From contig NZ_JAQPCN010000003.1 in the NCBI RefSeq assembly GCF_028464225.1, positions 1 through 64,000 on the forward strand: 64,000 nucleotides of DNA. Reading direction: 5' to 3'. Below, one piece after another: positions 1 to 64,000 of this stretch. This DNA is from Zeaxanthinibacter sp. PT1. Lineage in GTDB: Bacteria; Bacteroidota; Bacteroidia; Flavobacteriales; Flavobacteriaceae. Both the position numbers and the translations under genes were made by a program. Below the pieces are notes generated by a model. It had not been told where the DNA came from, did not search any database, and saw only the letters and a list, made by a program, of their open reading frames with translations. The first letter of the stretch is position 1, and each line of letters begins with the position of its first letter.

Positions 1-1044
1 AGGCTCGTAGAGAGGTTAGAAAGATTTACAAAGAAGCTCTCGGTCTCCTCGATCAAAAGGTCTTCATTGATATCGATCACGATCGCTTGAGTCTCCCCGT
101 CATTCCCAACAAAAGTCAGTGTACCGGAAGCAGCATTGTAATCTCCATCAGCTTCAGCTGATCCATCAGCAGTAGCATAATCCAGGGTGAATCCACCTTG
201 CACCGCACCACTAAGGGTTACGGTAAAAGTAGCCGTACCATCCGCCTCGTTCACGGTTACATCGTCACTGGCAAAATCGATCCCGGTTCCGGCTCCACCA
301 TCGTTATCGATGATGTTCCCCTTCGCCTGGTTATCGTTGATAGTGATCAGGGTCGTAGAGAGGTTAGAAAGATTTACAAGGAAATCTTCAGTATTCTCAA
401 TTAAAAGGTCTTCGTTAATGTCAATTACAATGTCCTGAGTCTCCCCGTCGTTCCCTGCAAAGGTCAGCGTACCATTCTTGGTGTCATAATCCCCGTTAGC
501 TTCGGCAGAACCATCAGCAGTAGCGTAATCGATGGTGAATCCACCTTGTACCGCACCACTCAGGGTTACAGTAAAAGTAGCCGTACCGGCACCTTCATCT
601 ACCGTCACATCATCATTGGCAAAGGTGATCCCTGTAGATCCGCCTCCGTCGTTATCGATGATATTCCCGGTGGCCTGGTTATCATTGATAGTGATCAGGC
701 TCGTAGAGAGGTTAGAAAGATTCACAAAGAAGCTCTCGGACTCCTCGATCAAAACATCTTCGTTGATATCGATCACGATCGCTTGAGTCTCTCCGTCGTT
801 CCCGGCGAAGGTCAGCGTACCATTCTTGGTGTCATAATCCCCGTCAGCTTCGGCCGATCCATCAGCAGTAGCATAGTCGATGGTGAATCCACCTTGTACC
901 GCACCACTAAGGGTTACGGTAAAAGTAGCTGTACCATCAGCCTCGTTCACGATTACATCGTCGTTAGCAAAGGTGATTCCTGTAGATCCACCGCCGTCGT
1001 TATCCAGGATATTAACATTAGCACTGGCATCAGCAATACTAAGG
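1..1044 (-). repeat. Tandem 348-bp Calx-beta-coding repeats (three near-identical copies)
   Basis: The same block recurs with a period of exactly 348 bp (116 codons): its marker sequence around aggctcgtagagagg begins at 1, 349 and 697, and a second marker at 631 and 979. The copies differ only by scattered substitutions, so they look like recent duplications or are homogenised by recombination. Further right (about 1045-1690) two more Calx-beta units are clearly diverged. The repeat is in frame inside the adhesin gene, so changes in copy number would lengthen or shorten the protein without a frameshift. Confidence 0.92.
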
Positions 1045-3908
1045 TTCCCGCTGCCAACGATATTAGAAAGCAGGACAAAGAAATTCTCGGTGAACTCGAT
1101 TAAGTTGTCATTGATGATAGGAACAGCAATGGTCATCGCACTTCCATCAGTATCGTTAGCTCCCCAGTTTAATTGGGAATTCATAGCCGTATAATCTACA
1201 TTCGGCGTAGCAGACGCGTCGCCGCTAGAAGTTTCATAATCGACGGTAAAAGGTTCCTGGACATTACCGGACAGGATCACCTGTACATTAGCAAAGCCGG
1301 CAGCTTCATCCACATCGATATCTGAAATACTTATAGTAGCGCTGTCATTATCCATGATAGTAGCAACACCTTCATCGTCATTGATCATTATTGCCGTGGT
1401 AGACAGGTTAGAAAGCTGCACTGTGTAGCCCTCTGTCATCTCAACGATGTTGTCATCATTGATGTCTACGATCAGGGTCTTGGTCTCTGCATGATTCCCG
1501 TTAAAGAACTGCGAGGTCAAAGGCAATGTCGTGTAATCTGCAGGGGCAACGGCCGTAGCATTTACAGTATTATAATCTACGGTAAAACCACCGCTTACTT
1601 CACCAACCAGGGTGATGGTGAATAGGGCAGAACCCACATTTTCATTAACCATCACATCACTGATGCTTAACCCGATCGGGTCTCCGTTCTCTGTTACAAA
1701 GATCTTCTGTACATGTTCCGTTGTATTACCAGCACAATCAGAAGCCGTCCATGTGCGTAAAATGGTATAGGTTGTACTGTTATTGTCTCCTATATAACTT
1801 TCTACCATATCCACCTGGGGGTTGTTGTCACAACTGTCCGATGCGGTAAGGAAATCTGCAGCAGGGATATTATCAAAAGCGGCTACCGTATCGGCAGGCA
1901 GAGTTCCATTGAATAATGGTGCCGTAGTATCTTCAACGGTAATTACCTGGGTGAAAGTTTCACTCTCCCTACCACAAGCATCCGTGAAAACAAAGGTATT
2001 CGTATAGGTTCCGATGGCGTCACATCCGGCAGCAGGTACAAAAGCACCGCTGGTTTTCTGTACGGTAAAACTACAATTGGCATAATCCGGTTCCAAGGCT
2101 TGGGCAGCATTCAGCCCCGCAGTATCATCACAAGAAACGGTTTGGTTCAGCCCATTGGCTGGGGTTACCCATTCTACCTGGTCCGGGGTGTTAATGGTCA
2201 CAACGCTGGGGTCATGATTACCAAAACCACATTCGTTTAGAGTTCCGGAACTGTTGGTGGTCTGCAGATCGCCATTGATTTCCCCTGTATAGGTGGCCAC
2301 CATCTGAATAGAGAAATCCGCGGCACAAGCGCCTTCGAGGAAATAGCATTGGTCTTTGACAACCATGTCAAATTGTATAGTATAAGGATCATCGTTAACG
2401 TCTGTATAACCATCTTCTACTTGGAAAAGAATTTCCCTTGACCCGGCATCATAGTCGTATGTGATCCATGAAGGCAGATTGATGGGCTCTACTAAATCGA
2501 CCTCAGGTGGTACTATACCAACCAATTCCAGGCTTTTAATGTTATCATTCCCTGAATTCTTTACATTAATCTGCATCGTAGCAGTTTCCCCTGCATCATA
2601 AGTACTGTTTAAGGGGTTGGTCGTAAAGTCGAGCGAACCCAGGTTGGGCTCATAAACTTCTACCGATAGACCTACCAGGAATAATCCATAAGACTCTGAA
2701 CCCGAGGTGGCCCTCAGTTCGGTATCAGTCTGGTTGTTCCCGATCAGTGTATTTCCAATATTATTGAGTTTAAAGATAGACGCGTCAAAACCAAGGGTAT
2801 TCGTACTCGCTGGATTCCGGTCTATAAAATCATCTTCCAGTCCGGTTATAGGATCGGGTTTGGTGATCCTACTGTTAAAGAAATTATCGGCTCCACGTTT
2901 CAGTGAACTCAGTTTCTCCCAATTCCCGTCAGGTTTTTTTATCTCAAATTTATCACCGTTAAGCACACGGTCGCCTTCAATGACTCCCAGCACAAAATTG
3001 GCTTTCACTTCTCCTAAAGGAATGGTTTGGAAACCGTCTATCTTAAATTTCGTGGTCTGGCCATTCGCCACGTGTGCATAACCATCAAAGAGGGTAATAT
3101 TACGTCTCAACAAATCTGGCGACTGGTAAACGAAAACGATCTGCCATCCACCGGCAACACCAAAATTTCCCCCATTGTGAGGATTCAGTCCGCCATGTGC
3201 AGCTTTAAGGTTACCGACCTGGTATTTACCGTAAGGATTACTAAGTGATGTGACATCGTTAGTAATGTCTTTCATACAGATATAAGGATCATTATAAAAA
3301 TGTTCATCACGACCCCTGTAGATCACCTGGTCTGCAGTAACAGTAGAATAAGAAGACTGCCCCGGAAGCTGAAGTTTGATCTTGTCAAAATCCCAGCTTT
3401 CGTCATTCAAGGTTGAACCACCTGCTTCTTTATCCGAAGCGGCCCAATACAAATATACCTTTACGAACTCTAAACATCCTGCACCCGGTTCCGGGTTTAC
3501 AAGGTTGGCACTACTCGAGTTAAAGGTAGTAGCATCACCATCAATATCAACATACACCCCGGTTCCGTCCTGGTTGTCTGTATTCCCGTGGTAGGAATTG
3601 GTCGGGTGTTGGTTTAATACGTTGTTGGCGATCATCGTTACATCCCCGGTAACAGTTCCGGAGTAACGGGGTTCAAATTTCGTTTTTTCCTGTGCCTGCA
3701 TTAAAAAGGCGGCACAGAAAAATACCAGGGCGAAAAGAAATCGCACCGGGGCGTAGGTAGTTTTTTGCATGGGTTGGCTTTTAATCCGTACTGGAATTAA
3801 TTGCGGAGGTCTCCCGATGGAAAAATCCATACGGTGAAAAAGCTTGGAGGATAGCGATTGGAATTGAACCAATAGCCTGTTGATCTTGAAGGTAGTTTTG
3901 TAATCCAT
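1..3908 (-). CDS. Large secreted adhesin with Calx-beta repeats, C-terminus off the left edge
   Basis: The reading frame is open from 3908 to the window edge, about 1,302 codons without a stop. A hydrophobic secretion signal ending in MQAQ begins at the internal ATG 3770; an in-frame ATG at 3908 adds 46 residues before it. A head region (about residues 75-430) follows, then HYR/immunoglobulin-like modules with paired cysteines and ending in VEDTTAP-type motifs (about 560-740). From about residue 743 there are at least five Calx-beta domains (DYATADG, NDNQA, IDND motifs), calcium-binding beta sandwiches of bacterial adhesins. A C-terminal type IX secretion signal would lie beyond the edge and is not seen. 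Role in surface adhesion or gliding is inferred. The start could be 3908 or 3770. Confidence 0.85.
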   Translation of the reverse strand, partial: MDYKTTFKINRLLVQFQSLSSKLFHRMDFSIGRPPQLIPVRIKSQPMQKTTYAPVRFLFALVFFCAAFLMQAQEKTKFEPRYSGTVTGDVTMIANNVLNQHPTNSYHGNTDNQDGTGVYVDIDGDATTFNSSSANLVNPEPGAGCLEFVKVYLYWAASDKEAGGSTLNDESWDFDKIKLQLPGQSSYSTVTADQVIYRGRDEHFYNDPYICMKDITNDVTSLSNPYGKYQVGNLKAAHGGLNPHNGGNFGVAGGWQIVFVYQSPDLLRRNITLFDGYAHVANGQTTKFKIDGFQTIPLGEVKANFVLGVIEGDRVLNGDKFEIKKPDGNWEKLSSLKRGADNFFNSRITKPDPITGLEDDFIDRNPASTNTLGFDASIFKLNNIGNTLIGNNQTDTELRATSGSESYGLFLVGLSVEVYEPNLGSLDFTTNPLNSTYDAGETATMQINVKNSGNDNIKSLELVGIVPPEVDLVEPINLPSWITYDYDAGSREILFQVEDGYTDVNDDPYTIQFDMVVKDQCYFLEGACAADFSIQMVATYTGEINGDLQTTNSSGTLNECGFGNHDPSVVTINTPDQVEWVTPANGLNQTVSCDDTAGLNAAQALEPDYANCSFTVQKTSGAFVPAAGCDAIGTYTNTFVFTDACGRESETFTQVITVEDTTAPLFNGTLPADTVAAFDNIPAADFLTASDSCDNNPQVDMVESYIGDNNSTTYTILRTWTASDCAGNTTEHVQKIFVTENGDPIGLSISDVMVNENVGSALFTITLVGEVSGGFTVDYNTVNATAVAPADYTTLPLTSQFFNGNHAETKTLIVDINDDNIVEMTEGYTVQLSNLSTTAIMINDDEGVATIMDNDSATISISDIDVDEAAGFANVQVILSGNVQEPFTVDYETSSGDASATPNVDYTAMNSQLNWGANDTDGSAMTIAVPIINDNLIEFTENFFVLLSNIVGSGNLSIADASANVNILDNDGGGSTGITFANDDVIVNEADGTATFTVTLSGAVQGGFTIDYATADGSAEADGDYDTKNGTLTFAGNDGETQAIVIDINEDVLIEESESFFVNLSNLSTSLITINDNQATGNIIDNDGGGSTGITFANDDVTVDEGAGTATFTVTLSGAVQGGFTIDYATADGSAEANGDYDTKNGTLTFAGNDGETQDIVIDINEDLLIENTEDFLVNLSNLSTTLITINDNQAKGNIIDNDGGAGTGIDFASDDVTVNEADGTATFTVTLSGAVQGGFTLDYATADGSAEADGDYNAASGTLTFVGNDGETQAIVIDINEDLLIEETESFFVNLSNLSTS

Positions 3909-4261
3909 AGCTTCGTCCGTTTTGGGGTTAGACTTTAAGCGTTAATTTTCAGTAGGTTAAACTGTTCATCAAATAAACGGCGAATAAGTTGCTGTGCTGG
4001 AAAACAGGCGATTAAGGCTGTAAATACTCGATATAGGACCAAAGAGTCGTTAAACAGCCTGCTTTTCCCGACATAGGATTTCGGAGATTTGTAAGAAGGT
4101 GTCGATTAACAGTCGGTATAACGGGATGAAAGGAAGGAGAGAAATTATGCTCCTGTTAGGTCTGTAGGAATTTGGAAGAATAAATTGGGTGATTTTAGCG
4201 GCTGAGAAGCTTGGCAAAATGGGGCTGAATTGTTTACATTTGAAACAAATAAATATCTACG
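3909..4261. other. 353-bp intergenic region between divergent adhesin and clpP genes
   Basis: No convincing reading frame, RNA gene or repeat is visible. It must hold the divergent promoters of the adhesin (-) and the ClpP gene (+). Only the ClpP promoter (4211-4242) is recognisable; I found no TAnnTTTG box for the adhesin. The size would leave room for a long adhesin leader. Confidence 0.5.
4211..4242 (+). promoter_or_regulatory. Bacteroidota-type promoter of the ClpP gene
   Basis: TTG at 4211-4213 and TACATTTG at 4235-4242 are separated by 21 bases, matching the Bacteroidota consensus TTG-N19-23-TAnnTTTG. The ATG follows 19 bases after the -7 box. Confidence 0.65.
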
Positions 4262-4813
4262 ATGAAGAGTAAGAAAAATAAAGTACAGGAAACTATTGAC
4301 GAAAAATTATTAGAGGATAGAAAAGTGTTTCTCTGGGGAATGGTCAACGACGATTCTGCGAAGCATGTCATAGATCGCCTGCTTTATTTAGATATGCAGA
4401 ATAACAAGGAGATTCAATTGTTTATCAATAGCCCGGGGGGATATGTAACTTCAGGATTTGCTATCTATGATACAATTACCTCGCTTAAAAGCCCTGTCAG
4501 TACCGTTTGCACCGGCCTGGCCGCATCTATGGGGTCTATACTGCTGTCTGTAGGGAAAAAAGGAAGACGGTTCATACAACCGCACGCGAGGGTAATGATC
4601 CACCAGCCCAGTGGAGGAGCCCAGGGACAGGCTTCCAATATAGAGATACAGGCGAGGGAGATCCTTAAAACCAAGGAGATCGGGGCACGTATTCTTGCAG
4701 AGAACTGTGGGCAGACCTTTGAAAAGATCATGAAAGACTTTAACCGTGATTACTGGATGGACGCCCAGGAATCTATCGAATACGGAATTGTCGACGGTGT
4801 CTGGCAAGAATAA
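4262..4813 (+). CDS. clpP: ClpP-family serine protease (solitary paralogue)
   Basis: This 183-aa protein is a ClpP-type S14 peptidase, the proteolytic chamber that works with a Clp ATPase in the cytoplasm. The catalytic triad is in place: Ser89 in GLAASMG, His114 in VMIHQPSGG and Asp163 in NRDYWM. The oligomer motif NSPGG is at 56-60. It lacks a long N-terminal propeptide and is slightly shorter than typical ClpP (about 193-207 aa). No clpX or tig gene lies next to it, unlike the usual tig-clpP-clpX arrangement, so it is probably a second ClpP paralogue. It has its own promoter and a downstream hairpin terminator, so it is a single-gene unit. Partner ATPase unknown. Confidence 0.92.
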   Translation: MKSKKNKVQETIDEKLLEDRKVFLWGMVNDDSAKHVIDRLLYLDMQNNKEIQLFINSPGGYVTSGFAIYDTITSLKSPVSTVCTGLAASMGSILLSVGKKGRRFIQPHARVMIHQPSGGAQGQASNIEIQAREILKTKEIGARILAENCGQTFEKIMKDFNRDYWMDAQESIEYGIVDGVWQE

Positions 4814-4837
4814 GCCACACTGCACTTAATAAATGAA

Positions 4838-4863
4838 AGTCGGGAATGTCCCGGCTTTTTTTA
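4838..4863 (+). terminator. Intrinsic terminator after clpP
   Basis: An 8-bp hairpin (agtcggga / tcccggct, one G-U pair, loop atg) is followed by a run of seven T at the end of the ClpP gene. It lies between convergent genes. Confidence 0.75.
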
Positions 4864-4878
4864 TAGCCCGAAACTACC

Positions 4879-6411
4879 TTAATAATCTCCCGGGTTAGCA
4901 ATGATCTTCCGGGCTCGTTCCTGAATCGATTTTAGTTCGTCGGGCTCCATTTTATCGAGCAGGGAAAGCATTAAGGACATTCTCCGGTTATCCTGGAAAT
5001 AGGATTTTTTTTCTGCGAGGAAGTTCCAGTAAAGGGCATTAAATGGGCAGGCATTTTCCCCGGTTTTCTTAGTATGCGAGTAGGTGCACTCGGAACAATA
5101 GTTGCCCATTTTATTGATGTAATTGGCACTACTTACGTAAGGTTTTGTTGCCAGTAAGCCCCCATCTGCAAATTGCGACATCCCCCGGGTGTTGGTCAGC
5201 TCTACCCATTCAATAGCATCGATGTAAATACCCAGGTACCACTGGTCTACTTCCGCAGGGTCTGTCTGCGTTAACAGGGCATAATTACCAGTGATCATCA
5301 GCCGTTGTATATGATGTGCATAGGCGTCTTCCAGGCTTTGTTTTATAGCGTGATGAAGGCAATTCATCTTGGTTTCGGCATCCCAATAGAATTGGGGCAG
5401 GGGATTTTTATTATCCAACTCGTTCTTATTCGCATAAGAGGGCATCTCTTTCCAATAGATCCCGCGCATATATTCACGCCATCCCAGGATTTGGCGTACA
5501 AAGCCTTCCACCTGCGATAAATGGACCTCGTTACTGTGTTCCCTGTAATAGTTCACTACCTTTTGCAGGGTTTCCCCGGGGCCGATCATCTTAGTATTTA
5601 AAGCAAATGAGATGCGGGAGTGGAAGAGGAATTTTTCCTCGCTGTGCATGGCGTCCTGGTAATCTCCGAAATGAACAAGGAGGTTCTTGCAAAAATAGTT
5701 AAGTACAGCAAGTGCGTCTGCCCTGCTGGTCGGCCAATTAAAGGAAGAGGCATTCACGGTCCCTATCGTTTTAATCTCCGCTTCCTCGATTTCGTGCAAC
5801 AGTCCTGATAGATCTTTTCGAAACCCTCGCTCGTGGGGGATCTCCGGATCTCCCTTCCATTTTTTACGGTTGCTTTTATCGTAATTCCATTGCCCGCCTT
5901 CGGGTTCCTTTCCATTCATCAGGATGTTGTGCTTCTTACGCATATACCGATAGAAGCTTTCCATCAGCAACTGTTTTTTTCCTTCGAAAAAATCAGCCAA
6001 TTCATCCCTGCTGCTCAGGAAATGTTCAGAATCTACCGCTGTGGTTTCAATATCCAGGTTCGCCGTGATCTCTTTCAATTGCCGGTCCAGGCGATATTCA
6101 TCAGGGAGCTGGTATTGGAAGCATTCGGCATTCACTTCTGCGATGGTGTTGTCAATTATGACTTTAAGGTCTTGGGGATTATCCTGGTCACCAATCCTGA
6201 AATATCGAACGTGATGTCCTTTTTCTTCCAATTCCCCGGCAAAATTGCGCATGGATTGGAAGAAACCCAGGACCTTCTGGATATGGTGCTTTACATAGTC
6301 TGTTTCTTGCCGCATTTCGGCCATAAGGTAGGTTACATTGCCATCCGGTTTCCCGTGCCAACTGTGATTGAGATTTAACTGGTCTCCCAGGATAAGCCGT
6401 AGAATTTTCAT
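4879..6411 (-). CDS. Fe-S cryptochrome/photolyase-related protein (DPRP, probable (6-4) photolyase)
   Basis: This 510-aa protein belongs to the deoxyribodipyrimidine photolyase-related family (FeS-BCP, PhrB type), which repairs (6-4) photoproducts using FAD, a lumazine antenna and a [4Fe-4S] cluster. It starts with the family signature LRLILGDQLN. The four expected cluster cysteines are present at 351 (KMNCLHH), 439, 442 (YCSEC) and 455 (NACPF). C-terminal flavin-domain motifs QILGWREY and GMSQFADGG are intact. The ATG at 6411 follows the stop of the upstream Cry-DASH gene by one base, so translation is probably coupled. A longer in-frame extension to 6612 would run inside the neighbour and was rejected. 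Specificity for (6-4) lesions is inferred from the family. Confidence 0.93.
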   Translation of the reverse strand: MKILRLILGDQLNLNHSWHGKPDGNVTYLMAEMRQETDYVKHHIQKVLGFFQSMRNFAGELEEKGHHVRYFRIGDQDNPQDLKVIIDNTIAEVNAECFQYQLPDEYRLDRQLKEITANLDIETTAVDSEHFLSSRDELADFFEGKKQLLMESFYRYMRKKHNILMNGKEPEGGQWNYDKSNRKKWKGDPEIPHERGFRKDLSGLLHEIEEAEIKTIGTVNASSFNWPTSRADALAVLNYFCKNLLVHFGDYQDAMHSEEKFLFHSRISFALNTKMIGPGETLQKVVNYYREHSNEVHLSQVEGFVRQILGWREYMRGIYWKEMPSYANKNELDNKNPLPQFYWDAETKMNCLHHAIKQSLEDAYAHHIQRLMITGNYALLTQTDPAEVDQWYLGIYIDAIEWVELTNTRGMSQFADGGLLATKPYVSSANYINKMGNYCSECTYSHTKKTGENACPFNALYWNFLAEKKSYFQDNRRMSLMLSLLDKMEPDELKSIQERARKIIANPGDY

Positions 6412-6412
6412 A

Positions 6413-7738
6413 TTAACTCTTGGTGTATTGTTGATTTTCCTCCAGGAAATCCTGTTTAAGCCAGAGGTTTCTATAGGATTCGTCCCTGTCATACTGTTCG
6501 GCCTGCCGGGCAATATTGAATTTTCGATCCCTGGGATCGTTACCCACCCCGCTATTGTACATCCAGTTCCCCCAGTTGCTGTGCACATCGTAATCGATGA
6601 GCATGGATTCAAAATAGGCAGCCCCTATTCTCCAGTCCTGCTGCCATTCCTTAGCCCAGAAACTGGCGACATTTTGCCTGCCACGGTTGCTCATAAAGCC
6701 CGTAAGGGCCAGCTCTGTCATATTGGCGTCTATAAAATCGTTCCCGGTATTTCCATTGATCCAGGCCTGCAGTTTTTCCTTATTGTTTCCCCAATCCATT
6801 TGGCGATGGTGTATCCCTTCTAAGCTGAAAATACGATTGCCGTGTTTCAGGGATATGTATTTAAAGAAATCCCGCCAGATCAGTTCAAAGATCAGCCAGT
6901 AGGTGCTCTGGTTGGCTCCCCGATCCGCTTCATAGGCTTTTACCTCCCAGTATATAGTACGTGGGGAGACGGATCCATTGGCCAGCCATGCTGATAACTT
7001 GGAACTGTACTCGGAACCGATAAGGCCGTTCCTCGTTTCCTTATATTGGGAAAGATTCCCTGATTTCCAGAAATAGGCATTGAGCCGCTCCAGGGCTTTG
7101 GTCTCCCCTCCATGGAATGGAAAGGCGGATCGCCTGTCATGTTCAAAAGGGGTAACGCCTAGCTGTCTCAGTGATGGAAAAGGGAGTAGGGTATGAACGA
7201 GGTTAGTTGCTGGCATTGGCTGGGGCAGGGGAATCTCTTTCCTCACTTCCGTTGTTTTTTCACAATCTTTTCGGAATGGAGTAAAAACGTCTGGAATATC
7301 TTTAAATGTTTTATAGGGAATGTCGCCCGGGTGATAGAGAAACTGGTCATAATATTCAATCCATTCGACATCGTCGCGGCTCCATTCCACCGCCCGTTGA
7401 TAGATATTTTCCTCTTCAGCAGTCCATTCTTTCTGTGAAAATACCTTCTTAACGTCAAATGCCCGGATCAGGTCGGGGATCACATGTTCGGCGGGCTTAT
7501 GAAATACCAGCAGGCTGATATTGAGATGAGCTAATTGTTGCTGTAGTTCTTTGACAGTCTGCCAGAGAAATTGGCTGCGGAAAGGTCCTGTTTTCGGAAA
7601 ACCAAACTGGCCTAAAGCCCATTGACGCGGATCAAAACAGTAAACCGCGATCACGCGGTCGCCTTCACAGGCTTTGGAGAGTGAGATATTATCAGTGGTT
7701 CTCAGGTCATTCCTGAACCAAACCAAGTTGTTAGGCAT
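6413..7738 (-). CDS. Cryptochrome DASH
   Basis: The 441-aa protein is a DASH-type cryptochrome/photolyase: a light-driven FAD enzyme with a folate antenna, acting on cyclobutane dimers in single-stranded or loop DNA. The N-terminal Rossmann antenna domain opens with LVWFRNDLRTTDN. The FAD domain holds the DASH hallmarks YKETRNGLIGSEYSSKLS, MSNRGRQNVASF and DVHSNWGNWMY. Length is close to bacterial DASH proteins. It is the middle gene of a three-gene light-repair cluster: 11 bp after DUF2256 and 1 bp before the Fe-S photolyase. All motifs expected for flavin binding are intact, so it should be functional. Confidence 0.95.
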   Translation of the reverse strand: MPNNLVWFRNDLRTTDNISLSKACEGDRVIAVYCFDPRQWALGQFGFPKTGPFRSQFLWQTVKELQQQLAHLNISLLVFHKPAEHVIPDLIRAFDVKKVFSQKEWTAEEENIYQRAVEWSRDDVEWIEYYDQFLYHPGDIPYKTFKDIPDVFTPFRKDCEKTTEVRKEIPLPQPMPATNLVHTLLPFPSLRQLGVTPFEHDRRSAFPFHGGETKALERLNAYFWKSGNLSQYKETRNGLIGSEYSSKLSAWLANGSVSPRTIYWEVKAYEADRGANQSTYWLIFELIWRDFFKYISLKHGNRIFSLEGIHHRQMDWGNNKEKLQAWINGNTGNDFIDANMTELALTGFMSNRGRQNVASFWAKEWQQDWRIGAAYFESMLIDYDVHSNWGNWMYNSGVGNDPRDRKFNIARQAEQYDRDESYRNLWLKQDFLEENQQYTKS

Positions 7739-7749
7739 AAAGAAGGTTT

Positions 7750-7890
7750 TTATGGTGATTTACTTCCCCGGCATCGCTTACTGCAATAGACAACCTCATC
7801 CCAGTTGCGTTCCCATTTCTTTCTCCATTGAAAGGGTTTTTTGCAAACCGGGCATAGCTTTGAAGGCAGGTTGACTTTAGAGTGCGCCAT
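7750..7890 (-). CDS. DUF2256 small zinc-finger-like protein
   Basis: This 46-aa protein reads [20 protein letters not shown] and continues with a basic, Trp-rich stretch and a second cysteine pair (YCSKRC). The CxxC...CxxxC pattern suggests a bound zinc ion. The family (DUF2256) is commonly encoded next to cryptochromes and photolyases, and here lies 11 bp ahead of Cry-DASH in the same orientation. Its biochemical role is unknown; a helper in photolyase assembly or DNA recognition is inference from linkage. Confidence 0.88.
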
Positions 7891-8006
7891 TTTTGTTTAA
7901 TAAAAATACCCTTTAACGAAACAAAAAGTTGTTAAGAGTCTCGTAAAATATAGTCGTAATGCCGGGTATCGGCTAAGTTGAAGATGGTTTTACCCACTTT
8001 AATTAG

Positions 8007-8014
8007 TACATTTA
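8007..8014 (+). promoter_or_regulatory. Probable -7 box of kmo
   Basis: TACATTTA matches TAnnTTTG at seven of eight positions and lies 21 bases before the kmo ATG. No clear TTG box is at the right distance. Confidence 0.4.
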
Positions 8015-8035
8015 CCCCTTCACCCTGCTTAATTC

Positions 8036-9379
8036 ATGACACAAACTCCAAAAAACATTGCTATAGCCGGATCTGGCCTTGTAGGCTCCTTACTGGCTAT
8101 CTTCCTCAGGAGACTCGGACATACCGTTACGGTCTTTGATCGAAGGCCCGATATACGCACGATCAGGTTTTCCGGGAGGTCGATTAATTTAGCGATGAGC
8201 AACCGGGGTTGGAAGGCATTACGCGAGGTAGGCCTGGAGGATGCTATCAAACAGATCGCCATCCCACTGGACAAAAGAGCAATGCACCTGCTGGATGAGG
8301 ATGAGACCTATTACCAGAAGTACGGGAAGGACGGAGAAGCCATCTGGTCAATTTCAAGGGGTGTACTTAATCGAAGGATGATCGACCTGGCCGAAGAAGC
8401 CGGGGTGAGTTTTCGTTTTAACGAGAAAGTATGGGATGTTAGTCTTCCTGAGGCCAAGTTATATACCGGGGAAACCGAGAAGGGCCAATGGGAAGAATAT
8501 GAATTTGATATCATTTTTGGTTGCGACGGAGCATTTTCTCGTATACGGCACAAGATGCAGAGACGTAGCCGCTATGATTATTCCCAGCATTTTATCGATG
8601 TGGGCTATAAAGAACTTACTATTCCTGCTAATGAGGACGGGACACATAAACTGGATAAAAATTCTTTCCATATCTGGCCAAGGGGCAAGTTCATGTTTAT
8701 CGCTATGCCTAACCTGGATGGCAGCTTTACCTGCACCCTTTTCCTGCCTTTTGAAGGAGAGGTATCTTTTGAAAACCTGAAAACAAAGGAAGAAGCACGA
8801 GCATTTTTTAAGACCTATTTTCCCAATGTGATGCAGGACATTGAAAACCTGACAGGTGATTTCTTAAGCAACCCTACCAGTGCCATGGTCACTATGAAAT
8901 GCTTCCCGTGGACCTATTGGGACAAGGTAGCCCTGGTTGGTGATTCTGCACATGCCATTGTACCATTTTACGGGCAGGGAATGAATGCTGGTTTTGAGGA
9001 CATCTACGTATTGAACCAATTGATACATGAATTGGGAGATGACTGGGAAACGATCTTTAAAACCTACGAAAGAAAACGTAAACCCAATGCTGATGCCATC
9101 GCTGAGCTCAGCTACAGGAATTTTATGGAGATGAGCAGTAAGACTGCAGATCCTATGTTCTTACTACAGAAAAAGATTGAAAAGCGATTTTCTGCCAAAT
9201 ACCCTGAAAAATGGATACCCGCCTATTCCAGGGTAACTTTCTCAGACAGGCCCTATGTTGAAGCATTAGAGATAGGAGACAGGCAGGAAGCCATTATGAA
9301 GGAGATCATGGCACATCCACGTATCGAGGAGGTATGGGATAGCGAGATGGTAGAAAAGATGATCCTGGAACGCCTGTAA
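8036..9379 (+). CDS. kmo: Kynurenine 3-monooxygenase
   Basis: This 447-aa flavoprotein hydroxylates kynurenine to 3-hydroxykynurenine with NADPH and O2, a step of tryptophan breakdown and of the kynurenine route to NAD. The Rossmann motif GSGLVG (residues 12-17) binds FAD. The family signatures FSGRSINLAMSNRGW, and VGDSAHAIVPFYGQGMN with the second FAD contact, are clear. The C-terminal membrane-association helix of eukaryotic KMO is not obvious. No other kynurenine pathway gene is adjacent, so the rest must lie elsewhere. It is divergent from the photolyase cluster and has its own promoter. The ATG at 8036 places the dinucleotide motif at the usual distance from the N-terminus. Confidence 0.95.
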   Translation: MTQTPKNIAIAGSGLVGSLLAIFLRRLGHTVTVFDRRPDIRTIRFSGRSINLAMSNRGWKALREVGLEDAIKQIAIPLDKRAMHLLDEDETYYQKYGKDGEAIWSISRGVLNRRMIDLAEEAGVSFRFNEKVWDVSLPEAKLYTGETEKGQWEEYEFDIIFGCDGAFSRIRHKMQRRSRYDYSQHFIDVGYKELTIPANEDGTHKLDKNSFHIWPRGKFMFIAMPNLDGSFTCTLFLPFEGEVSFENLKTKEEARAFFKTYFPNVMQDIENLTGDFLSNPTSAMVTMKCFPWTYWDKVALVGDSAHAIVPFYGQGMNAGFEDIYVLNQLIHELGDDWETIFKTYERKRKPNADAIAELSYRNFMEMSSKTADPMFLLQKKIEKRFSAKYPEKWIPAYSRVTFSDRPYVEALEIGDRQEAIMKEIMAHPRIEEVWDSEMVEKMILERL

Positions 9380-9382
9380 GGC

Positions 9383-9796
9383 TTAGTCCGGCTTCTTTCT
9401 TTTCATTTCAGCCCGTCGCATAGGCATGCCGTCGATAAGCGTAAAAATAGTAGCGGGATCAGTGATGGTCTTCCGTTTTAATTTTACTCCTCCATCTTTT
9501 CCTACCAGGACAGTACCACCTGGCATAGGGTAATAATTTTCGGGGATTTCCAGTTCGTATTTCTCACCATTGGCATCATAGACGTGCTGCTCCCTGATAT
9601 AGAACACCAATAAATCCCTCTCTGCTATGGCATCCGTTTCCAACTTGTATAAGCTGGCGGCTGTACTGGCAGTTAACGGCCCATCTTCGGTCACGGAAAG
9701 AAATAATAGCCGGTATTTCCACCGGTAATTCCCAATATGCTGTGCCTGTGTGTGCATACTAAGGAGCAGTAGCCCAAAAACCAGGAGAGTTCTCAT
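9383..9796 (-). CDS. DUF4174 domain secreted protein
   Basis: The 137-aa product has a signal peptide (LLVFGLLLLSMHTQAQ) and a body beginning RWKYRLLFLS, followed by VGKDGGVKLKR, the pattern of the DUF4174 family, a small thioredoxin-like fold of unknown function exported to the periplasm. No CxxC pair is present, so thiol redox chemistry is unlikely. It lies convergent to kmo with a gap of 3 bp. A strong hairpin separates it from the upstream zinc-ribbon gene, so it probably has its own weak promoter or depends on readthrough. Confidence 0.75.
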   Translation of the reverse strand: MRTLLVFGLLLLSMHTQAQHIGNYRWKYRLLFLSVTEDGPLTASTAASLYKLETDAIAERDLLVFYIREQHVYDANGEKYELEIPENYYPMPGGTVLVGKDGGVKLKRKTITDPATIFTLIDGMPMRRAEMKRKKPD

Positions 9797-9811
9797 CTGT
9801 AGAATATAATA

Positions 9812-9840
9812 AAAAAACCACCCTAGGAGGGTGGTTTTTA
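9812..9840 (-). terminator. Intrinsic terminator of the Nif3/zinc-ribbon operon
   Basis: A perfect 10-bp hairpin (AAACCACCCT / AGGGTGGTTT, loop AGG) is flanked by A and T runs, so it can act on both strands. It sits just after the zinc-ribbon gene stop and before the DUF4174 start. Confidence 0.8.
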
Positions 9841-9859
9841 TATATGATATGCCTGGATA

Positions 9860-10639
9860 TTAGATCTTCCCGAACATCTTCTGCATTTTCTCCTGCTCTT
9901 CCTCGGCCAATACCGGGTCTACCAGTATCCTGCCACTGTGCTCGTCAGTAATGATCTTCTTTCTTGAAGCAATTTCAACCTGTACCTGTGGAGGGATGGT
10001 AAAGAATGATCCTCCGGAGGCACCACGTTCAATTGGTACAACTGCCAGCCCATTCTTAACATTGTTACGGATACGCTTGTAAGCTTTGATCAGTCTTTCT
10101 TCGATCTGCTCCTGGTATTCCTCAGACTTTGCCAGAAGAGATTTCTCTTCTTTTTCAGTTTCGGCAAGGATAGCATCCAATTCGCTCTTCTTGTGCTTCA
10201 AGTGTGTCTCCCGCTCACTAAGACGTTCTTTAGTCTCTGAGATCACTTCCTTCTTCTGTTCAATCTGGGCTTTAAACTCTTTTATGTTCTTTTCGGCCAA
10301 TTGAATTTCCAGTTCCTGGAATTCAACTTCCTTAGCCAGGGAATTGAATTCCCTGCTGTTACGCACATTTTTTTGCTGGTCCGCATATTTCTTGATCAGC
10401 GTTTTAGATTCCTCGATGAGGTTCTTCTTGGCGGTAATCTCGTAGTTGATCGTTTCTACATCGGTCTTCAGCTTGTCGATCCTGGTTTTGAGGCCCAGTA
10501 CTTCATCTTCGAGATCTTCTACTTCCAGTGGCAATTCGCCCCTTACATTCCTTATCTCGTCAACGCGGGAATCAATTAGTTGCAGATCATATAGTGCCCT
10601 TAATTTTTCCTCTACTGTCGCTTCTGTCTTTGTTGCCAT
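9860..10639 (-). CDS. C4-type zinc-ribbon family protein (COG1579) with lost cysteines
   Basis: This 259-aa cytoplasmic protein is mostly a long coiled coil (about residues 30-190) followed by the conserved COG1579 tail. The tail normally holds four zinc cysteines around an (I/L)PPQ motif and a CGRIL motif. Here the framework is kept (GASGGSFFTIPPQ, DEHSGRIL), but all four cysteines are replaced. The core fold may persist without metal. It starts 3 bp after the stop of the Nif3 gene, a linkage common in bacteria, so the two are co-transcribed. Function unknown; nucleic-acid or cell-envelope roles have been suggested for the family. Confidence 0.82.
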   Translation of the reverse strand: MATKTEATVEEKLRALYDLQLIDSRVDEIRNVRGELPLEVEDLEDEVLGLKTRIDKLKTDVETINYEITAKKNLIEESKTLIKKYADQQKNVRNSREFNSLAKEVEFQELEIQLAEKNIKEFKAQIEQKKEVISETKERLSERETHLKHKKSELDAILAETEKEEKSLLAKSEEYQEQIEERLIKAYKRIRNNVKNGLAVVPIERGASGGSFFTIPPQVQVEIASRKKIITDEHSGRILVDPVLAEEEQEKMQKMFGKI

Positions 10640-10642
10640 ACT

Positions 10643-11737
10643 TTAAAAATACTTGATGGGATTTGTTATACTCTCGGATAAAGAGATTGCAAAATTAGGA
10701 ATTTTTTTTGTAAGATAGTCAACCAAGAGGGTTTTTGTAAACTGCTCAGATTCAAAGTGTCCGATATCGGCCAGCAAGATCTTTTTTTCCGCTTCGTAAA
10801 ACTGGTGATATTTAAGGTCTGAAGTAACCAATACGTCTGCACCCGCAGCCTTGGCAGCTCCTATAGCGAAGGCGCCACTGCCCCCTAGCACTGCCACTTT
10901 CCTGATTTTTTTACCCATAAATTCTGTATGTCTCACGACCTTAGCGTGCATACGGTCTTTAAGTAGCTGTAAAAAAGCCTCTTCTTCCATATCTCTTTCC
11001 AACTCGCCTATCATTCCCATGCCCATTTCCTGGTGCAGGTTTTCTGTAAGGAGTACTTCGTAGGCTACTTCTTCATAGGGGTGGTTTTCTTTTAGTGCGG
11101 TTATGATACGCTCCTGCAGGTTGTCCTGGAATACCACCTGTACCTGAACTTCTTCTTCAAGATGCGTTGATCCAATTTCTCCCAAGGTAGGGTTGCTTCC
11201 TTCTTCGGCCCTGAAACTCCCGGTTCCATGGATGTTAAAACTGCAATGACTGTATTTCCCGATATGCCCGGCACCGGCTGCGAAAAGAGCTTGACGAACG
11301 CCCTCTGCACTGTCTTTGGGTACATAGGTCATCAGCTTACGAATGCTTCCTTTCTTAGGGATGAGTATGGCTCTTTCACCAAGGCCAAGTACCTCGCATA
11401 TCTTGGCATTAACACCTTCCCAGGCATTGTCTAGTGCCGTGTGGATCGCATATATATTAATGTCATTGGCAATGGCTTTCATCACCACACGCTCTACATA
11501 GGTCTTACCGGTCAGCTTTTTTAATCCCCCGAAAATGATGGGGTGAAAACTTACTACCAGGTTGCACGACTTTTCAATAGCTTCGTCAATAACGTTCTCT
11601 AAAGTGTCCAGGGTTACAAGGATCCCGGTGACTTCGGCCTTGGCATCGCCGACCAGCAGACCGACGTTGTCAAAGTCCTCCGCCTGCGACAGGGGGGCGA
11701 GTTCCTCCAGAATATCAGTTACATCTTTTACAATCAT
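10643..11737 (-). CDS. Nif3-like dinuclear metal centre protein
   Basis: The 364-aa protein belongs to the NIF3/YbgI/YqfO family, hexameric toroids with a dinuclear metal site. The N-terminal half shows DNVGLLVGD and SFHPIIFGGLK, and the C-terminal half has TSDLKYHQFYE and LLADIGHFESE with conserved histidine and acidic metal ligands. The usual HHP motif reads FHP, leaving one histidine. The extra central domain (about 130-240) is the PII-like insert of the YqfO subtype. Annotated by some databases as GTP cyclohydrolase I type 2, but the activity is uncertain. A perfect -7 box sits 19 bp upstream. Confidence 0.9.
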   Translation of the reverse strand: MIVKDVTDILEELAPLSQAEDFDNVGLLVGDAKAEVTGILVTLDTLENVIDEAIEKSCNLVVSFHPIIFGGLKKLTGKTYVERVVMKAIANDINIYAIHTALDNAWEGVNAKICEVLGLGERAILIPKKGSIRKLMTYVPKDSAEGVRQALFAAGAGHIGKYSHCSFNIHGTGSFRAEEGSNPTLGEIGSTHLEEEVQVQVVFQDNLQERIITALKENHPYEEVAYEVLLTENLHQEMGMGMIGELERDMEEEAFLQLLKDRMHAKVVRHTEFMGKKIRKVAVLGGSGAFAIGAAKAAGADVLVTSDLKYHQFYEAEKKILLADIGHFESEQFTKTLLVDYLTKKIPNFAISLSESITNPIKYF

Positions 11738-11756
11738 TTGAGGATTTTAAGGCCTT

Positions 11757-11764
11757 CAAAGATA
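11757..11764 (-). promoter_or_regulatory. -7 box of the Nif3/zinc-ribbon operon
   Basis: On the minus strand TATCTTTG is a perfect TAnnTTTG match, 19 bases before the Nif3 ATG. It lies in the 49-bp divergent space shared with lpxK. No TTG at the right distance. Confidence 0.5.
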
Positions 11765-11786
11765 AAATATTATAATTTCGCTGACG

Positions 11787-12779
11787 ATGCAACTGCTCAG
11801 AAAAATAGCGTTTCCCATCTCCCTGCTGTATGCATTGGTGGTGATCCTACGAAATTTTCTCTTCGATATCGGTGTTTTTCCTTCGGTCCGATTTAGGACC
11901 CCTACCATCTGCGTGGGCAACCTCAGTGTTGGGGGGAGTGGTAAAACTCCTATGACAGAGCTCCTAATCCGCATGTTGCAGCCCTCAGTGCGACTGGCAG
12001 TACTCAGCCGAGGTTATAAGCGGAAGACCAAGGGTTTTATACTGGCTGACCGTAACAGCACAGCCGCTGATATCGGGGATGAACCCATGCAAATTCATAA
12101 AAAATTCCCGGACATCCATGTAGCTGTGGATGCAGATCGCCGAAGGGGAATCCGAATATTGGAAACCCTGGTAAAGCCCGATATGATCATCCTGGACGAC
12201 GCTTTCCAGCACAGGCGTGTAACTCCGGACATGTCAATATTACTCACACCCCATGATCAATTGTATGTCGATGACTGGTACTTGCCTACAGGGGATCTTC
12301 GCGATAGTAAATCAGAGGCTAAAAGAGCCGATGTGATCATAGTAACCAAATGTCCGCCTGGGCTGAATGCTGAGGCACAGCATGAAATAAAAGATAAGCT
12401 GGCCCCCGCTGAGAACCAATTGCTTTTATTCACCTGCCTGGAATACGATACCCGATTAAAGGGAGGTGAGAAGGACTTAATACTGGATGATCTGGCGGAT
12501 ACAGAGGTTACCCTGCTTACCGGGATCGCCAAACCGGAACCGCTTATGGAATACCTGGGCCAAAACGGGATAAGATTTAAACACCTGAGATACCCGGATC
12601 ACCATAATTTCAGCGAGGTAGAACTAACTCCCCTCAGGGAAGCATCTGTAGTGCTGACTACGGAGAAAGACTATATGCGAATAGGTGATAGGATTCCGGC
12701 TATGTACTTTATAGCCGTAAAGCATCGTTTTTTGTCCGGTGGGGAGGAATTGCTTAAAAGTAAGCTAATGCCTTTATGA
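11787..12779 (+). CDS. lpxK: Tetraacyldisaccharide 4'-kinase
   Basis: This 330-aa inner-membrane enzyme phosphorylates the lipid A precursor at the 4' position to give lipid IVA. An N-terminal hydrophobic helix (residues 8-25) anchors it to the membrane; the Walker A loop GGSGKTP is at 49-55, followed by LSRGYKRK and the DDAFQHRRV motif near the catalytic site. Length fits the family (about 325-350 aa). It is divergent from the Nif3 gene, and its stop codon overlaps by 6 bp the end of the convergent sensor kinase gene. It shows that the cell makes a lipid A outer membrane. Confidence 0.95.
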   Translation: MQLLRKIAFPISLLYALVVILRNFLFDIGVFPSVRFRTPTICVGNLSVGGSGKTPMTELLIRMLQPSVRLAVLSRGYKRKTKGFILADRNSTAADIGDEPMQIHKKFPDIHVAVDADRRRGIRILETLVKPDMIILDDAFQHRRVTPDMSILLTPHDQLYVDDWYLPTGDLRDSKSEAKRADVIIVTKCPPGLNAEAQHEIKDKLAPAENQLLLFTCLEYDTRLKGGEKDLILDDLADTEVTLLTGIAKPEPLMEYLGQNGIRFKHLRYPDHHNFSEVELTPLREASVVLTTEKDYMRIGDRIPAMYFIAVKHRFLSGGEELLKSKLMPL

Positions 12780-14969
12780 GGCGGGATTATTCAGTTTCTT
12801 ATCCAGGATATTCTCACCGATCTTCTGATAGAATACTTCGGGCTTAAAGGGTTTAGTCACCACATCATTACAGCCGGCTGCATAGAAGGTTTCCAGGCTG
12901 TCATCCAAAGAAATAGCAGTTAAGGCTATTATAGGAATATCCGGGTTGAATTTCCGGATTTGTATGGTGGCTTCCACACCGCTGATCCCGGGCATATGTA
13001 TGTCCATCAGGATTCCGTCGTATGTATTGCTTTCAGCCATGGCTACAGCATCGGTACCATTTGAGGCGATATCGCAATCAACACCCCTCTTATTCAGCAT
13101 TTTCTTGGTGATCACCTGGTTGATCTTATTATCCTCTACGACGAGCAAATGCAATCCATCCAGGTCGTAGTCTTTCTGAGAAGGTTCTAGTGCCAATTCT
13201 TCTACTACGCTGTCCTTACTCTTCATTTCCAGTTCAAAGAAGAAGGAACTTCCTTTACCTTGTTGACTTTCCAGGTAGATCTTACTGCCAAACAGGCCTA
13301 ACAAACTCTTCACAATGGTAAGTCCAAGCCCTGTTCCACCGTATTCCCTGTTGATCTGAACCGATCCCTGTTCAAAACTATCAAAGATATTTTCCTGTTG
13401 TTCCGGAGATATGCCGATCCCGGTATCACGCACTTCAAAATAGACCCTGACATCCTCTTCGGACTTTTCTTTTAGTTTGGCGATAACCGTTACCTCACCA
13501 TCTTTAGTGAATTTAAGGGCGTTACCTACCAGGTTCATAAAGACCTGTGATAATTTGATCGGGTCACTGAGCAGGGTAGGAGGGATCTCGGGATCAAAAT
13601 CCAGGATCAGTTTGGTCTTATTGGCTTTAGCGGACTGCTGAAGCGAGTTGAGCACTTCGTTCAGTACTTTCTTAAGATTGAATTCAATATGCAATGCTTC
13701 CAACTTATCGGCATCGATCTTATTGATCTGTAGTATGTCATTGATAAAATTCAGCAGGTAATCCCCGGAGAATTTCAGGGATTTAAGATGTTCTTTCTGG
13801 CTTTCTGTTGGATTTTCCTCCAATAGTAAGTGGGTGAGTCCGGTTACTGCATAGAGCGGTGTCCGCAATTCATGGCTAACCGTAGAAAGGAAATTGGTCT
13901 TAGCTTCCATGGCGGATACTGCGGCGTCCCTGGCCGACTGCAATTCTTTATTCTTGGTGTGCAGCAGGTCATTGGTCTTTAATTTTATCTGGTTGTTCCT
14001 GTACAGGGATACCGCCAATAAAGAGATGATGGTCAGGAATGCAGAGGTAAGAATGGCCGTGATCTCTGATCTGTTAGCGGAGGCACTCAGATCTTCGATC
14101 TTGGCATCCTGCCTTTTGATCTCTTCGTTCATGAAATCGAACTGTATCCGGTCTGCCGTCCTTGTCTCGGCCTGTAATTTATTGACGCTAAAGATAGAAT
14201 CGCGGATCTGTAATAAGTTCTGGTTATGAACCAGGGCCATATCGTATTGTCCTCCTGCTTCGTATGCCCGACCCAGTAATTCGTTCGCAGATACGATTTC
14301 CTTGCCAAATTTATTGTCGACGGCCAGCTGCAAAGCCTCTTTCCCGTTCTTGATGCTTTCTTCGTAAGCTTCCTGCTCCAGGAACATGCGTGCAAGACTC
14401 ATATGAGCCCTCATTTTCAGGTATTGCTTCTCGTAGAGGTCATTGTTTACAATCAGTGCATTCAGGTTGGTGGCAGCTTGCTCATAGCGTTTCATACTGA
14501 CCAGGATATCCGCTTCAAGCAGCAGGATATGGTTGAGTAAATTCCGGTCATTGCTCAGTTTTTTAGCCTCTATCAATGCATCGATGGCCTGGAAGCTGTT
14601 TCCATTATTGAATTTAAGCAAGGCATCGATGTATTCATGAACCGCTTGCCCGTAAGGGTATGAGCTATTTTTCAGTGTAACCGCTGCGCGCTGCCAGAAG
14701 AAGGTGGCATTTTCAGTTTTATCCAGATCCAGGTACAGGAGGGCAGATTGGTGAAAGGCGTCTACCAGGGATTTAAAATCTTCCTGGGATTCGGCCAGTA
14801 GTGCTGCCTCGTTCAGTGCTTCAAGAGCTACGTCCAGTTTGTTCTGGTTCTTAAGGCTTTTAGATTTGAGAAAAAAGGAATCTATATCCTTATCAGGGAG
14901 GGTATCCTCCTGTGACAGGACTGTACATGCAAACAACAATGCAAAGACCACAGTAAGTAAGGGGCGCAT
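12774..14969 (-). CDS. TPR-containing hybrid sensor histidine kinase/response regulator
   Basis: This 731-aa protein starts at ATG 14969, directly before a signal peptide (LLTVVFALLFACTVLSQ); a TTG 27 bp upstream is less likely. A periplasmic region of tetratricopeptide repeats (about 30-290) is followed by one membrane helix (about 305-325), a coiled coil, HisKA with His366 in TVSHELRTPLY, HATPase_c with DTGIGI and GGTGLGL, and a C-terminal receiver with Asp656 in LMDIHMPG and the conserved lysine in VTKPF. It should autophosphorylate and relay to its own receiver; no output domain is present, so a separate phosphotransfer protein or regulator is needed. The signal it senses is unknown. It follows the GAPDH gene by 23 bp. 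Confidence 0.92.
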   Translation of the reverse strand: MRPLLTVVFALLFACTVLSQEDTLPDKDIDSFFLKSKSLKNQNKLDVALEALNEAALLAESQEDFKSLVDAFHQSALLYLDLDKTENATFFWQRAAVTLKNSSYPYGQAVHEYIDALLKFNNGNSFQAIDALIEAKKLSNDRNLLNHILLLEADILVSMKRYEQAATNLNALIVNNDLYEKQYLKMRAHMSLARMFLEQEAYEESIKNGKEALQLAVDNKFGKEIVSANELLGRAYEAGGQYDMALVHNQNLLQIRDSIFSVNKLQAETRTADRIQFDFMNEEIKRQDAKIEDLSASANRSEITAILTSAFLTIISLLAVSLYRNNQIKLKTNDLLHTKNKELQSARDAAVSAMEAKTNFLSTVSHELRTPLYAVTGLTHLLLEENPTESQKEHLKSLKFSGDYLLNFINDILQINKIDADKLEALHIEFNLKKVLNEVLNSLQQSAKANKTKLILDFDPEIPPTLLSDPIKLSQVFMNLVGNALKFTKDGEVTVIAKLKEKSEEDVRVYFEVRDTGIGISPEQQENIFDSFEQGSVQINREYGGTGLGLTIVKSLLGLFGSKIYLESQQGKGSSFFFELEMKSKDSVVEELALEPSQKDYDLDGLHLLVVEDNKINQVITKKMLNKRGVDCDIASNGTDAVAMAESNTYDGILMDIHMPGISGVEATIQIRKFNPDIPIIALTAISLDDSLETFYAAGCNDVVTKPFKPEVFYQKIGENILDKKLNNPAS

Positions 14970-14992
14970 TGGTCTATGTAGGTTAATGTATC

Positions 14993-16003
14993 TCAAATGT
15001 AATTTTTCTGCATCAAATATTTGATAACATCGATCAGGCGACTGCTGTAGCCGGTCTCGTTATCGTACCAGCCGATAATCTTGACCATTTTGCCAATTAC
15101 TGATGTCATCTGAGAATCAAACGTACAAGAGTGATAACTATTGTTTATATCGATAGAAACTATCGGATCTTCAGTGTAAAATAAGATATTTTTCAGAGAA
15201 TTATCTGATGCATCCTGGAAAGCGCGATTCACTTCCGCTATACTGGTCGATTTTTTGACATTCAGGGTAATATCGGTCAGGGAACCATTAGGTACCGGGA
15301 CGCGTATCCCGCAACCCCCGATAACAGGGGCAAGGTGTGGGAAGACCCTGGTGAGCGCCTTAGCCGCACCCGTGGTGGTAGGAACAATAGATTGTCCTGC
15401 AGCCCTGGCGCGCCGAAGATCCCTGTGAGGTTGGTCGTGCAAGCTCTGGTCAGAGGTATAAGAATGTATAGTCGTGATATAGGCCTGCTCTATCCCGCAT
15501 AATTCGTCCATGACCTTCAGCATTGGAGCTGCATTATTGGTCGTACAGGAAGCAGCAGAAATAATATGGTCTTCCGCTTTTAATTCCGATTCATTGACGC
15601 CGAAGACGGTCATCGGGATATCGTCATCCGCAGGGGGAGCAGAAAGGATCACCTTCTCAGGGCCGTTGAGCAGGTGTGCTTGTAATTCATCTGCAGTTTT
15701 GAATTTCCCACTGCACTCCACAACCAGCCTGACGCCATGTGAGCCCCAGTTGATCGCGGCAGGGTTTGTTTCGTGCAAAACGGCAAATCGATGTCCTGCC
15801 GCTGTGATGGAGTCGGCATCGTGAATTATGGTGTCGTGGAAGGGGCCGTGGATACTGTCGTACTTTAGTAAATGGGCTAGGGTAGGGGTCTCTGCCGGAT
15901 CATTTATCGCGACAACCTCTATACCGGGCTCCTTTTCCAATAAACGAAATAAAGTACGGCCAATCCGCCCAAATCCGTTAATTCCTATTTTTAGTGATTC
16001 CAT
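14993..16003 (-). CDS. gap: Glyceraldehyde-3-phosphate dehydrogenase, type I
   Basis: The 336-aa enzyme oxidises glyceraldehyde 3-phosphate to 1,3-bisphosphoglycerate with NAD(P) in glycolysis or gluconeogenesis. The N-terminal Rossmann motif INGFGRIGR and the active-site SAASCTTNN with the catalytic cysteine are present, as are HSYTSDQ, PTTTGAAKA and WYDNETGYS. The active site differs slightly from the common SNASCTTNC form. Flavobacteria often have more than one GAPDH; whether this is the catabolic or anabolic copy cannot be told from the sequence. It sits between lipA, separated by a terminator, and a sensor kinase gene 23 bp downstream. Confidence 0.95.
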   Translation of the reverse strand: MESLKIGINGFGRIGRTLFRLLEKEPGIEVVAINDPAETPTLAHLLKYDSIHGPFHDTIIHDADSITAAGHRFAVLHETNPAAINWGSHGVRLVVECSGKFKTADELQAHLLNGPEKVILSAPPADDDIPMTVFGVNESELKAEDHIISAASCTTNNAAPMLKVMDELCGIEQAYITTIHSYTSDQSLHDQPHRDLRRARAAGQSIVPTTTGAAKALTRVFPHLAPVIGGCGIRVPVPNGSLTDITLNVKKSTSIAEVNRAFQDASDNSLKNILFYTEDPIVSIDINNSYHSCTFDSQMTSVIGKMVKIIGWYDNETGYSSRLIDVIKYLMQKNYI

Positions 16004-16006
16004 CTA

Positions 16007-16027
16007 TAAAAAACCCGCTAAAACGGG
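16007..16027 (-). terminator. Intrinsic terminator of lipA
   Basis: On the minus strand CCCG-ttttag-CGGG is followed by a T run, 22 bases after the lipA stop and just before the GAPDH start. Confidence 0.6.
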
Positions 16028-16048
16028 AATCAGACTTTGTTGATCGGG

Positions 16049-16930
16049 TTAGTTGATGTGCTTATGAGCTTTATATGAAGAACGTACCAGGGCGCCACTT
16101 TCTACGTGCCTGAAGCCCATTTCCAGGCCAAGGGTCTCGTATTTTTTAAACTGCTCCGGGGTTATAAACTCTTTCACCGGAAGGTGCTTCTTGGAAGGCT
16201 GCAGGTATTGTCCTATGGTGATCACATCGACCCCGGCATTCCGAAGGTCCTGCATGGTCTCTATAACTTCTTCTTCCAGCTCCCCGAGGCCTAACATGAT
16301 GCCTGATTTGGTGCGTTTGGCTCCGTTTCTTTTCAGGTAGGCGAGTACTTCCAGACTTCGGTCATATTTAGCCTGTATACGGACCTCGCGGGTCAGGCGC
16401 CTGACGGTTTCCATATTATGAGAAACCACTTCCGGAGCTACTTCGATGATCCTGTCCAGGTGTGCCTCTATTCCCTGGAAATCCGGGATTAGAGTTTCCA
16501 TAGTGGTACCCGGGTTCATCCTGCGTATGGCTTTTACCGTTTCTGCCCAGATAATGGAACCCATATCTTTAAGGTCGTCTCTGTCTACTGAGGTTACCAC
16601 GGCATGTTTAATTCCCATGATCTTTATAGACCTAGCTACTTTTTCAGGTTCTGCCCAGTCTACCATCTGGGGCCGCCCCGTTTTTACACCACAAAAACCA
16701 CAAGAACGTGTACATACATTGCCCAGGATCATGAAGGTGGCGGTACCTTCACCCCAGCATTCCCCCATGTTGGGACAACTCCCGGAGGTGCAGATGGTAT
16801 GCAAATCATATTTCTCTACCAGGCCACGGATTTGAGTGTATTTCTTCCCTGTTGGGAGCTTAACCCGTAACCATTTTGGTTTCTTTTTATGCGGTTCGGC
16901 AGTTGCCGGACTGGCAGTGGCTGTACTCAT
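16049..16930 (-). CDS. lipA: Lipoyl synthase
   Basis: This 293-aa radical-SAM enzyme inserts two sulfur atoms into octanoylated carrier proteins to make lipoate for pyruvate and 2-oxoglutarate dehydrogenases and the glycine cleavage system. Both Fe-S clusters are visible: the auxiliary [12 protein letters not shown] and the radical-SAM CTRSCGFC. The C-terminal RSSYKAHKH motif carries the third auxiliary-cluster serine. The ATG at 16930 is chosen over a TTG six bases upstream. It is monocistronic, with a perfect -7 box upstream and a terminator downstream. Confidence 0.96.
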
Positions 16931-16945
16931 AAGCAAAATTTAGAG

Positions 16946-16953
16946 CAAATATA
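16946..16953 (-). promoter_or_regulatory. -7 box of lipA
   Basis: TATATTTG on the minus strand is a perfect TAnnTTTG match, 15 bases before the lipA ATG. No good TTG box. Confidence 0.5.
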
Positions 16954-17040
16954 CAAACAAATACTGGGGATAAATAACGGTAGACCTCCTCAGATTTTTT
17001 GGATGGAGAGGTGATTATCGACAACACCCGAGCGGAATAA

Positions 17041-17607
17041 TCACGGCTGATTCTTGATGCTTTCGGCAAGCAGTTTTTTGGCCCTGAGCAACTTTACTTT
17101 AACATTATTGATGGGTTCTCCTAACTTATCGGCAATTTCGGCATAAGGGAGTTCGTGAAAGTAGCGGAGGTTGATAACTTCCTGGTAATGTGGCTTAAGA
17201 GATTTAATGTGCTGTAGCAGGTTGGCTAATTGCTGTTCGGTTATGAGACGATCCTCCGCACTTGGTGCATCGTCCAGCACACTCTTGACAGCGTCGTGGT
17301 TAGCATAGCTCGAATTTTCAAAAATGTTCCGTTTCTGCTTTCTCAGCAGGTCTACATGCAGATTTTTGGAAATGGTAAAAAGCCAGGTTTTAAACTCGAA
17401 ATTCTCCTTGTAGGTGTCTATTTTATCAAAAGCTTTGGAAAAAGTCTGTATGGTGATGTCCTCGGCATCATTCTCATTTTTAGTTCTTTGCAGCTGGAAT
17501 CCATAGACCTCGTTCCAGAATCTATCCAATAGTTGGCTGAAGGCCTTTTGGTTGCCCGATTTGGCCTCTTGGATAATCGATTTTAATGACTTCTCTGTAT
17601 ACTGCAA
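17041..17607 (-). CDS. ECF-type RNA polymerase sigma factor
   Basis: The 188-aa protein has region 2 (AFSQLLDRFWNEVYGF, NDAEDITIQTFSKAF, FKTWLFTISKN) and region 4 (INLRYFHELPYAEIADKL), the layout of extracytoplasmic-function sigma factors. No ATG or GTG precedes region 2, so a TTG at 17607 is the best start; homologues begin at about this point. No anti-sigma gene is adjacent. The upstream neighbour, 36 bp away in the same direction, is a small Cys-rich membrane protein, which may be co-transcribed. Target genes unknown. Confidence 0.9.
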   Translation of the reverse strand: MQYTEKSLKSIIQEAKSGNQKAFSQLLDRFWNEVYGFQLQRTKNENDAEDITIQTFSKAFDKIDTYKENFEFKTWLFTISKNLHVDLLRKQKRNIFENSSYANHDAVKSVLDDAPSAEDRLITEQQLANLLQHIKSLKPHYQEVINLRYFHELPYAEIADKLGEPINNVKVKLLRAKKLLAESIKNQP

Positions 17608-17643
17608 ATTGTTGTTTTCGAAGCTGTGGACAGGAGGGTTTTC

Positions 17644-17847
17644 CTAATCCAGGACGGTATCTTTTTTGCATTCCTGTTCTTCGGGAAGTTTTCCGCAAAA
17701 ACCACAGGCTTCACCATCCTTGTTAAGGAATGGGCTCTGGCTGGCACAGGTGCCTGCGAATTCACCGTCTTTTTTTGACCATATCTTAATGGCTATACCT
17801 GCAAATGCTACTGCTAACAGGCCTATAGTAAGAAATATCAATTCCAT
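17644..17847 (-). CDS. Small cysteine-rich membrane protein, conserved in Flavobacteriaceae
   Basis: This 67-aa protein consists of one N-terminal membrane helix (IFLTIGLLAVAFAGIAI), a basic turn (KIWSKKDG) and an exported or cytoplasmic tail with four cysteines (CASQ, CGFCG, ECKK). The CGFCG motif recalls a redox or metal-binding pair. Comparable small proteins labelled membrane or secreted protein occur in many flavobacteria; no function is known. It sits between an anti-sigma operon terminator and the orphan ECF sigma gene, all on the minus strand. A link to redox or metal stress sensing is speculative. Confidence 0.78.
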   Translation of the reverse strand: MELIFLTIGLLAVAFAGIAIKIWSKKDGEFAGTCASQSPFLNKDGEACGFCGKLPEEQECKKDTVLD

Positions 17848-17867
17848 AGTCAGACTTTATGCAAAGA

Positions 17868-17895
17868 TATAAAATAAAAGGCCCCTTGCGGGGCC
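17868..17895 (-). terminator. Intrinsic terminator of the sigma/anti-sigma operon
   Basis: GGCCCC-ttgc-GGGGCC hairpin at 17880-17895, followed on the minus strand by a T-rich tract. It is 21 bases after the anti-sigma stop codon. Confidence 0.75.
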
Positions 17896-17916
17896 TGTAA
17901 ATTCATTATTGTTGCC

Positions 17917-18675
17917 TTAATAACTAATATTGGCAACGATATTCTGTACGGTTGGGGCAATATTCCCGCCTTCCGGCTCTATAGTGATATAGCTTACCGC
18001 ATTTTCCGCATAGGGAAGGGCTCTTAATTTTTCTTTGTCATCTGCACTTTCAATAACCCCCAGGTTCAGCATCTCGCCATTTACCTCGGCCCACATCTGG
18101 TAGCACTGGTTCTCAGGGAGTTGCGGAAGACTCTGTACATTGATGTACGAGAGTTTTTTTACCGGGTTAATATAAGCCATGGCCTTCAGGTCTTTGGCCT
18201 TTTTGTTACCCTTGATAGAAACCTTGCGTGTCTGTGGATTGTTGAGAACGATGAATTGGTTCCGCACATCTTCCAGTTGCTGTTTCATATCGGCTTCCAG
18301 GTCCTGGATCTTGGTGTTCACGATCGCATTTTCCTGGTGTAAGTTCTGGTTCTGGTTGTAGAAGAAATAAGCAGAGGCTGCGAACATCACGGCAGATATA
18401 CTGGCTGCGATTGCGAATCTCCTGAATTTTCTCCTGCCTGCATCCTGGGCTTTGATTTTCTGTAAGATCCGGGCTTTTAAGCCTTCCGGAGCCTTTAATG
18501 CATGCATTTTGGCGTATGCCTCTAAATTGCTCTGCAATTCAGCATAAGTCTCCCTTACTTCCGGGTACATGGCGATGTACCGCTCTACTTGTAAAGTCTC
18601 CTCTGTGGTGGTGTTGCCAAGGAGGTAACTTTCCAGTAGGTCAGTTTCCAGGAAAAGGCGAATTTTCTCTTTCAT
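17917..18675 (-). CDS. Anti-sigma factor (RskA-like)
   Basis: The 252-aa protein starts at ATG 18675; a TTG one codon upstream is less likely. The N-terminal cytoplasmic part carries LLESYLLGNTT and VERYIAMYPEVRE, the anti-sigma domain pattern, then one membrane helix (RFAIAASISAVMFAASAYFF, about 85-104) and a periplasmic coiled coil with a C-terminal RskA-type domain (QCYQMWAEVNGE, TIEPEGG). It begins 10 bp after its cognate ECF sigma gene, so it should bind that sigma factor at the membrane and release it on an envelope signal. Confidence 0.9.
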   Translation of the reverse strand: MKEKIRLFLETDLLESYLLGNTTTEETLQVERYIAMYPEVRETYAELQSNLEAYAKMHALKAPEGLKARILQKIKAQDAGRRKFRRFAIAASISAVMFAASAYFFYNQNQNLHQENAIVNTKIQDLEADMKQQLEDVRNQFIVLNNPQTRKVSIKGNKKAKDLKAMAYINPVKKLSYINVQSLPQLPENQCYQMWAEVNGEMLNLGVIESADDKEKLRALPYAENAVSYITIEPEGGNIAPTVQNIVANISY

Positions 18676-18685
18676 CAAATTGGTT

Positions 18686-19252
18686 TTAAAACGTACTACA
18701 TATAACTATGATCAGGGCCATGCTGGTACCGTACAACTTCTTAAGTTCTCTTAAGCCGATCTTAAGCCTGGACTTGATCGTACCTAGTGGAATATCCAAT
18801 TCGTCACTGGCTTCCTGTTGGGTCATACCTTGAAAAAACAAGGCATCCAGTACGATCTGGTATTTGCTTTCGATTTTGTCAAGATTCTCACGGACATCCA
18901 TGAGATCGGGGCGTAAGCTGTGGACTCCTAGGTTATATACGTCAGAAACATCAATTTGGATCTCCTTATCATTTTTTGTGTTTACGCTCCTCAGTTTATC
19001 GATGGCCGTGTTACGTGTAATCCGGAATAGCCAGGTGAAGAGTTTGGCTTTAGAGGCATCATAGGAGTCTGCTTTTTTCCAGATTTTCACAAAACTTTCC
19101 TGTACAACGTCCTGTGCCATTTCTTCGTCACGTACTACCTTGTGAGCAACTCCGTAAAGGGTATCACCATAGTGTTCATACAACAGGGAGATGGCTTTAT
19201 CGTTGCGCTCCTGCAGTAGTTCTACAATATGTTTTTCCAGTAGTGTGCTCAT
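18686..19252 (-). CDS. ECF sigma factor paired with RskA-like anti-sigma
   Basis: This 188-aa SigK-like sigma factor has region 2 (AISLLYEHYGDTLYG, AQDVVQESFVKIWK, LFTWLFRITRN) and region 4 (GMTQQEASDELDIPLGTIKSRL). The last residues (MALIIVICSTF) are a hydrophobic tail after region 4. It is the first gene of a two-gene operon with the anti-sigma gene 10 bp downstream. No promoter of the TAnnTTTG type was found upstream, which would fit autoregulation by the sigma factor itself, but this is inference. Confidence 0.92.
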   Translation of the reverse strand: MSTLLEKHIVELLQERNDKAISLLYEHYGDTLYGVAHKVVRDEEMAQDVVQESFVKIWKKADSYDASKAKLFTWLFRITRNTAIDKLRSVNTKNDKEIQIDVSDVYNLGVHSLRPDLMDVRENLDKIESKYQIVLDALFFQGMTQQEASDELDIPLGTIKSRLKIGLRELKKLYGTSMALIIVICSTF

Positions 19253-19432
19253 TCCTCGGTACGGTCTCTAAAAAAAATGCCAGAGATGGCATCCAATATC
19301 ATCTTTGGCGTCGTATATAGGGTAACGCTAATTTATAAAATTGATTGTTATTAAACTGATATCTCAATTTTTAATTAGAAGAATGTGCAACTGGTAATTG
19401 TACATTTAGTTTTTGGTTAGTTTGGTTTGGTA

Positions 19433-19465
19433 TAACCCCCGGAAGATAATTTCGGGGGTTATTTT
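19433..19465. terminator. Hairpin terminator in the murB-sigma gap
   Basis: TAACCCCCG and CGGGGGTTA form a strong stem around an A/T-rich loop. The T-rich tract (ttattttgttt) follows on the plus strand, where no gene ends; on the minus strand it lies 64 bases after murB. It may serve murB in the minus direction or end a small plus-strand transcript. Confidence 0.55.
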
Positions 19466-19525
19466 GTTTATACCGTAGCCATACCTCCTACTTATGATAT
19501 TGCTGTTCCCGGGCTAAGGTCAGCA

Positions 19526-20545
19526 TCAGTCACCAATAATATTGACTTCCGGACTTATGCAGATACCAAAACGGTCTTTGACGGTGTCTTGTATCTTATG
19601 GGCCAGGTCTATGATCTCTTTACCGCTGGCATTACCATGGTTCACCAGGACCAGTGCCTGGTTCTTATGAACCCCGGCATCCCCATATCGCTTCCCTTTA
19701 AAACCACACTGCTCTATCAGCCACCCGGCAGGAATTTTATAGGCGGTTTCTGAAACTTTGTAGAAAGGCGCATCCGGGTGCTTTTGATGAAAGCCCTTAA
19801 AAACATCCGCGTCAATGACCGGGTTCTTAAAAAAACTTCCGCTATTGCCTAATTCTGCAGGATCGGGTAGCTTCTTACGCCTGATGGCGATAACGGCCCT
19901 GGAAATGTCCTGTATACTGGGATCAGTAATACCCATAGCCTCTAACTCGGCCTCTATGGCCCCGTAAGAAGTATTTAAGCGGTGGTTGCGAACGCTCAGC
20001 TCAAAATTAACCGAGGTGATCACAAATTTTCCTTTGGCTTTATTCTTAAAGATAGATTCCCTGTAGCCAAACTCGCAATCTTCTTTTGAAAATCGCTGAA
20101 GTTTCCCCGTCTCTATTTCTATGGCTTCACAGCTGTGAAAGACATCCTTCAATTCTACCCCGTAGGCGCCGATATTCTGGATGGGCGCCGTTCCTGTATT
20201 GCCGGGAATCAGCGAGAGGTTCTCAAGGCCGCCCAGATCGTGCTGCATGGTCCACAACACCAGATCATGCCAGTTCTCGCCCGCCATGACCTTTAGGACC
20301 AGCCGATCTCCTTGTCGTTCAACTTCGCTAACACCCTTCAGGTTTATATGCAGGACCAGGGCCTCCACATCAGAGACCAGCAGCATATTACTGCCTCCCC
20401 CGAGAATGAATTTATCAGGATATTCGTCCAGTGCCAGGGCAAGTTGTAATTCCTCGACAGAATTGACCGAGATAAAATACCTGGCCTTGGCATCTATCCC
20501 GAAGGTATTGTATGGTCGCAGGGATATGTTTTCTTGTGGTCTCAA
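19526..20545 (-). CDS. murB: UDP-N-acetylenolpyruvoylglucosamine reductase
   Basis: The 339-aa flavoenzyme reduces UDP-GlcNAc-enolpyruvate with NADPH to UDP-MurNAc in the cytoplasm, the second committed step of peptidoglycan synthesis. FAD-binding motifs LGGGSNMLLV and LSLIPGNTGTAPIQNIGAYG, and catalytic-domain motifs FGYRES, GSFFKNP and PAGWLIEQCGFKG, place it in the short-loop (type I) class. No ATG is available; a TTG at 20545 gives the normal N-terminus (ENISLRPYNTFGI) and overlaps by four bases (TTGA) the stop of the upstream aminotransferase, so translation is probably coupled. Confidence 0.93.
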   Translation of the reverse strand: MRPQENISLRPYNTFGIDAKARYFISVNSVEELQLALALDEYPDKFILGGGSNMLLVSDVEALVLHINLKGVSEVERQGDRLVLKVMAGENWHDLVLWTMQHDLGGLENLSLIPGNTGTAPIQNIGAYGVELKDVFHSCEAIEIETGKLQRFSKEDCEFGYRESIFKNKAKGKFVITSVNFELSVRNHRLNTSYGAIEAELEAMGITDPSIQDISRAVIAIRRKKLPDPAELGNSGSFFKNPVIDADVFKGFHQKHPDAPFYKVSETAYKIPAGWLIEQCGFKGKRYGDAGVHKNQALVLVNHGNASGKEIIDLAHKIQDTVKDRFGICISPEVNIIGD

Positions 20546-21735
20546 GATTTTTTATAAACGTTCAGAGCCTCTTTCAGAATGTTGACCGCCTTGAGCAGCT
20601 GTTCCTTTTCCAGGACATAAGCGATCCTGATCTGGTTCTTGCCAAGGCCCGGGGTCGCATAGAACCCGGCTGCCGGGGCCACCATAACGGTTTCCCCACT
20701 TAACTGGAAAGATTCCAGTAGCCATTGGGCAAAATCGTCAGCATCCGCTATAGGCAATTCGGCTATACAGTAAAATGCACCCTGTGGTTTTGCTACCTTG
20801 ATACCCTCTATATCTTTCAGGGCATCCAGCAATAGGTCACGGCGTTCTACGTATTCTTCGATCACATCATCAAAATAGCTTTGAGGTGTATCTAAAGCTG
20901 CCTCGCTGGCTATCAACGCAAAAGTTGGCGGGGATAACCTGGCCTGGGCAAATTTCATTGCAGTTTTAATGACCATGGTATTCTGGGAGATCAGGCATCC
21001 TATCCTGGCGCCGCACATACTGTATCTTTTAGACACAGAGTCGACCACTATAGCATGCTCCTCCAGCCCTTTTTCCTGTAGTATGGAATGATGCTTTTTA
21101 CCCTCATAGGTAAACTCCCTGTAAACTTCATCTGCGATGAGATAAAGGTCGTGTTTCTTGACCAGGGCAGCCAATTGTTCAATTTCTTCCTTGCTGTAGA
21201 GATAACCGGTAGGGTTACCCGGGTTGCAGATCAGAATGGCCTTGGTCTTCGGTCCTATCGCTTCTTCAAAAGCCTGGATAGGAGGTAGAGCGAAATTGGT
21301 GTCTATCCCTGATACAACGGGAACAACTTTGACCCCGTTAGCCGTTGCGAAACCATTATAATTGGCATAAAACGGCTCGGGGATGATGATTTCATCACCC
21401 ATATCAGTGACTGTTCCCAAGGCAAAGGCTAAAGCTTCAGAGCCCCCGGTGGTCACAATGATCTCCGAAGCATTAATATGTACTCCTTGTTTCTTATAAT
21501 ACCCTGCCAATTTTTCCCTGTAGGTGTCCGAGCCTTCTGTCCGGCTGTATTCCAGCACTTCAAGGGTATTATTCTTTACAGCATCTAGTGCAACTTTGGG
21601 CGTCTTGATATCTGGTTGACCGATGTTGAGGTGTATCACCTTGACCCCCTTCTTTTTAGCGTTTTCCGCGTATGGGACCAATTTACGTATAGGGGATTCC
21701 GGCATAGACTGCCCTTTCCTGGAGATGGAAGGCAT
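20542..21735 (-). CDS. Class I/II pyridoxal-phosphate aminotransferase
   Basis: This 397-aa protein is a fold-type I aminotransferase of the aspartate/aromatic class. Visible motifs are LNIGQPDIKTP, GGSEAL (phosphate cup), ICNPGNPTGY, ADEVYREF with the Asp that contacts the PLP nitrogen, and the Schiff-base lysine in DSVSKRYSMCGARIG. The substrate cannot be deduced; aspartate or branched/aromatic amino acids are plausible. ATG 21735 is chosen because the frame upstream contains no conserved sequence. It heads a two-gene unit with murB (4-bp overlap). Confidence 0.9.
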   Translation of the reverse strand: MPSISRKGQSMPESPIRKLVPYAENAKKKGVKVIHLNIGQPDIKTPKVALDAVKNNTLEVLEYSRTEGSDTYREKLAGYYKKQGVHINASEIIVTTGGSEALAFALGTVTDMGDEIIIPEPFYANYNGFATANGVKVVPVVSGIDTNFALPPIQAFEEAIGPKTKAILICNPGNPTGYLYSKEEIEQLAALVKKHDLYLIADEVYREFTYEGKKHHSILQEKGLEEHAIVVDSVSKRYSMCGARIGCLISQNTMVIKTAMKFAQARLSPPTFALIASEAALDTPQSYFDDVIEEYVERRDLLLDALKDIEGIKVAKPQGAFYCIAELPIADADDFAQWLLESFQLSGETVMVAPAAGFYATPGLGKNQIRIAYVLEKEQLLKAVNILKEALNVYKKS

Positions 21736-21887
21736 AGGTATATATTTTAGGCAAAAATGAGAAATCATTACCTAATGGGCAACAGTACCTCCCAATAATT
21801 TGACCATTCATCCGGAATGTTAAATGTCTACCCTTCGTGAGCGTAAATTGCTTATATTTAGTATGTAACACCCTAATATTTAAACGG

Positions 21888-23222
21888 TTGCGATATTTTT
21901 CTCTATCTGGACTGCTGATGGCACTTCTGCTCCCGATCCTGGTTTTCGGGCAGATTTTTTCTTTGCCTGATGGGGACCAATCGTCAAAGGTGAAATTTGA
22001 ACTGATCAACAATCTTATTGTCGTTCCTGTCGAAGTAAACGGTACCCCCTTGTCCTTTATCCTGGACACAGGGGTGAACAAGCCAATTATATTCAGTATT
22101 ACGGACCAGGATTCCGTTTCCTTGAATAACGTTCGTGCCATCACCATCAGGGGGCTTGGCGAAGGTGAGCCCATCGAGGCACTGAGTTCTGTCGGGAATG
22201 AATTTCGCATAAAAGACATAGTAAATCCCAATCAGCAGGTCTACGTTGTCCTGGATCGCGACCTCAATTTTAGTACAAGCCTTGGGATCAATGTACACGG
22301 GATCATAGGTTATGATCTTTTCCGTGATTTTGTGGTGGAGATCAATTACTCGGCACAACATATAAAATTCCACGATCCCAGGTATTACCAAAAAAAGAAG
22401 TCGAAAAGAAGCGAAACACTTCCGCTGACCATTATAGATAATAAAGCCTACCTGGATGGGGCAGTTGTTTTTGCCAATGATAAGGAGGTTGCTGTCAATT
22501 TGCTGGTAGATACCGGGAGTAGTGATGCCGTATGGTTATTCCAGGACCTGGAAAAGGGCCTTGGAGTGCCCGACTCATATTACGAGGATTTCCTGGGTAA
22601 AGGTCTGAATGGAGATATTTTTGGCAAAAGGACTAAGGTAGAGAAGGTGAGAATCGGGAGTTTTGTACTGGCAGATGCTAAGGCGGCTTTCCCGGAAATG
22701 AATTCCTTTTCTTCGATCAAAGATCTCGGCAACAGGAACGGCAGCCTGGGAGGAGAGATCCTCAGGCGTTTTAACGTGGTATTCGATTACCGGGCCGGGG
22801 AAGTGACCCTGAAAAAAAACAACCTGTTCCGGGAACCCTTCCGCTATAACTTAAGCGGTATAGAAGTGCAGCATAACGGTATGCGCTATGTAGCCGAAAG
22901 CCTGGCAGATGCCAGTGGTGTCGCATACCAGGAAGACGATTCTTTTGGAAATGTACAGTTATTGCTGGAAAACAGGACACGACTGAGCCTGGTTCCGGAA
23001 ATTATTGTTTCCACCATTCGTGCAGGTAGTCCTGCCGCTGAAGCGGGGTTGCAAGAAGGAGATGTCATACTGGCCGTGAATGGAAAACCGGTGCACCGGT
23101 ATAAGATACAGGAGATTATACAAATGCTGAATGAAAGAGAAGGAAAACAAGTGCGTGTACTCATAGAACGATACAATAAAGACCTGCTATTCTCCTTTGT
23201 TTTAAAAAAGTTGTTTGAATAG
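21888..23222 (+). CDS. Retropepsin-like aspartyl protease with C-terminal PDZ domain
   Basis: About 444 aa starting from a TTG at 21888, directly before a signal peptide (LRYFSLSGLLMALLLPILVFGQ); a GTG start at 21837 would add 17 residues, and ATG 21918 is also possible. Two retropepsin-like domains follow, each with its own catalytic motif: ILDTGVN near residue 60 and LLVDTGSSDAVW near residue 210, then a PDZ domain (about 350-440, IVSTIRAGSPAAEAGLQEGDVI). The two halves could form an intramolecular active site, as in pepsins. It is exported. Substrate unknown. It is divergent from the aminotransferase-murB unit and ends at a hairpin terminator. Confidence 0.85.
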   Translation: MRYFSLSGLLMALLLPILVFGQIFSLPDGDQSSKVKFELINNLIVVPVEVNGTPLSFILDTGVNKPIIFSITDQDSVSLNNVRAITIRGLGEGEPIEALSSVGNEFRIKDIVNPNQQVYVVLDRDLNFSTSLGINVHGIIGYDLFRDFVVEINYSAQHIKFHDPRYYQKKKSKRSETLPLTIIDNKAYLDGAVVFANDKEVAVNLLVDTGSSDAVWLFQDLEKGLGVPDSYYEDFLGKGLNGDIFGKRTKVEKVRIGSFVLADAKAAFPEMNSFSSIKDLGNRNGSLGGEILRRFNVVFDYRAGEVTLKKNNLFREPFRYNLSGIEVQHNGMRYVAESLADASGVAYQEDDSFGNVQLLLENRTRLSLVPEIIVSTIRAGSPAAEAGLQEGDVILAVNGKPVHRYKIQEIIQMLNEREGKQVRVLIERYNKDLLFSFVLKKLFE

Positions 23223-23250
23223 AAAAACCGGCCCAATGGCCGGTTTCGTT
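23223..23250. terminator. Bidirectional terminator between convergent genes
   Basis: AAACCGGCC-caat-GGCCGGTTT, a perfect 9-bp stem with flanking A and T runs, between the stops of the aspartyl protease (+) and the DUF1573 gene (-). Confidence 0.85.
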
Positions 23251-23270
23251 TTATATATATAATTGTAAGT

Positions 23271-23660
23271 TTACTTGCTGCCTTCAGGCATAACTTCCCC
23301 TTTGATCTTCAGAACTTTTGTGGGGGTGTCTGCATTAGAAATCACCGTTACAGCTTTCCTGATAGGGCCTACACGGTTTGTGTCGTACTTCACCTGGATC
23401 TCTCCTGTTTTCCCTGGCATAATTGGTGCTTCGGGTTTCTTTGGGATAGTACATCCGCAACTGGAACTCACTTTAGAGATGATCAGTGGAGCCTCTCCTG
23501 TATTGGTGAATTCGAACACTCGGATCCCATCACTGCCTTTTGCGATTTGGCCATAATCCACAGTCTCGGCTTTAAATTCGATTTTTGCGGTTTTTTCCTG
23601 CGCCTGAACGGCAAAGGTAAGTAGGCTGACAAAGGCAAGAATAACTACTTTTTTCATCAT
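23271..23660 (-). CDS. DUF1573 secreted protein
   Basis: The 129-aa exported protein starts at one of two adjacent ATGs (23660, 23657), giving a signal peptide (KKVVILAFVSLLTFAVQAQ). The mature part has the DUF1573 pattern: TVDYGQIAKG, FEFTNTGEAPLIIS, SSCGCTIPKKP with the conserved SSCGCT, and KVLKIKGEV, an immunoglobulin-like ASH/HYDIN-type fold. Function unknown; the family is very abundant in Bacteroidota envelopes. It has a complete promoter upstream and a strong terminator downstream, so it is probably monocistronic and well expressed. Confidence 0.9.
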   Translation of the reverse strand: MMKKVVILAFVSLLTFAVQAQEKTAKIEFKAETVDYGQIAKGSDGIRVFEFTNTGEAPLIISKVSSSCGCTIPKKPEAPIMPGKTGEIQVKYDTNRVGPIRKAVTVISNADTPTKVLKIKGEVMPEGSK

Positions 23661-23680
23661 ATTTCGTTTTGGGTGAATTT

Positions 23681-23711
23681 CAAATGTATATGTTTTGCTA
23701 TGAACATCCAA
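23681..23711 (-). promoter_or_regulatory. Bacteroidota promoter of the DUF1573 gene
   Basis: On the minus strand TTG (23711-23709), 20 bases, then a perfect TACATTTG (23688-23681). The start codon follows 20 bases later. Confidence 0.75.
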
Positions 23712-23857
23712 AATTCTTTTGTTATCTACTAACGTTACTTATTTTTGTTTCGTATTTCAAAAATGGGATAATTCCCATGTTTTCCCGCCATCCTTGCGAT
23801 GAAACGGAAAATTTTGCGTCATACGCAGGTCATTAAAACAAAAACCATACCGTAAAC

Positions 23858-26491
23858 ATGGATATCCCTTCAAAATATGAGCCGCAGCAGGTAGAAAATC
23901 GCTGGTACGACTACTGGATGCAGCATCGATTCTTTCATTCAGAACCGGATGAAAGAGAACCTTATACCATTGTAATTCCCCCTCCTAATGTTACAGGCGT
24001 GCTGCACATGGGGCACATGCTCAATAATACCATACAGGATGTGTTGATCAGGCGGGCCCGCCTGCAAGGCAAGAATGCTTGCTGGGTCCCGGGGACAGAC
24101 CACGCCTCTATTGCTACGGAAGCTAAGGTAGTGGCCAGGCTGAAAGAACAGGGAATTCCCAAATCCAGTTTAAGTAGGGAGGAGTTTCTTGAACACGCCT
24201 GGGATTGGACCCACGAGTACGGGGGAGTCATCCTTGAGCAGCTAAAAAAACTGGGCTGTTCCTGTGATTGGGAACGAACCCGGTTTACTATGGATGACGA
24301 TATGTCAGCATCGGTGATTAAGGTGTTTGTCGAGTTATATGACAAAGGATTGATTTACAGGGGTCACCGGATGGTGAACTGGGATCCCGAGGCCCAGACT
24401 ACGCTGTCTGACGAGGAAGTAATTCACGAAGAAAAGCAGGGGTTGCTGTATTACCTGGCATACCCAATAGAAGGTTCGGATGAGAAGGTGACCATTGCTA
24501 CAACACGGCCCGAAACCATCCTGGGAGATACGGCGGTATGTGTGCATCCGGAGGACGAACGCTATACCCACATGATCGGTAAGCAGGTGATAGTTCCTAT
24601 ATGCAACAGGAAAATCCCTGTAATTGCCGACGAATACGTCGACATGGAATTCGGTACCGGCTGCCTGAAAATCACACCGGCACATGATGTCAATGATCAG
24701 CAGATTGGGCAGAAGCACGGGCTGGATATTATCGATATCTTTAATCCGGATGCTACTCTAAATGCCTATGGGTTGCACTACGAGGGCCAGGACCGATTTG
24801 CAGCGCGCAAAGCGATCTCAAAGGAACTTGAAGAAAAAGGCTTCCTGGTAAAGACCGAAACTCACATGAATAAGGTGGGAACCTCGGAGCGAACCAAGGC
24901 AATTATTGAACCACGCCTTTCAGAGCAGTGGTTCCTTAAAATGAAAGACCTGGCACAACCCGCCCTGGATGCTGTCCTGGAAACCGGGGATGTAGTGATC
25001 TTTCCCAATAAGTTCATCAATACCTATAAGCATTGGCTGGAGAACATAAGAGACTGGAACATATCCAGGCAGCTATGGTGGGGTCAGCAGATCCCGGCCT
25101 ATTATTACGGCGAAGGACAGGGCGACTTCGTAGTGGCGGAGAGCCCGGAAGAGGCCCTGGAAAAAGCAAATAAACGCCTGCAGGGTAAACATGTACTCAC
25201 TGCAGCAGATCTGAAGCAAGACGAAGATGTCCTGGATACCTGGTTTTCTTCCTGGTTATGGCCGATGAGTGTCTTTGGAGGCATCCTGGAGCCCGAAAAC
25301 GAAGAGATCAATTATTACTATCCGACCAGTGACCTGGTGACTGCGCCGGACATCATGTTTTTCTGGGTAGCCCGTATGATTATGGCCGGATACGAATTCC
25401 GGGATAAAAGACCTTTTAAGAATGTATATTTCACCGGCCTGGTACGAGACGGACAAAGGCGTAAAATGTCTAAATCCCTGGGGAATTCGCCGGATGCCCT
25501 TAAGCTGATCGAAGAATACGGTGCCGATGGTGTCCGTGTTGGCCTGCTCTTGAGCTCGGCAGCGGGGAACGACCTGCTTTTTGATGAAAACCTTTGCCAG
25601 CAAGGAAAGAACTTTGCCAATAAAATTTGGAATGCATTCCGTCTTGTAAAAGGTTGGGAAGTGGCCGAATTTGAGCAGCCCGAATCTGCGGCTAAAGGAA
25701 TACAGTGGTATGACGCAAAATTCCAGCAGACCCTAGAACAGATAGAAGATCACTTTTCCAAGTACAGGATCTCTGATGCGCTGATGGCCATCTATAAGTT
25801 GGTTTGGGACGATTTCTGTTCCTGGCTACTGGAGATCGTAAAACCTCCATACCAACAACCGGTAGATGCCAAGACGCTGAAAGAGGTTAGCCGTCAGTTT
25901 GAAGAGACCCTGAAATTACTTCACCCGTTTATGCCATTCCTCACCGAAGAGATCTGGCAGCATATGGCAGAGCGCAAGACAGATGAAGCCCTGATCGTTG
26001 CACGCTGGCCGGAATTCGGGGGAGCTGATACGGCGCTGACAGGTGGATTTGAATTTGCTGCAGAGGTGATCTCCGGTATTCGGACCATCCGGAAAGAAAA
26101 GAATATCCCGATGAAGGAATCTCTGGTATTACAGCTGATCGATACCGAAAAAACAGGTGATTTCTGGAATGGGATCATTGCTAAGCTGACCAACGTATCA
26201 TCGATCAAAACTATTGATAAGGCCCCTGAAGGTGCCCTGTCTTTCCGGGTAAAAAGTAATGAATACTTTATTCCTGTAAGTGGAAAAGTGGATATTGCCG
26301 CCGAGATCGAGAAAATACAGGAAGAACTGGCCTATACCAAGGGTTTCCTTAAGTCGGTTCAGAAGAAATTGTCCAACGATCGATTTGTGAATAATGCCCC
26401 GGAGCAGGTGGTGGCGATGGAGAAGAAGAAAGCTGCCGACGCTGAAGCCAAGATTGAAACTTTGGAAAAAAGCCTGTCTAGCCTGGAATAA
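23858..26491 (+). CDS. valS: Valine-tRNA ligase
   Basis: This 877-aa class I aminoacyl-tRNA synthetase charges tRNA-Val. The HIGH motif is HMGH (residues 50-53), KMSKS is present as RKMSKSLGNS (about residue 538), and between them lies the editing domain (about 190-330, ATTRPETILGDTAV). The tRNA-binding anticodon domain and a C-terminal coiled coil (about 810-877) complete it. Length is typical of bacterial ValRS. It is divergent from DUF1573 and closes with a terminator at 26518, so it forms its own transcription unit. Confidence 0.98.
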   Translation: MDIPSKYEPQQVENRWYDYWMQHRFFHSEPDEREPYTIVIPPPNVTGVLHMGHMLNNTIQDVLIRRARLQGKNACWVPGTDHASIATEAKVVARLKEQGIPKSSLSREEFLEHAWDWTHEYGGVILEQLKKLGCSCDWERTRFTMDDDMSASVIKVFVELYDKGLIYRGHRMVNWDPEAQTTLSDEEVIHEEKQGLLYYLAYPIEGSDEKVTIATTRPETILGDTAVCVHPEDERYTHMIGKQVIVPICNRKIPVIADEYVDMEFGTGCLKITPAHDVNDQQIGQKHGLDIIDIFNPDATLNAYGLHYEGQDRFAARKAISKELEEKGFLVKTETHMNKVGTSERTKAIIEPRLSEQWFLKMKDLAQPALDAVLETGDVVIFPNKFINTYKHWLENIRDWNISRQLWWGQQIPAYYYGEGQGDFVVAESPEEALEKANKRLQGKHVLTAADLKQDEDVLDTWFSSWLWPMSVFGGILEPENEEINYYYPTSDLVTAPDIMFFWVARMIMAGYEFRDKRPFKNVYFTGLVRDGQRRKMSKSLGNSPDALKLIEEYGADGVRVGLLLSSAAGNDLLFDENLCQQGKNFANKIWNAFRLVKGWEVAEFEQPESAAKGIQWYDAKFQQTLEQIEDHFSKYRISDALMAIYKLVWDDFCSWLLEIVKPPYQQPVDAKTLKEVSRQFEETLKLLHPFMPFLTEEIWQHMAERKTDEALIVARWPEFGGADTALTGGFEFAAEVISGIRTIRKEKNIPMKESLVLQLIDTEKTGDFWNGIIAKLTNVSSIKTIDKAPEGALSFRVKSNEYFIPVSGKVDIAAEIEKIQEELAYTKGFLKSVQKKLSNDRFVNNAPEQVVAMEKKKAADAEAKIETLEKSLSSLE

Positions 26492-26517
26492 AGAATCAGG
26501 ATTGACCATACATTGAA

Positions 26518-26546
26518 AAGGGTGCCTGTCAAGGCACCCTTTTTTT
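26518..26546 (+). terminator. Intrinsic terminator of valS
   Basis: Perfect 10-bp hairpin AAGGGTGCCT-gtca-AGGCACCCTT followed by a T run, 27 bases after the valS stop. Confidence 0.9.
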
Positions 26547-26612
26547 GTCAATTAGAGGCTGGGACTATTACCATTTAGCTCAGATTCTTATCTTTATGAA
26601 AAGAACCATCCC

Positions 26613-27203
26613 ATGAGATATATAATCACCATATGTTTAGGACTTTTATCCTGGGTGGGCTGTGCCCAATCCGAGGAAAGTAAAATCTTGTCTAAAGAGA
26701 TACAGATTAAAACAGCTGTTCTGCCCCTTCCGGACGGGGAGAAAGAGGGCGCAATGGTCTATGGCTATAACGAGGAGGGATCCTTGGTGGTGTTCCGTGA
26801 GGGCACTAACAATATGGTTTGCCTGGCCGATGATCCCACAAAGGAAGGCATAAGTGTATCTTGCTATTCCAAAGCCCTGGAACCGTTTATGGCAAGGGGC
26901 AGGGAACTCAGTGCCCAGGGTGCCGATTTTAATGAAAAGACAGAGATAAGGGGAAAAGAGGTGGCTGAAGGAAAACTTAAAATGCCTGAAGCTCCAAGCA
27001 TGACCTATATTTATTACGGGAAAGACGAGGATTATGACAAGAGTACCGGTGAATTGGCCAATGGAAAATTCCGATACGTGATCTATATCCCGTTTGCCAC
27101 GACAGAATCTACTGGTTTGCCGGATAAGCCACATGCCCCGGGAATGCCATGGTTGATGGATCCGGGCACACACCGGGCTCATATCATGGTAGGACCATTC
27201 TGA
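26613..27203 (+). CDS. Conserved lipoprotein of unknown function
   Basis: The 196-aa protein has a lipoprotein signal (ITICLGLLSWVGC, lipid-modified Cys17), so it should be anchored in a membrane facing the periplasm or surface. The rest is acidic, with motifs TAVLPLPDGEKEGAMVYGY and PHAPGMPWLMDPGTHRAHIM near the C-terminus. I do not recognise a family. It lies 66 bp after the valS terminator and 41 bp before the fatty acid hydroxylase gene in the same direction, so it may be the first gene of a three-gene unit. A weak -7 box (TATCTTTA, 26589-26596) precedes it. Confidence 0.75.
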   Translation: MRYIITICLGLLSWVGCAQSEESKILSKEIQIKTAVLPLPDGEKEGAMVYGYNEEGSLVVFREGTNNMVCLADDPTKEGISVSCYSKALEPFMARGRELSAQGADFNEKTEIRGKEVAEGKLKMPEAPSMTYIYYGKDEDYDKSTGELANGKFRYVIYIPFATTESTGLPDKPHAPGMPWLMDPGTHRAHIMVGPF

Positions 27204-27244
27204 AAACCGATTTAATCTGCAAATAAGACCTGCAATACAGTAAT

Positions 27245-28513
27245 ATGGAGCAATATGCCAATGCCTTACTCTACGCCATCCCTTTCTTTATAGTTTTACT
27301 TTTAATAGAAATTGGGTACGGTCATTTTGTGAAGGACCAGAAACACAAAATCCTGGATAGCGTCAGCAGTATCAGTTCCGGGCTTACCAATGTAATCAAG
27401 GATTCCCTGGGACTTGGACTGATCATTTTTTCCTACCCTTTCTTATTGAATGCCCTCGCGCTCACGGAAATAAAAGCGACATGGGCAGTCTGGCTCATTG
27501 CTTTTATCGCTATTGATTTTGCAGGCTACTGGAACCACCGCCTAAGTCATCATATTAATGTTTTCTGGAACCAGCACGTCATCCACCATTCCAGCGAAGA
27601 GTTTAACCTGGCTTGCGCATTAAGACAGCCTATTTCTAACTTGTTGGGTTATTTTGCCCTGCTTTTGGTTCCTGCAGCGGTACTGGGAGTGCCTGCGCAA
27701 GTGATCGCCATTCTTGCGCCCATCCACCTGTTTGCACAATTCTGGTACCATACCCAGCATATTGGCAAGCTAGGTTGGTTTGAATATGTTTTTGTCACCC
27801 CCTCACAACACCGCGTACACCACGCGATCAACCCGGAATACATTGATAAGAACCTGGGGCAGATACTGTCTGTATGGGACCGTTGGTTTGGAACATTCCA
27901 GGAAGAGTTAGCCGAGGTACCCCCGCAGTACGGGGTGCTTAAACCGGCCGGCACATGGAACCCCTTCCTGATCAATTTTCAGCACTTCTGGAGGTTGACC
28001 CAGGATGCCTGGAGGACCAAAAATGCCTGGGATAAAATCCGGATCTGGTTTATGCCTACAGGCTGGCGCCCCGCAGATGTCCGGGAGAAGTATCCTTATA
28101 CGGTAATTAAGGATGTTTACAATTACGACAAATATGAAACCGAAGCCTCGTCCTGGTTTAAGGGATATATCCTCCTGCAGATGCTGGTAACTCTCGGCTT
28201 GCTCTTGTTTATGTTCTACAATTTTTCGGCCATAGGGTATGAAGGTCTGCTGGTTTATGGAGGATTTCTGTTCCTGGCCGTTTTTGGTTACAGCAGCTTG
28301 ATGGACCGGCAGCGATACGCGCTGTATGTAGAAGCTTTCAGGGCTGTAGCAGGTGGGGTATTCATACACCTCAATGGGGACTGGTTTGGGATAAACACTT
28401 ATTATGAGCAGGCAGGCTTGTTTCTGCAATGCTATTTTCTGATTACACTTTTTGCCGCAGTATACTTCACCTTTTTCGAAAAAGAAACCGTTTCTTCTAA
28501 TCTTGCTGTCTGA
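27245..28513 (+). CDS. Fatty acid hydroxylase/sterol desaturase superfamily membrane protein
   Basis: The 422-aa integral membrane protein belongs to the di-iron fatty acid hydroxylase superfamily. The histidine clusters HRLSHH, HVIHHSSEEFN and QHRVHHA are present in the usual order (about residues 98-200), with membrane helices before, between and after them. A long C-terminal half (about 290-422) adds further hydrophobic segments. Members hydroxylate or desaturate lipids, carotenoids or alkylglycerols, so the substrate remains open. Its stop is 3 bp before a creatininase-family gene, suggesting a common operon. Confidence 0.88.
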   Translation: MEQYANALLYAIPFFIVLLLIEIGYGHFVKDQKHKILDSVSSISSGLTNVIKDSLGLGLIIFSYPFLLNALALTEIKATWAVWLIAFIAIDFAGYWNHRLSHHINVFWNQHVIHHSSEEFNLACALRQPISNLLGYFALLLVPAAVLGVPAQVIAILAPIHLFAQFWYHTQHIGKLGWFEYVFVTPSQHRVHHAINPEYIDKNLGQILSVWDRWFGTFQEELAEVPPQYGVLKPAGTWNPFLINFQHFWRLTQDAWRTKNAWDKIRIWFMPTGWRPADVREKYPYTVIKDVYNYDKYETEASSWFKGYILLQMLVTLGLLLFMFYNFSAIGYEGLLVYGGFLFLAVFGYSSLMDRQRYALYVEAFRAVAGGVFIHLNGDWFGINTYYEQAGLFLQCYFLITLFAAVYFTFFEKETVSSNLAV

Positions 28514-28516
28514 TAT

Positions 28517-29290
28517 ATGGAACCTAGGCCTTATGTACTCGCCGAGACGAATTATAAATTATTAAAGGATCAGAAAATTGAATTGGCAGTGCTCCCCTGG
28601 GGGGCAACTGAAGCCCATAATTACCATTTGCCGTACGGCACGGATAATTACCAGGCTGAAGCTATCGCTGCCGAAGCTGCGAAAATAGCCTGGTCTGAAG
28701 GGGGGAAGGTGATGGTACTCCCCGCTGTCCCCTTTGGTGTTAATACCGGGCAACACGATATTTACCTGGATATTAACCTGAATCCATCTACCCAGCTTGC
28801 TATATTGAAGGATGTAGCGGCCACGCTGAAAAGACAGGGCATACCCAAATTATTGATCTTTAACGGTCATGGGGGTAATAATTTTAAACCCCTGGTAAGG
28901 GAACTGGGCCTGGAATTCCCGGAACTCTTTATTTGCTACGCAGACAGTTTCAGAGCCCTGGATAAAACCCTTTATTTTGATAATGAGGGTGACCATGCCG
29001 ATGAAATGGAAACATCGCTAATGCTCTATTTACAAGGAGGGCTGGTCTTGCCAAAGGAAGAGTGGGGGAGTGGAGCACACCGGCAATTCAGGATAAGTTC
29101 CTTTTCTGAGGGTTGGGCCTGGGCAGAACGTAAATGGAGCGCAGTTTCGGAAGATACCGGTATCGGGGATCCGTCTATGGCCACCGAGGAAAAAGGGGAG
29201 CGGTATTTTAAGGATATCAGCGAAAAAATGGGGGCCTTCATGCTAGAGCTATGCCAGGCGGACCCAAAAGATATGTATACCGGTAAATAA
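28517..29290 (+). CDS. Creatininase-family amidohydrolase
   Basis: This 257-aa cytoplasmic protein shows the creatininase fold signatures: LPWGATEAHNYHLPYGTDN, VPFGVNTGQHDIYLDI, FNGHGGNNF and DHADEMETSLML, with the metal ligands Glu, His and Asp. Family members act on creatinine, on formamides in riboflavin or F420-type pathways, or on peptides (MftE in mycofactocin). None of those partner genes is adjacent. The only linked genes are a fatty acid hydroxylase 3 bp upstream and a lipoprotein, so the substrate is open. It ends 5 bp before the convergent acyl-CoA-binding gene. Confidence 0.87.
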   Translation: MEPRPYVLAETNYKLLKDQKIELAVLPWGATEAHNYHLPYGTDNYQAEAIAAEAAKIAWSEGGKVMVLPAVPFGVNTGQHDIYLDINLNPSTQLAILKDVAATLKRQGIPKLLIFNGHGGNNFKPLVRELGLEFPELFICYADSFRALDKTLYFDNEGDHADEMETSLMLYLQGGLVLPKEEWGSGAHRQFRISSFSEGWAWAERKWSAVSEDTGIGDPSMATEEKGERYFKDISEKMGAFMLELCQADPKDMYTGK

Positions 29291-29295
29291 GCTTC

Positions 29296-29562
29296 TTAAA
29301 GGTTGGGGTGGATTTCACTTTTCACCAGGTCTACATAGAGCTTCATGGCATCTTCACTAGTGATATCCCTGGCCTGTATAAGTGCATTGGCCTTAAACGC
29401 ATTGATCAACGGGGTCTTACTCCCAGGATGGTCAAAATTGCGATTGGCTATCTTGTAGTAGGCATAGAGTTTAAGAAGGAGATCGGCAGGTAGGGGATCG
29501 TTGAAATTGTTGACGATCTCAACGGCTTTAGTGAATTTCATATGTAATTGCTCAGTCTTCAT
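29296..29562 (-). CDS. Acyl-CoA-binding protein
   Basis: This 88-aa four-helix protein binds long-chain acyl-CoA esters in the cytoplasm. Conserved motifs PADLLLKLYAYYKIAN and GSKTPLINAFKANAL match the ACBP family, including the lysine and tyrosine residues that contact CoA. The ATG at 29562 overlaps the psd stop by 11 bp, so it is the last gene of the rsfS-ftsH-LUD-cdsA-psd operon. The context suggests delivery of acyl groups to phospholipid synthesis. A longer start is possible but would enter psd further. Confidence 0.9.
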   Translation of the reverse strand: MKTEQLHMKFTKAVEIVNNFNDPLPADLLLKLYAYYKIANRNFDHPGSKTPLINAFKANALIQARDITSEDAMKLYVDLVKSEIHPNL

Positions 29563-30220
29563 CCTTCTTAGGTGTGGTGGCAATACAGGTCTTTGCTCCT
29601 TTTACTTTCTGGTTAAGCTTTACCGTGACAACACTGTTCAGCGGTAGGAAAAGATCTACCCTCGACCCAAATTTGATAAAACCGGCGTCTTCACCTTGTA
29701 CCACACTTTCACCAACTTCGGCATAGTTAACAATCCGCCTTGCCATGGCTCCGGCAATTTGCCTGTAAAGGACATCGCCGAATTTCGGCGTATTGATAAC
29801 CACGGTGGTCCGTTCGTTCTCTTCGCTGGATTTAGGGTGCCAGGCCACCAGGTATTTACCGGGATGGTATTTAGAAAACTTTATCTGGCCACTGGCCGGG
29901 TACCGGGTAACGTGTACGTTTACCGGGGACATGAAAATGGATACCTGCAATCGCTTATCCTTAAAGTATTCATTTTCTTCCACTTCCTCGATTACCACCA
30001 CCTTTCCGTCTACCGGGGCAAGGATCTCATCGAAGTTTTTAACCGCCACCCTCTTTGGGTTCCTGAAAAATTGTAAAATCGCCACCAGGAGAACAAGGGA
30101 AGCTAACTGAACTGCTGTTTTTACCCAGGAAATGCCCACGTAAAAATGTGCTAACACGATAATGGTGCTCAGCAGGAAAAAAGTGATCAATATTATTTTC
30201 TGGCCCTCTTTATGAAACAT
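29552..30220 (-). CDS. psd: Phosphatidylserine decarboxylase proenzyme
   Basis: The 222-aa protein is a short (archaeal/Bacteroidota type) phosphatidylserine decarboxylase that makes phosphatidylethanolamine. One or two N-terminal membrane helices (about 8-55) lead into the catalytic domain with VHVTRYPASGQI and the self-cleavage motif FGSRVDLFLP, where Gly-Ser cleavage produces the pyruvoyl group. Its start overlaps cdsA by 11 bp and its end overlaps the ACBP gene, so the three are translated together. It follows CdsA in the same pathway (CDP-diacylglycerol, then PS, then PE), but pssA is not here. Confidence 0.94.
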   Translation of the reverse strand: MFHKEGQKIILITFFLLSTIIVLAHFYVGISWVKTAVQLASLVLLVAILQFFRNPKRVAVKNFDEILAPVDGKVVVIEEVEENEYFKDKRLQVSIFMSPVNVHVTRYPASGQIKFSKYHPGKYLVAWHPKSSEENERTTVVINTPKFGDVLYRQIAGAMARRIVNYAEVGESVVQGEDAGFIKFGSRVDLFLPLNSVVTVKLNQKVKGAKTCIATTPKKDED

Positions 30221-31013
30221 TGGTCAAAAGGTTAAGTGTTAAGTAGGCAAATGGTGCAGCAAATATAAGACTATCCAACCTATCTAACATGCCACCGTGA
30301 CCAGGAAGTATAGCTCCACTGTCCTTGACCCCTGCTTCACGTTTCAGTTTAGATTCCACCAAATCGCCCAAACCACCAGCAATTACAATAACTACGGCAA
30401 GGATCACCCATTGAGCTGGGTTAACAATAGGCTCATATCTGGCCATAAAATATGCAGCGGCCACGGTAAAAACCAATCCACCTAAACTTCCTTCTACCGT
30501 TTTTTTTGGAGAAATGGCGGGGTATAATTTTGTTCTGCCGATCGTTTTTCCTACCAGGTAAGCAAAGGAGTCATTCACCCAGATAAGAATAAAAATACCC
30601 ATGATCAGGAATTTGGCGAAGGCGTCGTCCTTATAAGGGATCATCGTTAAGAAGATACAGCCGCCTCCTATATAGAAAAGGCCTATCAGGAATTTCATCA
30701 CACCGTTATCCTTAGGTTTCTTATTGCAGAACAGGTAATACAACAAAACAATGTTAATGGAAATGGTGACAAACATTAGGATGTTGATCAGCATTTTGTC
30801 ATGTATGAGGTAGATAAACGCCCACCATAGCACCAGGTACGCCATAAAGATGTAATACCCTTTTAGCGCCGTAAGCCTCTTGTATTCATAAAGACAGGCA
30901 AGGCCAAATATCATGAAAAGGAAATCGAAGGCATCCGTGCTAAGGAAGACAGCCGATAACAATAGTGCCACATACACTAGCCCGGTAATGGATCTCCTGA
31001 GAACTTCCTTCAT
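30210..31013 (-). CDS. cdsA: Phosphatidate cytidylyltransferase
   Basis: This 267-aa inner-membrane enzyme condenses CTP and phosphatidic acid to CDP-diacylglycerol, the precursor of all phospholipids. At least seven hydrophobic segments are visible. The C-terminal signature LKREAGVKDSGAILPGHGG followed by LDRLDS contains the metal-binding acidic residues. ISPKKTVEGSLGG is also conserved. It starts 2 bp after the LUD gene and overlaps psd by 11 bp, a tight phospholipid operon. Confidence 0.96.
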   Translation of the reverse strand: MKEVLRRSITGLVYVALLLSAVFLSTDAFDFLFMIFGLACLYEYKRLTALKGYYIFMAYLVLWWAFIYLIHDKMLINILMFVTISINIVLLYYLFCNKKPKDNGVMKFLIGLFYIGGGCIFLTMIPYKDDAFAKFLIMGIFILIWVNDSFAYLVGKTIGRTKLYPAISPKKTVEGSLGGLVFTVAAAYFMARYEPIVNPAQWVILAVVIVIAGGLGDLVESKLKREAGVKDSGAILPGHGGMLDRLDSLIFAAPFAYLTLNLLTNVS

Positions 31014-31015
31014 AA

Positions 31016-31627
31016 TTACAGGTCTTCCAGTAATAATAAGTACAGATGCTTGGAGCTACTGCCATAAGTTAGGAAATCATCCTTGTTTTCTGCGGAAGCC
31101 TGAAAATGTTTAATGGTGGTAATATTGGCAGGAATGCCTTGTTTATATTTTTTCTTGATGAGCTTAAGTCCTTCCCCAATCGATTCGACCAGTTGGCTGG
31201 TCGTTGCAAAAACAATTACGTTATCGGGTACTTCGTGAAGCTTCTTCTCCTGAAGTTGGTTAGAACAGACCAGGATAGAACCGTTCTGCGCTATCAGGTG
31301 TTCACAGGTCGTAAAGAATACTTCACTCTCCTTGGATTTATCAGTAAAGCTAAGACCCTCCTTTTTAAAGCGTTCTTCCAGCTGGGGATTCATGCTGAAG
31401 AAAGGCTCCTGTTGCCAGTTATTCTCCAGTATGATATTCTTCAGTGCTTCGGAGACCTCCCCGAAGGAATCACAGTATAGGAATTTCCCCCCGTTCTTTT
31501 TAAAGTGTATGGTGAATTTTTCATCAACCGGAATATTCAGGTCAGGCATATGAACGCCACGGGTTTCCGCAGTTTCTTTGGAAACCTTTTTCTTGCCCCC
31601 CCCGAAGAGTTTGTCTAAGAGACCCAT
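31016..31627 (-). CDS. LUD-domain protein (LutC/YkgG-like)
   Basis: The 203-aa protein starts MGLLDKLFGGGKKK and carries a LUD domain (lactate utilisation LutB/LutC type) in the C-terminal half: FTTCEHLIAQNGSILVC, VFATTSQLVESI and the terminal hydrophobic LYLLLLEDL. LutC is part of an L-lactate oxidation complex, but no lutA or lutB is adjacent. Instead the gene lies between ftsH and cdsA, 2 bp before cdsA, an arrangement that I recall from other flavobacteria. The real function is therefore unknown and may relate to membrane quality control. Confidence 0.82.
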   Translation of the reverse strand: MGLLDKLFGGGKKKVSKETAETRGVHMPDLNIPVDEKFTIHFKKNGGKFLYCDSFGEVSEALKNIILENNWQQEPFFSMNPQLEERFKKEGLSFTDKSKESEVFFTTCEHLIAQNGSILVCSNQLQEKKLHEVPDNVIVFATTSQLVESIGEGLKLIKKKYKQGIPANITTIKHFQASAENKDDFLTYGSSSKHLYLLLLEDL

Positions 31628-31686
31628 GAATATCTTTGTGATTCAAAAACATGTCCGGTTGCTACATGGACAACGTTTAAATTCGA

Positions 31687-33678
31687 TTATTTATTTTCCT
31701 CGGTCGATTCTTCTGAAGCGAGTTTCTCAGTGGCGACCTCTTCCTGCCCCTGCTCATCGAACTTTTCCTCGAAAGGACGCTTACCGAAAATCTTCTCTAA
31801 ATCTTCCTTAAAGATAACTTCTTTGTCCAATAATCGTTCAGCTAATTCAGAAAGTTTGTCCTTGTTCTTCTGAAGCACATCGATAGCCCTCTTGTATTCG
31901 GTTTCGATGATCTTGGAGATCTCTTCATCTATCCGCTGTGCAGTCTCCTCGCTGTAAGGCTTAGTAAAGCCGTACTCGTTCTGACCGGAAGAATCATAAT
32001 AGGTAAGGTTTCCTATAGATTCGTTCAGACCATAGATTGTTACCATGGCTCGCGCCTGTTTGGTTACTTTTTCCAGGTCACTGAGTGCACCGGTAGAGAT
32101 CTTGTTAAAAATGACCTTCTCTGCGGCCCTACCTCCAAGGGTAGCGCACATTTCGTCCAGCATCTGTTCCGGACGTACGATCAGTCTTTCCTCCGGCAGG
32201 TACCATGCAGCACCCAGGGATTGCCCCCTTGGTACAATAGTAACTTTAACTAGTGGAGCCGCGTGTTCCAGCATCCAGCTTACCGTGGCATGCCCTGCTT
32301 CGTGGTACGCAATAGTCTTTTTCTCTTCCGGGGTGATGATCTTATTCTTTTTCTCCAGACCCCCGACGATACGGTCTACTGCATCCAGGAAGTCCTGTTT
32401 AGTAACAGCTTTCTTTTCTTTCCTGGCTGCGATAAGTGCTGCTTCGTTACATACGTTGGCAATATCAGCCCCCGAGAAACCGGGAGTCTGCCTGGCAAGG
32501 AATTCCAGGTCCAGCGTTTCTGCAGTTTTTATCGGGCGTAAATGCACCTCGAAGATCTCTTTTCTTTCCCTGATATCCGGCAAATCCACATAGATCTGGC
32601 GGTCAAACCTTCCGGCTCTCATCAGTGCTTTATCCAGTACATCGGCCCGGTTGGTGGCTGCCAATACGATCACGTTGGTATTGGTGCCAAAACCGTCCAT
32701 CTCTGTCAGCAACTGGTTCAATGTATTCTCACGTTCGTCGTTAGAGCCCGTGAAGTTGTTCTTACCCCTTGCACGCCCAATGGCATCGATCTCATCAATA
32801 AATATAATGGCAGGAGATTTATCCTTAGCTTGTTTAAACAAGTCCCTAACCCTGGATGCACCAACACCGACAAACATTTCTACGAAGTCTGAACCGGAGA
32901 GCGAGAAGAACGGAACCTTGGCCTCTCCTGCTACTGCTTTGGCAAGGAGGGTTTTACCGGTACCCGGAGGTCCTACAAGAAGGGCTCCTTTAGGGATTTT
33001 ACCTCCTAATGAAGTATATTTTTCAGGATGTTTCAGGAATTCTACGATCTCTTCCACTTCTTCCTTAGCACCTTCTAAACCGGCTACGTCCTTAAAAGAA
33101 GTCCTGGTATCTGTCTTTTCGTCAAAGAGTTTAGCCTTAGATTTCCCAATATTAAAAATCTGGCCTCCTGCGCCTCCTCCGGCTCCTCCAGACATTCTGC
33201 GCATCAGGTAAATCCAGATCCCTATGATCAATACAAATGGGAGTATGGTTAGCAGTAACTCCATGAACACGTTAGACTCCGTATCGTAATCCACGATAGT
33301 GTCCAGGTTATTCTCCTGCTTTATCTTCTTGATATCATTCTCAAAGTTCTGCAAGTCACCGTAGTCCAACACATATTGGGGAACCATGCCTGTTGAAGGG
33401 ATCAGTGGCTGATCTACCACATCCTTATGCACATCCTTACTCATGGCTTCCTCGGTAAGGAATACCTTGGCCTGGCGTGTATTGGTGATGATGAGGATCT
33501 TATTGATGTCCCCGTTTCGCAGGTATTCCTGCAACTCGGATGTTGTGGTCTTCTGTGTTGTTGAAAGGCTTCCCGATCCGAAGAACTGGAACCCGATTAA
33601 CAGAATTGCGATCAGTCCGTAGATCCACCATGAACTGAACTTAGGTTTTTTTTGGGGTGTTTTGTTATCTTTTGACAT
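31687..33678 (-). CDS. ftsH: ATP-dependent zinc metalloprotease FtsH
   Basis: This 663-aa membrane-bound AAA+ protease degrades misfolded membrane proteins and regulatory proteins. Two membrane helices (about 17-35 and 140-160) flank a periplasmic domain; a Gly-rich linker follows. Walker A GPPGTGKT is at about 236-243, Walker B IIFIDEIDAIG, SRH near RAGRFDRQIYVD, and the zinc site HEAGH is at about 458-462. The C-terminus is acidic. It begins 9 bp after rsfS. In some bacteria FtsH controls LPS synthesis by degrading LpxC, but nothing here shows that. Confidence 0.98.
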   Translation of the reverse strand: MSKDNKTPQKKPKFSSWWIYGLIAILLIGFQFFGSGSLSTTQKTTTSELQEYLRNGDINKILIITNTRQAKVFLTEEAMSKDVHKDVVDQPLIPSTGMVPQYVLDYGDLQNFENDIKKIKQENNLDTIVDYDTESNVFMELLLTILPFVLIIGIWIYLMRRMSGGAGGGAGGQIFNIGKSKAKLFDEKTDTRTSFKDVAGLEGAKEEVEEIVEFLKHPEKYTSLGGKIPKGALLVGPPGTGKTLLAKAVAGEAKVPFFSLSGSDFVEMFVGVGASRVRDLFKQAKDKSPAIIFIDEIDAIGRARGKNNFTGSNDERENTLNQLLTEMDGFGTNTNVIVLAATNRADVLDKALMRAGRFDRQIYVDLPDIRERKEIFEVHLRPIKTAETLDLEFLARQTPGFSGADIANVCNEAALIAARKEKKAVTKQDFLDAVDRIVGGLEKKNKIITPEEKKTIAYHEAGHATVSWMLEHAAPLVKVTIVPRGQSLGAAWYLPEERLIVRPEQMLDEMCATLGGRAAEKVIFNKISTGALSDLEKVTKQARAMVTIYGLNESIGNLTYYDSSGQNEYGFTKPYSEETAQRIDEEISKIIETEYKRAIDVLQKNKDKLSELAERLLDKEVIFKEDLEKIFGKRPFEEKFDEQGQEEVATEKLASEESTEENK

Positions 33679-33687
33679 TGTCCTTTT

Positions 33688-34065
33688 TTACTGATTAAAG
33701 CTACTTTCTACCAAGGTTACCTTGGCATCGCCCCAAAGTCCTTCAATATCATAAAACTCTCTGGTTTGCTTCTGGAAAACATGAACTACAACATTGACAT
33801 AGTCCATAAGGATCCACTCTGCATTATCGGATCCCTCAACATGCCAGGGCTTGTCCTGGCTTGCTTTACTAACGGTTTTTTGGATGGAATTCACAATGGC
33901 ATTCACGTGAGTATTGGAAGTACCATTACAAATTATAAAGTAGTCACAAACAGTATTTTCTATATCTCTGAGGTCCAGTAAGTTAATCTCCAGACCCTTT
34001 ACTTCTTCAATTCCGTGTAAGATTAAGGCAATCAATTCATCTGCGCTCGTTTCCCTTTTCTGCAT
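33688..34065 (-). CDS. rsfS: Ribosomal silencing factor RsfS
   Basis: The 125-aa protein is RsfS/Iojap: it binds uL14 on the 50S subunit and blocks subunit joining when nutrients are scarce. Motifs LEINLLDLRDIENTVCDYFIICNG, split as usual by the CDYF core, and the W-containing EGSDNAEWILMDYVNVVVHVF are diagnostic. It is the first gene of the operon rsfS-ftsH-LUD-cdsA-psd-ACBP and has a perfect -7 box 19 bp upstream, in the gap shared with divergent birA. Confidence 0.95.
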   Translation of the reverse strand: MQKRETSADELIALILHGIEEVKGLEINLLDLRDIENTVCDYFIICNGTSNTHVNAIVNSIQKTVSKASQDKPWHVEGSDNAEWILMDYVNVVVHVFQKQTREFYDIEGLWGDAKVTLVESSFNQ

Positions 34066-34084
34066 TCAATTGTTTTAGTTTTTA

Positions 34085-34092
34085 CAAAGTTA
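34085..34092 (-). promoter_or_regulatory. -7 box of the rsfS-ftsH-cdsA operon
   Basis: TAACTTTG on the minus strand is a perfect TAnnTTTG match, 19 bases before the rsfS ATG. The upstream region is an A/T homopolymer-rich stretch; no TTG box at the right spacing. Confidence 0.5.
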
Positions 34093-34159
34093 TTGTTTTT
34101 TTGTTTTTTTTGCTAATGGTTTTAACATAACATTGTACATCAAATACCTAGGCTTCACC

Positions 34160-34891
34160 ATGCATTTAATCAAACTTGATGCCACGGATTCTACCAATAC
34201 TTACTTAAAAGAAATCCTGGCGCATGGCCACCCGGAGGATATGACGGTCGTGCAGGCTGATCGGCAGACGATGGGCAGGGGGCAAATGGGGACTAGCTGG
34301 ACATCAGAGCCTTATAAAAACCTGACTATAAGTGTGTTAAAGAGATTTGACGCGTTGCCGGCAGGGCAGCAATTCCGTGTCAATATCGCTACCTCCCTGG
34401 CGGTATATCGTACCCTGAAAAACTTTATGATTCCCGATCTGCATATCAAATGGCCTAACGACATTCTGTCAGGAACCAAGAAGATTTGTGGAATCCTCAT
34501 AGAAAATTTGGTTGCAGGGAGCGGCATATCTGCCTCTGTGATCGGTATAGGACTGAATATTAACCAAGTTAATTTTGACGGACTCCCCCAGGTTACCTCC
34601 TTAAAACTTGAAAGTGGTCGGGATCACGATATTGGAGAGGTCCTTAACAGCCTTATGAATTCCTTAGAAACAGCTTTCCGTGAGCTATCAGACATGGAGG
34701 AAGGAGAACTTTTCGCGAATTACGAGAAGCATTTGTTCCGCAAGGATAAACCTTCAACTTTTGAAGATGAAGAGGGAAAGATGTTTATGGGATTTATCAG
34801 GGGGGTTACCCGTGATGGTCAACTCCGGGTAGAACTTGAAGACCGGGTAGAACAGCATTATGGTCTAAAAGAGGTAAAGCTGTTATATTGA
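34160..34891 (+). CDS. birA: Biotin-[acetyl-CoA-carboxylase] ligase
   Basis: This 243-aa enzyme activates biotin with ATP and attaches it to a carrier lysine. Motifs DSTNTYLKE, MGRGQMGTSW (biotin/ATP loop) and KWPNDILSGTKKICGILIE are intact, as is the C-terminal domain. The N-terminal DNA-binding domain of bifunctional BirA is absent, so it is not a repressor. Starting at ATG 34160 gives the conserved N-terminus MHLIKLDATD; a TTG 27 bp upstream is unlikely. Its probable substrate, pyruvate carboxylase, is encoded 11 kb away. Confidence 0.95.
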   Translation: MHLIKLDATDSTNTYLKEILAHGHPEDMTVVQADRQTMGRGQMGTSWTSEPYKNLTISVLKRFDALPAGQQFRVNIATSLAVYRTLKNFMIPDLHIKWPNDILSGTKKICGILIENLVAGSGISASVIGIGLNINQVNFDGLPQVTSLKLESGRDHDIGEVLNSLMNSLETAFRELSDMEEGELFANYEKHLFRKDKPSTFEDEEGKMFMGFIRGVTRDGQLRVELEDRVEQHYGLKEVKLLY

Positions 34892-34901
34892 GTAATACGG
34901 C

Positions 34902-35294
34902 CTATAGTTCTCCCAGGTTCTTTGAAAGTGTATTCAAAAAATTGGTGATCGGTCCTTTGATCATCATCGCCATCATGGCGTTGAAATCTCCATCAAAAGC
35001 CAGGGATATTTCACTTTGGTTCTCGTCAACTGCGGTAATGTGAGCAGTCAGGGTAAAAGGTAATTTGTCGCTGGCAGCACCGAGCACAAGTTTTTGATTA
35101 GGCAACTGTTCCTTTCTTTCCAGGACAATTTCCGGCATTCCCTTCAGCCCGAAAAGAAAGCGGTTTTCGTTGATGAGCTGAAATTTATCCAGGTTATCGG
35201 GCATGATCTCCTCAAAATTTTCCAGCTTGGTGAGAAAATCATAGAGTTCTTTTGCACTTTTGTTTACGGTTGTAGGTGTAGTGTTTATCTGCAT
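34902..35294 (-). CDS. SRPBCC (START-like) family protein
   Basis: The 130-aa protein has the pattern of the helix-grip SRPBCC fold: a polar N-terminal strand, KSAKELYDFLTKLENFEEIMPDN, strands with LVLGAASDKLPFTL, and a long C-terminal helix (MMIKGPITNFLNTLSKNL). Such proteins bind hydrophobic ligands in a cavity. The ligand is unknown. It starts 3 bp after the pyrE stop, so both are one transcription unit, and it ends convergent with birA (10 bp). Confidence 0.75.
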   Translation of the reverse strand: MQINTTPTTVNKSAKELYDFLTKLENFEEIMPDNLDKFQLINENRFLFGLKGMPEIVLERKEQLPNQKLVLGAASDKLPFTLTAHITAVDENQSEISLAFDGDFNAMMAMMIKGPITNFLNTLSKNLGEL

Positions 35295-35297
35295 ATG

Positions 35298-35939
35298 CTA
35301 AGAGGGCCATTTGGAAGGAGCAGTTCTCCATTCCATAAGCAAGTTTTGTTGTTCTTCTTTTATATAATTGGTTTCCGAGGCCTGTTCTATCAGGTGTTGG
35401 TAATCGCTCAGGGTGTGTAATTCGACCCCTTTTTCTTCAAACGCCTTCTCGGCTTGCTCAAATCCATAAGTGAAAATGGCGAGCATTCCCTTCACCTGTG
35501 CACCTGCCTTAAGTAGTCCATCTACGGCATTCAGGCTGCTTTTTCCGGTGCTGATCAGGTCTTCAATCACAACGACAGTCTGCCCGGCTTCGAGTTGTCC
35601 TTCCACCTGGTTCTGCCTTCCGTGTGCCTTAGGCTCAGGACGAACGTAAATAAATGGAAGTCCCAACTGCTCGGCAACCAGCATCCCAATACCGATAGCC
35701 CCGGTGGCTACACCTGCAATGACATCTGGTTTCCCATAGAGGGATTCCAGCTGTTTGGCGATTTCCTGCCTTACAAAATTCCTGATTACAGGGTAGGACA
35801 GAATAATGCGGTTATCACAGTAAATCGGTGATTTCCACCCGGAAGCCCACGTAAATGGATTTTCTGGTTTCAACTTAATTGCATTAATTTGCAGCAATAG
35901 CTCGGCCGTTTTCTTTGCGGTATCTTTGTCTAAAACCAT
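35298..35939 (-). CDS. pyrE: Orotate phosphoribosyltransferase
   Basis: This 213-aa enzyme joins orotate and PRPP to give OMP in pyrimidine synthesis. The PRPP loop VVVIEDLISTGKSS, and FTWASGWKSPIYCDNR and RPEPKAHGRQNQVEG loops, are diagnostic. ATG 35939 yields the usual N-terminus (MVLDKDTAKKTAELL); longer starts have no similarity. The -7 box (35951-35944) lies only four bases upstream, so the transcript should be leaderless or almost so. The divergent NUDIX gene begins 7 bp away. It is co-transcribed with an SRPBCC gene. Confidence 0.96.
   Translation of the reverse strand: MVLDKDTAKKTAELLLQINAIKLKPENPFTWASGWKSPIYCDNRIILSYPVIRNFVRQEIAKQLESLYGKPDVIAGVATGAIGIGMLVAEQLGLPFIYVRPEPKAHGRQNQVEGQLEAGQTVVVIEDLISTGKSSLNAVDGLLKAGAQVKGMLAIFTYGFEQAEKAFEEKGVELHTLSDYQHLIEQASETNYIKEEQQNLLMEWRTAPSKWPS
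35921..35928 (+). promoter_or_regulatory. -7 box of the NUDIX gene, inside the pyrE coding region
   Basis: TATCTTTG is a perfect TAnnTTTG match. It lies within the first codons of pyrE on the opposite strand and 18 bases before the NUDIX ATG 35947. Confidence 0.6.
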
Positions 35940-35943
35940 GGCG

Positions 35944-35951
35944 CAAATGTA
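35944..35951 (-). promoter_or_regulatory. -7 box of pyrE, overlapping the NUDIX start codon
   Basis: TACATTTG on the minus strand is perfect. It contains the ATG of the divergent NUDIX gene (35947-35949) and ends four bases before the pyrE ATG. No TTG box at usual spacing. Confidence 0.6.
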
Positions 35952-36534
35952 TAAAGTTTTTGTTAATGATTCGCCTCTGATTTTAACGAACACCTTAACA
36001 GAAACGGTGAACGGAAATTACTTCTTGCTAAATGGGAGATCAATTAAGAGCGCCATCAAGGCATTGTCCAAGAAGGAGCTAAGTGAAGCCTATATCTACC
36101 ATCCCAATACCGAGGAAATCCTTAAAAAGTTTGCCAAGAAGATTCCGCTCGTAGTAGCCGCCGGTGGTGTGGTCACCAATAAAAAAGGAAAAGTACTGTT
36201 TATCTACAGGAATGATAAGTGGGACCTTCCCAAAGGAAAACTTGACAAAGGGGAAACGATAGAAGAATGTGCCCTCCGCGAGGTGGAAGAGGAGACCGGG
36301 GTACAGGGACTCGTCATCGAAAACTACCTGAAGACTACTTACCATGTGTTTAAACGGAAAGGGAAATTTAAGCTAAAAGAGGTGCACTGGTATGCCATGA
36401 AAACCAACTACAAGGGTCCTCTGAAGGCAGAAAAGAGCGAGGGAATTAAGAAGGTTAAGTGGAAGAACCCTGCACAGATCTCTGAAGCACTACAAAACTC
36501 CTACGCCAACATTACCCTGCTTTTTGAGCAATAA
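35947..36534 (+). CDS. NUDIX hydrolase
   Basis: The 195-aa protein carries a complete Nudix box (GKLDKGETIEECALREVEEE, ending TGV) that coordinates magnesium for hydrolysis of a nucleoside diphosphate derivative. An N-terminal extension (about 70 residues, MYKVFVNDSPLILTN) precedes the NUDIX domain and is typical of a flavobacterial subgroup. The substrate cannot be predicted. ATG 35947 is preferred to ATG 35938, because it gives the conserved MYKVFVN start. It is divergent from pyrE with interlocked promoters and ends 4 bp before the convergent M14 gene. Confidence 0.92.
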   Translation: MYKVFVNDSPLILTNTLTETVNGNYFLLNGRSIKSAIKALSKKELSEAYIYHPNTEEILKKFAKKIPLVVAAGGVVTNKKGKVLFIYRNDKWDLPKGKLDKGETIEECALREVEEETGVQGLVIENYLKTTYHVFKRKGKFKLKEVHWYAMKTNYKGPLKAEKSEGIKKVKWKNPAQISEALQNSYANITLLFEQ

Positions 36535-36538
36535 TCTC

Positions 36539-38281
36539 CTATTTTAACAACCTATATATGGGGTACTGCAGGTGTGCAGCTTCGTAGTTCGGAGACCTTT
36601 CATATATCCACTCCAGTTGCGCATACGGGTTAGCAGCGAATTCCTGGTCAGATTGCTGCTTTTCGCGGAAATCAGCCGCAAGTTCGGGGTTTTCTTCCAA
36701 TAGCTCAATCGCAGCATCTTCAAAAACATAAGAGGAAAACCCTTCTTTCCGTTGTAGAACCGTATCAAAAAAGTTCCAGTTAAAAAAAGAATCTACGGCA
36801 GTCGGCTCCAGGGTTTCCATCAGGTACCGCATTGCGGGTTGTGCCGTTGGTATCAAAAGATCCCCTTCACCAAAGGTCCTAGTGATAATTCGAGATTCTG
36901 TACGGGTATCAAAGTGAGGGTAGTGACCTTCATAGGCCGATGTACCGGTCTTGTAATCAGTAATACGATATGATGCAACTGTCATGGTAGTGTCTCTTTG
37001 CAAGACGGTATAGGTCACATTATTCAGGTCTAGCTTTTCTTTCACATTATCCCACGACCTGGGGACCAGGTAAGCTTTGGGGATACTGACCGAATCCGAG
37101 GCGATATAGTGGTCCCGGTAAGGCAGCTGCTTTGTAAAAGGCTTTTCCCTGTTATACTTTAAACGGGGAAGCCCGGTGATTTGACTTTCTAAGGTATCTG
37201 CCTGGTAGCCCCGGAACTCCAGCATCCTGTTGCGTGTGGTGTCCAGTTCCCAGCGGATTGGGTAGTTCTTAAGTTGCAGTTGTTCTTCGAAAGCTTTGTT
37301 CCTGAGCTCTTTTATAGTGGTCGACTCCGATGCGGAGTACTCTATAATGGTTTTTAACATCAGATAAGTTGCCGCTACCCGGTCTTTGTAAGGCTTCAGC
37401 ATATGGGTCTCTATCATCAGGCCCAGGGTATTCCATAGAGAGGTGTAGCCGGTAGAATACCTTGGATGATCCATGAATTGAGAAAATCCGTTATCCGGAG
37501 GGCGGTTATAAACATTAACATAGGGGGTTATAGCTTCGCCTGAAGCTTCTAAAGTCTTTTCTATCCCCGGTCGCCATTGCTTATCCAGGTAGCGTCCCAG
37601 GGGTGCCGCCATTTTATCGTGTTGAGAGAAAAGATGTGTCAGAGTGTATTGGTAATCTGCGCCGTTACTTACATGGGTATCAATGAAGATATCCGGTTTA
37701 ACCAATTGAAAAATCTGCGCGAATGTTTTAGCATTCTTTGAATCATTCTTGATAAAATCTCTGTTCAGGTCATAATTTTTGGCATTTCCCCGGAACCCGT
37801 ATGATGCGGGCCCTTCCTGGTTTGCCCTGCTACTGCTGTTTCGGTTAAGGGCACCACCTACGTTGTATACCGGAATAGTGACAATTACCGTGTTTTCGGG
37901 AAGTTCAATTTTACCGGTTGCGTAATCGCGGAACAACATCATGCTGGCGTCAATACCATCGCTTTCTCCTGGGTGGATACCGTTGTTGATAAAGATGACC
38001 AGTTTCTCCTGCCGTATCTTCTGGAAATTGAAGTCGCTTTCCGGGTTAAGGGTAACCAGGTGTAATGGCCTGCCGCTGTCTGTCTCCCCTATGGTCTGAA
38101 TATTAACCTGTGGAAATTCTTTGGCGATACGGATGTAGAAATCGATAACCTGCAGGTAGGTTGCTGTTTCTGCTCCTTTGGTATTTTCAAAGTGTGTGGA
38201 AAAATTACCGGTCTTAGCTTCCTTTTTAGTCTCGCAAGACCATAGGAAGATCAATAATACAGGGAATAAAAGGTACCTCAT
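36539..38281 (-). CDS. M14-family zinc carboxypeptidase lipoprotein
   Basis: The 580-aa lipoprotein (signal LLFPVLLIFLWSC, Cys16) contains an M14 peptidase domain in the first half. Zinc and catalytic motifs are INNGIHPGESDG, NRDFIKND and TPYVNVYNR, with a further His in DTHVSNGADY and Glu in MIETHML. The C-terminal 200 residues form an accessory domain. It is expected on the periplasmic or outer face of a membrane, removing C-terminal residues from peptides. It follows a sensor kinase/response-regulator pair on the same strand by 43 bp. Confidence 0.9.
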   Translation of the reverse strand: MRYLLFPVLLIFLWSCETKKEAKTGNFSTHFENTKGAETATYLQVIDFYIRIAKEFPQVNIQTIGETDSGRPLHLVTLNPESDFNFQKIRQEKLVIFINNGIHPGESDGIDASMMLFRDYATGKIELPENTVIVTIPVYNVGGALNRNSSSRANQEGPASYGFRGNAKNYDLNRDFIKNDSKNAKTFAQIFQLVKPDIFIDTHVSNGADYQYTLTHLFSQHDKMAAPLGRYLDKQWRPGIEKTLEASGEAITPYVNVYNRPPDNGFSQFMDHPRYSTGYTSLWNTLGLMIETHMLKPYKDRVAATYLMLKTIIEYSASESTTIKELRNKAFEEQLQLKNYPIRWELDTTRNRMLEFRGYQADTLESQITGLPRLKYNREKPFTKQLPYRDHYIASDSVSIPKAYLVPRSWDNVKEKLDLNNVTYTVLQRDTTMTVASYRITDYKTGTSAYEGHYPHFDTRTESRIITRTFGEGDLLIPTAQPAMRYLMETLEPTAVDSFFNWNFFDTVLQRKEGFSSYVFEDAAIELLEENPELAADFREKQQSDQEFAANPYAQLEWIYERSPNYEAAHLQYPIYRLLK

Positions 38282-38324
38282 GGTTGTTTAAGCTTGAAAA
38301 GAGCGTACCCAAATGTAAATAAAA

Positions 38325-38738
38325 TTAAGACTGCTTTACCGCTTCGGTGATCAAAGCAACCTCATCCCTGGTCATAGGTTTGTTCATGAATTCTATCTGG
38401 TGATGAGTCCTGTTCTTGAAATCTTCCCAGTTCTGTCGATCTACCGGGTCTATAGAAGAGGTAACAATGTTTATCCTGATAGTTTGTGATATTTTCAAAG
38501 CGATAAATTCTTCGAGAAACTGCCAACCATCCATGATGGGCATATTGATGTCAAGAAAGATAACCTCCGGAATATCCTCCTGACTCTTGATCTGGTCACG
38601 AATCGCCCGTATAGCCTGCTCGCCATTCATATAGGTTTCTATATGATCGCAACAGTCCAGGGCATTGAGCATTTTTGTGATACCAAAAATAGTTATCGGG
38701 TCATCATCAATAATGCTGACGGTACTAATCTTTGTCAT
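38325..38738 (-). CDS. Single-domain response regulator
   Basis: This 137-aa protein is a lone receiver domain: IIDDDPITIFG at the N-terminus supplies the acidic pocket, Asp63 in FLDINMPIMDG is the phosphorylation site, and the switch Thr/Ser and the lysine (MNKPMTRD) are in place. No DNA-binding domain follows. It overlaps by 14 bp the end of the PAS sensor kinase gene, so both are translated together and very likely form a pair. Output may be protein-protein contact or a phosphorelay. Confidence 0.94.
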   Translation of the reverse strand: MTKISTVSIIDDDPITIFGITKMLNALDCCDHIETYMNGEQAIRAIRDQIKSQEDIPEVIFLDINMPIMDGWQFLEEFIALKISQTIRINIVTSSIDPVDRQNWEDFKNRTHHQIEFMNKPMTRDEVALITEAVKQS

Positions 38739-40575
38739 TGAAATGTATTTTAAATGTAGTGCCTTTTCCTACTTCGCTACTCGTTGTGATAAAGCCTCCC
38801 ATGGCTTCTACCTGGTTTTTCGTGATATATAGACCAATCCCCCTGGCTTCGTCATTCTCATGGAAGGTCTTATACATTCCGAAGAGTTTTTCTCCGTAAC
38901 GCTTCAGGTCTATTCCCAGGCCATTATCCGAAATGCTCAGAACCGTAAAATTATTGGTTTTTTCAGTACTCAGGGTGATGACAGGAATGCGAGAGGGGTC
39001 TCTGTATTTTACGGCGTTGGTAATAAAATTCATCAGTATGCTGTCTAGGTAAGCCGGTACCACTTTTACCTTCTGGTCCGGGCTGATCAGGTTTTGAATC
39101 TTGGCATCTGAGTCCTTTAAAAATCCTGACAGGCTATCCACGATAGTATTCGCTTTTTCGTAGAGCTTGACAGGTTTTTTATCGAGGTTGACATTAGTGT
39201 TTATGGAAACTACCTCGTTCAGGTTTTCAAGCGTTTCCAAGAGGTTGTTTGATGCGGCAATCAGCATCCTGAGGATGTTATCTTTTTCTGCTTCATCTTT
39301 TTCGTCCTTGAGAAAATCGAGTAACATGGAGAAGTTGGCCGTATGCGATCTCAGGTTGTGAGATACTATATGGGCAAAATTCACCAGTTTCTTATTCTGT
39401 AAAGAGGTTACGTTGATAAGGTTTCTCAGTTCACTTTCCTGCTTTTTCAGGTTACTGATATCAAGGCTTATCCCCATAAGGCCGGTGGCACGACCGTCAT
39501 TCCCTATCAAGGGGATCTTTGAGGTTAAGAAGGTCGTAGCGTTGCCATTCGGGGTCACATTAAGCGTTTCTTTACCGTAGATCGGTGTCAGGCTTCGCAT
39601 AACCGCAAGATCTTCTTGTCTTGAAATATCGGCAACTTCTTTATCATACAGTTCGTGATCGCTCTTTCCCAGGATCTCATTTGGGTCCGAAACACCAAGG
39701 TATTCACATTCTGAACGGTTGACCAGGGTTTTTCGGGAATCAATATCCTTTATGTATAAGTTGAGGGGAAGATTATCTATTACTGTTCGTAGCAGGGATT
39801 CACTTTCTTTAATTTTATTCTCAGAATTTACATGATCCGTGATCTCCTGCAGCGTGCCCAGCAATCCAATGTATTTCCCGTCCCTGTAGAGTGGTTTCCC
39901 GGCGGCAATGACCCAGATGTCTCTGCCGTCAGCCGTAGTCATTTCCAATTTTTCATGCCAGGGAGTACCATTTTTTTTGGCGTTTTCTACGGCCATGGCT
40001 ATGGTATTGCGGCTGAATCCTTCTTTATAGAATTCTATTGCTGATTCTGCGGTAGGTATGTAATCGTCAGCAACCCCTTTAATTTTTTTAATGGTCGGGC
40101 ACCAATGCAGGGTCTGACGGAATGTATCATATTCCCAGCTACCGATACCGGCGACTTCTGATTTATTCTGTAGCAGGAGCTCCAGCTTTCTCAGTTTTTC
40201 GGCCTGGAGAACGCGCTGCGTTACTTCTTCTGCCTGTATGATGATACCGATAATATTCTCCCTGTCGTCAAACCAGGGAATATTGGTCCATTCAAACCAA
40301 CGTTCTTTCTGAGAGCGGTCTGTAAAACGCTCTACGCCCGAATCTCCCCCGGAACCTATTAAGCAGGATTCCAGCAGATCTTTCAGGTCATCGCTTACCG
40401 TATCGAACAGGTCAAATATAGATTTGCCTAACACATTCCTCTTACCAAAATCAAAATCGGTGATCCACCGATCAGAGACATAGACCACTTCAAATTTAGT
40501 ATTGATAAAAGCAGTAGCCTTTGGCAGCTGTTTGATCAGGTAATTGGCAGCAGTGGTGGGGGTGCCTTGCAGCAT
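38725..40575 (-). CDS. PAS-domain sensor histidine kinase, soluble
   Basis: The 616-aa kinase has no membrane segment and three PAS domains (about 10-120, 140-260, 265-385), each with typical features such as EEVTQRV or TLQEITDHV C-caps, which suggest cytoplasmic sensing of a cofactor or redox state. The H-box FAHIVSHNLRSHTANF has His406 with the HNLR form found in Bacteroidota, then HATPase_c (FITNAVKYRDP, DNGLGIDL, EARGIGLYI). It pairs with the overlapping single-domain response regulator gene. A complete promoter with an inverted repeat precedes it. Signal unknown. Confidence 0.93.
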   Translation of the reverse strand: MLQGTPTTAANYLIKQLPKATAFINTKFEVVYVSDRWITDFDFGKRNVLGKSIFDLFDTVSDDLKDLLESCLIGSGGDSGVERFTDRSQKERWFEWTNIPWFDDRENIIGIIIQAEEVTQRVLQAEKLRKLELLLQNKSEVAGIGSWEYDTFRQTLHWCPTIKKIKGVADDYIPTAESAIEFYKEGFSRNTIAMAVENAKKNGTPWHEKLEMTTADGRDIWVIAAGKPLYRDGKYIGLLGTLQEITDHVNSENKIKESESLLRTVIDNLPLNLYIKDIDSRKTLVNRSECEYLGVSDPNEILGKSDHELYDKEVADISRQEDLAVMRSLTPIYGKETLNVTPNGNATTFLTSKIPLIGNDGRATGLMGISLDISNLKKQESELRNLINVTSLQNKKLVNFAHIVSHNLRSHTANFSMLLDFLKDEKDEAEKDNILRMLIAASNNLLETLENLNEVVSINTNVNLDKKPVKLYEKANTIVDSLSGFLKDSDAKIQNLISPDQKVKVVPAYLDSILMNFITNAVKYRDPSRIPVITLSTEKTNNFTVLSISDNGLGIDLKRYGEKLFGMYKTFHENDEARGIGLYITKNQVEAMGGFITTSSEVGKGTTFKIHFNDKD

Positions 40576-40592
40576 AGTGTTGAAATTTCTTA

Positions 40593-40621
40593 CTAATGTA
40601 TAAGCCTTTAAGGCATCTCAA
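40593..40621 (-). promoter_or_regulatory. Promoter of the PAS sensor kinase gene
   Basis: TTG (40621-40619), 18 bases, then TACATTAG (40600-40593; seven of eight consensus bases) on the minus strand. An inverted repeat (CAACAA-aca-TTGTTG, 40619-40633) covers the TTG box. Confidence 0.5.
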
Positions 40622-40756
40622 CAAACATTGTTGTGAATAGCTGGGTTTTTGTGGTGTGTCAGTATTTGGCCGATAAAAACTGCATTTAATTCCGGGGAAT
40701 CAGAGTTTATGTTTAATGTTCTAGTAATTATATTCTACAAATGGGTGTTGGGAGGA

Positions 40757-41212
40757 TTATGGGAGTCTTACCGTATCCGGTACCAGGCCGGTAAAATCAC
40801 CCCCGTGCCGGATGACGTCCCGGACGATTGAGGAACTGATATACGACTTGCCCGAGGAGGTAAGCAGGAAAACGGTTTCTATTTCTGATAGTTTTCTGTT
40901 CGTATGTGCAATGGCCTTTTCAAATTCGAAATCTCCCGGATTGCGCAATCCCCGGAGAATAAATCCTGCATCGACTTTTTTACAGAAATCAACAGTAAGT
41001 CCCTCGTAGGTCAGGACACGGATCTTTGGTTCATCGCGAAATGCCTCTTCAATAAATCGAAGCCTGTCTTCCAGGGAAAACATGTATTTTTTTTCCGCAT
41101 TGATGCCTATGGCAATGATGAGTTCATCAAACAGGGTGATTCCTCTCTGGATAATATCAAAATGTCCCAGTGTGATAGGGTCAAAGGATCCAGGAAAAAT
41201 GGCTCGTCTCAT
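40757..41212 (-). CDS. coaD: Phosphopantetheine adenylyltransferase
   Basis: This 151-aa enzyme transfers AMP to 4'-phosphopantetheine, the penultimate step of coenzyme A synthesis. The nucleotidyltransferase motif PGSFDPITLGHFDII at the N-terminus, GLRNPGDFEFEKAI and the C-terminal YISSSIVRDV motif are clear. Length fits the hexameric bacterial family. It starts 33 bp after the ddl stop in the same direction, so the two genes may share a transcript, a gene order that I recall from other flavobacteria. Confidence 0.97.
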   Translation of the reverse strand: MRRAIFPGSFDPITLGHFDIIQRGITLFDELIIAIGINAEKKYMFSLEDRLRFIEEAFRDEPKIRVLTYEGLTVDFCKKVDAGFILRGLRNPGDFEFEKAIAHTNRKLSEIETVFLLTSSGKSYISSSIVRDVIRHGGDFTGLVPDTVRLP

Positions 41213-41245
41213 ACTGTATTGTTTCTACTTTCCAAGGTACTCAAA

Positions 41246-42220
41246 TTACTTTAAAGCTTCGGTAATCGCATTTTCAAACAGCTGCGGCAGTGAAATGCCT
41301 GCTGCTCTTGCCTGCTGGGGGAGAATGCTTTCTTCCGTAAGACCAGGTGTGGTGTTCATTTCCAGCATATAGGGTTCGTCATTGACAAAAATGAATTCAC
41401 TCCTGGAGAAGCCCTTCATTTTTAAAAGGTCGTATACCTTCCGGGCTACCTCGGTTACCCTCCGTTCCTGCTGTACACTGAGCCTGGCCGGGGTGATCTC
41501 CTGTGCTTTGCCTTCGTACTTGGCGGCAAAATCAAAGAAATCGTTCTCGGATACAATTTCCGTGATAGGCAATACCGTGGTCTTCCCTTTGTAGTTGATA
41601 ACTCCGACAGAGACTTCGGTCCCGTCCAGGAATGCCTCGATCAGTATCTCGTTATCCTCGGCGAATGCTTTCTCAATAGCATCGGCAAATTCTTCCTTCT
41701 TATATACTTTAGTGATACCGAAACTGCTGCCGGCTTTGTTGGCCTTAACAAAGCAGGGAAGTCCCACTTTGCCGATGATCTCGTCTTCTTCGTAGGTATC
41801 CCCCATGTTCAGGTAAAAGGAAGCGGCAGATTTGATTCCGTAGGGTTTCAATACGCTGAGCAGGTCTCTTTTATTAAAGGTCAGTGCCGCCTGGTAGTGG
41901 TTGCAGGAGGTCTGTGGAACACCTATGAGTTCAAAATAAGCTGCCAAGTACCCGTCTTCCCCTGGATTACCGTGAATAGCGTTGAATACACAGTCAAAAT
42001 GCAGCGGCTTATCCTCCATGGTAACACTGAAATCATGGCGGTTTACCGGGAATTCATTGTCTTGCTCATCAATGCAGACCCATTTATCTTTCCGGATCAG
42101 GATACGGTAACGATTAAATTTTTTCGGATCCAGGTATTTATAGACGACACTTCCGCTTTTCAGGGAGATCTGGTACTCGCTGGAATACCCTCCCATTACT
42201 ATCGCAATATTTTTTCTCAT
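41246..42220 (-). CDS. ddl: D-alanine-D-alanine ligase
   Basis: The 324-aa ATP-grasp enzyme makes the D-Ala-D-Ala dipeptide for peptidoglycan precursors. N-terminal MGGYSSEYQISLKSG, central VKANKAGSSFGITKV, and C-terminal EFIFVNDEPYMLEMNTTPGLT metal-binding motifs are intact. ATG 42220 is chosen over a GTG four codons upstream. It lies before coaD and is divergent from the PASTA-protein gene. Confidence 0.95.
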   Translation of the reverse strand: MRKNIAIVMGGYSSEYQISLKSGSVVYKYLDPKKFNRYRILIRKDKWVCIDEQDNEFPVNRHDFSVTMEDKPLHFDCVFNAIHGNPGEDGYLAAYFELIGVPQTSCNHYQAALTFNKRDLLSVLKPYGIKSAASFYLNMGDTYEEDEIIGKVGLPCFVKANKAGSSFGITKVYKKEEFADAIEKAFAEDNEILIEAFLDGTEVSVGVINYKGKTTVLPITEIVSENDFFDFAAKYEGKAQEITPARLSVQQERRVTEVARKVYDLLKMKGFSRSEFIFVNDEPYMLEMNTTPGLTEESILPQQARAAGISLPQLFENAITEALK

Positions 42221-42293
42221 AGAAACATTCACTTCCCGGGAAATCCCGTAAAATATCCATTTTTCAAAGTAAAGAAAAAAGGTGTGGGTTTCC

Positions 42294-42301
42294 TATCTTT
42301 G
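42294..42301 (+). promoter_or_regulatory. -7 box of the PASTA-rluD unit
   Basis: TATCTTTG is a perfect TAnnTTTG match, 21 bases before the start codon. No TTG box at the usual spacing. Confidence 0.5.
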
Positions 42302-42322
42302 CTGGGTTAATAAATCGGACCT

Positions 42323-42910
42323 ATGAAGGATTTCATCAAGTTCCTGGGAAGCAGGACATTTCTTATCAACCTCGGGCTTGCAGCGGTCAGTGTGGTACTG
42401 CTCACTATCCTGGCCATGCAGTGGCTGCGTTCATCAACCAATCACGGGGAACACGTAGAGGTCCCGGACCTGTCCAAGCTTTCGGTGACAGACATGAGAA
42501 AGAAGATTGAAGAAGCAGGCCTGCGCTACGAAGTGATGGATTCTGCCAATTTTAACCCGGATTATCCGAGGTTCTCCATCATAGAACAGACGCCTAAAGG
42601 CGGTAGCAAGGTAAAAGAGAACAGGAAAATCTATGTTACGGTTAATCCCTCGGGTTATAAGCAGGTTAGCGTTCCCAACATTATACAGGTTACCCAGCGA
42701 AATGCCGAATCTATGCTCAGGGCTGTCGGCCTGGAGGTGGAAAGGGTCACATACATTGATCAATTGGGAAAAAACATGGTTTATTACATCAGGCATAAAG
42801 GCAAACAAGTAAAACCGGGGGATAAACTCCCTAAAAAATCTGAGATCGAATTGGTTTGCGGAAACGGAACTATTCCGGGGAGCGCCCAGGTACAATCAGA
42901 TTCTGAATAA
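42323..42910 (+). CDS. PASTA-domain membrane protein
   Basis: The 195-aa protein has a short cytoplasmic start, one membrane helix (FLINLGLAAVSVVLLTILAM, about 13-32) and two PASTA domains outside (VEVPDLSKLSVTDMRKKI near 46-110; VSVPNIIQVTQRNAESML near 115-182). PASTA domains bind muropeptides or peptidoglycan synthases, usually in Ser/Thr kinases or PBPs; here no enzymatic domain is present. It precedes rluD by 3 bp and is divergent from ddl, which makes a peptidoglycan precursor. A role in cell-wall sensing or scaffolding is inferred. Confidence 0.9.
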   Translation: MKDFIKFLGSRTFLINLGLAAVSVVLLTILAMQWLRSSTNHGEHVEVPDLSKLSVTDMRKKIEEAGLRYEVMDSANFNPDYPRFSIIEQTPKGGSKVKENRKIYVTVNPSGYKQVSVPNIIQVTQRNAESMLRAVGLEVERVTYIDQLGKNMVYYIRHKGKQVKPGDKLPKKSEIELVCGNGTIPGSAQVQSDSE

Positions 42911-42913
42911 TAA

Positions 42914-43945
42914 ATGGATACAGCAGAGGAAAATATAGAATTAGGGGACGGGGAATTATTTGAACATTATAAGTTTAAAGCATCAAAAGGACAAGACCCG
43001 TTAAGGGTGGATAAATTCCTGATGAACTTTATAGAGAATGCTACCCGGAACAAGATACAGCAGGCGGCCAAATCCGGCCATATCTGGGTGAATGATAACA
43101 TAGTTAAGCAGAATTATAAAGTGAAAGCAGGGGATGAGGTAAAAGTGCTCTTTGAGCATCCCCCGCACGAATTTTTGCTGACCCCTGAGGATATCCCCCT
43201 GGAGATCGTTTACGAGGACGATGTTCTGTTAGTGGTCAATAAGCCCGCCGGAATGGTGGTGCACCCGGGGCATGGTAATTATTCGGGAACCTTGATCAAC
43301 GCCCTGTTACATCACATAGAGCAACTTCCGATGAACAGCAACGAACGCCCGGGACTTGTTCACCGTATCGATAAGGATACTTCCGGCCTGCTGGTGGTTG
43401 CCAAGACAGAGGCGGCGATGACCCATCTTGCCCAGCAGTTTTTTGATAAAAGCAGCGAAAGGGAATATATCGCCCTGGTATGGGGAAATGTTGTAGAGGA
43501 TGAAGGAACCATAGAAGGCCATATCGGGAGAAATCCCAAGAACCGCCTGCAAATGCAGGTTTTCCCGGAAGGCGAACAGGGAAAAGAAGCCGTTACCCAT
43601 TACAAGGTAATAGAAAGATTAGGTTACGTTACCCTGATCTCCTGCAAGCTGGAAACCGGGCGTACCCACCAGATCAGGGTTCACCTGAAGCATATCGGTC
43701 ATACCCTGTTTAACGATGAGCGCTATGGTGGAGAACGCATACTGAAAGGAACCACTTTTACCAAATACAGGCAGTTTGTGGATAACGCCTTCAAGATTCT
43801 TCCGCGGCAGGCACTGCACGCCAAGACGCTCGGGTTTAAGCACCCGGTCAGTGGAGAGCACAAGCGATTTGACTCTGAGATCCCTGAAGACATGCAGGCA
43901 TGTATTGATAAATGGCGCGAATATGCCAAACATACAAGTAAATAA
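42914..43945 (+). CDS. rluD: RluA-family 23S rRNA pseudouridine synthase
   Basis: This 343-aa enzyme converts specific uridines of 23S rRNA to pseudouridine. An S4 RNA-binding domain (about 30-80, RVDKFLMNFIENATRNKIQ) precedes the catalytic domain with HRIDKDTSGLL, in which Asp153 is the nucleophile, and RTHQIRVHL. It belongs to the RluD-like subgroup by domain order, but the exact target sites are not proven. Its ATG comes 3 bp after the stop of the PASTA gene, so both are co-transcribed. Confidence 0.94.
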   Translation: MDTAEENIELGDGELFEHYKFKASKGQDPLRVDKFLMNFIENATRNKIQQAAKSGHIWVNDNIVKQNYKVKAGDEVKVLFEHPPHEFLLTPEDIPLEIVYEDDVLLVVNKPAGMVVHPGHGNYSGTLINALLHHIEQLPMNSNERPGLVHRIDKDTSGLLVVAKTEAAMTHLAQQFFDKSSEREYIALVWGNVVEDEGTIEGHIGRNPKNRLQMQVFPEGEQGKEAVTHYKVIERLGYVTLISCKLETGRTHQIRVHLKHIGHTLFNDERYGGERILKGTTFTKYRQFVDNAFKILPRQALHAKTLGFKHPVSGEHKRFDSEIPEDMQACIDKWREYAKHTSK

Positions 43946-44041
43946 AAAATATAACCAATGCTGATAGTGGCATTGAATATCTCTAGTGAAACTACTGTTC
44001 TACACTGATTTACTTTTTTATTTTTAGACAAAATTGATACT

Positions 44042-44803
44042 ATGAAAATTGTTATTTCCCCTGCTAAATCTATGGATTACGAGAGGGAATTACCCATACA
44101 GACCCATACACAAGCCCGGTTTTTGCAAGAGGCAGAAAGGCTGAATAAGATCCTGGCAAAAAAAAGCCCTAAGTCCCTTTCTAAATTAATGGATATTTCG
44201 GCAGACCTCGCCGACCTCAATTGGCAGCGCAACCAGGATTTCCGGCTACCATTCAGCACTGATAATGCTCGGCCGGCGGTATTCGCTTTTGATGGTGATG
44301 TTTACCAAGGGCTTGATGCCTATACCCTTGATGAAGGGAAATTAGAGCGTTTGCAGGGGTCACTGCGCATTCTTTCCGGCTTATACGGAATTTTGAAGCC
44401 TTTAGACCTGATACAACCATACCGACTGGAGATGGGCACTTCATTGAAAGTTGGAAGAAAAAAGAACCTGTACGAGTTCTGGAAAGAAAATATCACCCAG
44501 GCGCTTAACGATGAGCTTGAAGAAGGTGAGCTTTTTGTGAATTTAGCCAGTAACGAGTATTTCAATGCTGTGGGTGCTAAAAAACTGAAGACGCCAGTAA
44601 TTACACCAGTTTTTAAGGATTGGAAAAATGACAATCTGAAAGTCATTAGTTTTTTTGCCAAGAAGGCCAGGGGTGCGATGGTTCGTTATATCGTGGATAA
44701 AGATGCCCGGACACTGGACGATCTTAAAGGGTTTGATTACCTCGATTACTGCTATAGTAAGGAACATACCCTAAAGGAGAATAATCCTGTTTTTGTTCGG
44801 TAG
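44042..44803 (+). CDS. yaaA: Peroxide stress protein YaaA
   Basis: The 253-aa protein is the UPF0246/DUF328 family (YaaA), which limits free intracellular iron and protects DNA under hydrogen peroxide stress. Conserved blocks are ISPAKSMDYE at the N-terminus, FDGDVYQGLDAYTL, SGLYGILKPLDLIQPYRLEMG and NLASNEYF. Length is typical. It stands alone on the plus strand with small gaps on each side; a weak A/T-rich -7-like element precedes it. Confidence 0.95.
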   Translation: MKIVISPAKSMDYERELPIQTHTQARFLQEAERLNKILAKKSPKSLSKLMDISADLADLNWQRNQDFRLPFSTDNARPAVFAFDGDVYQGLDAYTLDEGKLERLQGSLRILSGLYGILKPLDLIQPYRLEMGTSLKVGRKKNLYEFWKENITQALNDELEEGELFVNLASNEYFNAVGAKKLKTPVITPVFKDWKNDNLKVISFFAKKARGAMVRYIVDKDARTLDDLKGFDYLDYCYSKEHTLKENNPVFVR

Positions 44804-44855
44804 AATAAATTGCTCCTGCCTGCGTTGTAAAGTATAGCACCAAAATGATATTCTG

Positions 44856-45221
44856 ATGAAATACCTGTCTATACTGCTATTTTGTATTTGTCTTGGGATG
44901 GTATCCTGTACAGACCGTGATGATGAACTTCAGCAGGTGCAGATAAGGGTCAGGAATATGAATACATTCCAGTATGACCAAGTGATCGTCGGAGACCAGG
45001 AATCTGTGCACGAATCAGTGCCTCCGGGTGAATATTCCGAATACCTCCCGTATGATACAGCGTACCGGTATGCTTACGTGGAAATTATTTCCGGGGACTC
45101 AACGTTTATCGCCCAGCCCATAGATTTTGTAGGGGAGACTCCCCTTCCGATGGGGTTTTACACCTATGAACTTACCGCAACCGGAGACCGTACGGTAGAG
45201 ATCAACTTTGTTCTGGACTAA
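44856..45221 (+). CDS. Small lipoprotein of unknown function
   Basis: The 121-aa protein has a clear lipoprotein signal (ILLFCICLGMVSC, Cys18), followed by an acidic beta-rich domain (VQIRVRNMNTFQYDQVIVGD, then SEYLPYDTAYRYAYVEI). I do not recognise the family. It lies 52 bp after yaaA, perhaps in one transcript. Its stop codon overlaps by four bases the end of the convergent bTHX gene. Confidence 0.8.
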   Translation: MKYLSILLFCICLGMVSCTDRDDELQQVQIRVRNMNTFQYDQVIVGDQESVHESVPPGEYSEYLPYDTAYRYAYVEIISGDSTFIAQPIDFVGETPLPMGFYTYELTATGDRTVEINFVLD

Positions 45222-45346
45222 GCCTTATTCTTAATATTAATTTTCTCTTCTACGGATGGCTTGCGTTTAATTTTGCGTGCTCTCCTGGCGCCGAACGATT
45301 TATTGGCAATCTTCCCTCGCTTTGTTTTTTTATCACCTTTACCCAT
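45218..45346 (-). CDS. Small ribosomal subunit protein bTHX
   Basis: The 42-aa very basic protein reads MGKGDKKTKRGKIANKSFGA and continues RRARKIKRKPSVEEKIN. It matches bTHX (S31e/Thx-like), a small protein on the head of the 30S subunit first seen in Thermus and common in Bacteroidota. It overlaps by four bases the end of the convergent lipoprotein gene. A well-spaced promoter lies 22-53 bp upstream. Confidence 0.9.
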   Translation of the reverse strand: MGKGDKKTKRGKIANKSFGARRARKIKRKPSVEEKINIKNKA

Positions 45347-45368
45347 AGCTCATTTCTTTTATGTGCTA

Positions 45369-45399
45369 TAAAGATACCCAAGATCTCGATGTAAATCAA
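45369..45399 (-). promoter_or_regulatory. Promoter of the bTHX gene
   Basis: On the minus strand TTG (45399-45397), 20 bases, then TATCTTTA (45376-45369), seven of eight consensus bases. The ATG is 22 bases downstream. Confidence 0.55.
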
Positions 45400-45556
45400 G
45401 TTCAGATATTGCACAAGGCTCCAAATCTGGGCAAGGTATTATAAGCGTTTGCGTATTCTAAAAGAAAACGTTTGAAACTCGGAATTTAATTGATGAAAAC
45501 AGGCTTTTTCACTGCAATATTGTAACAAAATGCGTCCTTTTTATAAGGATATCGCA

Positions 45557-45587
45557 TTGCTTTCTTAGGTCAAAAAGCCTAAGTTTG
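45557..45587 (+). promoter_or_regulatory. Promoter of pyc with an overlapping inverted repeat
   Basis: TTG (45557-45559), 20 bases, then a perfect TAAGTTTG (45580-45587). The inverted repeat CTTAGG-N8-CCTAAG (45564-45583) fills the spacer and enters the -7 box, an operator-like position. The GTG start follows 25 bases later. Confidence 0.65.
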
Positions 45588-45612
45588 TTTTCATAACAGT
45601 AAAGCATTTTCA

Positions 45613-48600
45613 GTGGAAATTAAGAAGGTTTTAGTAGCGAACAGAGGAGAGATAGCCATCCGGATTTTCCGGGCATGTGTAGAGATAGGGGTGCGAACAG
45701 TAGGAATCTATACCTACGAAGACCGGTATTCCCTCCACCGCTATAAAGCGGATGAATGCTACCAGATAGGAGGGGAAGGGGAGCCATTAAAGCCTTACCT
45801 GGATATAGATGCCATTATCCAGGTTGCAAAAGACAACCAGGTAGATGCTATACATCCGGGCTACGGATTTCTTTCTGAAAACGCCACATTTGCCCGTAAA
45901 TGCGAGGAAAATGGCATAATATTTATTGGCCCTAAAGTATCTGTTCTTAAGGCTCTCGGGGATAAGATCACGGCCAAAGAAGTTGCCGTGGCTAATAAAG
46001 TCCCTGTAATTGAAAGCAGTAAGAAAGATTTAGACGATGTAAATATCGCGATAGCTGAAGCCAACAGGATAGGGTACCCTGTGATGCTGAAGGCGGCTTC
46101 CGGGGGAGGTGGCCGGGGAATGCGGGTCATCAGGACGGAAGACGAACTAAGAAAGGCCTACCCCGAAGCCAGGAGAGAATCGCTCAATGCCTTCGGGGAT
46201 GATACCGTTTTCTTGGAAAAGTTTGTAGAAAATCCAAAGCATATAGAAGTACAGATTGTTGCAGATACCCACGGTAATATAGTTCACTTATATGAGCGTG
46301 ACTGTTCAGTACAAAGAAGATACCAGAAGGTTATAGAGTTTGCACCGTCTGTTGGCCTGAGCGATGAAACCAAAAATAAACTCTACACCTACGCCATAGA
46401 TATCTGTAAAGCCGTTAATTACAACAATATCGGGACGGTAGAATTCCTGGTAGATGATGATGGCAGCATTTATTTTATAGAGGTCAACCCGAGGATACAG
46501 GTAGAACATACGGTTACTGAAATGGTGACCAATATAGACCTGGTCAAGGCCCAGCTGTTTATCGCCGGGGGCTATCGCCTTTCAGATAAACAGATCAAGA
46601 TCCCGGACCAGGCCTCGGTAAAGGTGACGGGGTATGCCTTGCAATGCCGGGTAACTACAGAAGATCCCGGGAACGATTTTAAGCCCGATTACGGGGTGGT
46701 CACCACCTACCGGAGTGCTTCCGGATTTGGAATCCGCCTGGACGCGGGTAGTATCTACCAGGGAGTAGTTATTTCTCCCTTCTTTGACTCCATGCTGGTT
46801 AAAGTTTCCGCGATCAGTCGAACCCTGGACGGATCTTGCAGAAAGATGCGGAGAGCCCTGGCCGAATTCAGGATACGGGGTGTAAAAACCAATATGGCTT
46901 TCCTGGATAATATCCTGAAACATCCTTCTTTCAGGGAAGGCAAAGTGACGGTCAACTTTATCAAGAATGAACCCAAGCTGTTCGAGTTCACCGAGCCGCG
47001 CAACAGGGCGAATAAACTTTTAGAGTTTCTCGGTGAGAATATCGTTAACGGGAATCCGGAAGTTAAGAATGTTGATCCCAACCGGGTATTTTCTAAACCA
47101 AAAGTTCCCTCTTATCCTTCAAGGGAGCCATACCCAAAAGGAACCAAAGACCTGCTCACAGAATTAGGTCCCGAAGGTTTGGCCAACTGGCTTAAATCTG
47201 AGAAAAAAATTCATTTTACTGATACGACCATGCGCGATGCACACCAGAGCTTACTGGCTACCAGGATGCGGACCGCGGATATGCTGAAAGTAGCCGAGGG
47301 ATATGCGAAGAACCATCCGGAAATATTCAGCCTGGAAGTCTGGGGAGGGGCAACTTTTGATGTTTGCCTAAGGTTTTTACAGGAAAATCCATGGGAGCGT
47401 TTGGAATTATTACGGGAAGCAATGCCCAATATTCTATTGCAAATGTTGATCAGGGGTTCTAACGGGGTAGGTTATACCGCATACCCGGATAATGTGATCG
47501 CTAAATTTGTCGAACAATCGTGGGAAAGCGGGATCGACCTCTTCAGGATCTTTGACTCTTTGAACTGGATGAAGTCCCTGGCTCCTTGTATAGATCATGT
47601 AAGAACCAGGACCAATGGAATTGCCGAAGGCTCTATCTGTTATACCGGTGATATCCTGGATCTAGCAAAGACAAAATATGACCTGAAATACTACATACAG
47701 TTGGCCAAGGACCTGGAGAATGCAGGGGCACATATCCTTGGAATTAAGGATATGGCAGGCCTACTTAAGCCCAATGCGGCTTATGAACTGGTATCGGCCC
47801 TTAAATCTGAGATCAATATCCCCATCCACTTGCATACCCATGATACCTCCTCTATTCAGCCAGCTACGTATCTCAAGGCGGTTGAGGCCGGTGTTGATGT
47901 GATCGATGTAGCGCTTGGAGGCTTGTCCGGACTTACCTCTCAGCCTAATTTTAATTCGGTGGTTGAGATGCTGCGTTTCCACGAACGGGAAAACCTGCTG
48001 GACCGCAAAAAATTAGCAGAATATTCCAATTACTGGGAGACGGTCAGGAATTATTACTATCCCTTTGAATCCGGATTAAAATCAGGGTCCGGGGATGTGT
48101 ACACCCACGAGATTCCCGGCGGACAGTATTCTAACCTGAAAGGACAGGCCATTGCCCTTGGATTGGAGAATAAATTCCCGGAGATCACAAAAATGTACGC
48201 GGAGGTCAACGAGATGTTCGGTGACATCATTAAAGTTACCCCGAGCTCTAAGGTAGTAGGGGATATGGCCCAATTTATGATCAGTAATGGGTATACCGTA
48301 GAGGATATTATGGAAAGAGGAGAAAACTTTTCTTACCCCAGTTCCGTGGTGAGCTTCTTCAGGGGAGACCTGGGGCAACCGGTGGGCGGATTCCCGGAAA
48401 AACTACAAAAGATCATTCTTAAAGGAGAAGAGCCTTACACCGATCGGCCGAATGCGCATTTGGAGCCGGTCGACTTTGATAAAGAATTTGAAGATTTCAA
48501 GAAAAAATTCGGTTCAGGCATGGGTCGTGAACTGAAGATGACTGATTTCCTTTCTTACCTGCTCTATCCTAAAGTATTCACGGAAGCCCATGAAAAGCAC

Positions 48601-49065
48601 CTGAAATATGGAAATGTCATGAATATCCCGACCAAGAATTTCTTCTTCGGGATGGAAGTTGGTGAGGAAATCATGGTAGAACTGGACAGGGGTAAGAATA
48701 TTTTGATCTCCCTGATGTTAAAAGGAGAACCCGATGAGGAGGGGAATGTCAATATTTTCTTTAAGATCAACGGGCAGTTGAGGAATGTCTTCATCAAGGA
48801 TAAGTCGGTTAAGGTAGAGCGGCAGCGCAATAAAAAGGCCGAGGCCGATGATCCCAAACAAATTGGAGCGCCATTACAGGGAATGCTGTCTAATGTGCTG
48901 GTCAAAAAAGGGCAGGAGGTACAGAAGAACCAGCCGCTTTTCGTGATAGAGGCCATGAAAATGGAAACTACGGTAACCGCGAACGAAGAGGGAGTAATAG
49001 ACCGGGTAGAATTAGGAAACGGGACCTTGGTACATTCTGATGATCTTGTGCTGGTTTTAAAATAG
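45613..49065 (+). CDS. pyc: Pyruvate carboxylase
   Basis: This 1,150-aa enzyme carboxylates pyruvate to oxaloacetate, an anaplerotic and gluconeogenic step. Domains in order: biotin carboxylase with ATP-grasp (about 1-460, KVLVANRGEIAIRIFRA, SGGGGRGMRV), carboxyltransferase (about 530-800, DTTMRDAHQSLLATRMR, HLHTHDTSS), and a C-terminal biotinyl domain (VIEAMKMETTV; biotin on the Lys near 1117). All are fused, the alpha-4 form. A GTG start at 45613 gives the normal N-terminus (MEIKKVLVAN). An in-frame UDG-like gene follows after 4 bp. A complete promoter with a palindromic element precedes it. Confidence 0.97.
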   Translation: MEIKKVLVANRGEIAIRIFRACVEIGVRTVGIYTYEDRYSLHRYKADECYQIGGEGEPLKPYLDIDAIIQVAKDNQVDAIHPGYGFLSENATFARKCEENGIIFIGPKVSVLKALGDKITAKEVAVANKVPVIESSKKDLDDVNIAIAEANRIGYPVMLKAASGGGGRGMRVIRTEDELRKAYPEARRESLNAFGDDTVFLEKFVENPKHIEVQIVADTHGNIVHLYERDCSVQRRYQKVIEFAPSVGLSDETKNKLYTYAIDICKAVNYNNIGTVEFLVDDDGSIYFIEVNPRIQVEHTVTEMVTNIDLVKAQLFIAGGYRLSDKQIKIPDQASVKVTGYALQCRVTTEDPGNDFKPDYGVVTTYRSASGFGIRLDAGSIYQGVVISPFFDSMLVKVSAISRTLDGSCRKMRRALAEFRIRGVKTNMAFLDNILKHPSFREGKVTVNFIKNEPKLFEFTEPRNRANKLLEFLGENIVNGNPEVKNVDPNRVFSKPKVPSYPSREPYPKGTKDLLTELGPEGLANWLKSEKKIHFTDTTMRDAHQSLLATRMRTADMLKVAEGYAKNHPEIFSLEVWGGATFDVCLRFLQENPWERLELLREAMPNILLQMLIRGSNGVGYTAYPDNVIAKFVEQSWESGIDLFRIFDSLNWMKSLAPCIDHVRTRTNGIAEGSICYTGDILDLAKTKYDLKYYIQLAKDLENAGAHILGIKDMAGLLKPNAAYELVSALKSEINIPIHLHTHDTSSIQPATYLKAVEAGVDVIDVALGGLSGLTSQPNFNSVVEMLRFHERENLLDRKKLAEYSNYWETVRNYYYPFESGLKSGSGDVYTHEIPGGQYSNLKGQAIALGLENKFPEITKMYAEVNEMFGDIIKVTPSSKVVGDMAQFMISNGYTVEDIMERGENFSYPSSVVSFFRGDLGQPVGGFPEKLQKIILKGEEPYTDRPNAHLEPVDFDKEFEDFKKKFGSGMGRELKMTDFLSYLLYPKVFTEAHEKHLKYGNVMNIPTKNFFFGMEVGEEIMVELDRGKNILISLMLKGEPDEEGNVNIFFKINGQLRNVFIKDKSVKVERQRNKKAEADDPKQIGAPLQGMLSNVLVKKGQEVQKNQPLFVIEAMKMETTVTANEEGVIDRVELGNGTLVHSDDLVLVLK

Positions 49066-49069
49066 ACCT

Positions 49070-49771
49070 ATTAAAAAACCCTTTGTACATACCCACCCCT
49101 TTGAACCTTTTCTTTTTGAAGAGGCTACACGCTGGATTGTCGGAACCCTGCCCCCGCCCAGGTTTACCACGGGTGATCTGAAACCCGGAGATGTCAATTT
49201 CTGTTACGGCAGCAGGGACGGGCAGCTGTGGAATATCCTGGACAGGATGTATGAGCTTCAATTGCTTTACGAGGATTCTGTAGAAGCAGTACGGCAACGC
49301 AAAGAATTCTTAAGGCGGGAAAAGATCGGGATATTTGATATCGTAGACAGTGCAGAACGCCTGAAGGTTGATGCCACGGACCTTGGAATGAACGGGGTAT
49401 GCTTACGCGACCTGCTTGGCGGCTTATACCAATATCCCAAGGTGGATACCCTGATTTTTACTGGTGGGAATAGCAAGAACGGACCTGAATATTTCTTCAG
49501 GCGCCTTGCCAGGGATCACGGTATCAAATTAATTCCGGTACATACAGAAGTCCCCCGTATCCACGAATTTATGCTGCCCGGAGATACCGAAAACAGGCGC
49601 ATACGGACGGTTTCACTTACCGCTCCCAGTGGAAGCGCAAACCGGGCAGTTGGGAGTATGCAGGAATACAAAAACCTGAAAATGCATAAGCCGGGTTTTA
49701 CAACCCTTGATTTCCGTATACAGCAATACAGCCCATTTTTTAAAGATCCTTTGTACATCCGCGAATTTTGA
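49070..49771 (+). CDS. Uracil-DNA glycosylase-like protein, apparent ATT start
   Basis: The frame reads from the pyc stop to 49771 with conserved UDG-superfamily features: WIVGTLPPPRF near the N-terminus (the water-activating loop region), YGSRDGQLWNILD, TGGNSKNGPEYFFRRL and the C-terminal TAPSGSAN, likely the DNA-intercalation loop. These motifs start upstream of the first ATG (49247), so the gene must begin between the in-frame stop at 49058 and about 49130. No ATG, GTG or TTG exists there; ATT at 49070, 4 bp after pyc, is the best candidate (233 aa). Translational coupling to pyc is likely. It could also be a gene with an altered start or a sequencing error. It would remove uracil from DNA or a related damaged base. 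Confidence 0.75.
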   Translation: MKKPFVHTHPFEPFLFEEATRWIVGTLPPPRFTTGDLKPGDVNFCYGSRDGQLWNILDRMYELQLLYEDSVEAVRQRKEFLRREKIGIFDIVDSAERLKVDATDLGMNGVCLRDLLGGLYQYPKVDTLIFTGGNSKNGPEYFFRRLARDHGIKLIPVHTEVPRIHEFMLPGDTENRRIRTVSLTAPSGSANRAVGSMQEYKNLKMHKPGFTTLDFRIQQYSPFFKDPLYIREF

Positions 49772-49772
49772 C

Positions 49773-49810
49773 AAAAAAAAGAACCCGGGACGTTTAACTT
49801 CCCGGGTTCT
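49773..49810 (-). terminator. Intrinsic terminator of the 44-aa gene
   Basis: A perfect 11-bp hairpin (AGAACCCGGGA / TCCCGGGTTCT) with a T run only on the minus-strand side. It follows the 44-aa gene by 31 bp; it may also stop UDG transcription in the plus direction, though without a T tract. Confidence 0.8.
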
Positions 49811-49841
49811 TCCAGATCAATAACGATAATAGATAGCGTTA

Positions 49842-49976
49842 TTATTTGTTCTGCTGATCCTTAATAGTATCCTTTTCAATATCAAATTTATTGGTATCTA
49901 TATCGGTATTCCCCGTAGGATTGTTCGGGGTAGTTTGTTCTTTAGTTCTTTCAAATTTTTTATCTATAGTTCCCAT
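49842..49976 (-). CDS. Small acidic/polar hypothetical protein, 44 aa
   Basis: The frame MGTIDKKFERTKEQTTPNNP continues with a repeated DT/DI pattern (NTDIDTNKFDIEKDTIKDQQNK) and ends at a strong minus-strand terminator. It is short, hydrophilic and lacks signal or membrane segments. I do not recognise a family. Support comes from an ATG, normal codon use and a well placed terminator 31 bp downstream. There is no convincing promoter box in the 105 bp upstream. Confidence 0.6.
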   Translation of the reverse strand: MGTIDKKFERTKEQTTPNNPTGNTDIDTNKFDIEKDTIKDQQNK

Positions 49977-50081
49977 GCTGTGTTATCTTTTTTGATTCAC
50001 AATCAATATAAGAAACGAAGGATGGAATACCCGTTAAGACCCTTATAAACCTATGTTATTGAATGTTAAGTCTCGTGAAGG

Positions 50082-51584
50082 TCAATCCATAGGCGGAGCG
50101 CTGCTGAGCAGTGAATAGAATACCTGTAAGCCATAGTCTATTTTTCCGATCTCCAGATTTTCATTGGGGCTGTGTTGATTGTTATCAGGGTTCACCATAG
50201 GAACAATAAAGGCAGGAATGGCCAGCTCATTCACAAAAGGTGAAATAGGTACAGTACCTCCCATAATTCTGATCTGAACCACTTGTTCCCCGAATTTCTC
50301 TCCGAGGGTGTTAACCAGGTATGTGCCATAGGGATTGTCCAGGGGAGTCTGGAATGCATCCGTGACCGGGCGCTCCGTGACGGTTGCGATCCGATCGTAT
50401 TTCAGTCGGTCCTCGGCCGAAGGCACCTCTGTCATTAAGTGGTATCCCTTCTCCCTGATATAGGTTTTGATCAGCTCTTTAAGCCGGGTACCATCGGACT
50501 CCGGGACCAGTCGAAGGTCTAACTCGGCAGTGGCCGATTCAGGGACAATAGTCCTGGCTTTGTCTCCTACCCAGCCGGAAGACAGACCTCGTATATTTAA
50601 AGACGGGTATTGCAGGGATTCCTGGTAGAATGATCCCACTTTTTCCGGTTTACGAATTGCCAGGTTGCGGTTAATGGCTTCACTGTCATCGGGCACACTG
50701 CGAAGAACATCCATTGCTTGCTCATCAATACTGATGCCGTCGTAGTATCCTTTGATTGTTACCCGGCCTTCTTCGTCTTTCATTCCTGCAAGCAGTTGTG
50801 CCAACTGTAAACCGGGATTAGGTGCGTAATTGCCGTAATGGCCGCTGTGCTGAGGTTTTATCGGTCCGTAAGTTGTGATGCTCATGGTGGTAATACCCCG
50901 GCAACCGTACACTACGGTAGGTAAGCCTGAGGCGTGAACCGGGCCATCATTTATGATCAGTAGGTCGGCTGCCAATAATTCCCGGTATTGCTTTACGGCA
51001 TCCGGTAACGGTTTGCTGCCTTTTTCCTCTTCACTGTCCAGGATTACCTTTACATTAAAGGGGATGGACTGATTATTTTTCCGGAGTAGGTCTATGGCAT
51101 TCAGGAACATGACGATAGGTCCTTTATCGTCAGAGACAGACCTTCCGAACAGGCGCCAGTCATAATTGATATCTTCGGTCAGCGAATCAAATGGAATTTG
51201 TTTCCATCCGTCCCCGGACCTCTCTTTCAATACGACTTCGTAAGGACTTTTCTGATTCCACTTGGATGGATCTACAGCCTGCCCGTCAAAATGCATATAG
51301 AAAAGCACCGTGGGTTTTTGATCTTCCATAGGCAGAGCCGCAAAAAAAAGAGATTCACCGGCAGTTGGAAGTACACTGGTATTAAATCCACGCTCGTTGA
51401 ATTTATTAGTAAGCCAGGTGATGTTCCTGTTCATACTGGCGTGGTCCAGGGCATCGTTTGGAATACTGATAAATTCGCGTAATTCGTCTATAGTGTGCCG
51501 GACCTGGGATTTCAGTTGGGATTGGTCTTGCGCCTGCAGGGATACTCCAGCGGCCAGTAAGATAATTAAGTATAGGTTTTTCAT
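50082..51584 (-). CDS. M20-family metallopeptidase, secreted
   Basis: The 500-aa protein starts with a signal peptide (LYLIILLAAGVSLQAQ) and carries an M20/M25/M40 peptidase domain. Metal-site motifs are FYMHFDGQ, GRSVSDDKGPIVM and LDSEEEKGSK, then the lid domain and a C-terminal NQHSPNE. It is expected to cleave dipeptides or short peptides in the periplasm. It starts 27 bp after the trpA stop in the same direction, so it may be at the tail of the trp operon, but no functional link is evident. Confidence 0.92.
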   Translation of the reverse strand: MKNLYLIILLAAGVSLQAQDQSQLKSQVRHTIDELREFISIPNDALDHASMNRNITWLTNKFNERGFNTSVLPTAGESLFFAALPMEDQKPTVLFYMHFDGQAVDPSKWNQKSPYEVVLKERSGDGWKQIPFDSLTEDINYDWRLFGRSVSDDKGPIVMFLNAIDLLRKNNQSIPFNVKVILDSEEEKGSKPLPDAVKQYRELLAADLLIINDGPVHASGLPTVVYGCRGITTMSITTYGPIKPQHSGHYGNYAPNPGLQLAQLLAGMKDEEGRVTIKGYYDGISIDEQAMDVLRSVPDDSEAINRNLAIRKPEKVGSFYQESLQYPSLNIRGLSSGWVGDKARTIVPESATAELDLRLVPESDGTRLKELIKTYIREKGYHLMTEVPSAEDRLKYDRIATVTERPVTDAFQTPLDNPYGTYLVNTLGEKFGEQVVQIRIMGGTVPISPFVNELAIPAFIVPMVNPDNNQHSPNENLEIGKIDYGLQVFYSLLSSAPPMD

Positions 51585-51611
51585 ATAATTCGGGCTGATA
51601 GCTGTGTAAAT

Positions 51612-52376
51612 CTAGCGAATTCTTTTAACAAAATCACCTGCAGAATCCGCACCGTTTTCCGTAAGATACTTGATAAAAGCCGAGCCGATTATAGCACCTT
51701 TTGTATGCTCCGTTGCCTGGGCGAAGGTCTCTGCGTTGCTGATTCCGAAGCCGGCAATCAATGGATTACGAAGTCCCATAGCAGCAATTCGCTTAAAATA
51801 ATCCTGCTGATCCTGTCCAAAACCGGACTTAGCTCCCGTAGTACTCGCGGAACTGACCAGGTATAAAAAGCCATTGGAGGCGGCATCAATCTCCCTGATA
51901 CGTTCATCACTTGTCTGGGGGGTGATCAGGAATATGTTGAGTAATCCGTAAGCATCAAAAATCTCTTTGTATTGTAATTGGTATTCCCGGAGTGGAAGAT
52001 CCGGTAAAATAAGCCCGTCTATACCGATCTCCCGGCACTTCTTACAAAACGCTTCCACACCGTATTGCAATACCGGGTTAAAGTAGCCCATGATAATCAG
52101 GGGGATAGACACCTTTTCGCGAATGCCCTGCAACTGGGAGAACAGCTTTTCCGTGGTCATACCATGTGTCAGGGCATGGGTAGAGCTTTCCTGTATCGTA
52201 GGCCCATCCGCAAGCGGATCGCTGAAGGGGAGTCCTATCTCTATCATATCTACCCCGTGTTCTTCCAGGGATTGGATGATTTTTACCGTATCACCATGTT
52301 GCGGGTAGCCCGCGGTAAAATATATGGATAGAAGCTTTTTATCTTCCTGGAGTTTTGTCTGTATCCTGTTCATCAT
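51612..52376 (-). CDS. trpA: Tryptophan synthase alpha subunit
   Basis: This 254-aa TIM-barrel subunit cleaves indole-3-glycerol phosphate to indole and passes it through a tunnel to TrpB. The catalytic Glu lies in MIEIGLPFSDPLADGP and the Asp in IDGLILPDLP; the C-terminal phosphate site is GFGISNAE and GAIIGSAF. ATG 52376 is preferred; a TTG two codons upstream is less likely, and 52373 is also possible. It is the last gene of the trp operon, 17 bp after trpB. Confidence 0.97.
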   Translation of the reverse strand: MMNRIQTKLQEDKKLLSIYFTAGYPQHGDTVKIIQSLEEHGVDMIEIGLPFSDPLADGPTIQESSTHALTHGMTTEKLFSQLQGIREKVSIPLIIMGYFNPVLQYGVEAFCKKCREIGIDGLILPDLPLREYQLQYKEIFDAYGLLNIFLITPQTSDERIREIDAASNGFLYLVSSASTTGAKSGFGQDQQDYFKRIAAMGLRNPLIAGFGISNAETFAQATEHTKGAIIGSAFIKYLTENGADSAGDFVKRIR

Positions 52377-52393
52377 ACTCAATGCAAAAATCT

Positions 52394-53575
52394 TTATAGT
52401 TTAAAATAGTCGATATAGGTTTGCAGGTCCTTGTCTCCACGCCCGGATAGGTTGATCACGACAAGGTCATCGGCCTTGAATTTCCTTTTCTCAAATATGG
52501 CAAAGGCGTGTGCAGTTTCAATAGCGGGAATAATACCTTCTAAACGGGCCAGCATACGCCCTGCTTTCATGGCTTCATCATCGGTAATGGAAATAAATTC
52601 TCCCCTCCCGGAGGCGTAGAGATGTGCATGCATAGGTCCCACTCCCGGGTAATCCAGTCCGGCAGAAATGGAATAGGGTTCAGTGATTTGCCCGTCAGGA
52701 GTCTGCATCAGCAAGGTCTTACTGCCATGGATGATGCCGGTTTTCCCAAGGTAAGAAGTTGCCGCACTTTCCCCTGAATCCACTCCTTTCCCTGCCGCTT
52801 CTACAGCGATCAGTCCTACTTGGGTATCATCGAGGTAGTGGTAATAGGCTCCGGCTGCATTACTGCCTCCGCCTACACAGGCAACTACGTAGTCCGGACG
52901 CGACCGGCCTTCCTTTTCCTGAAGTTGTGCCTTGATCTCGGCAGAGATCACCGACTGGAATCGCGCCACCATATCGGGGTAGGGGTGAGGTCCGACCACA
53001 GAGCCGATAATATAATGGGTGTCTACTGGGTTGTTGATCCAGTCCCTGATGGCTTCGTTGGTGGCATCCTTAAGGGTCTTGCTACCCGAATTCGCCGCTC
53101 TTACCGTCGCTCCAAGCATTTTCATACGGGCGACATTAGGGGCCTGCCTTTCAATATCTACGGTACCCATATAAACGATGCACTCCATGCCCATTAAAGC
53201 GCAGACGGTGGCGGTTGCTACCCCGTGCTGGCCCGCACCTGTTTCTGCAATGATCCGCTGTTTGCCAAGGCGCTTTGCAAGTAATATCTGCCCAATGGTA
53301 TTATTTACCTTATGAGCCCCGGTGTGGCATAGGTCTTCTCGTTTCAGATATATCCGGGTGCCACAATGTTCGGAAAGCCTGCTCGCATAGTACAAGGGGG
53401 TAGGCCTGCCTACATAGTCTCTCAGGAGATCGTTAAATTCTTTCTCAAAGACAGGGTCTTGCATGATCTGTAGGTATTGCTGCCTGATCTCCTCCGTATT
53501 CGGGTATAACATTTCCGGGATATATGCTCCCCCGAACTCCCCGTAATAACCATTCTCATCTACATTGTAAGTCAT
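52394..53575 (-). CDS. trpB: Tryptophan synthase beta subunit
   Basis: The 393-aa PLP enzyme condenses indole with serine to make tryptophan. The Schiff-base lysine is in [15 protein letters not shown], the catalytic Glu in ETGAGQHGV, and the phosphate-binding loop is GGGSNAAG. The sequence is a TrpB1-type, paired with TrpA. It follows trpF by 12 bp and precedes trpA by 17 bp. Confidence 0.98.
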
Positions 53576-53587
53576 CGTAAAATAGTT

Positions 53588-54226
53588 TTATTGCCCTGAG
53601 GCGAGTACTCCTTTAAATTTTATTAAATCAGCTATATTCTTTTCACCCGGCCTGGTTTCAAACCTGCTGTTCACATCCAGGGCATGGCAGTTTTTTGCTT
53701 CCGGTTTCTGCAGGAAATCACGAACGGATTCCATATCTCCCGGCCCTATTCCACCGGACAGGAAAAAAGGCTTCTTTGATGGGTACCCTCGCAGTAATGT
53801 CCAGTCAAAGGAATAACTGTTTCCCCCGGGAAGTTTACCCTTGGTATCAAAAAGATAAAAATCACATATTTCTTCAAAAGGCGACAATTGTTCAAAATTA
53901 AAAGAAGTTCCCACCGAAAAAACTTTTATGATCTTCACATTATTTTCAAGAGCTGTAAAAGCTTCTTGTAATGCGCTGCAGAAAGCAGGACTCTCACCGC
54001 CGTGAAGTTGTACCAGCTGCAGCCCAAATTCGTTTACCCTTTTAACAACCTCTTCGATGGACGCGTTAACAAAAACACCAACTTTCTCTATTCCCGTCGA
54101 TAATTTGGGCATATCGCCCTGGAAGTAGCGGCTGGATGGCTCCCAGAAAATAAACCCGAGATAATCGGGTTGTAAGGTGGCAACCTCGGCCGTATTATAA
54201 TTCATCCCGCAGACTTTCAGTTTCAT
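53588..54226 (-). CDS. trpF: Phosphoribosylanthranilate isomerase
   Basis: This 212-aa TIM-barrel enzyme performs the Amadori rearrangement of phosphoribosyl anthranilate. The catalytic Cys is in MKLKVCGM at the N-terminus; LVQLHGGES, YLFDTKG and LSGGIGPGD match the family, with the general-acid Asp in DTKG. Its ATG overlaps the trpC stop by four bases (ATGA), so translation is coupled. Separate trpF and trpC genes contrast with the fused TrpCF of enterobacteria. Confidence 0.95.
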   Translation of the reverse strand: MKLKVCGMNYNTAEVATLQPDYLGFIFWEPSSRYFQGDMPKLSTGIEKVGVFVNASIEEVVKRVNEFGLQLVQLHGGESPAFCSALQEAFTALENNVKIIKVFSVGTSFNFEQLSPFEEICDFYLFDTKGKLPGGNSYSFDWTLLRGYPSKKPFFLSGGIGPGDMESVRDFLQKPEAKNCHALDVNSRFETRPGEKNIADLIKFKGVLASGQ

Positions 54227-55008
54227 GAGTTCAATTCTTTTATAAAAGAAGATGCAGCCCCACCGGGATCTGCTGTTTTCATAAAATTTTCACCTACCAG
54301 GAAACCCTTATACCCATAGTCTCTTAATTCTTTGATAGCGTCAGTATTGCTGATGCCGCTTTCAGATACCTTGACAAAATCATTGGGGATATGTACTGCG
54401 AGTTCCTTGCTGGTCTCAAGGCTGACCTCAAAGTTCTTTAAATCCCGGTTGTTAACTCCCAGCATATCAAGGCTGGGCATCAATGATTTTTCCAGCTCCT
54501 CCCGGTTATGGACCTCCAGGAGTACTTCCAGACCAAGTTCTTTGGCAAACCGGGATAACTCGGCAATCCGGGTCCTGCTGAGCACTGCCGCGATAAGCAG
54601 GATTACATCTGCCCCGAAAGCCTTGGCTTCCAGCAGCTGGTATTCATCCACGATAAATTCTTTTCGCAGCAGGGGAGTCTCCACAGAAGCGCGTGCCACA
54701 AGCAGGTCTTCCAGGGATCCGCCAAAATAAGGGGTGTCTGTTAACACTGAAATACCGCAGACTCCTGCATGCTCGTATCCCTTGACCACATCCCATACCT
54801 TGAGGTCATTGTTGATGACCGATTTGGAAGGAGATCTGCGTTTGTGTTCCGCAATGATCCCGCTGCTGCTTTTACGCAAGGCAGCCGCCATTGAAAATAC
54901 AGGCCTCGCAAACAACATGGCCTGTTCCAGTTGCACCGGTGGCACCAGGCTTTTCTTAAATGCCAGTTCACGTTTTTTGTCGACAATTATCTTATCCAAT
55001 ATGTTCAT
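54223..55008 (-). CDS. trpC: Indole-3-glycerol-phosphate synthase
   Basis: The 261-aa TIM-barrel enzyme closes the indole ring. Motifs IIAEHKRRSPSKSVI and LRKEFIVDEYQL contain the catalytic Lys residues, and LGVNNRDLKNFEV and SESGIS are conserved. It overlaps trpD and trpF by four bases on each side, a tightly coupled arrangement. Confidence 0.97.
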   Translation of the reverse strand: MNILDKIIVDKKRELAFKKSLVPPVQLEQAMLFARPVFSMAAALRKSSSGIIAEHKRRSPSKSVINNDLKVWDVVKGYEHAGVCGISVLTDTPYFGGSLEDLLVARASVETPLLRKEFIVDEYQLLEAKAFGADVILLIAAVLSRTRIAELSRFAKELGLEVLLEVHNREELEKSLMPSLDMLGVNNRDLKNFEVSLETSKELAVHIPNDFVKVSESGISNTDAIKELRDYGYKGFLVGENFMKTADPGGAASSFIKELNS

Positions 55009-56000
55009 CGCTTACTTACTTCTTGTAGTTTTCTAAGTGCTTCCAATGCTTTACCGCTCATCAAGGATTCCTTTGCCTTTTCAAAACCCTCAAGCGGGCT
55101 GATACCTTCTACGGTTGCAATGGCAATCCCTGCATTGGCACAGACCACGTTATTCTGTTCTTCCGATCCCTTAGCTTGTAGAATATCGAGGAAGATACGG
55201 GCAGATCCGGCAATATCTTCGCCTCCTTCGATCGCTTTGGCAGATACCGGGTTTACCCCGAAATCTGCAGGTTCCAGCATAGCTTCGGTGCGGTTAGAAA
55301 TAGTTTTGGTGGTGCCGGTCAGGGAAATTTCATCATAACCATCCAGGGCGTGGAGGACGGTGAAATTCTTATCGGTATTCTGGTAAAGGTATCCATACAT
55401 CCTCGCCAGTTCCAAGTTAAATACCCCGACAATCTGGTTCCTCGGAAAAGCGGGGTTCACCATAGGCCCCAGCATATTAAAAAAGGTTTTTACCGCAAGC
55501 TCACGGCGGATAGGAGCTACATTTTTCATTGCCGGGTGAAAGAGCGGTGCATGTAAGACACAGATTCCGGCTTCGTCCATAGATCTCTTCAGAAAATCCT
55601 TTTCGCTGCTGAATTTAATGCCCAGGTATTCCATCACATTACTGCTGCCACAGGTTGAGGAAACTCCGTAGTTACCGTGTTTTGTCACCGGGATACCGGT
55701 TCCTGCAGTAACAAACGAAGCCAGGGTAGAAATGTTGAAAGTATCTTTACCGTCACCCCCGGTTCCGCAGAGGTCTATAGGGTCGTATTCGGACAGGTCT
55801 ACCGAATGACAGAGGTCCAAAAGAGCATCACGGAAACCCTCCAATTCGTCTATGGTGACACTGCGCATCATATAAACCGTCAGGAATGCGGCGATCTGGC
55901 TTGAGTTGTAGGCGCCATTCGCAATATTCACCAATACCTGCCGGGCATCGTCCTTGGAGAGAACATCGTAATTAATTAACCTGTTGAGGATCGTTTTCAT
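55005..56000 (-). CDS. trpD: Anthranilate phosphoribosyltransferase
   Basis: This 331-aa enzyme transfers a phosphoribosyl group from PRPP to anthranilate. The PRPP-binding loop DLCGTGGDGKDTFNIST and KHGNYGVSSTCGSSNVME, and the anthranilate site near RRELAVKTFFNMLGPM, are intact. It lies 8 bp after trpG and overlaps trpC by four bases. Confidence 0.97.
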   Translation of the reverse strand: MKTILNRLINYDVLSKDDARQVLVNIANGAYNSSQIAAFLTVYMMRSVTIDELEGFRDALLDLCHSVDLSEYDPIDLCGTGGDGKDTFNISTLASFVTAGTGIPVTKHGNYGVSSTCGSSNVMEYLGIKFSSEKDFLKRSMDEAGICVLHAPLFHPAMKNVAPIRRELAVKTFFNMLGPMVNPAFPRNQIVGVFNLELARMYGYLYQNTDKNFTVLHALDGYDEISLTGTTKTISNRTEAMLEPADFGVNPVSAKAIEGGEDIAGSARIFLDILQAKGSEEQNNVVCANAGIAIATVEGISPLEGFEKAKESLMSGKALEALRKLQEVSKR

Positions 56001-56008
56001 AGTAAGGA

Positions 56009-56599
56009 CTATTTATGAGTTGCCGCAGGAGTTTTCCCGGCCTTTACCCAGTTCTCTATTAATTTTTTACCGTGGGGTGTCAGAACAGATTCCGGATGGA
56101 ACTGAACTGCCCTAACATCGTATTCTCTATGCCTGAGGGACATCACCTGCCCATCTTCGGCCACGGATGTAGCTTCCAGGCAGTCCGGTAGATCGGGATT
56201 CACTACCCACGAATGATAGCGGCCCACCTCCAGGGTTTCCGGAAGCCCATTAAAAAGTACCTCTTCACAGAGTACCCTGATCTTAGTGGCTACGCCGTGG
56301 TATACCTGGTCCAGGTTGATAAGGCTGCCGCCAAAGACCTCTCCTATGGCTTGCTGGCCCAGGCAAACCCCGAAAATACTTTTGGTGGGAGCGTAAGTGG
56401 CGATGATCTCCTTTAATAGACCGGCTTCTTCCGGTATTCCGGGACCCGGAGAAAGGACGATCTTATCAAAAGCCGCAACCTCTTCCAGTTTCAGCTGATC
56501 ATTCCGTTTAACGATCACTTCACAATCCATAGCTTCCAGGTAGTGCACCAGGTTATAAGTGAAACTATCGTAATTATCGATGACTAATATTCTGTTCAT
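56009..56599 (-). CDS. trpG: Anthranilate synthase component II (glutamine amidotransferase)
   Basis: The 196-aa subunit hydrolyses glutamine and channels ammonia to TrpE. The class I GATase triad is visible: Cys in GVCLGQQAIGE, His and Glu in QFHPESV; the oxyanion strand is SPGPGIPEE. It may also serve para-aminobenzoate synthesis, as TrpG does in some bacteria, because no pabA is in this window. It follows trpE by 20 bp. Confidence 0.96.
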   Translation of the reverse strand: MNRILVIDNYDSFTYNLVHYLEAMDCEVIVKRNDQLKLEEVAAFDKIVLSPGPGIPEEAGLLKEIIATYAPTKSIFGVCLGQQAIGEVFGGSLINLDQVYHGVATKIRVLCEEVLFNGLPETLEVGRYHSWVVNPDLPDCLEATSVAEDGQVMSLRHREYDVRAVQFHPESVLTPHGKKLIENWVKAGKTPAATHK

Positions 56600-56619
56600 T
56601 TTTACGGCTGCTATAATTG

Positions 56620-58017
56620 TTATATGGTTTCAGCTATTTCCATCGCCTTATTCAGTGCCCCCAGCTTGTTGTAGACCTCCTGCAGCTCTGATGCCGGTTC
56701 CGAGGCTGCTACCAAACCTGCTCCGGCCTGGTAATGTAACTCGTGGTTCTTACTCAGGAAGGTGCGGATCATGATCGCATGGTTAAAATTGCCATTAAAG
56801 TCCATAAACCCGATGGCTCCCCCGTAATAAGCACGGTTTGTGGGTTCGTAATCCTCAATCAGCTGCATGGCCCTGTGCTTCGGAGCTCCACTAAGGGTGC
56901 CGGCAGGGAAAGTGTCTGCAACCACATCCATTGTAGGGGTGTCCTTTTTCTTTTGCCCGGTGACCTTGGAAACCAAGTGGATAACATGAGAGAAATATTG
57001 TACTTCCCTGTAATTTTCTACAATGACATTATTGCCGTGCCTGCTGAGGTCATTTCGGGCAAGATCTACCAGCATGACATGTTCACTGTTTTCCTTGGCA
57101 TCTTCGGTGAGTTTCTTGGCCAGCCTTGCATCTTCTTCGTCATTCCCGGTACGCTTAAAAGTTCCTGCAATCGGGTGTATCTCGGCCTTCCCTTCCTTGA
57201 CCACCAACTGTGCCTCCGGTGAACTGCCAAATATCTTGAAGTTCCCATAATCAAAATAAAAGAGGTAAGGAGAGGGGTTAACGGATCTCAATGCCCGGTA
57301 CACATTAAACTCGTCACCCTTAAATTTCTGGGAAAACCTTTTAGAGAGTACCAATTGGAAAACGTCGCCCCGACCACAGTGTTTTTTAGCAATTTCTACC
57401 TTCTCCATATAGGCCTCATCACTGAGGTTGGAAGAGGCGTCCCCTTCCCTCCGGAAATCAAAAGCCGCAAAGTTTTTTACATTCAATATACGCTCTAGCT
57501 CAGGGATATTATTTTCAGACTCGTAGCAATGTGCAAAGAGGTAAGCTTCATTCTTAAAATGATTGATCGCGATTATATTCTGGTATACCGCGTAATAGAT
57601 ATCCGGGATATCTAGGTTGCCTTCTTTTTTTTGAATAGAGACATCTTCAAAATAGCGGACCGCGTCATAAGCCATATACCCAAAAAGCCCATTATTGATA
57701 AACTTAAATCCATTATTCTGGGCTTTGAACTGCTGGCTAAAATCATGGATGATAGAAGGGATATTATCCCCTGCAGTAATGGCCTTTTCTTTAATGCTTC
57801 CGTCAGGGAATTTCCATTTAATTTTTTCGTCCTGTATACTGATCGATGCTATAGGGTTGCAGCAGACATAAGAGAACGTATTGTCATTTGCCCTGTAGTC
57901 ACTGCTTTCTAGCAATAAACTGTGGGGAAACCGATCCCGGATCTTCAGGTATACACTAACCGGGGTAATGGTATCGGCCAGTATCTTTTTATGATATGTT
58001 TTTAATTGATATGCCAT
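56620..58017 (-). CDS. trpE: Anthranilate synthase component I
   Basis: This 465-aa chorismate-using enzyme is the first and feedback-controlled step of tryptophan synthesis. Chorismate-site motifs HPIAGTFKRTG, GNVIVENYR and GAPKHRAMQLI are conserved, as is the LLES(S) element near residue 36 that forms part of the Trp feedback site. The ATG at 58017 follows a 176-nt leader that holds a Trp-codon leader peptide and an attenuator, so expression is probably regulated by tryptophan charging. It is the first structural gene of trpEGDCFBA. Confidence 0.97.
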   Translation of the reverse strand: MAYQLKTYHKKILADTITPVSVYLKIRDRFPHSLLLESSDYRANDNTFSYVCCNPIASISIQDEKIKWKFPDGSIKEKAITAGDNIPSIIHDFSQQFKAQNNGFKFINNGLFGYMAYDAVRYFEDVSIQKKEGNLDIPDIYYAVYQNIIAINHFKNEAYLFAHCYESENNIPELERILNVKNFAAFDFRREGDASSNLSDEAYMEKVEIAKKHCGRGDVFQLVLSKRFSQKFKGDEFNVYRALRSVNPSPYLFYFDYGNFKIFGSSPEAQLVVKEGKAEIHPIAGTFKRTGNDEEDARLAKKLTEDAKENSEHVMLVDLARNDLSRHGNNVIVENYREVQYFSHVIHLVSKVTGQKKKDTPTMDVVADTFPAGTLSGAPKHRAMQLIEDYEPTNRAYYGGAIGFMDFNGNFNHAIMIRTFLSKNHELHYQAGAGLVAASEPASELQEVYNKLGALNKAMEIAETI

Positions 58018-58076
58018 GTTCTGGTCTATTCGATTTAATTCGGTTGTTAGGTCTTGTCACCAAGGAGTATAAATGC

Positions 58077-58108
58077 AAAAAGGCTTGTCGTGATTGACAA
58101 GCCTTTTT
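58077..58108 (-). terminator. Attenuator terminator of the trp operon
   Basis: A perfect 13-bp stem (AAAAAGGCTTGTC / GACAAGCCTTTTT, loop of six) with a U run at its end on the minus strand. It lies 28 nt after the leader-peptide stop and 59 nt before the trpE ATG, the usual position for a transcription attenuator. Confidence 0.85.
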
Positions 58109-58136
58109 GTACAGTACAGATACAAGGGTGCTTAGC

Positions 58137-58193
58137 TCACGACTTCAGACGTAAGTTTTTCCACCACCATGTATGTACTGTAGATATTTTCAT
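58137..58193 (-). CDS. trpL: trp leader peptide with three consecutive Trp codons
   Basis: An 18-codon frame MKISTVHTWWWKNLRLKS ends at TGA (58139-58137). Three Trp codons (TGG, 58169-58161) in a row in 18 residues are very improbable by chance and identify an attenuation leader. It lies directly after a perfect -7 promoter box and before an intrinsic terminator, and precedes trpE. Ribosome stalling at the Trp codons when charged tRNA-Trp is scarce would favour readthrough. No Shine-Dalgarno precedes it; the transcript may start almost at the ATG. Confidence 0.85.
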   Translation of the reverse strand: MKISTVHTWWWKNLRLKS

Positions 58194-58198
58194 AGCCT

Positions 58199-58206
58199 CA
58201 AATATA
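58199..58206 (-). promoter_or_regulatory. -7 box of the trp operon
   Basis: TATATTTG on the minus strand, a perfect TAnnTTTG match, five bases before the leader-peptide ATG (58193). No TTG box was found at 17-23 bases upstream. Confidence 0.65.
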
Positions 58207-58237
58207 GAAAGGAATTTTATAAATACCATAGGCCCAG

Positions 58238-58268
58238 AAAAAAAAAATCCGGACCCTTTTACCGGATC
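58238..58268 (-). terminator. Intrinsic terminator of the marR-yceI operon
   Basis: ATCCGG / CCGGAT hairpin (58248-58267) followed on the minus strand by ten T. It lies after the YceI stop and insulates the trp promoter. Confidence 0.75.
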
Positions 58269-58291
58269 CGGATCAATATCATAGCTGATGA

Positions 58292-58870
58292 TTAAAACTG
58301 CAGGTCTACGACCAGGTCAAATTCATCATAGATGGTCTTATCTCCAAGATTGTCAAAGAAACTTCCGGAACCGTAGCGAACATTGTACTCCGCACGGTCT
58401 ACCTTTAAAGTGGCGGTAGCCTTGCTCCCGTATACAGACATATCAAAAGTGATCGGTTTGGTGATGCCTTTGATAGTCAGGTCACCGGTTACTTCGTACG
58501 AATTTTTCCCTGTAGACTCAACTTCTGTGATGACTAGGTTTGCTTTTGGGAATTCGGAAACTGAGAAAAAGTCTTCAGACTTAAGGTGTCCTTCTAATTT
58601 TCCTTTGGATTCTCCTTCCAGGTCTGTAGCTACAAGGGAGGTCATGTTTACCGTGAATTCACCTCCTGTTAGCTGATCATTGTCAAAAACAAGTGCGCCG
58701 CTTTCTAATTGAACTTCGCCGTAATGTGAGCCGGTTACCTTATAAGCTTTCCAGGTTACCGTACTTTTCTCGGTGTTCACTTCTTTCTTAACTTCTTCCA
58801 CGGGGTTCGTAGTGTTGGCCGTAGCTCCGGTTACGATGGCTAAGGCCAGGATCAATGCATTTTTTTTCAT
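58292..58870 (-). CDS. YceI-family secreted lipid-binding protein
   Basis: The 192-aa protein has a signal peptide (NALILALAIVTGATA) and a YceI domain (STVTWKAYKVTGSHYGEVQL, GDLTIKGITKPITFDM), a lipocalin-like beta barrel that binds isoprenoid quinones or polyisoprenoids. It lies 21 bp after a MarR regulator gene, so it is probably controlled by that regulator. Export to the periplasm is expected. In some bacteria the family is induced by base or osmotic stress; the ligand here is unknown. Confidence 0.93.
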   Translation of the reverse strand: MKKNALILALAIVTGATANTTNPVEEVKKEVNTEKSTVTWKAYKVTGSHYGEVQLESGALVFDNDQLTGGEFTVNMTSLVATDLEGESKGKLEGHLKSEDFFSVSEFPKANLVITEVESTGKNSYEVTGDLTIKGITKPITFDMSVYGSKATATLKVDRAEYNVRYGSGSFFDNLGDKTIYDEFDLVVDLQF

Positions 58871-58891
58871 TCTATTTGTTGTTTTAAGGGA

Positions 58892-59338
58892 TTAAAATTT
58901 ATCTAAAAGGTTATTCAATTGTCTTAAATCTTCATTGGAGAAACCGGATAAGAGTTCGTCCTCGGTACGCGAGACGATTTTATCCAATTTCAATAATAGC
59001 GCTTTGCCTTCTTCCGTAATGGTAATCTCTATTTTTCGCCGGTTACTTGGACATACCATGCGGTTCACCAGTCCTTTGTTAAGCAACTTATCCACCAGCC
59101 GGGTGGTATTACTTTGTTTAGAAATCATCCGCTCATTTAAGGTCTGCAGGTTGGCTGCTTTTCCCTTCTGCCCCCTAAGGATCCGAAGGACATTAAATTG
59201 TTGTTGTGAAATATCGTATTCTTTCAGGGCAGAAGCGTACTGTTCGTTCACCTTGTTACTCACCAGGATAAGGTGGATCAGGGAACGACTTTCCAGTGCT
59301 ATGGGCTTCTCCGTCTTAAGAATCATTTCTACATTCAT
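58892..59338 (-). CDS. MarR-family transcriptional regulator
   Basis: This 148-aa regulator has the winged helix-turn-helix of MarR proteins: LIHLILVSNKVNEQYASALK, QQQFNVLRILRGQKG, NERMISKQSNTTRLVDKLLNKGLV, and the wing VCPSNRRKIEITITEEG. It heads the operon with yceI and has a palindrome over its promoter, so it likely represses its own unit and is released by a small ligand. No effector can be deduced. Confidence 0.93.
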   Translation of the reverse strand: MNVEMILKTEKPIALESRSLIHLILVSNKVNEQYASALKEYDISQQQFNVLRILRGQKGKAANLQTLNERMISKQSNTTRLVDKLLNKGLVNRMVCPSNRRKIEITITEEGKALLLKLDKIVSRTEDELLSGFSNEDLRQLNNLLDKF

Positions 59339-59351
59339 GTCTCTACAACAA

Positions 59352-59363
59352 TTGTATATACAA
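59352..59363. promoter_or_regulatory. Probable MarR operator
   Basis: TTGTATATACAA is a perfect 12-bp palindrome between the marR start and the -7 box, and its right half overlaps the box by three bases. The position fits autorepression. A slightly longer imperfect dyad extends it to about 20 bp. Confidence 0.6.
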
Positions 59364-59390
59364 ATGTAAGATTAAATTCAAGGCGGTCAA
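59361..59390 (-). promoter_or_regulatory. Promoter of the marR-yceI operon
   Basis: On the minus strand TTG (59390-59388), 19 bases, then a perfect TACATTTG (59368-59361). Confidence 0.7.
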
Positions 59391-59467
59391 GTGTAGCTGC
59401 GATAAATTTTTGTTAAATTATAGGGGTGGAAAAAGCCAATATTTAACTTTAATATGAAAAGACATAA

Positions 59468-60103
59468 ATGAAGTTCGTATTTCCTTTTTTAATCCTTCTG
59501 ATGGTATTGACAGCTTGTCAACCGGATAAGAAGAAGAATACCATGAATTTTTTGGATGAAAGCACTCCTAAGAATATGGTCGAAGGGCCAGACTTTAGCG
59601 TACCGGTATACGATTTTGATGAGTTTGAGACACTCTTAGAACAAGATGATGAATATACCTATATCATCAATTTCTGGGCTACCTGGTGTGCTCCCTGCGT
59701 AACCGAGTTGCCATTTTTTGAAAAGTTAGGGGCTGCCTATCCCGACGAAAAGATCAGGGTAGTCCTGGTTAATCTGGATATGGCCAAGATGTGGGATAGT
59801 CACCTTGTTCCTTTTTTGGAGAAACGGGATTTAAAGTCATACGTCCTGGTTTTAGATGATCCCAGTCAGAATTCCTGGATCCCGAAAGTGGATAAAGACT
59901 GGTCCGGTGCAATACCTGCCACTCTGATCTATAATAAGCGGCAGCGTAAATTTTACGAGAAACCCTTCAGTTTTGAAGAACTGCAGACAGAGCTAAATAC
60001 TTTTTTAAATCATAGAACCCATGAGACTTCCGATCACTCTACTGACACTAGGCGCGGCACTCCTGGCTTTGGCGTTCAGCCCGGTACCCCCGGGAACAGC
60101 TAA
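59468..60103 (+). CDS. TlpA-like thioredoxin-fold lipoprotein with C-terminal extension
   Basis: The 211-aa lipoprotein (FPFLILLMVLTAC, Cys17) has a thioredoxin-fold domain with active site WATWCAPC and the cis-Pro in IPATLIYN, so it is a thiol-disulfide reductase of the TlpA/ResA type acting in the periplasm. The domain ends at about residue 183 (LNTFLNH). The last 28 residues are read in another frame through the start of the next gene and look random (HETSDHSTDTRRG...), which suggests loss of the original stop codon. The next gene begins inside it (overlap 83 bp). Confidence 0.88.
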   Translation: MKFVFPFLILLMVLTACQPDKKKNTMNFLDESTPKNMVEGPDFSVPVYDFDEFETLLEQDDEYTYIINFWATWCAPCVTELPFFEKLGAAYPDEKIRVVLVNLDMAKMWDSHLVPFLEKRDLKSYVLVLDDPSQNSWIPKVDKDWSGAIPATLIYNKRQRKFYEKPFSFEELQTELNTFLNHRTHETSDHSTDTRRGTPGFGVQPGTPGNS

Positions 60104-60638
60104 AGGCTACACCATTGGAGATGTTGCCACAGATTTTGAACTAAAAAATATAGACGGCAACACGGTTTCTCTTGCCGATTACAAGGAGGCCAAAGGCTTC
60201 TTGGTGATTTTTACCTGCAACACTTGCCCATATTCTGTCGCTTACGAGGACCGCATTATCGCCCTGGATCAAAAATATAAAGTCTTAGGGGTTCCGGTTA
60301 TTGCCATTAATCCTAACAACCCCAAAGTGCAAGCGGGAGACAGTTTTGAGAAAATGAAGCAACGTGCAAAAGAAAAGAACTTCACCTTTCCCTACCTCTT
60401 GGATGAAGGGCAAAAGATTTTCCCGCAATACGGTGCCCAGAGAACTCCGCATGTATTCTTGCTGGAAAACCAGTCTAAAGGCTATGTGGTCAGGTATATT
60501 GGTGCCATTGATGATAATTATGCAGATGCTGATAAAGTTACGGAACCCTTCGTGGAGAATGCAGTAGACGCCATGCTTAACGGCCAGGAGATTTCCGTGA
60601 CCAATACCAGGGCTATCGGTTGTACCATCAAAACCTGA
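60021..60638 (+). CDS. Thioredoxin-like/AhpC-TSA family secreted protein
   Basis: The 205-aa protein has a signal peptide (ITLLTLGAALLALAFSPV) and a thioredoxin-fold peroxiredoxin-like domain: FELKNIDGNTVSLADYKEAKG, the active site TCNTCPYSVAYEDR, and INPNNP. The CNTCPY motif belongs to a subgroup of AhpC/TSA-like redoxins with a CxxC pair. It starts 83 bp before the stop of the TlpA-like gene. Both probably act on periplasmic thiols in one pathway. Confidence 0.9.
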   Translation: MRLPITLLTLGAALLALAFSPVPPGTAKGYTIGDVATDFELKNIDGNTVSLADYKEAKGFLVIFTCNTCPYSVAYEDRIIALDQKYKVLGVPVIAINPNNPKVQAGDSFEKMKQRAKEKNFTFPYLLDEGQKIFPQYGAQRTPHVFLLENQSKGYVVRYIGAIDDNYADADKVTEPFVENAVDAMLNGQEISVTNTRAIGCTIKT

Positions 60639-60684
60639 TTGTTGAAATTTCCTTTTCAGATGGTGTTTTCTCATACCGGATTTT

Positions 60685-60692
60685 TACTTTTG
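60685..60692 (+). promoter_or_regulatory. -7 box of the rhodanese gene
   Basis: TACTTTTG is a perfect TAnnTTTG match, 18 bases before the ATG at 60711. Confidence 0.5.
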
Positions 60693-60710
60693 TGAATCAA
60701 AATCAGAGAT

Positions 60711-61022
60711 ATGGCCGATTTAACACAAGACGAATGGGCGTCAAAATTGCAGGATGATGACAACGCAGTTATCCTTGACGTTCGCACCGATGAAGAAGTA
60801 GAAGAGGGGATCATTCCCAATGCTATCAATATCGATATTTATAAAGGGCAGGACTTCATCAACGAAATTGATAAGCTCGATAAATCTAAAAACTATTATG
60901 TCTATTGTCGTTCCGGCAATCGTAGCGGACAGGCCTGTGCCCTGATGAACAATATGGGATTCCAGACGGCATACAACCTTTTGGGAGGTTTTAGCGAATG
61001 GGAAGGAGAGGTTTCCGAGTAA
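60711..61022 (+). CDS. Single-domain rhodanese-like protein
   Basis: This 103-aa cytoplasmic protein is a single rhodanese domain. ILDVRTDEEVEEGIIPNAIN is the N-terminal signature and YCRSGNRSG is the active-site loop with the catalytic Cys, the six-residue form of sulfurtransferases. It carries persulfide sulfur to an unknown acceptor. Like its neighbours it concerns thiol chemistry. It is preceded by its own -7 box. Confidence 0.93.
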   Translation: MADLTQDEWASKLQDDDNAVILDVRTDEEVEEGIIPNAINIDIYKGQDFINEIDKLDKSKNYYVYCRSGNRSGQACALMNNMGFQTAYNLLGGFSEWEGEVSE

Positions 61023-61139
61023 GCCTACCCTAGTTCATTCCTTATAACAAGGGTAGACATACCATTGATGCTGACCCCGGCATAAATTTTATTAGGTATA
61101 CTGCAATCTTTTTGCATACTCAGACCGTATTATTCGGGC

Positions 61140-62417
61140 ATGCGAGAGGATTTATTGCATTTTGTCTGGCAACATCTAAAAATTCCACTCAGGTTGAAGA
61201 CTACAGAGGGCGAGACCCTGAAGATTCTTCATCCCGGGGAACCTAATGATGGTACCGGTCCCGATTTTTTTAATGCCCGGTTACTTATCGATAGAATTCA
61301 CTGGGCTGGAAATGTGGAAATGCACCTGCGATCATCGGATTGGTATGCACATGGGCACCAGGATGATTCAAATTACTCCAAAGTAATACTTCATGTTGTC
61401 TATGAGGACGACATGCCCGTAACCAGGGGAGATGGGCAGCTATTACCCACCCTGCAATTACGCTCCTATATCGCGCCGGGGATCATCAACAGTTACCGAT
61501 CCCTGCTGTCTTACCAGGGAAAGGACTTTATTAATTGTGAAAAAATGCTCCCGGGTATACCACCGGTCTTGCTCAGCTCCTGGATGGAAGAATTATACCG
61601 GAGAAGGCTGACCGCGCAGTCAGATTTGCTTAACCGGCAATACCAATTATATAACAAAGATTGGGAGCAGTTGTTGTTTATTTCGTTGATGAGGGTTTTC
61701 GGATCGCAGAAAAACGGGGCTTTCTTTTTGGAAGTGGCAGGGAGGCTCGATTTTTCGATCATTCGTAAAACATCTGGTTCTGTCCAGGCCCTGGAGGCTT
61801 TGTTCTTCGGTATGGTGGGAATGCTGAGTAGGAAACCGGGGACGGATCCCTATTATTTTCAACTGCAAAGAGAATTTACTTTCCTGAAACGCAAGTATGG
61901 TATGCTGCCCCCTGCCGGGCGAAGTCCCGAATTTTTTGGGCAGCGACCTTCTAATTTTCCTACGATAAGGCTCGCACAACTTGCTATGCTTTACCATAAA
62001 ACCCCTAAGCTGTTCAGTGAGACTATAGCTATAGCCACTAAGAAGGAAGCGTATTCCTTGTTTTCGGTTGCAGCATCTACATACTGGAACACCCACTTCC
62101 TCTTTGGGAAGTCTTCCCGGAGTTGGACTAAAAGGGTAAACAAGCGCTTTACTGACTTGATTCTCCTGAATGCCGTAATCCCTTTAAAGGTAGCTTTTGC
62201 TAGCCAGAGGGGGAAGGATATACGAACAGAAATGCTGGCTTTCGCCAGCGAGATCAAAGCCGAGAAGAATGGGCCGATCGAGAAATTCAAAATATTGGGA
62301 GTACATCCGGGGCATGCACTACAAAGCCAGGCCTTGTTAGAACTTTATAGTAAATATTGTAGAAAACACCAATGCCTGAGATGCGCAGTGGGGAGGCAAT
62401 TATTGAATCAAATATAG
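61140..62417 (+). CDS. DUF2851 family protein
   Basis: The 425-aa cytoplasmic protein matches DUF2851: LHFVWQHLKIPL, ILHPGEPNDGTGPDFFNARL, AGNVEMHLRSSDWYAHGHQ, and SNYSKVILHVVYEDD near the N-terminus, and the cysteine-bearing tail YCRKHQCLRCAVG. The conserved acidic/His pattern (HLRSSDWY) recalls nuclease-like catalytic sites, but no activity is known. It is found throughout Bacteroidota. It precedes a PspC gene by 12 bp in the same direction. Confidence 0.88.
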   Translation: MREDLLHFVWQHLKIPLRLKTTEGETLKILHPGEPNDGTGPDFFNARLLIDRIHWAGNVEMHLRSSDWYAHGHQDDSNYSKVILHVVYEDDMPVTRGDGQLLPTLQLRSYIAPGIINSYRSLLSYQGKDFINCEKMLPGIPPVLLSSWMEELYRRRLTAQSDLLNRQYQLYNKDWEQLLFISLMRVFGSQKNGAFFLEVAGRLDFSIIRKTSGSVQALEALFFGMVGMLSRKPGTDPYYFQLQREFTFLKRKYGMLPPAGRSPEFFGQRPSNFPTIRLAQLAMLYHKTPKLFSETIAIATKKEAYSLFSVAASTYWNTHFLFGKSSRSWTKRVNKRFTDLILLNAVIPLKVAFASQRGKDIRTEMLAFASEIKAEKNGPIEKFKILGVHPGHALQSQALLELYSKYCRKHQCLRCAVGRQLLNQI

Positions 62418-62429
62418 TATTTTTGATCC

Positions 62430-62657
62430 ATGAACGTATTCTACCAATTATTGTACTTCTTCCAGAAACGCGGGTATGCCGTTTGTGGTCGGATTGCAGA
62501 ACGACTAGGAATCCGGGCGAGGGTCGTGCGCACTTCATTTATCTATCTTACCTTCGTTACATTGGGGTTCGGATTTGCGTTATATCTTTTCCTGGCGTTT
62601 TGGTTAAGAATTAAGGACCTGCTGTATACGAAACGAACTTCTGTTTTTGACCTTTAA
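62430..62657 (+). CDS. PspC-domain membrane protein
   Basis: This 75-aa protein has a PspC-type domain: CGRIAERLGIRARVVRTSFI followed by a membrane helix (LTFVTLGFGFALYLFLAFWL). PspC acts in the phage-shock response as a membrane partner of PspB/PspA, but here only the stand-alone domain is present. It lies 2 bp before the K+ channel gene and 12 bp after DUF2851, so the three genes form one transcript. Confidence 0.87.
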   Translation: MNVFYQLLYFFQKRGYAVCGRIAERLGIRARVVRTSFIYLTFVTLGFGFALYLFLAFWLRIKDLLYTKRTSVFDL

Positions 62658-62659
62658 TA

Positions 62660-63667
62660 ATGATCAGACTTTTCCGTTCTAAAATTTTACTGTCCTTATT
62701 CCTGGTCATTACAGTGCTGCTTATTGGGGTGCTGGGTTATAGGTATATCGCAGACTTCACCTGGCTGGATGCCTTGTACATGACGATCATCACCGTCACG
62801 ACCGTAGGATTCGCCGAGGTTCAGCCCCTGGATACCGATGCCAAGATCTTTACAATCCTCCTGATCGTGGCCAGTGTCTTTATTATCGCTTTTGCCTTAT
62901 CGATTATAACGGAATACCTCCTGAGTAGAAATTCTTTGCAAATTCTAAAGAAAAAGAAAGTGGAAAACATGATCAACAACCTAGACAAACACGTTATTGT
63001 TTGCGGTTACGGGCGCAACGGAATGCAGGCGGTCGAAAGACTCAGGGCTTACAAAAAACCTTTCGTGGTTATAGAAAAGGATCGGGAGGTGATTGAAAAA
63101 TTTGAAGAGGAACTTCTTTTTATTGAAGGAGATGCCAACGAGGACGAAACCCTGAAGGATGCAGGGGTGCACCGGGCGCAGTACCTCATTACAGCATTAC
63201 CCGATGATGCTGCTAACCTTTTCGTGGTGTTATCCGCTCGCCAGCTCAATAAATCACTCTTTATTATCAGCAGGGCCTCGCACATTAATACACAGAAGAA
63301 ACTTTTGCTGGCCGGTGCTGACAAGGTGATCATGCCCGACAAAATAGGAGGGGATCATATGGCATCCCTGGTGGTTATCCCTGATCTGATCACTTTTATG
63401 GACCAATTATCCATAGAAGGTGAACACACCACTAACCTGGAGGAAGTTGCTATAGAGGATTTTGAAAGCGAGCTGAATTGCAGCTCACTTCGCGACCTGG
63501 ATCTTCGTAGGAAAACCGGTTGCACAATCATAGGGTACATCACTCCTGATGGAGATTATATTATTAACCCCGAGGCAGACCTTCAGCTGCAGCCCAAAAG
63601 TAAAGTTATCGTCCTCGGTAGGCCGGAACAGATACGTAAACTGAACCAAATGTTCAATATCACTTAA
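62660..63667 (+). CDS. Two-TM potassium channel with RCK/TrkA-N domains
   Basis: The 335-aa protein has two membrane helices (about 10-28 and 68-90) around a pore loop and selectivity filter TVTTVGFAEV, followed by a TrkA-N Rossmann domain (VIVCGYGRNGMQAV) and a TrkA-C domain (about 250-335). This is the MthK/Kch-type architecture: a tetrameric K+ channel gated by ligand binding to the RCK ring. The filter TVGFA lacks the second glycine of TVGYG. It follows the PspC gene by 2 bp. Confidence 0.92.
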   Translation: MIRLFRSKILLSLFLVITVLLIGVLGYRYIADFTWLDALYMTIITVTTVGFAEVQPLDTDAKIFTILLIVASVFIIAFALSIITEYLLSRNSLQILKKKKVENMINNLDKHVIVCGYGRNGMQAVERLRAYKKPFVVIEKDREVIEKFEEELLFIEGDANEDETLKDAGVHRAQYLITALPDDAANLFVVLSARQLNKSLFIISRASHINTQKKLLLAGADKVIMPDKIGGDHMASLVVIPDLITFMDQLSIEGEHTTNLEEVAIEDFESELNCSSLRDLDLRRKTGCTIIGYITPDGDYIINPEADLQLQPKSKVIVLGRPEQIRKLNQMFNIT

Positions 63668-63755
63668 GTTCTTTAGGAAATTATATTTTTTTTGAACCAA
63701 TTATTTTAGGATATTGTGCGCCATTATTGCGCTTATCCAACTAAATACGACATAC

Positions 63756-64000
63756 ATGAAATATTGCCTGACTATTCTGTCATTCCTGTTCACATTTGCG
63801 GCTCAGTCGCAAGAACTAGAGGTTAACGCCAAGAAGTCCAACCCTTCCAATACCCTGAATGACGGGGTGGTTACACTCGATGTTACAGGAGGAACTCCAC
63901 CCTACACCTATAAGTGGAGTAACCAGGAGACTCCACTTGATTCTCCCAAGGCAACAGGCCTGATTGAAGGTATAGAATATACCGTAACTGTTACCGACGC
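63756..64000 (+). CDS. SprB-like surface protein, N-terminal part (C-terminus off the right edge)
   Basis: The gene starts at ATG 63756 with a signal peptide (CLTILSFLFTFAAQSQ) and a mature N-terminus that enters SprB-type repeat sequence (VTLDVTGGTPPYTYKWSN, IEGIEYTVTVTDA). The GGTPPYTYxWSN pattern is diagnostic of SprB repeats of type IX-secreted gliding adhesins. Only 81 codons are in the window. Confidence 0.85.
   Translation, partial: MKYCLTILSFLFTFAAQSQELEVNAKKSNPSNTLNDGVVTLDVTGGTPPYTYKWSNQETPLDSPKATGLIEGIEYTVTVTD

Follow-up and report, generated by a model that had tools for sequence, protein, structure and literature searches.

A predicted composite antiterminator in the RF01692 trp leader of Zeaxanthinibacter sp. 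PT1 and its relatives

Introduction

The trpL attenuator of E. coli has a leader peptide with Trp codons, a strand that can be masked, and an antiterminator that competes with the terminator. In Sinorhizobium, a leaderless trp leader has been described: the leader RNA of S. meliloti, trpL or rnTrpL, is made by attenuation and starts with the ATG of a short ORF upstream of trpE(G) (PMC7298713). In Flavobacterium psychrophilum, leader-peptide attenuation ahead of amino acid operons has been inferred from structured 5′ leaders (PMC9723704). Rfam family RF01692, “Bacteroid-trp”, which lies ahead of trp genes and includes a Trp-codon ORF, was catalogued in 2010 as a cis-regulatory motif of the Bacteroidetes (Weinberg et al. 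2010, PMC2864571) and was later mentioned upstream of the F. psychrophilum trp operon (PMC6414381). Our search for an earlier account of its mechanism, with supplements and most subscription journals outside its scope, gave only the 2010 catalogue entry and passing mentions.

Here we describe the trp leader of Zeaxanthinibacter sp. PT1, a marine bacterium of the Flavobacteriaceae whose closest named relative is Eudoraea (TrpE identity 82%). Positions refer to the window, the whole 64,000-nucleotide stretch of DNA that was analysed, and all elements of the leader lie on its minus strand. We hold, with a probability of about 0.9, that the leader is a ribosome-mediated transcription attenuator of the trp operon, a member of RF01692 with a composite antiterminator.

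The locus and its relatives

The segment 58213–58096 matches the RF01692 covariance model at 69.1 bits, against a gathering cut-off of 49, and no other Rfam family scores above threshold at the leader. RF01692 is present in 154 of 199 sampled Flavobacteriaceae genomes and in 53 of 395 sampled from the phylum Bacteroidota. In keeping with the place of the family ahead of trp biosynthesis genes in Bacteroidota, the leader heads a complete trpEGDCFBA operon, with trpE (56620–58017, minus strand) first and trpG, trpD, trpC, trpF, trpB, and trpA following at 51612–56599 (minus strand). The best NCBIfam match of TrpE is anthranilate synthase component I, at 432 bits, which is below the 518-bit cut-off of that model; the gene is called trpE by context. 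Upstream, the terminator of a YceI-family gene (58246–58274, minus strand) would shield the trp promoter from read-through. The 129-nt leader folds at −47.8 kcal/mol against a shuffle mean of −23.6 (z = −7.2), and none of 200 shuffles was equally stable.

The RF01692 model resembles this locus in its position ahead of trp genes and in its Trp-codon ORF. It spans the region from about 20 nt 5′ of the leader ATG to the 5′ arm of the terminator, and because it starts that far before the ATG, it includes promoter DNA. The model has neither the terminator hairpin nor the antiterminator, whereas both are predicted here.

Regions 5′ of trpE were gathered from about 140 genera and from 80 named genomes. 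Of 240 loci, 224 have a leader that combines Trp codons with a terminator, or 208 once identical copies are removed; since the two collections share taxa, these 208 relatives do not amount to that many independent lineages. The whole leader arrangement is conserved across Flavobacteriaceae.

Leader peptide, terminator, and the helices P1 and P2

The leader ORF (58193–58137) begins with the ATG at 58193 and encodes a peptide of 18 codons, MKISTVHTWWWKNLRLKS, with its TGA stop at 58139–58137. Codons 9 to 11 are TGG TGG TGG (58169–58161), so that the locus shows the short ORF and consecutive Trp codons of an E. coli-type attenuator. By itself, TGGTGGTGG is unremarkable, being expected 0.44 times per window by chance. 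Among the relatives, 197 of 208 have the first Trp of the run at codon 9, and 203 have three Trp codons; the start codon is likewise ATG in 203, and the commonest peptide lengths are 15, 18, or 20 codons. Apart from NTWWW, the peptide sequence differs between genera.

Between the leader ORF and trpE, again as in E. coli-type attenuators, lies an intrinsic terminator (58109–58076) with the loop AATCAC. Its arms, AAAAAGGCTTGTC (58108–58096) and GACAAGCCTTTTT (58089–58077), pair over 13 bp, or 14 counting an outer C-G pair, and GGCTTGTC ends the 5′ arm in 179 of the 208 relatives. Given the Trp run at codon 9 in nearly all relatives and the terminator downstream, classical ribosome-mediated trp attenuation is well supported. 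A sequence-only reading of this DNA had proposed a trp attenuator with a leader peptide, and the RF01692 match, the full trp operon downstream, and the retention of Trp codons and terminator among relatives bear this out; each base and coordinate in that description proved correct when checked directly on the minus strand.

Two further helices are predicted in the ribosome-free fold, together with the terminator. In P1, leader codons 4 to 7 (58182–58174) pair with the bases immediately 5′ of the terminator (58118–58110). This perfect 9-bp pairing, drawn already in the sequence-only reading, is part of the minimum-energy fold and has a duplex energy of −13.1 kcal/mol in the window. P1 is strong in the distant families f11 and f12 and in Flavobacterium-type leaders, and weak in many close relatives; we rejected it as a universal feature, the mean for Flavobacteriaceae (−4.7 kcal/mol) being only slightly better than that for shuffles (−3.5). 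In P2, CUUACG (58155–58150) pairs with CGUGAG (58141–58136). The P2 region has a mean of −5.1 kcal/mol in the 208 relatives against −1.9 for shuffles, and the helix would sequester the antiterminator strand when no ribosome masks P2.

A predicted composite antiterminator

The predicted antiterminator has three parts. Its outer helix joins GUCGUGA (58143–58137), which overlaps both the leader stop codon and P2, to UCACGAC (58093–58087), which is the terminator loop plus the top of the 3′ arm; conservation and covariation point to this pairing. Its middle helix, taken from the minimum-energy fold of the stalled state, joins UAAGC (58134–58130) to GCUUG in the terminator 5′ arm (58102–58098), and the predicted fold also holds an inner hairpin. 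A MAFFT alignment of the region gave a consensus fold with the outer helix only, because the middle of the antiterminator varies in length, and individual folds were used instead. With the segments folded in isolation, 198 of 205 Flavobacteriaceae sequences form at least five outer pairs, and every one of the 205 forms three or more with the 5′ arm; among distant members, both sets of pairs occur in 59 of 59. The 5′ segment of the antiterminator is never far from the stop codon (about 15 nt at most), including in leaders where this segment is noncoding.

Judged from the sequences, compensatory changes preserve the outer helix throughout the phylum. Six of its positions are paired in 94–99% of the 208 Flavobacteriaceae sequences. 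Since the helix is nearly invariant within the family, permutation tests restricted to Flavobacteriaceae give little signal, and distant families were therefore added, so that the covariation rests on them and on a few family members. Position 6 is G-C in 193 of 208 Flavobacteriaceae and A-U in 46 of 60 sequences of two distant families, where it corresponds to the second base of the TGA or TAA stop. It is paired in 254 of 268 sequences, whereas permutations, which ignore kinship, average 217.7 (p ≤ 0.0002). Compensations within single lineages do not depend on relatedness: L146 has an altered 10-bp helix, UUGUCGCAAU/AUUGCGACAA; L132 has UCGUAAAC/GUUUACGA; L225 has CUGUGAG/UUCACAG; and L292 and L295 combine a TAG stop with a matching change in the terminator loop. 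In the families f2, f3, and f5, whose sequences are divergent, the stop-codon segment still pairs with the upper part of the terminator, for the most part with its 5′ arm; over 12 sequences, the mean is −11.4 kcal/mol, whereas shuffles give −6.6.

States of the ribosome

We made a state calculation in which ribosome-covered bases are barred from pairing while the transcript is extended stepwise, assuming that the ribosome covers about −17 to +13 relative to the A site and that RNA polymerase occludes about 12 nt. For the leader in the window, a ribosome on Trp codons 9 to 11 gives the antiterminator a probability of 0.98–1.00 at emerged lengths of 107–110. With the ribosome absent or at the stop, that probability is 0.00 and the top of the terminator forms. 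Once the complete terminator has emerged, it is thermodynamically favored over the antiterminator in every state; therefore, the switch must be kinetic, acting before the 3′ arm exits the polymerase.

The relatives behave similarly at the assumed decision point, where at least four antiterminator pairs form in 198 of 208 in the stalled state and in 0 of 208 with the ribosome at the stop. Family-wide, the antiterminator makes a mean of 6.8 pairs with the loop and 3′ arm when the ribosome is stalled, 1.9 when it is absent, and 0.0 when it is at the stop. Contrary to the model, the antiterminator is also predicted in 48 of the 208 relatives in the ribosome-free state. An antiterminator that excludes the terminator, is freed by a ribosome at the Trp codons, and is covered by one at the stop, as in E. 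coli, is thus indicated by prediction and covariation.

Promoter and predicted transcript start

Bacteroidota promoters combine a TAnnTTTG element at −7 with a TTTG around −33 (as quoted in PMC7366714). A primary sigma factor promoter with the −7 box TATATTTG (58206–58199) is separated from the ATG at 58193 by five bases, AGGCT; the −33 position (58229–58226), placed 19 nt before the −7 box by the spacing in relatives, reads ATGG and matches TTTG at two of four bases. TAnnTTTG precedes the leader start in 199 of 208 relatives, 102 of the 208 having TTTG at exactly 19 nt (TTTG-N19-TAnnTTTG). In F. psychrophilum, the −7 box spans −12 to −5 relative to the transcript start (PMC9723704), and with this geometry, a spacing of 5 nt corresponds to a 5′ UTR of 0–1 nt, with a predicted start at 58194–58193. 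The combination TAnnTTTG-N5-ATG is expected 0.93 times per window by chance and, alone, is unremarkable.

Among the relatives, the box-to-ATG spacing, counted once for each of the 134 genera with a box, clusters narrowly at 5 nt (30 genera) and more loosely at 17–19 nt (43), with 46 genera at 3–8 nt, 19 at 9–12 nt, and 69 at 13 nt or more. When the short and long labels are placed on the TrpE tree, 5 changes are needed against 12.8 with shuffled labels, and all 46 scored leaders on the side of the tree that holds the window fall in the 3–8 nt class. About half of Flavobacteriaceae genera, unlike this clade, have the long spacing, i.e., a short UTR. The leaderless start anticipated from the sequence alone accordingly gains comparative support as a prediction, the box geometry giving a UTR of 0–1 nt and the short spacing being kept in the clade, and translation of the leader peptide probably begins at the first nucleotide of the transcript.

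Model and alternatives

Setting out from the sequence, its conservation, the covariation, and the predicted energies, we infer the following course from transcript start through stalling to the tryptophan response. RNA polymerase would start 0–1 nt ahead of the leader ATG, and a ribosome would bind the 5′-terminal AUG and translate the peptide. When Trp-tRNA is plentiful, the ribosome would reach the stop and cover GUCGUGA, the terminator would form, and transcription would end before trpE. When Trp-tRNA is scarce, a ribosome stalled on codons 9 to 11 would mask the 5′ strands of P1 and P2 and leave GUCGUGA free. This strand would then pair with UCACGAC in the loop and upper 3′ arm, and UAAGC with the 5′ arm; the resulting composite antiterminator would block nucleation of the terminator, and the operon would be transcribed. 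Without ribosome loading, P1 and P2 would form and the terminator would win. The Trp-codon peptide, the masked strand, and the competition between antiterminator and terminator are common to this model and E. coli trpL; the locus differs from trpL in that its main antiterminator helix takes the terminator loop, the upper 3′ arm, and part of the 5′ arm, and in that its start is predicted to be leaderless. Its RNA is predicted to start, like that of S. meliloti, with the ATG of a short ORF; the S. meliloti leader differs in belonging to an Alphaproteobacterium, in its 14-codon peptide, and in its known trans roles (PMC7298713). With the F. psychrophilum leaders, it has in common that leader-peptide attenuation is inferred (PMC9723704).

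Several alternatives bear on parts of this model. Attenuation could be correct and the leader not leaderless, with a start further upstream, or an unused box, and a normal 5′ UTR. Leaderless mRNAs are 5.5% of those of F. psychrophilum (PMC9723704), 5′ UTRs shorter than 10 nt make up about 3.7% of those in B. thetaiotaomicron (PMC7366714), the −33 element here is degenerate, and half of Flavobacteriaceae genera have spacings of at least 13 nt. We nevertheless consider a normal UTR unlikely, as 5 nt is the single commonest spacing, the clade is uniformly in the short class, and the intrinsic terminator at 58274–58246, directly upstream, leaves little space for a second promoter. It is less likely still that the antiterminator consists solely of the bulged seven-pair helix of the sequence-only reading (58133–58124 with 58105–58099), with no helix to the terminator loop. 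That helix can be drawn, its AAGC:GCUU part belongs to the predicted stalled structure, the post-stop segment generally pairs with the terminator 5′ arm, and in the distant family f3, nearly all the pairing is with this arm. Yet the rest of the helix is absent from the predicted structure, its CTT:AAG part is missing in many relatives (e.g., GAAGTAAAACCC leaders), and GUCGUGA:UCACGAC is kept at each position with compensations. The helix drawn earlier is thus a fragment of the antiterminator, whose conserved main helix runs from the stop-codon segment to the loop and upper 3′ arm of the terminator. Aligning the trpE upstream regions of Flavobacteriaceae, a check proposed in the sequence-only reading, did confirm the Trp codons, the terminator, and an antiterminator.

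By analogy with rnTrpL and peTrpL of Sinorhizobium, the terminated leader RNA and its peptide might also act in trans. The leaderless layout, predicted here and known from S. meliloti trpL (PMC7298713), speaks for this, but the variation of the peptide outside NTWWW across genera speaks against it, and we regard such a role as very doubtful. That the leader ORF is incidental and the terminator answers to some other signal, a Trp-binding protein or a riboswitch, is hardly credible, since the Trp codons are fixed at positions 9 to 11 in nearly all relatives, the antiterminator overlaps the stop codon at which the terminating ribosome would sit, and RF01692 is the only Rfam family above threshold. 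The preferred reading is that the leader is a sound, ordinary trp attenuator of the catalogued family RF01692.

Other leaders and significance

Other leaders were seen in the same genome. Ahead of hisG, a his leader peptide, MRNQNTHHHFYTCPQAS, with His codons 7–9 is followed by a terminator (L338: 2268–2154, minus strand, contig C2 of this genome), and CGUUUGAG in the terminator is a possible pairing partner for CUCAAGCG close to the leader stop. At this locus, all Rfam families score below their gathering cut-offs. Ahead of a prephenate dehydratase gene, a Phe/Tyr-rich leader peptide, MTRTYFWNRFYFYFFYQRGTGLF, with a strong terminator (L340: 2237–2111, minus strand, contig C1 of this genome) is probably a pheA attenuator; it has no Rfam match. 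No clear ilvD leader was seen in this genome. Elsewhere, the trp leaders of Salegentibacter (L231 and L237) are extended in frame, MKANNW(H/Q)LLYFMKTITTNTWWW..., and in L231, the upstream ATG lies 5 nt past the −7 box, which would make a leaderless leader with 11 extra codons. One further genome, G724, has two RF01692 copies about 5 kb apart (L328 and L337).

We think it likely that in Maribacter, Arenibacter, Allomuricauda, Cellulophaga, Eudoraea, and their kin, the trp attenuator starts leaderless, while sister clades have a short UTR, and that the antiterminator takes the terminator loop and both arms, with the stop codon covarying with the loop. Because the distance from ATG to Trp codons is fixed in both classes, we propose to read leaderless initiation as a heritable and convertible attenuator design. 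What appears to be added to earlier knowledge is the composite antiterminator with its stop codon covarying with the terminator loop, the limits of RF01692, and the clade-wide leaderless geometry. RF01692, catalogued but with a mechanism undescribed as far as could be searched, thereby gains a specific, testable switch: the pairings in each state, the start, and the choice made by the ribosome. The results would justify redrawing the RF01692 model from the transcript start, terminator included. Bacteroidota make little use of Shine–Dalgarno sites, and in this setting, the matched attenuators offer a natural comparison of leaderless and short-UTR initiation.
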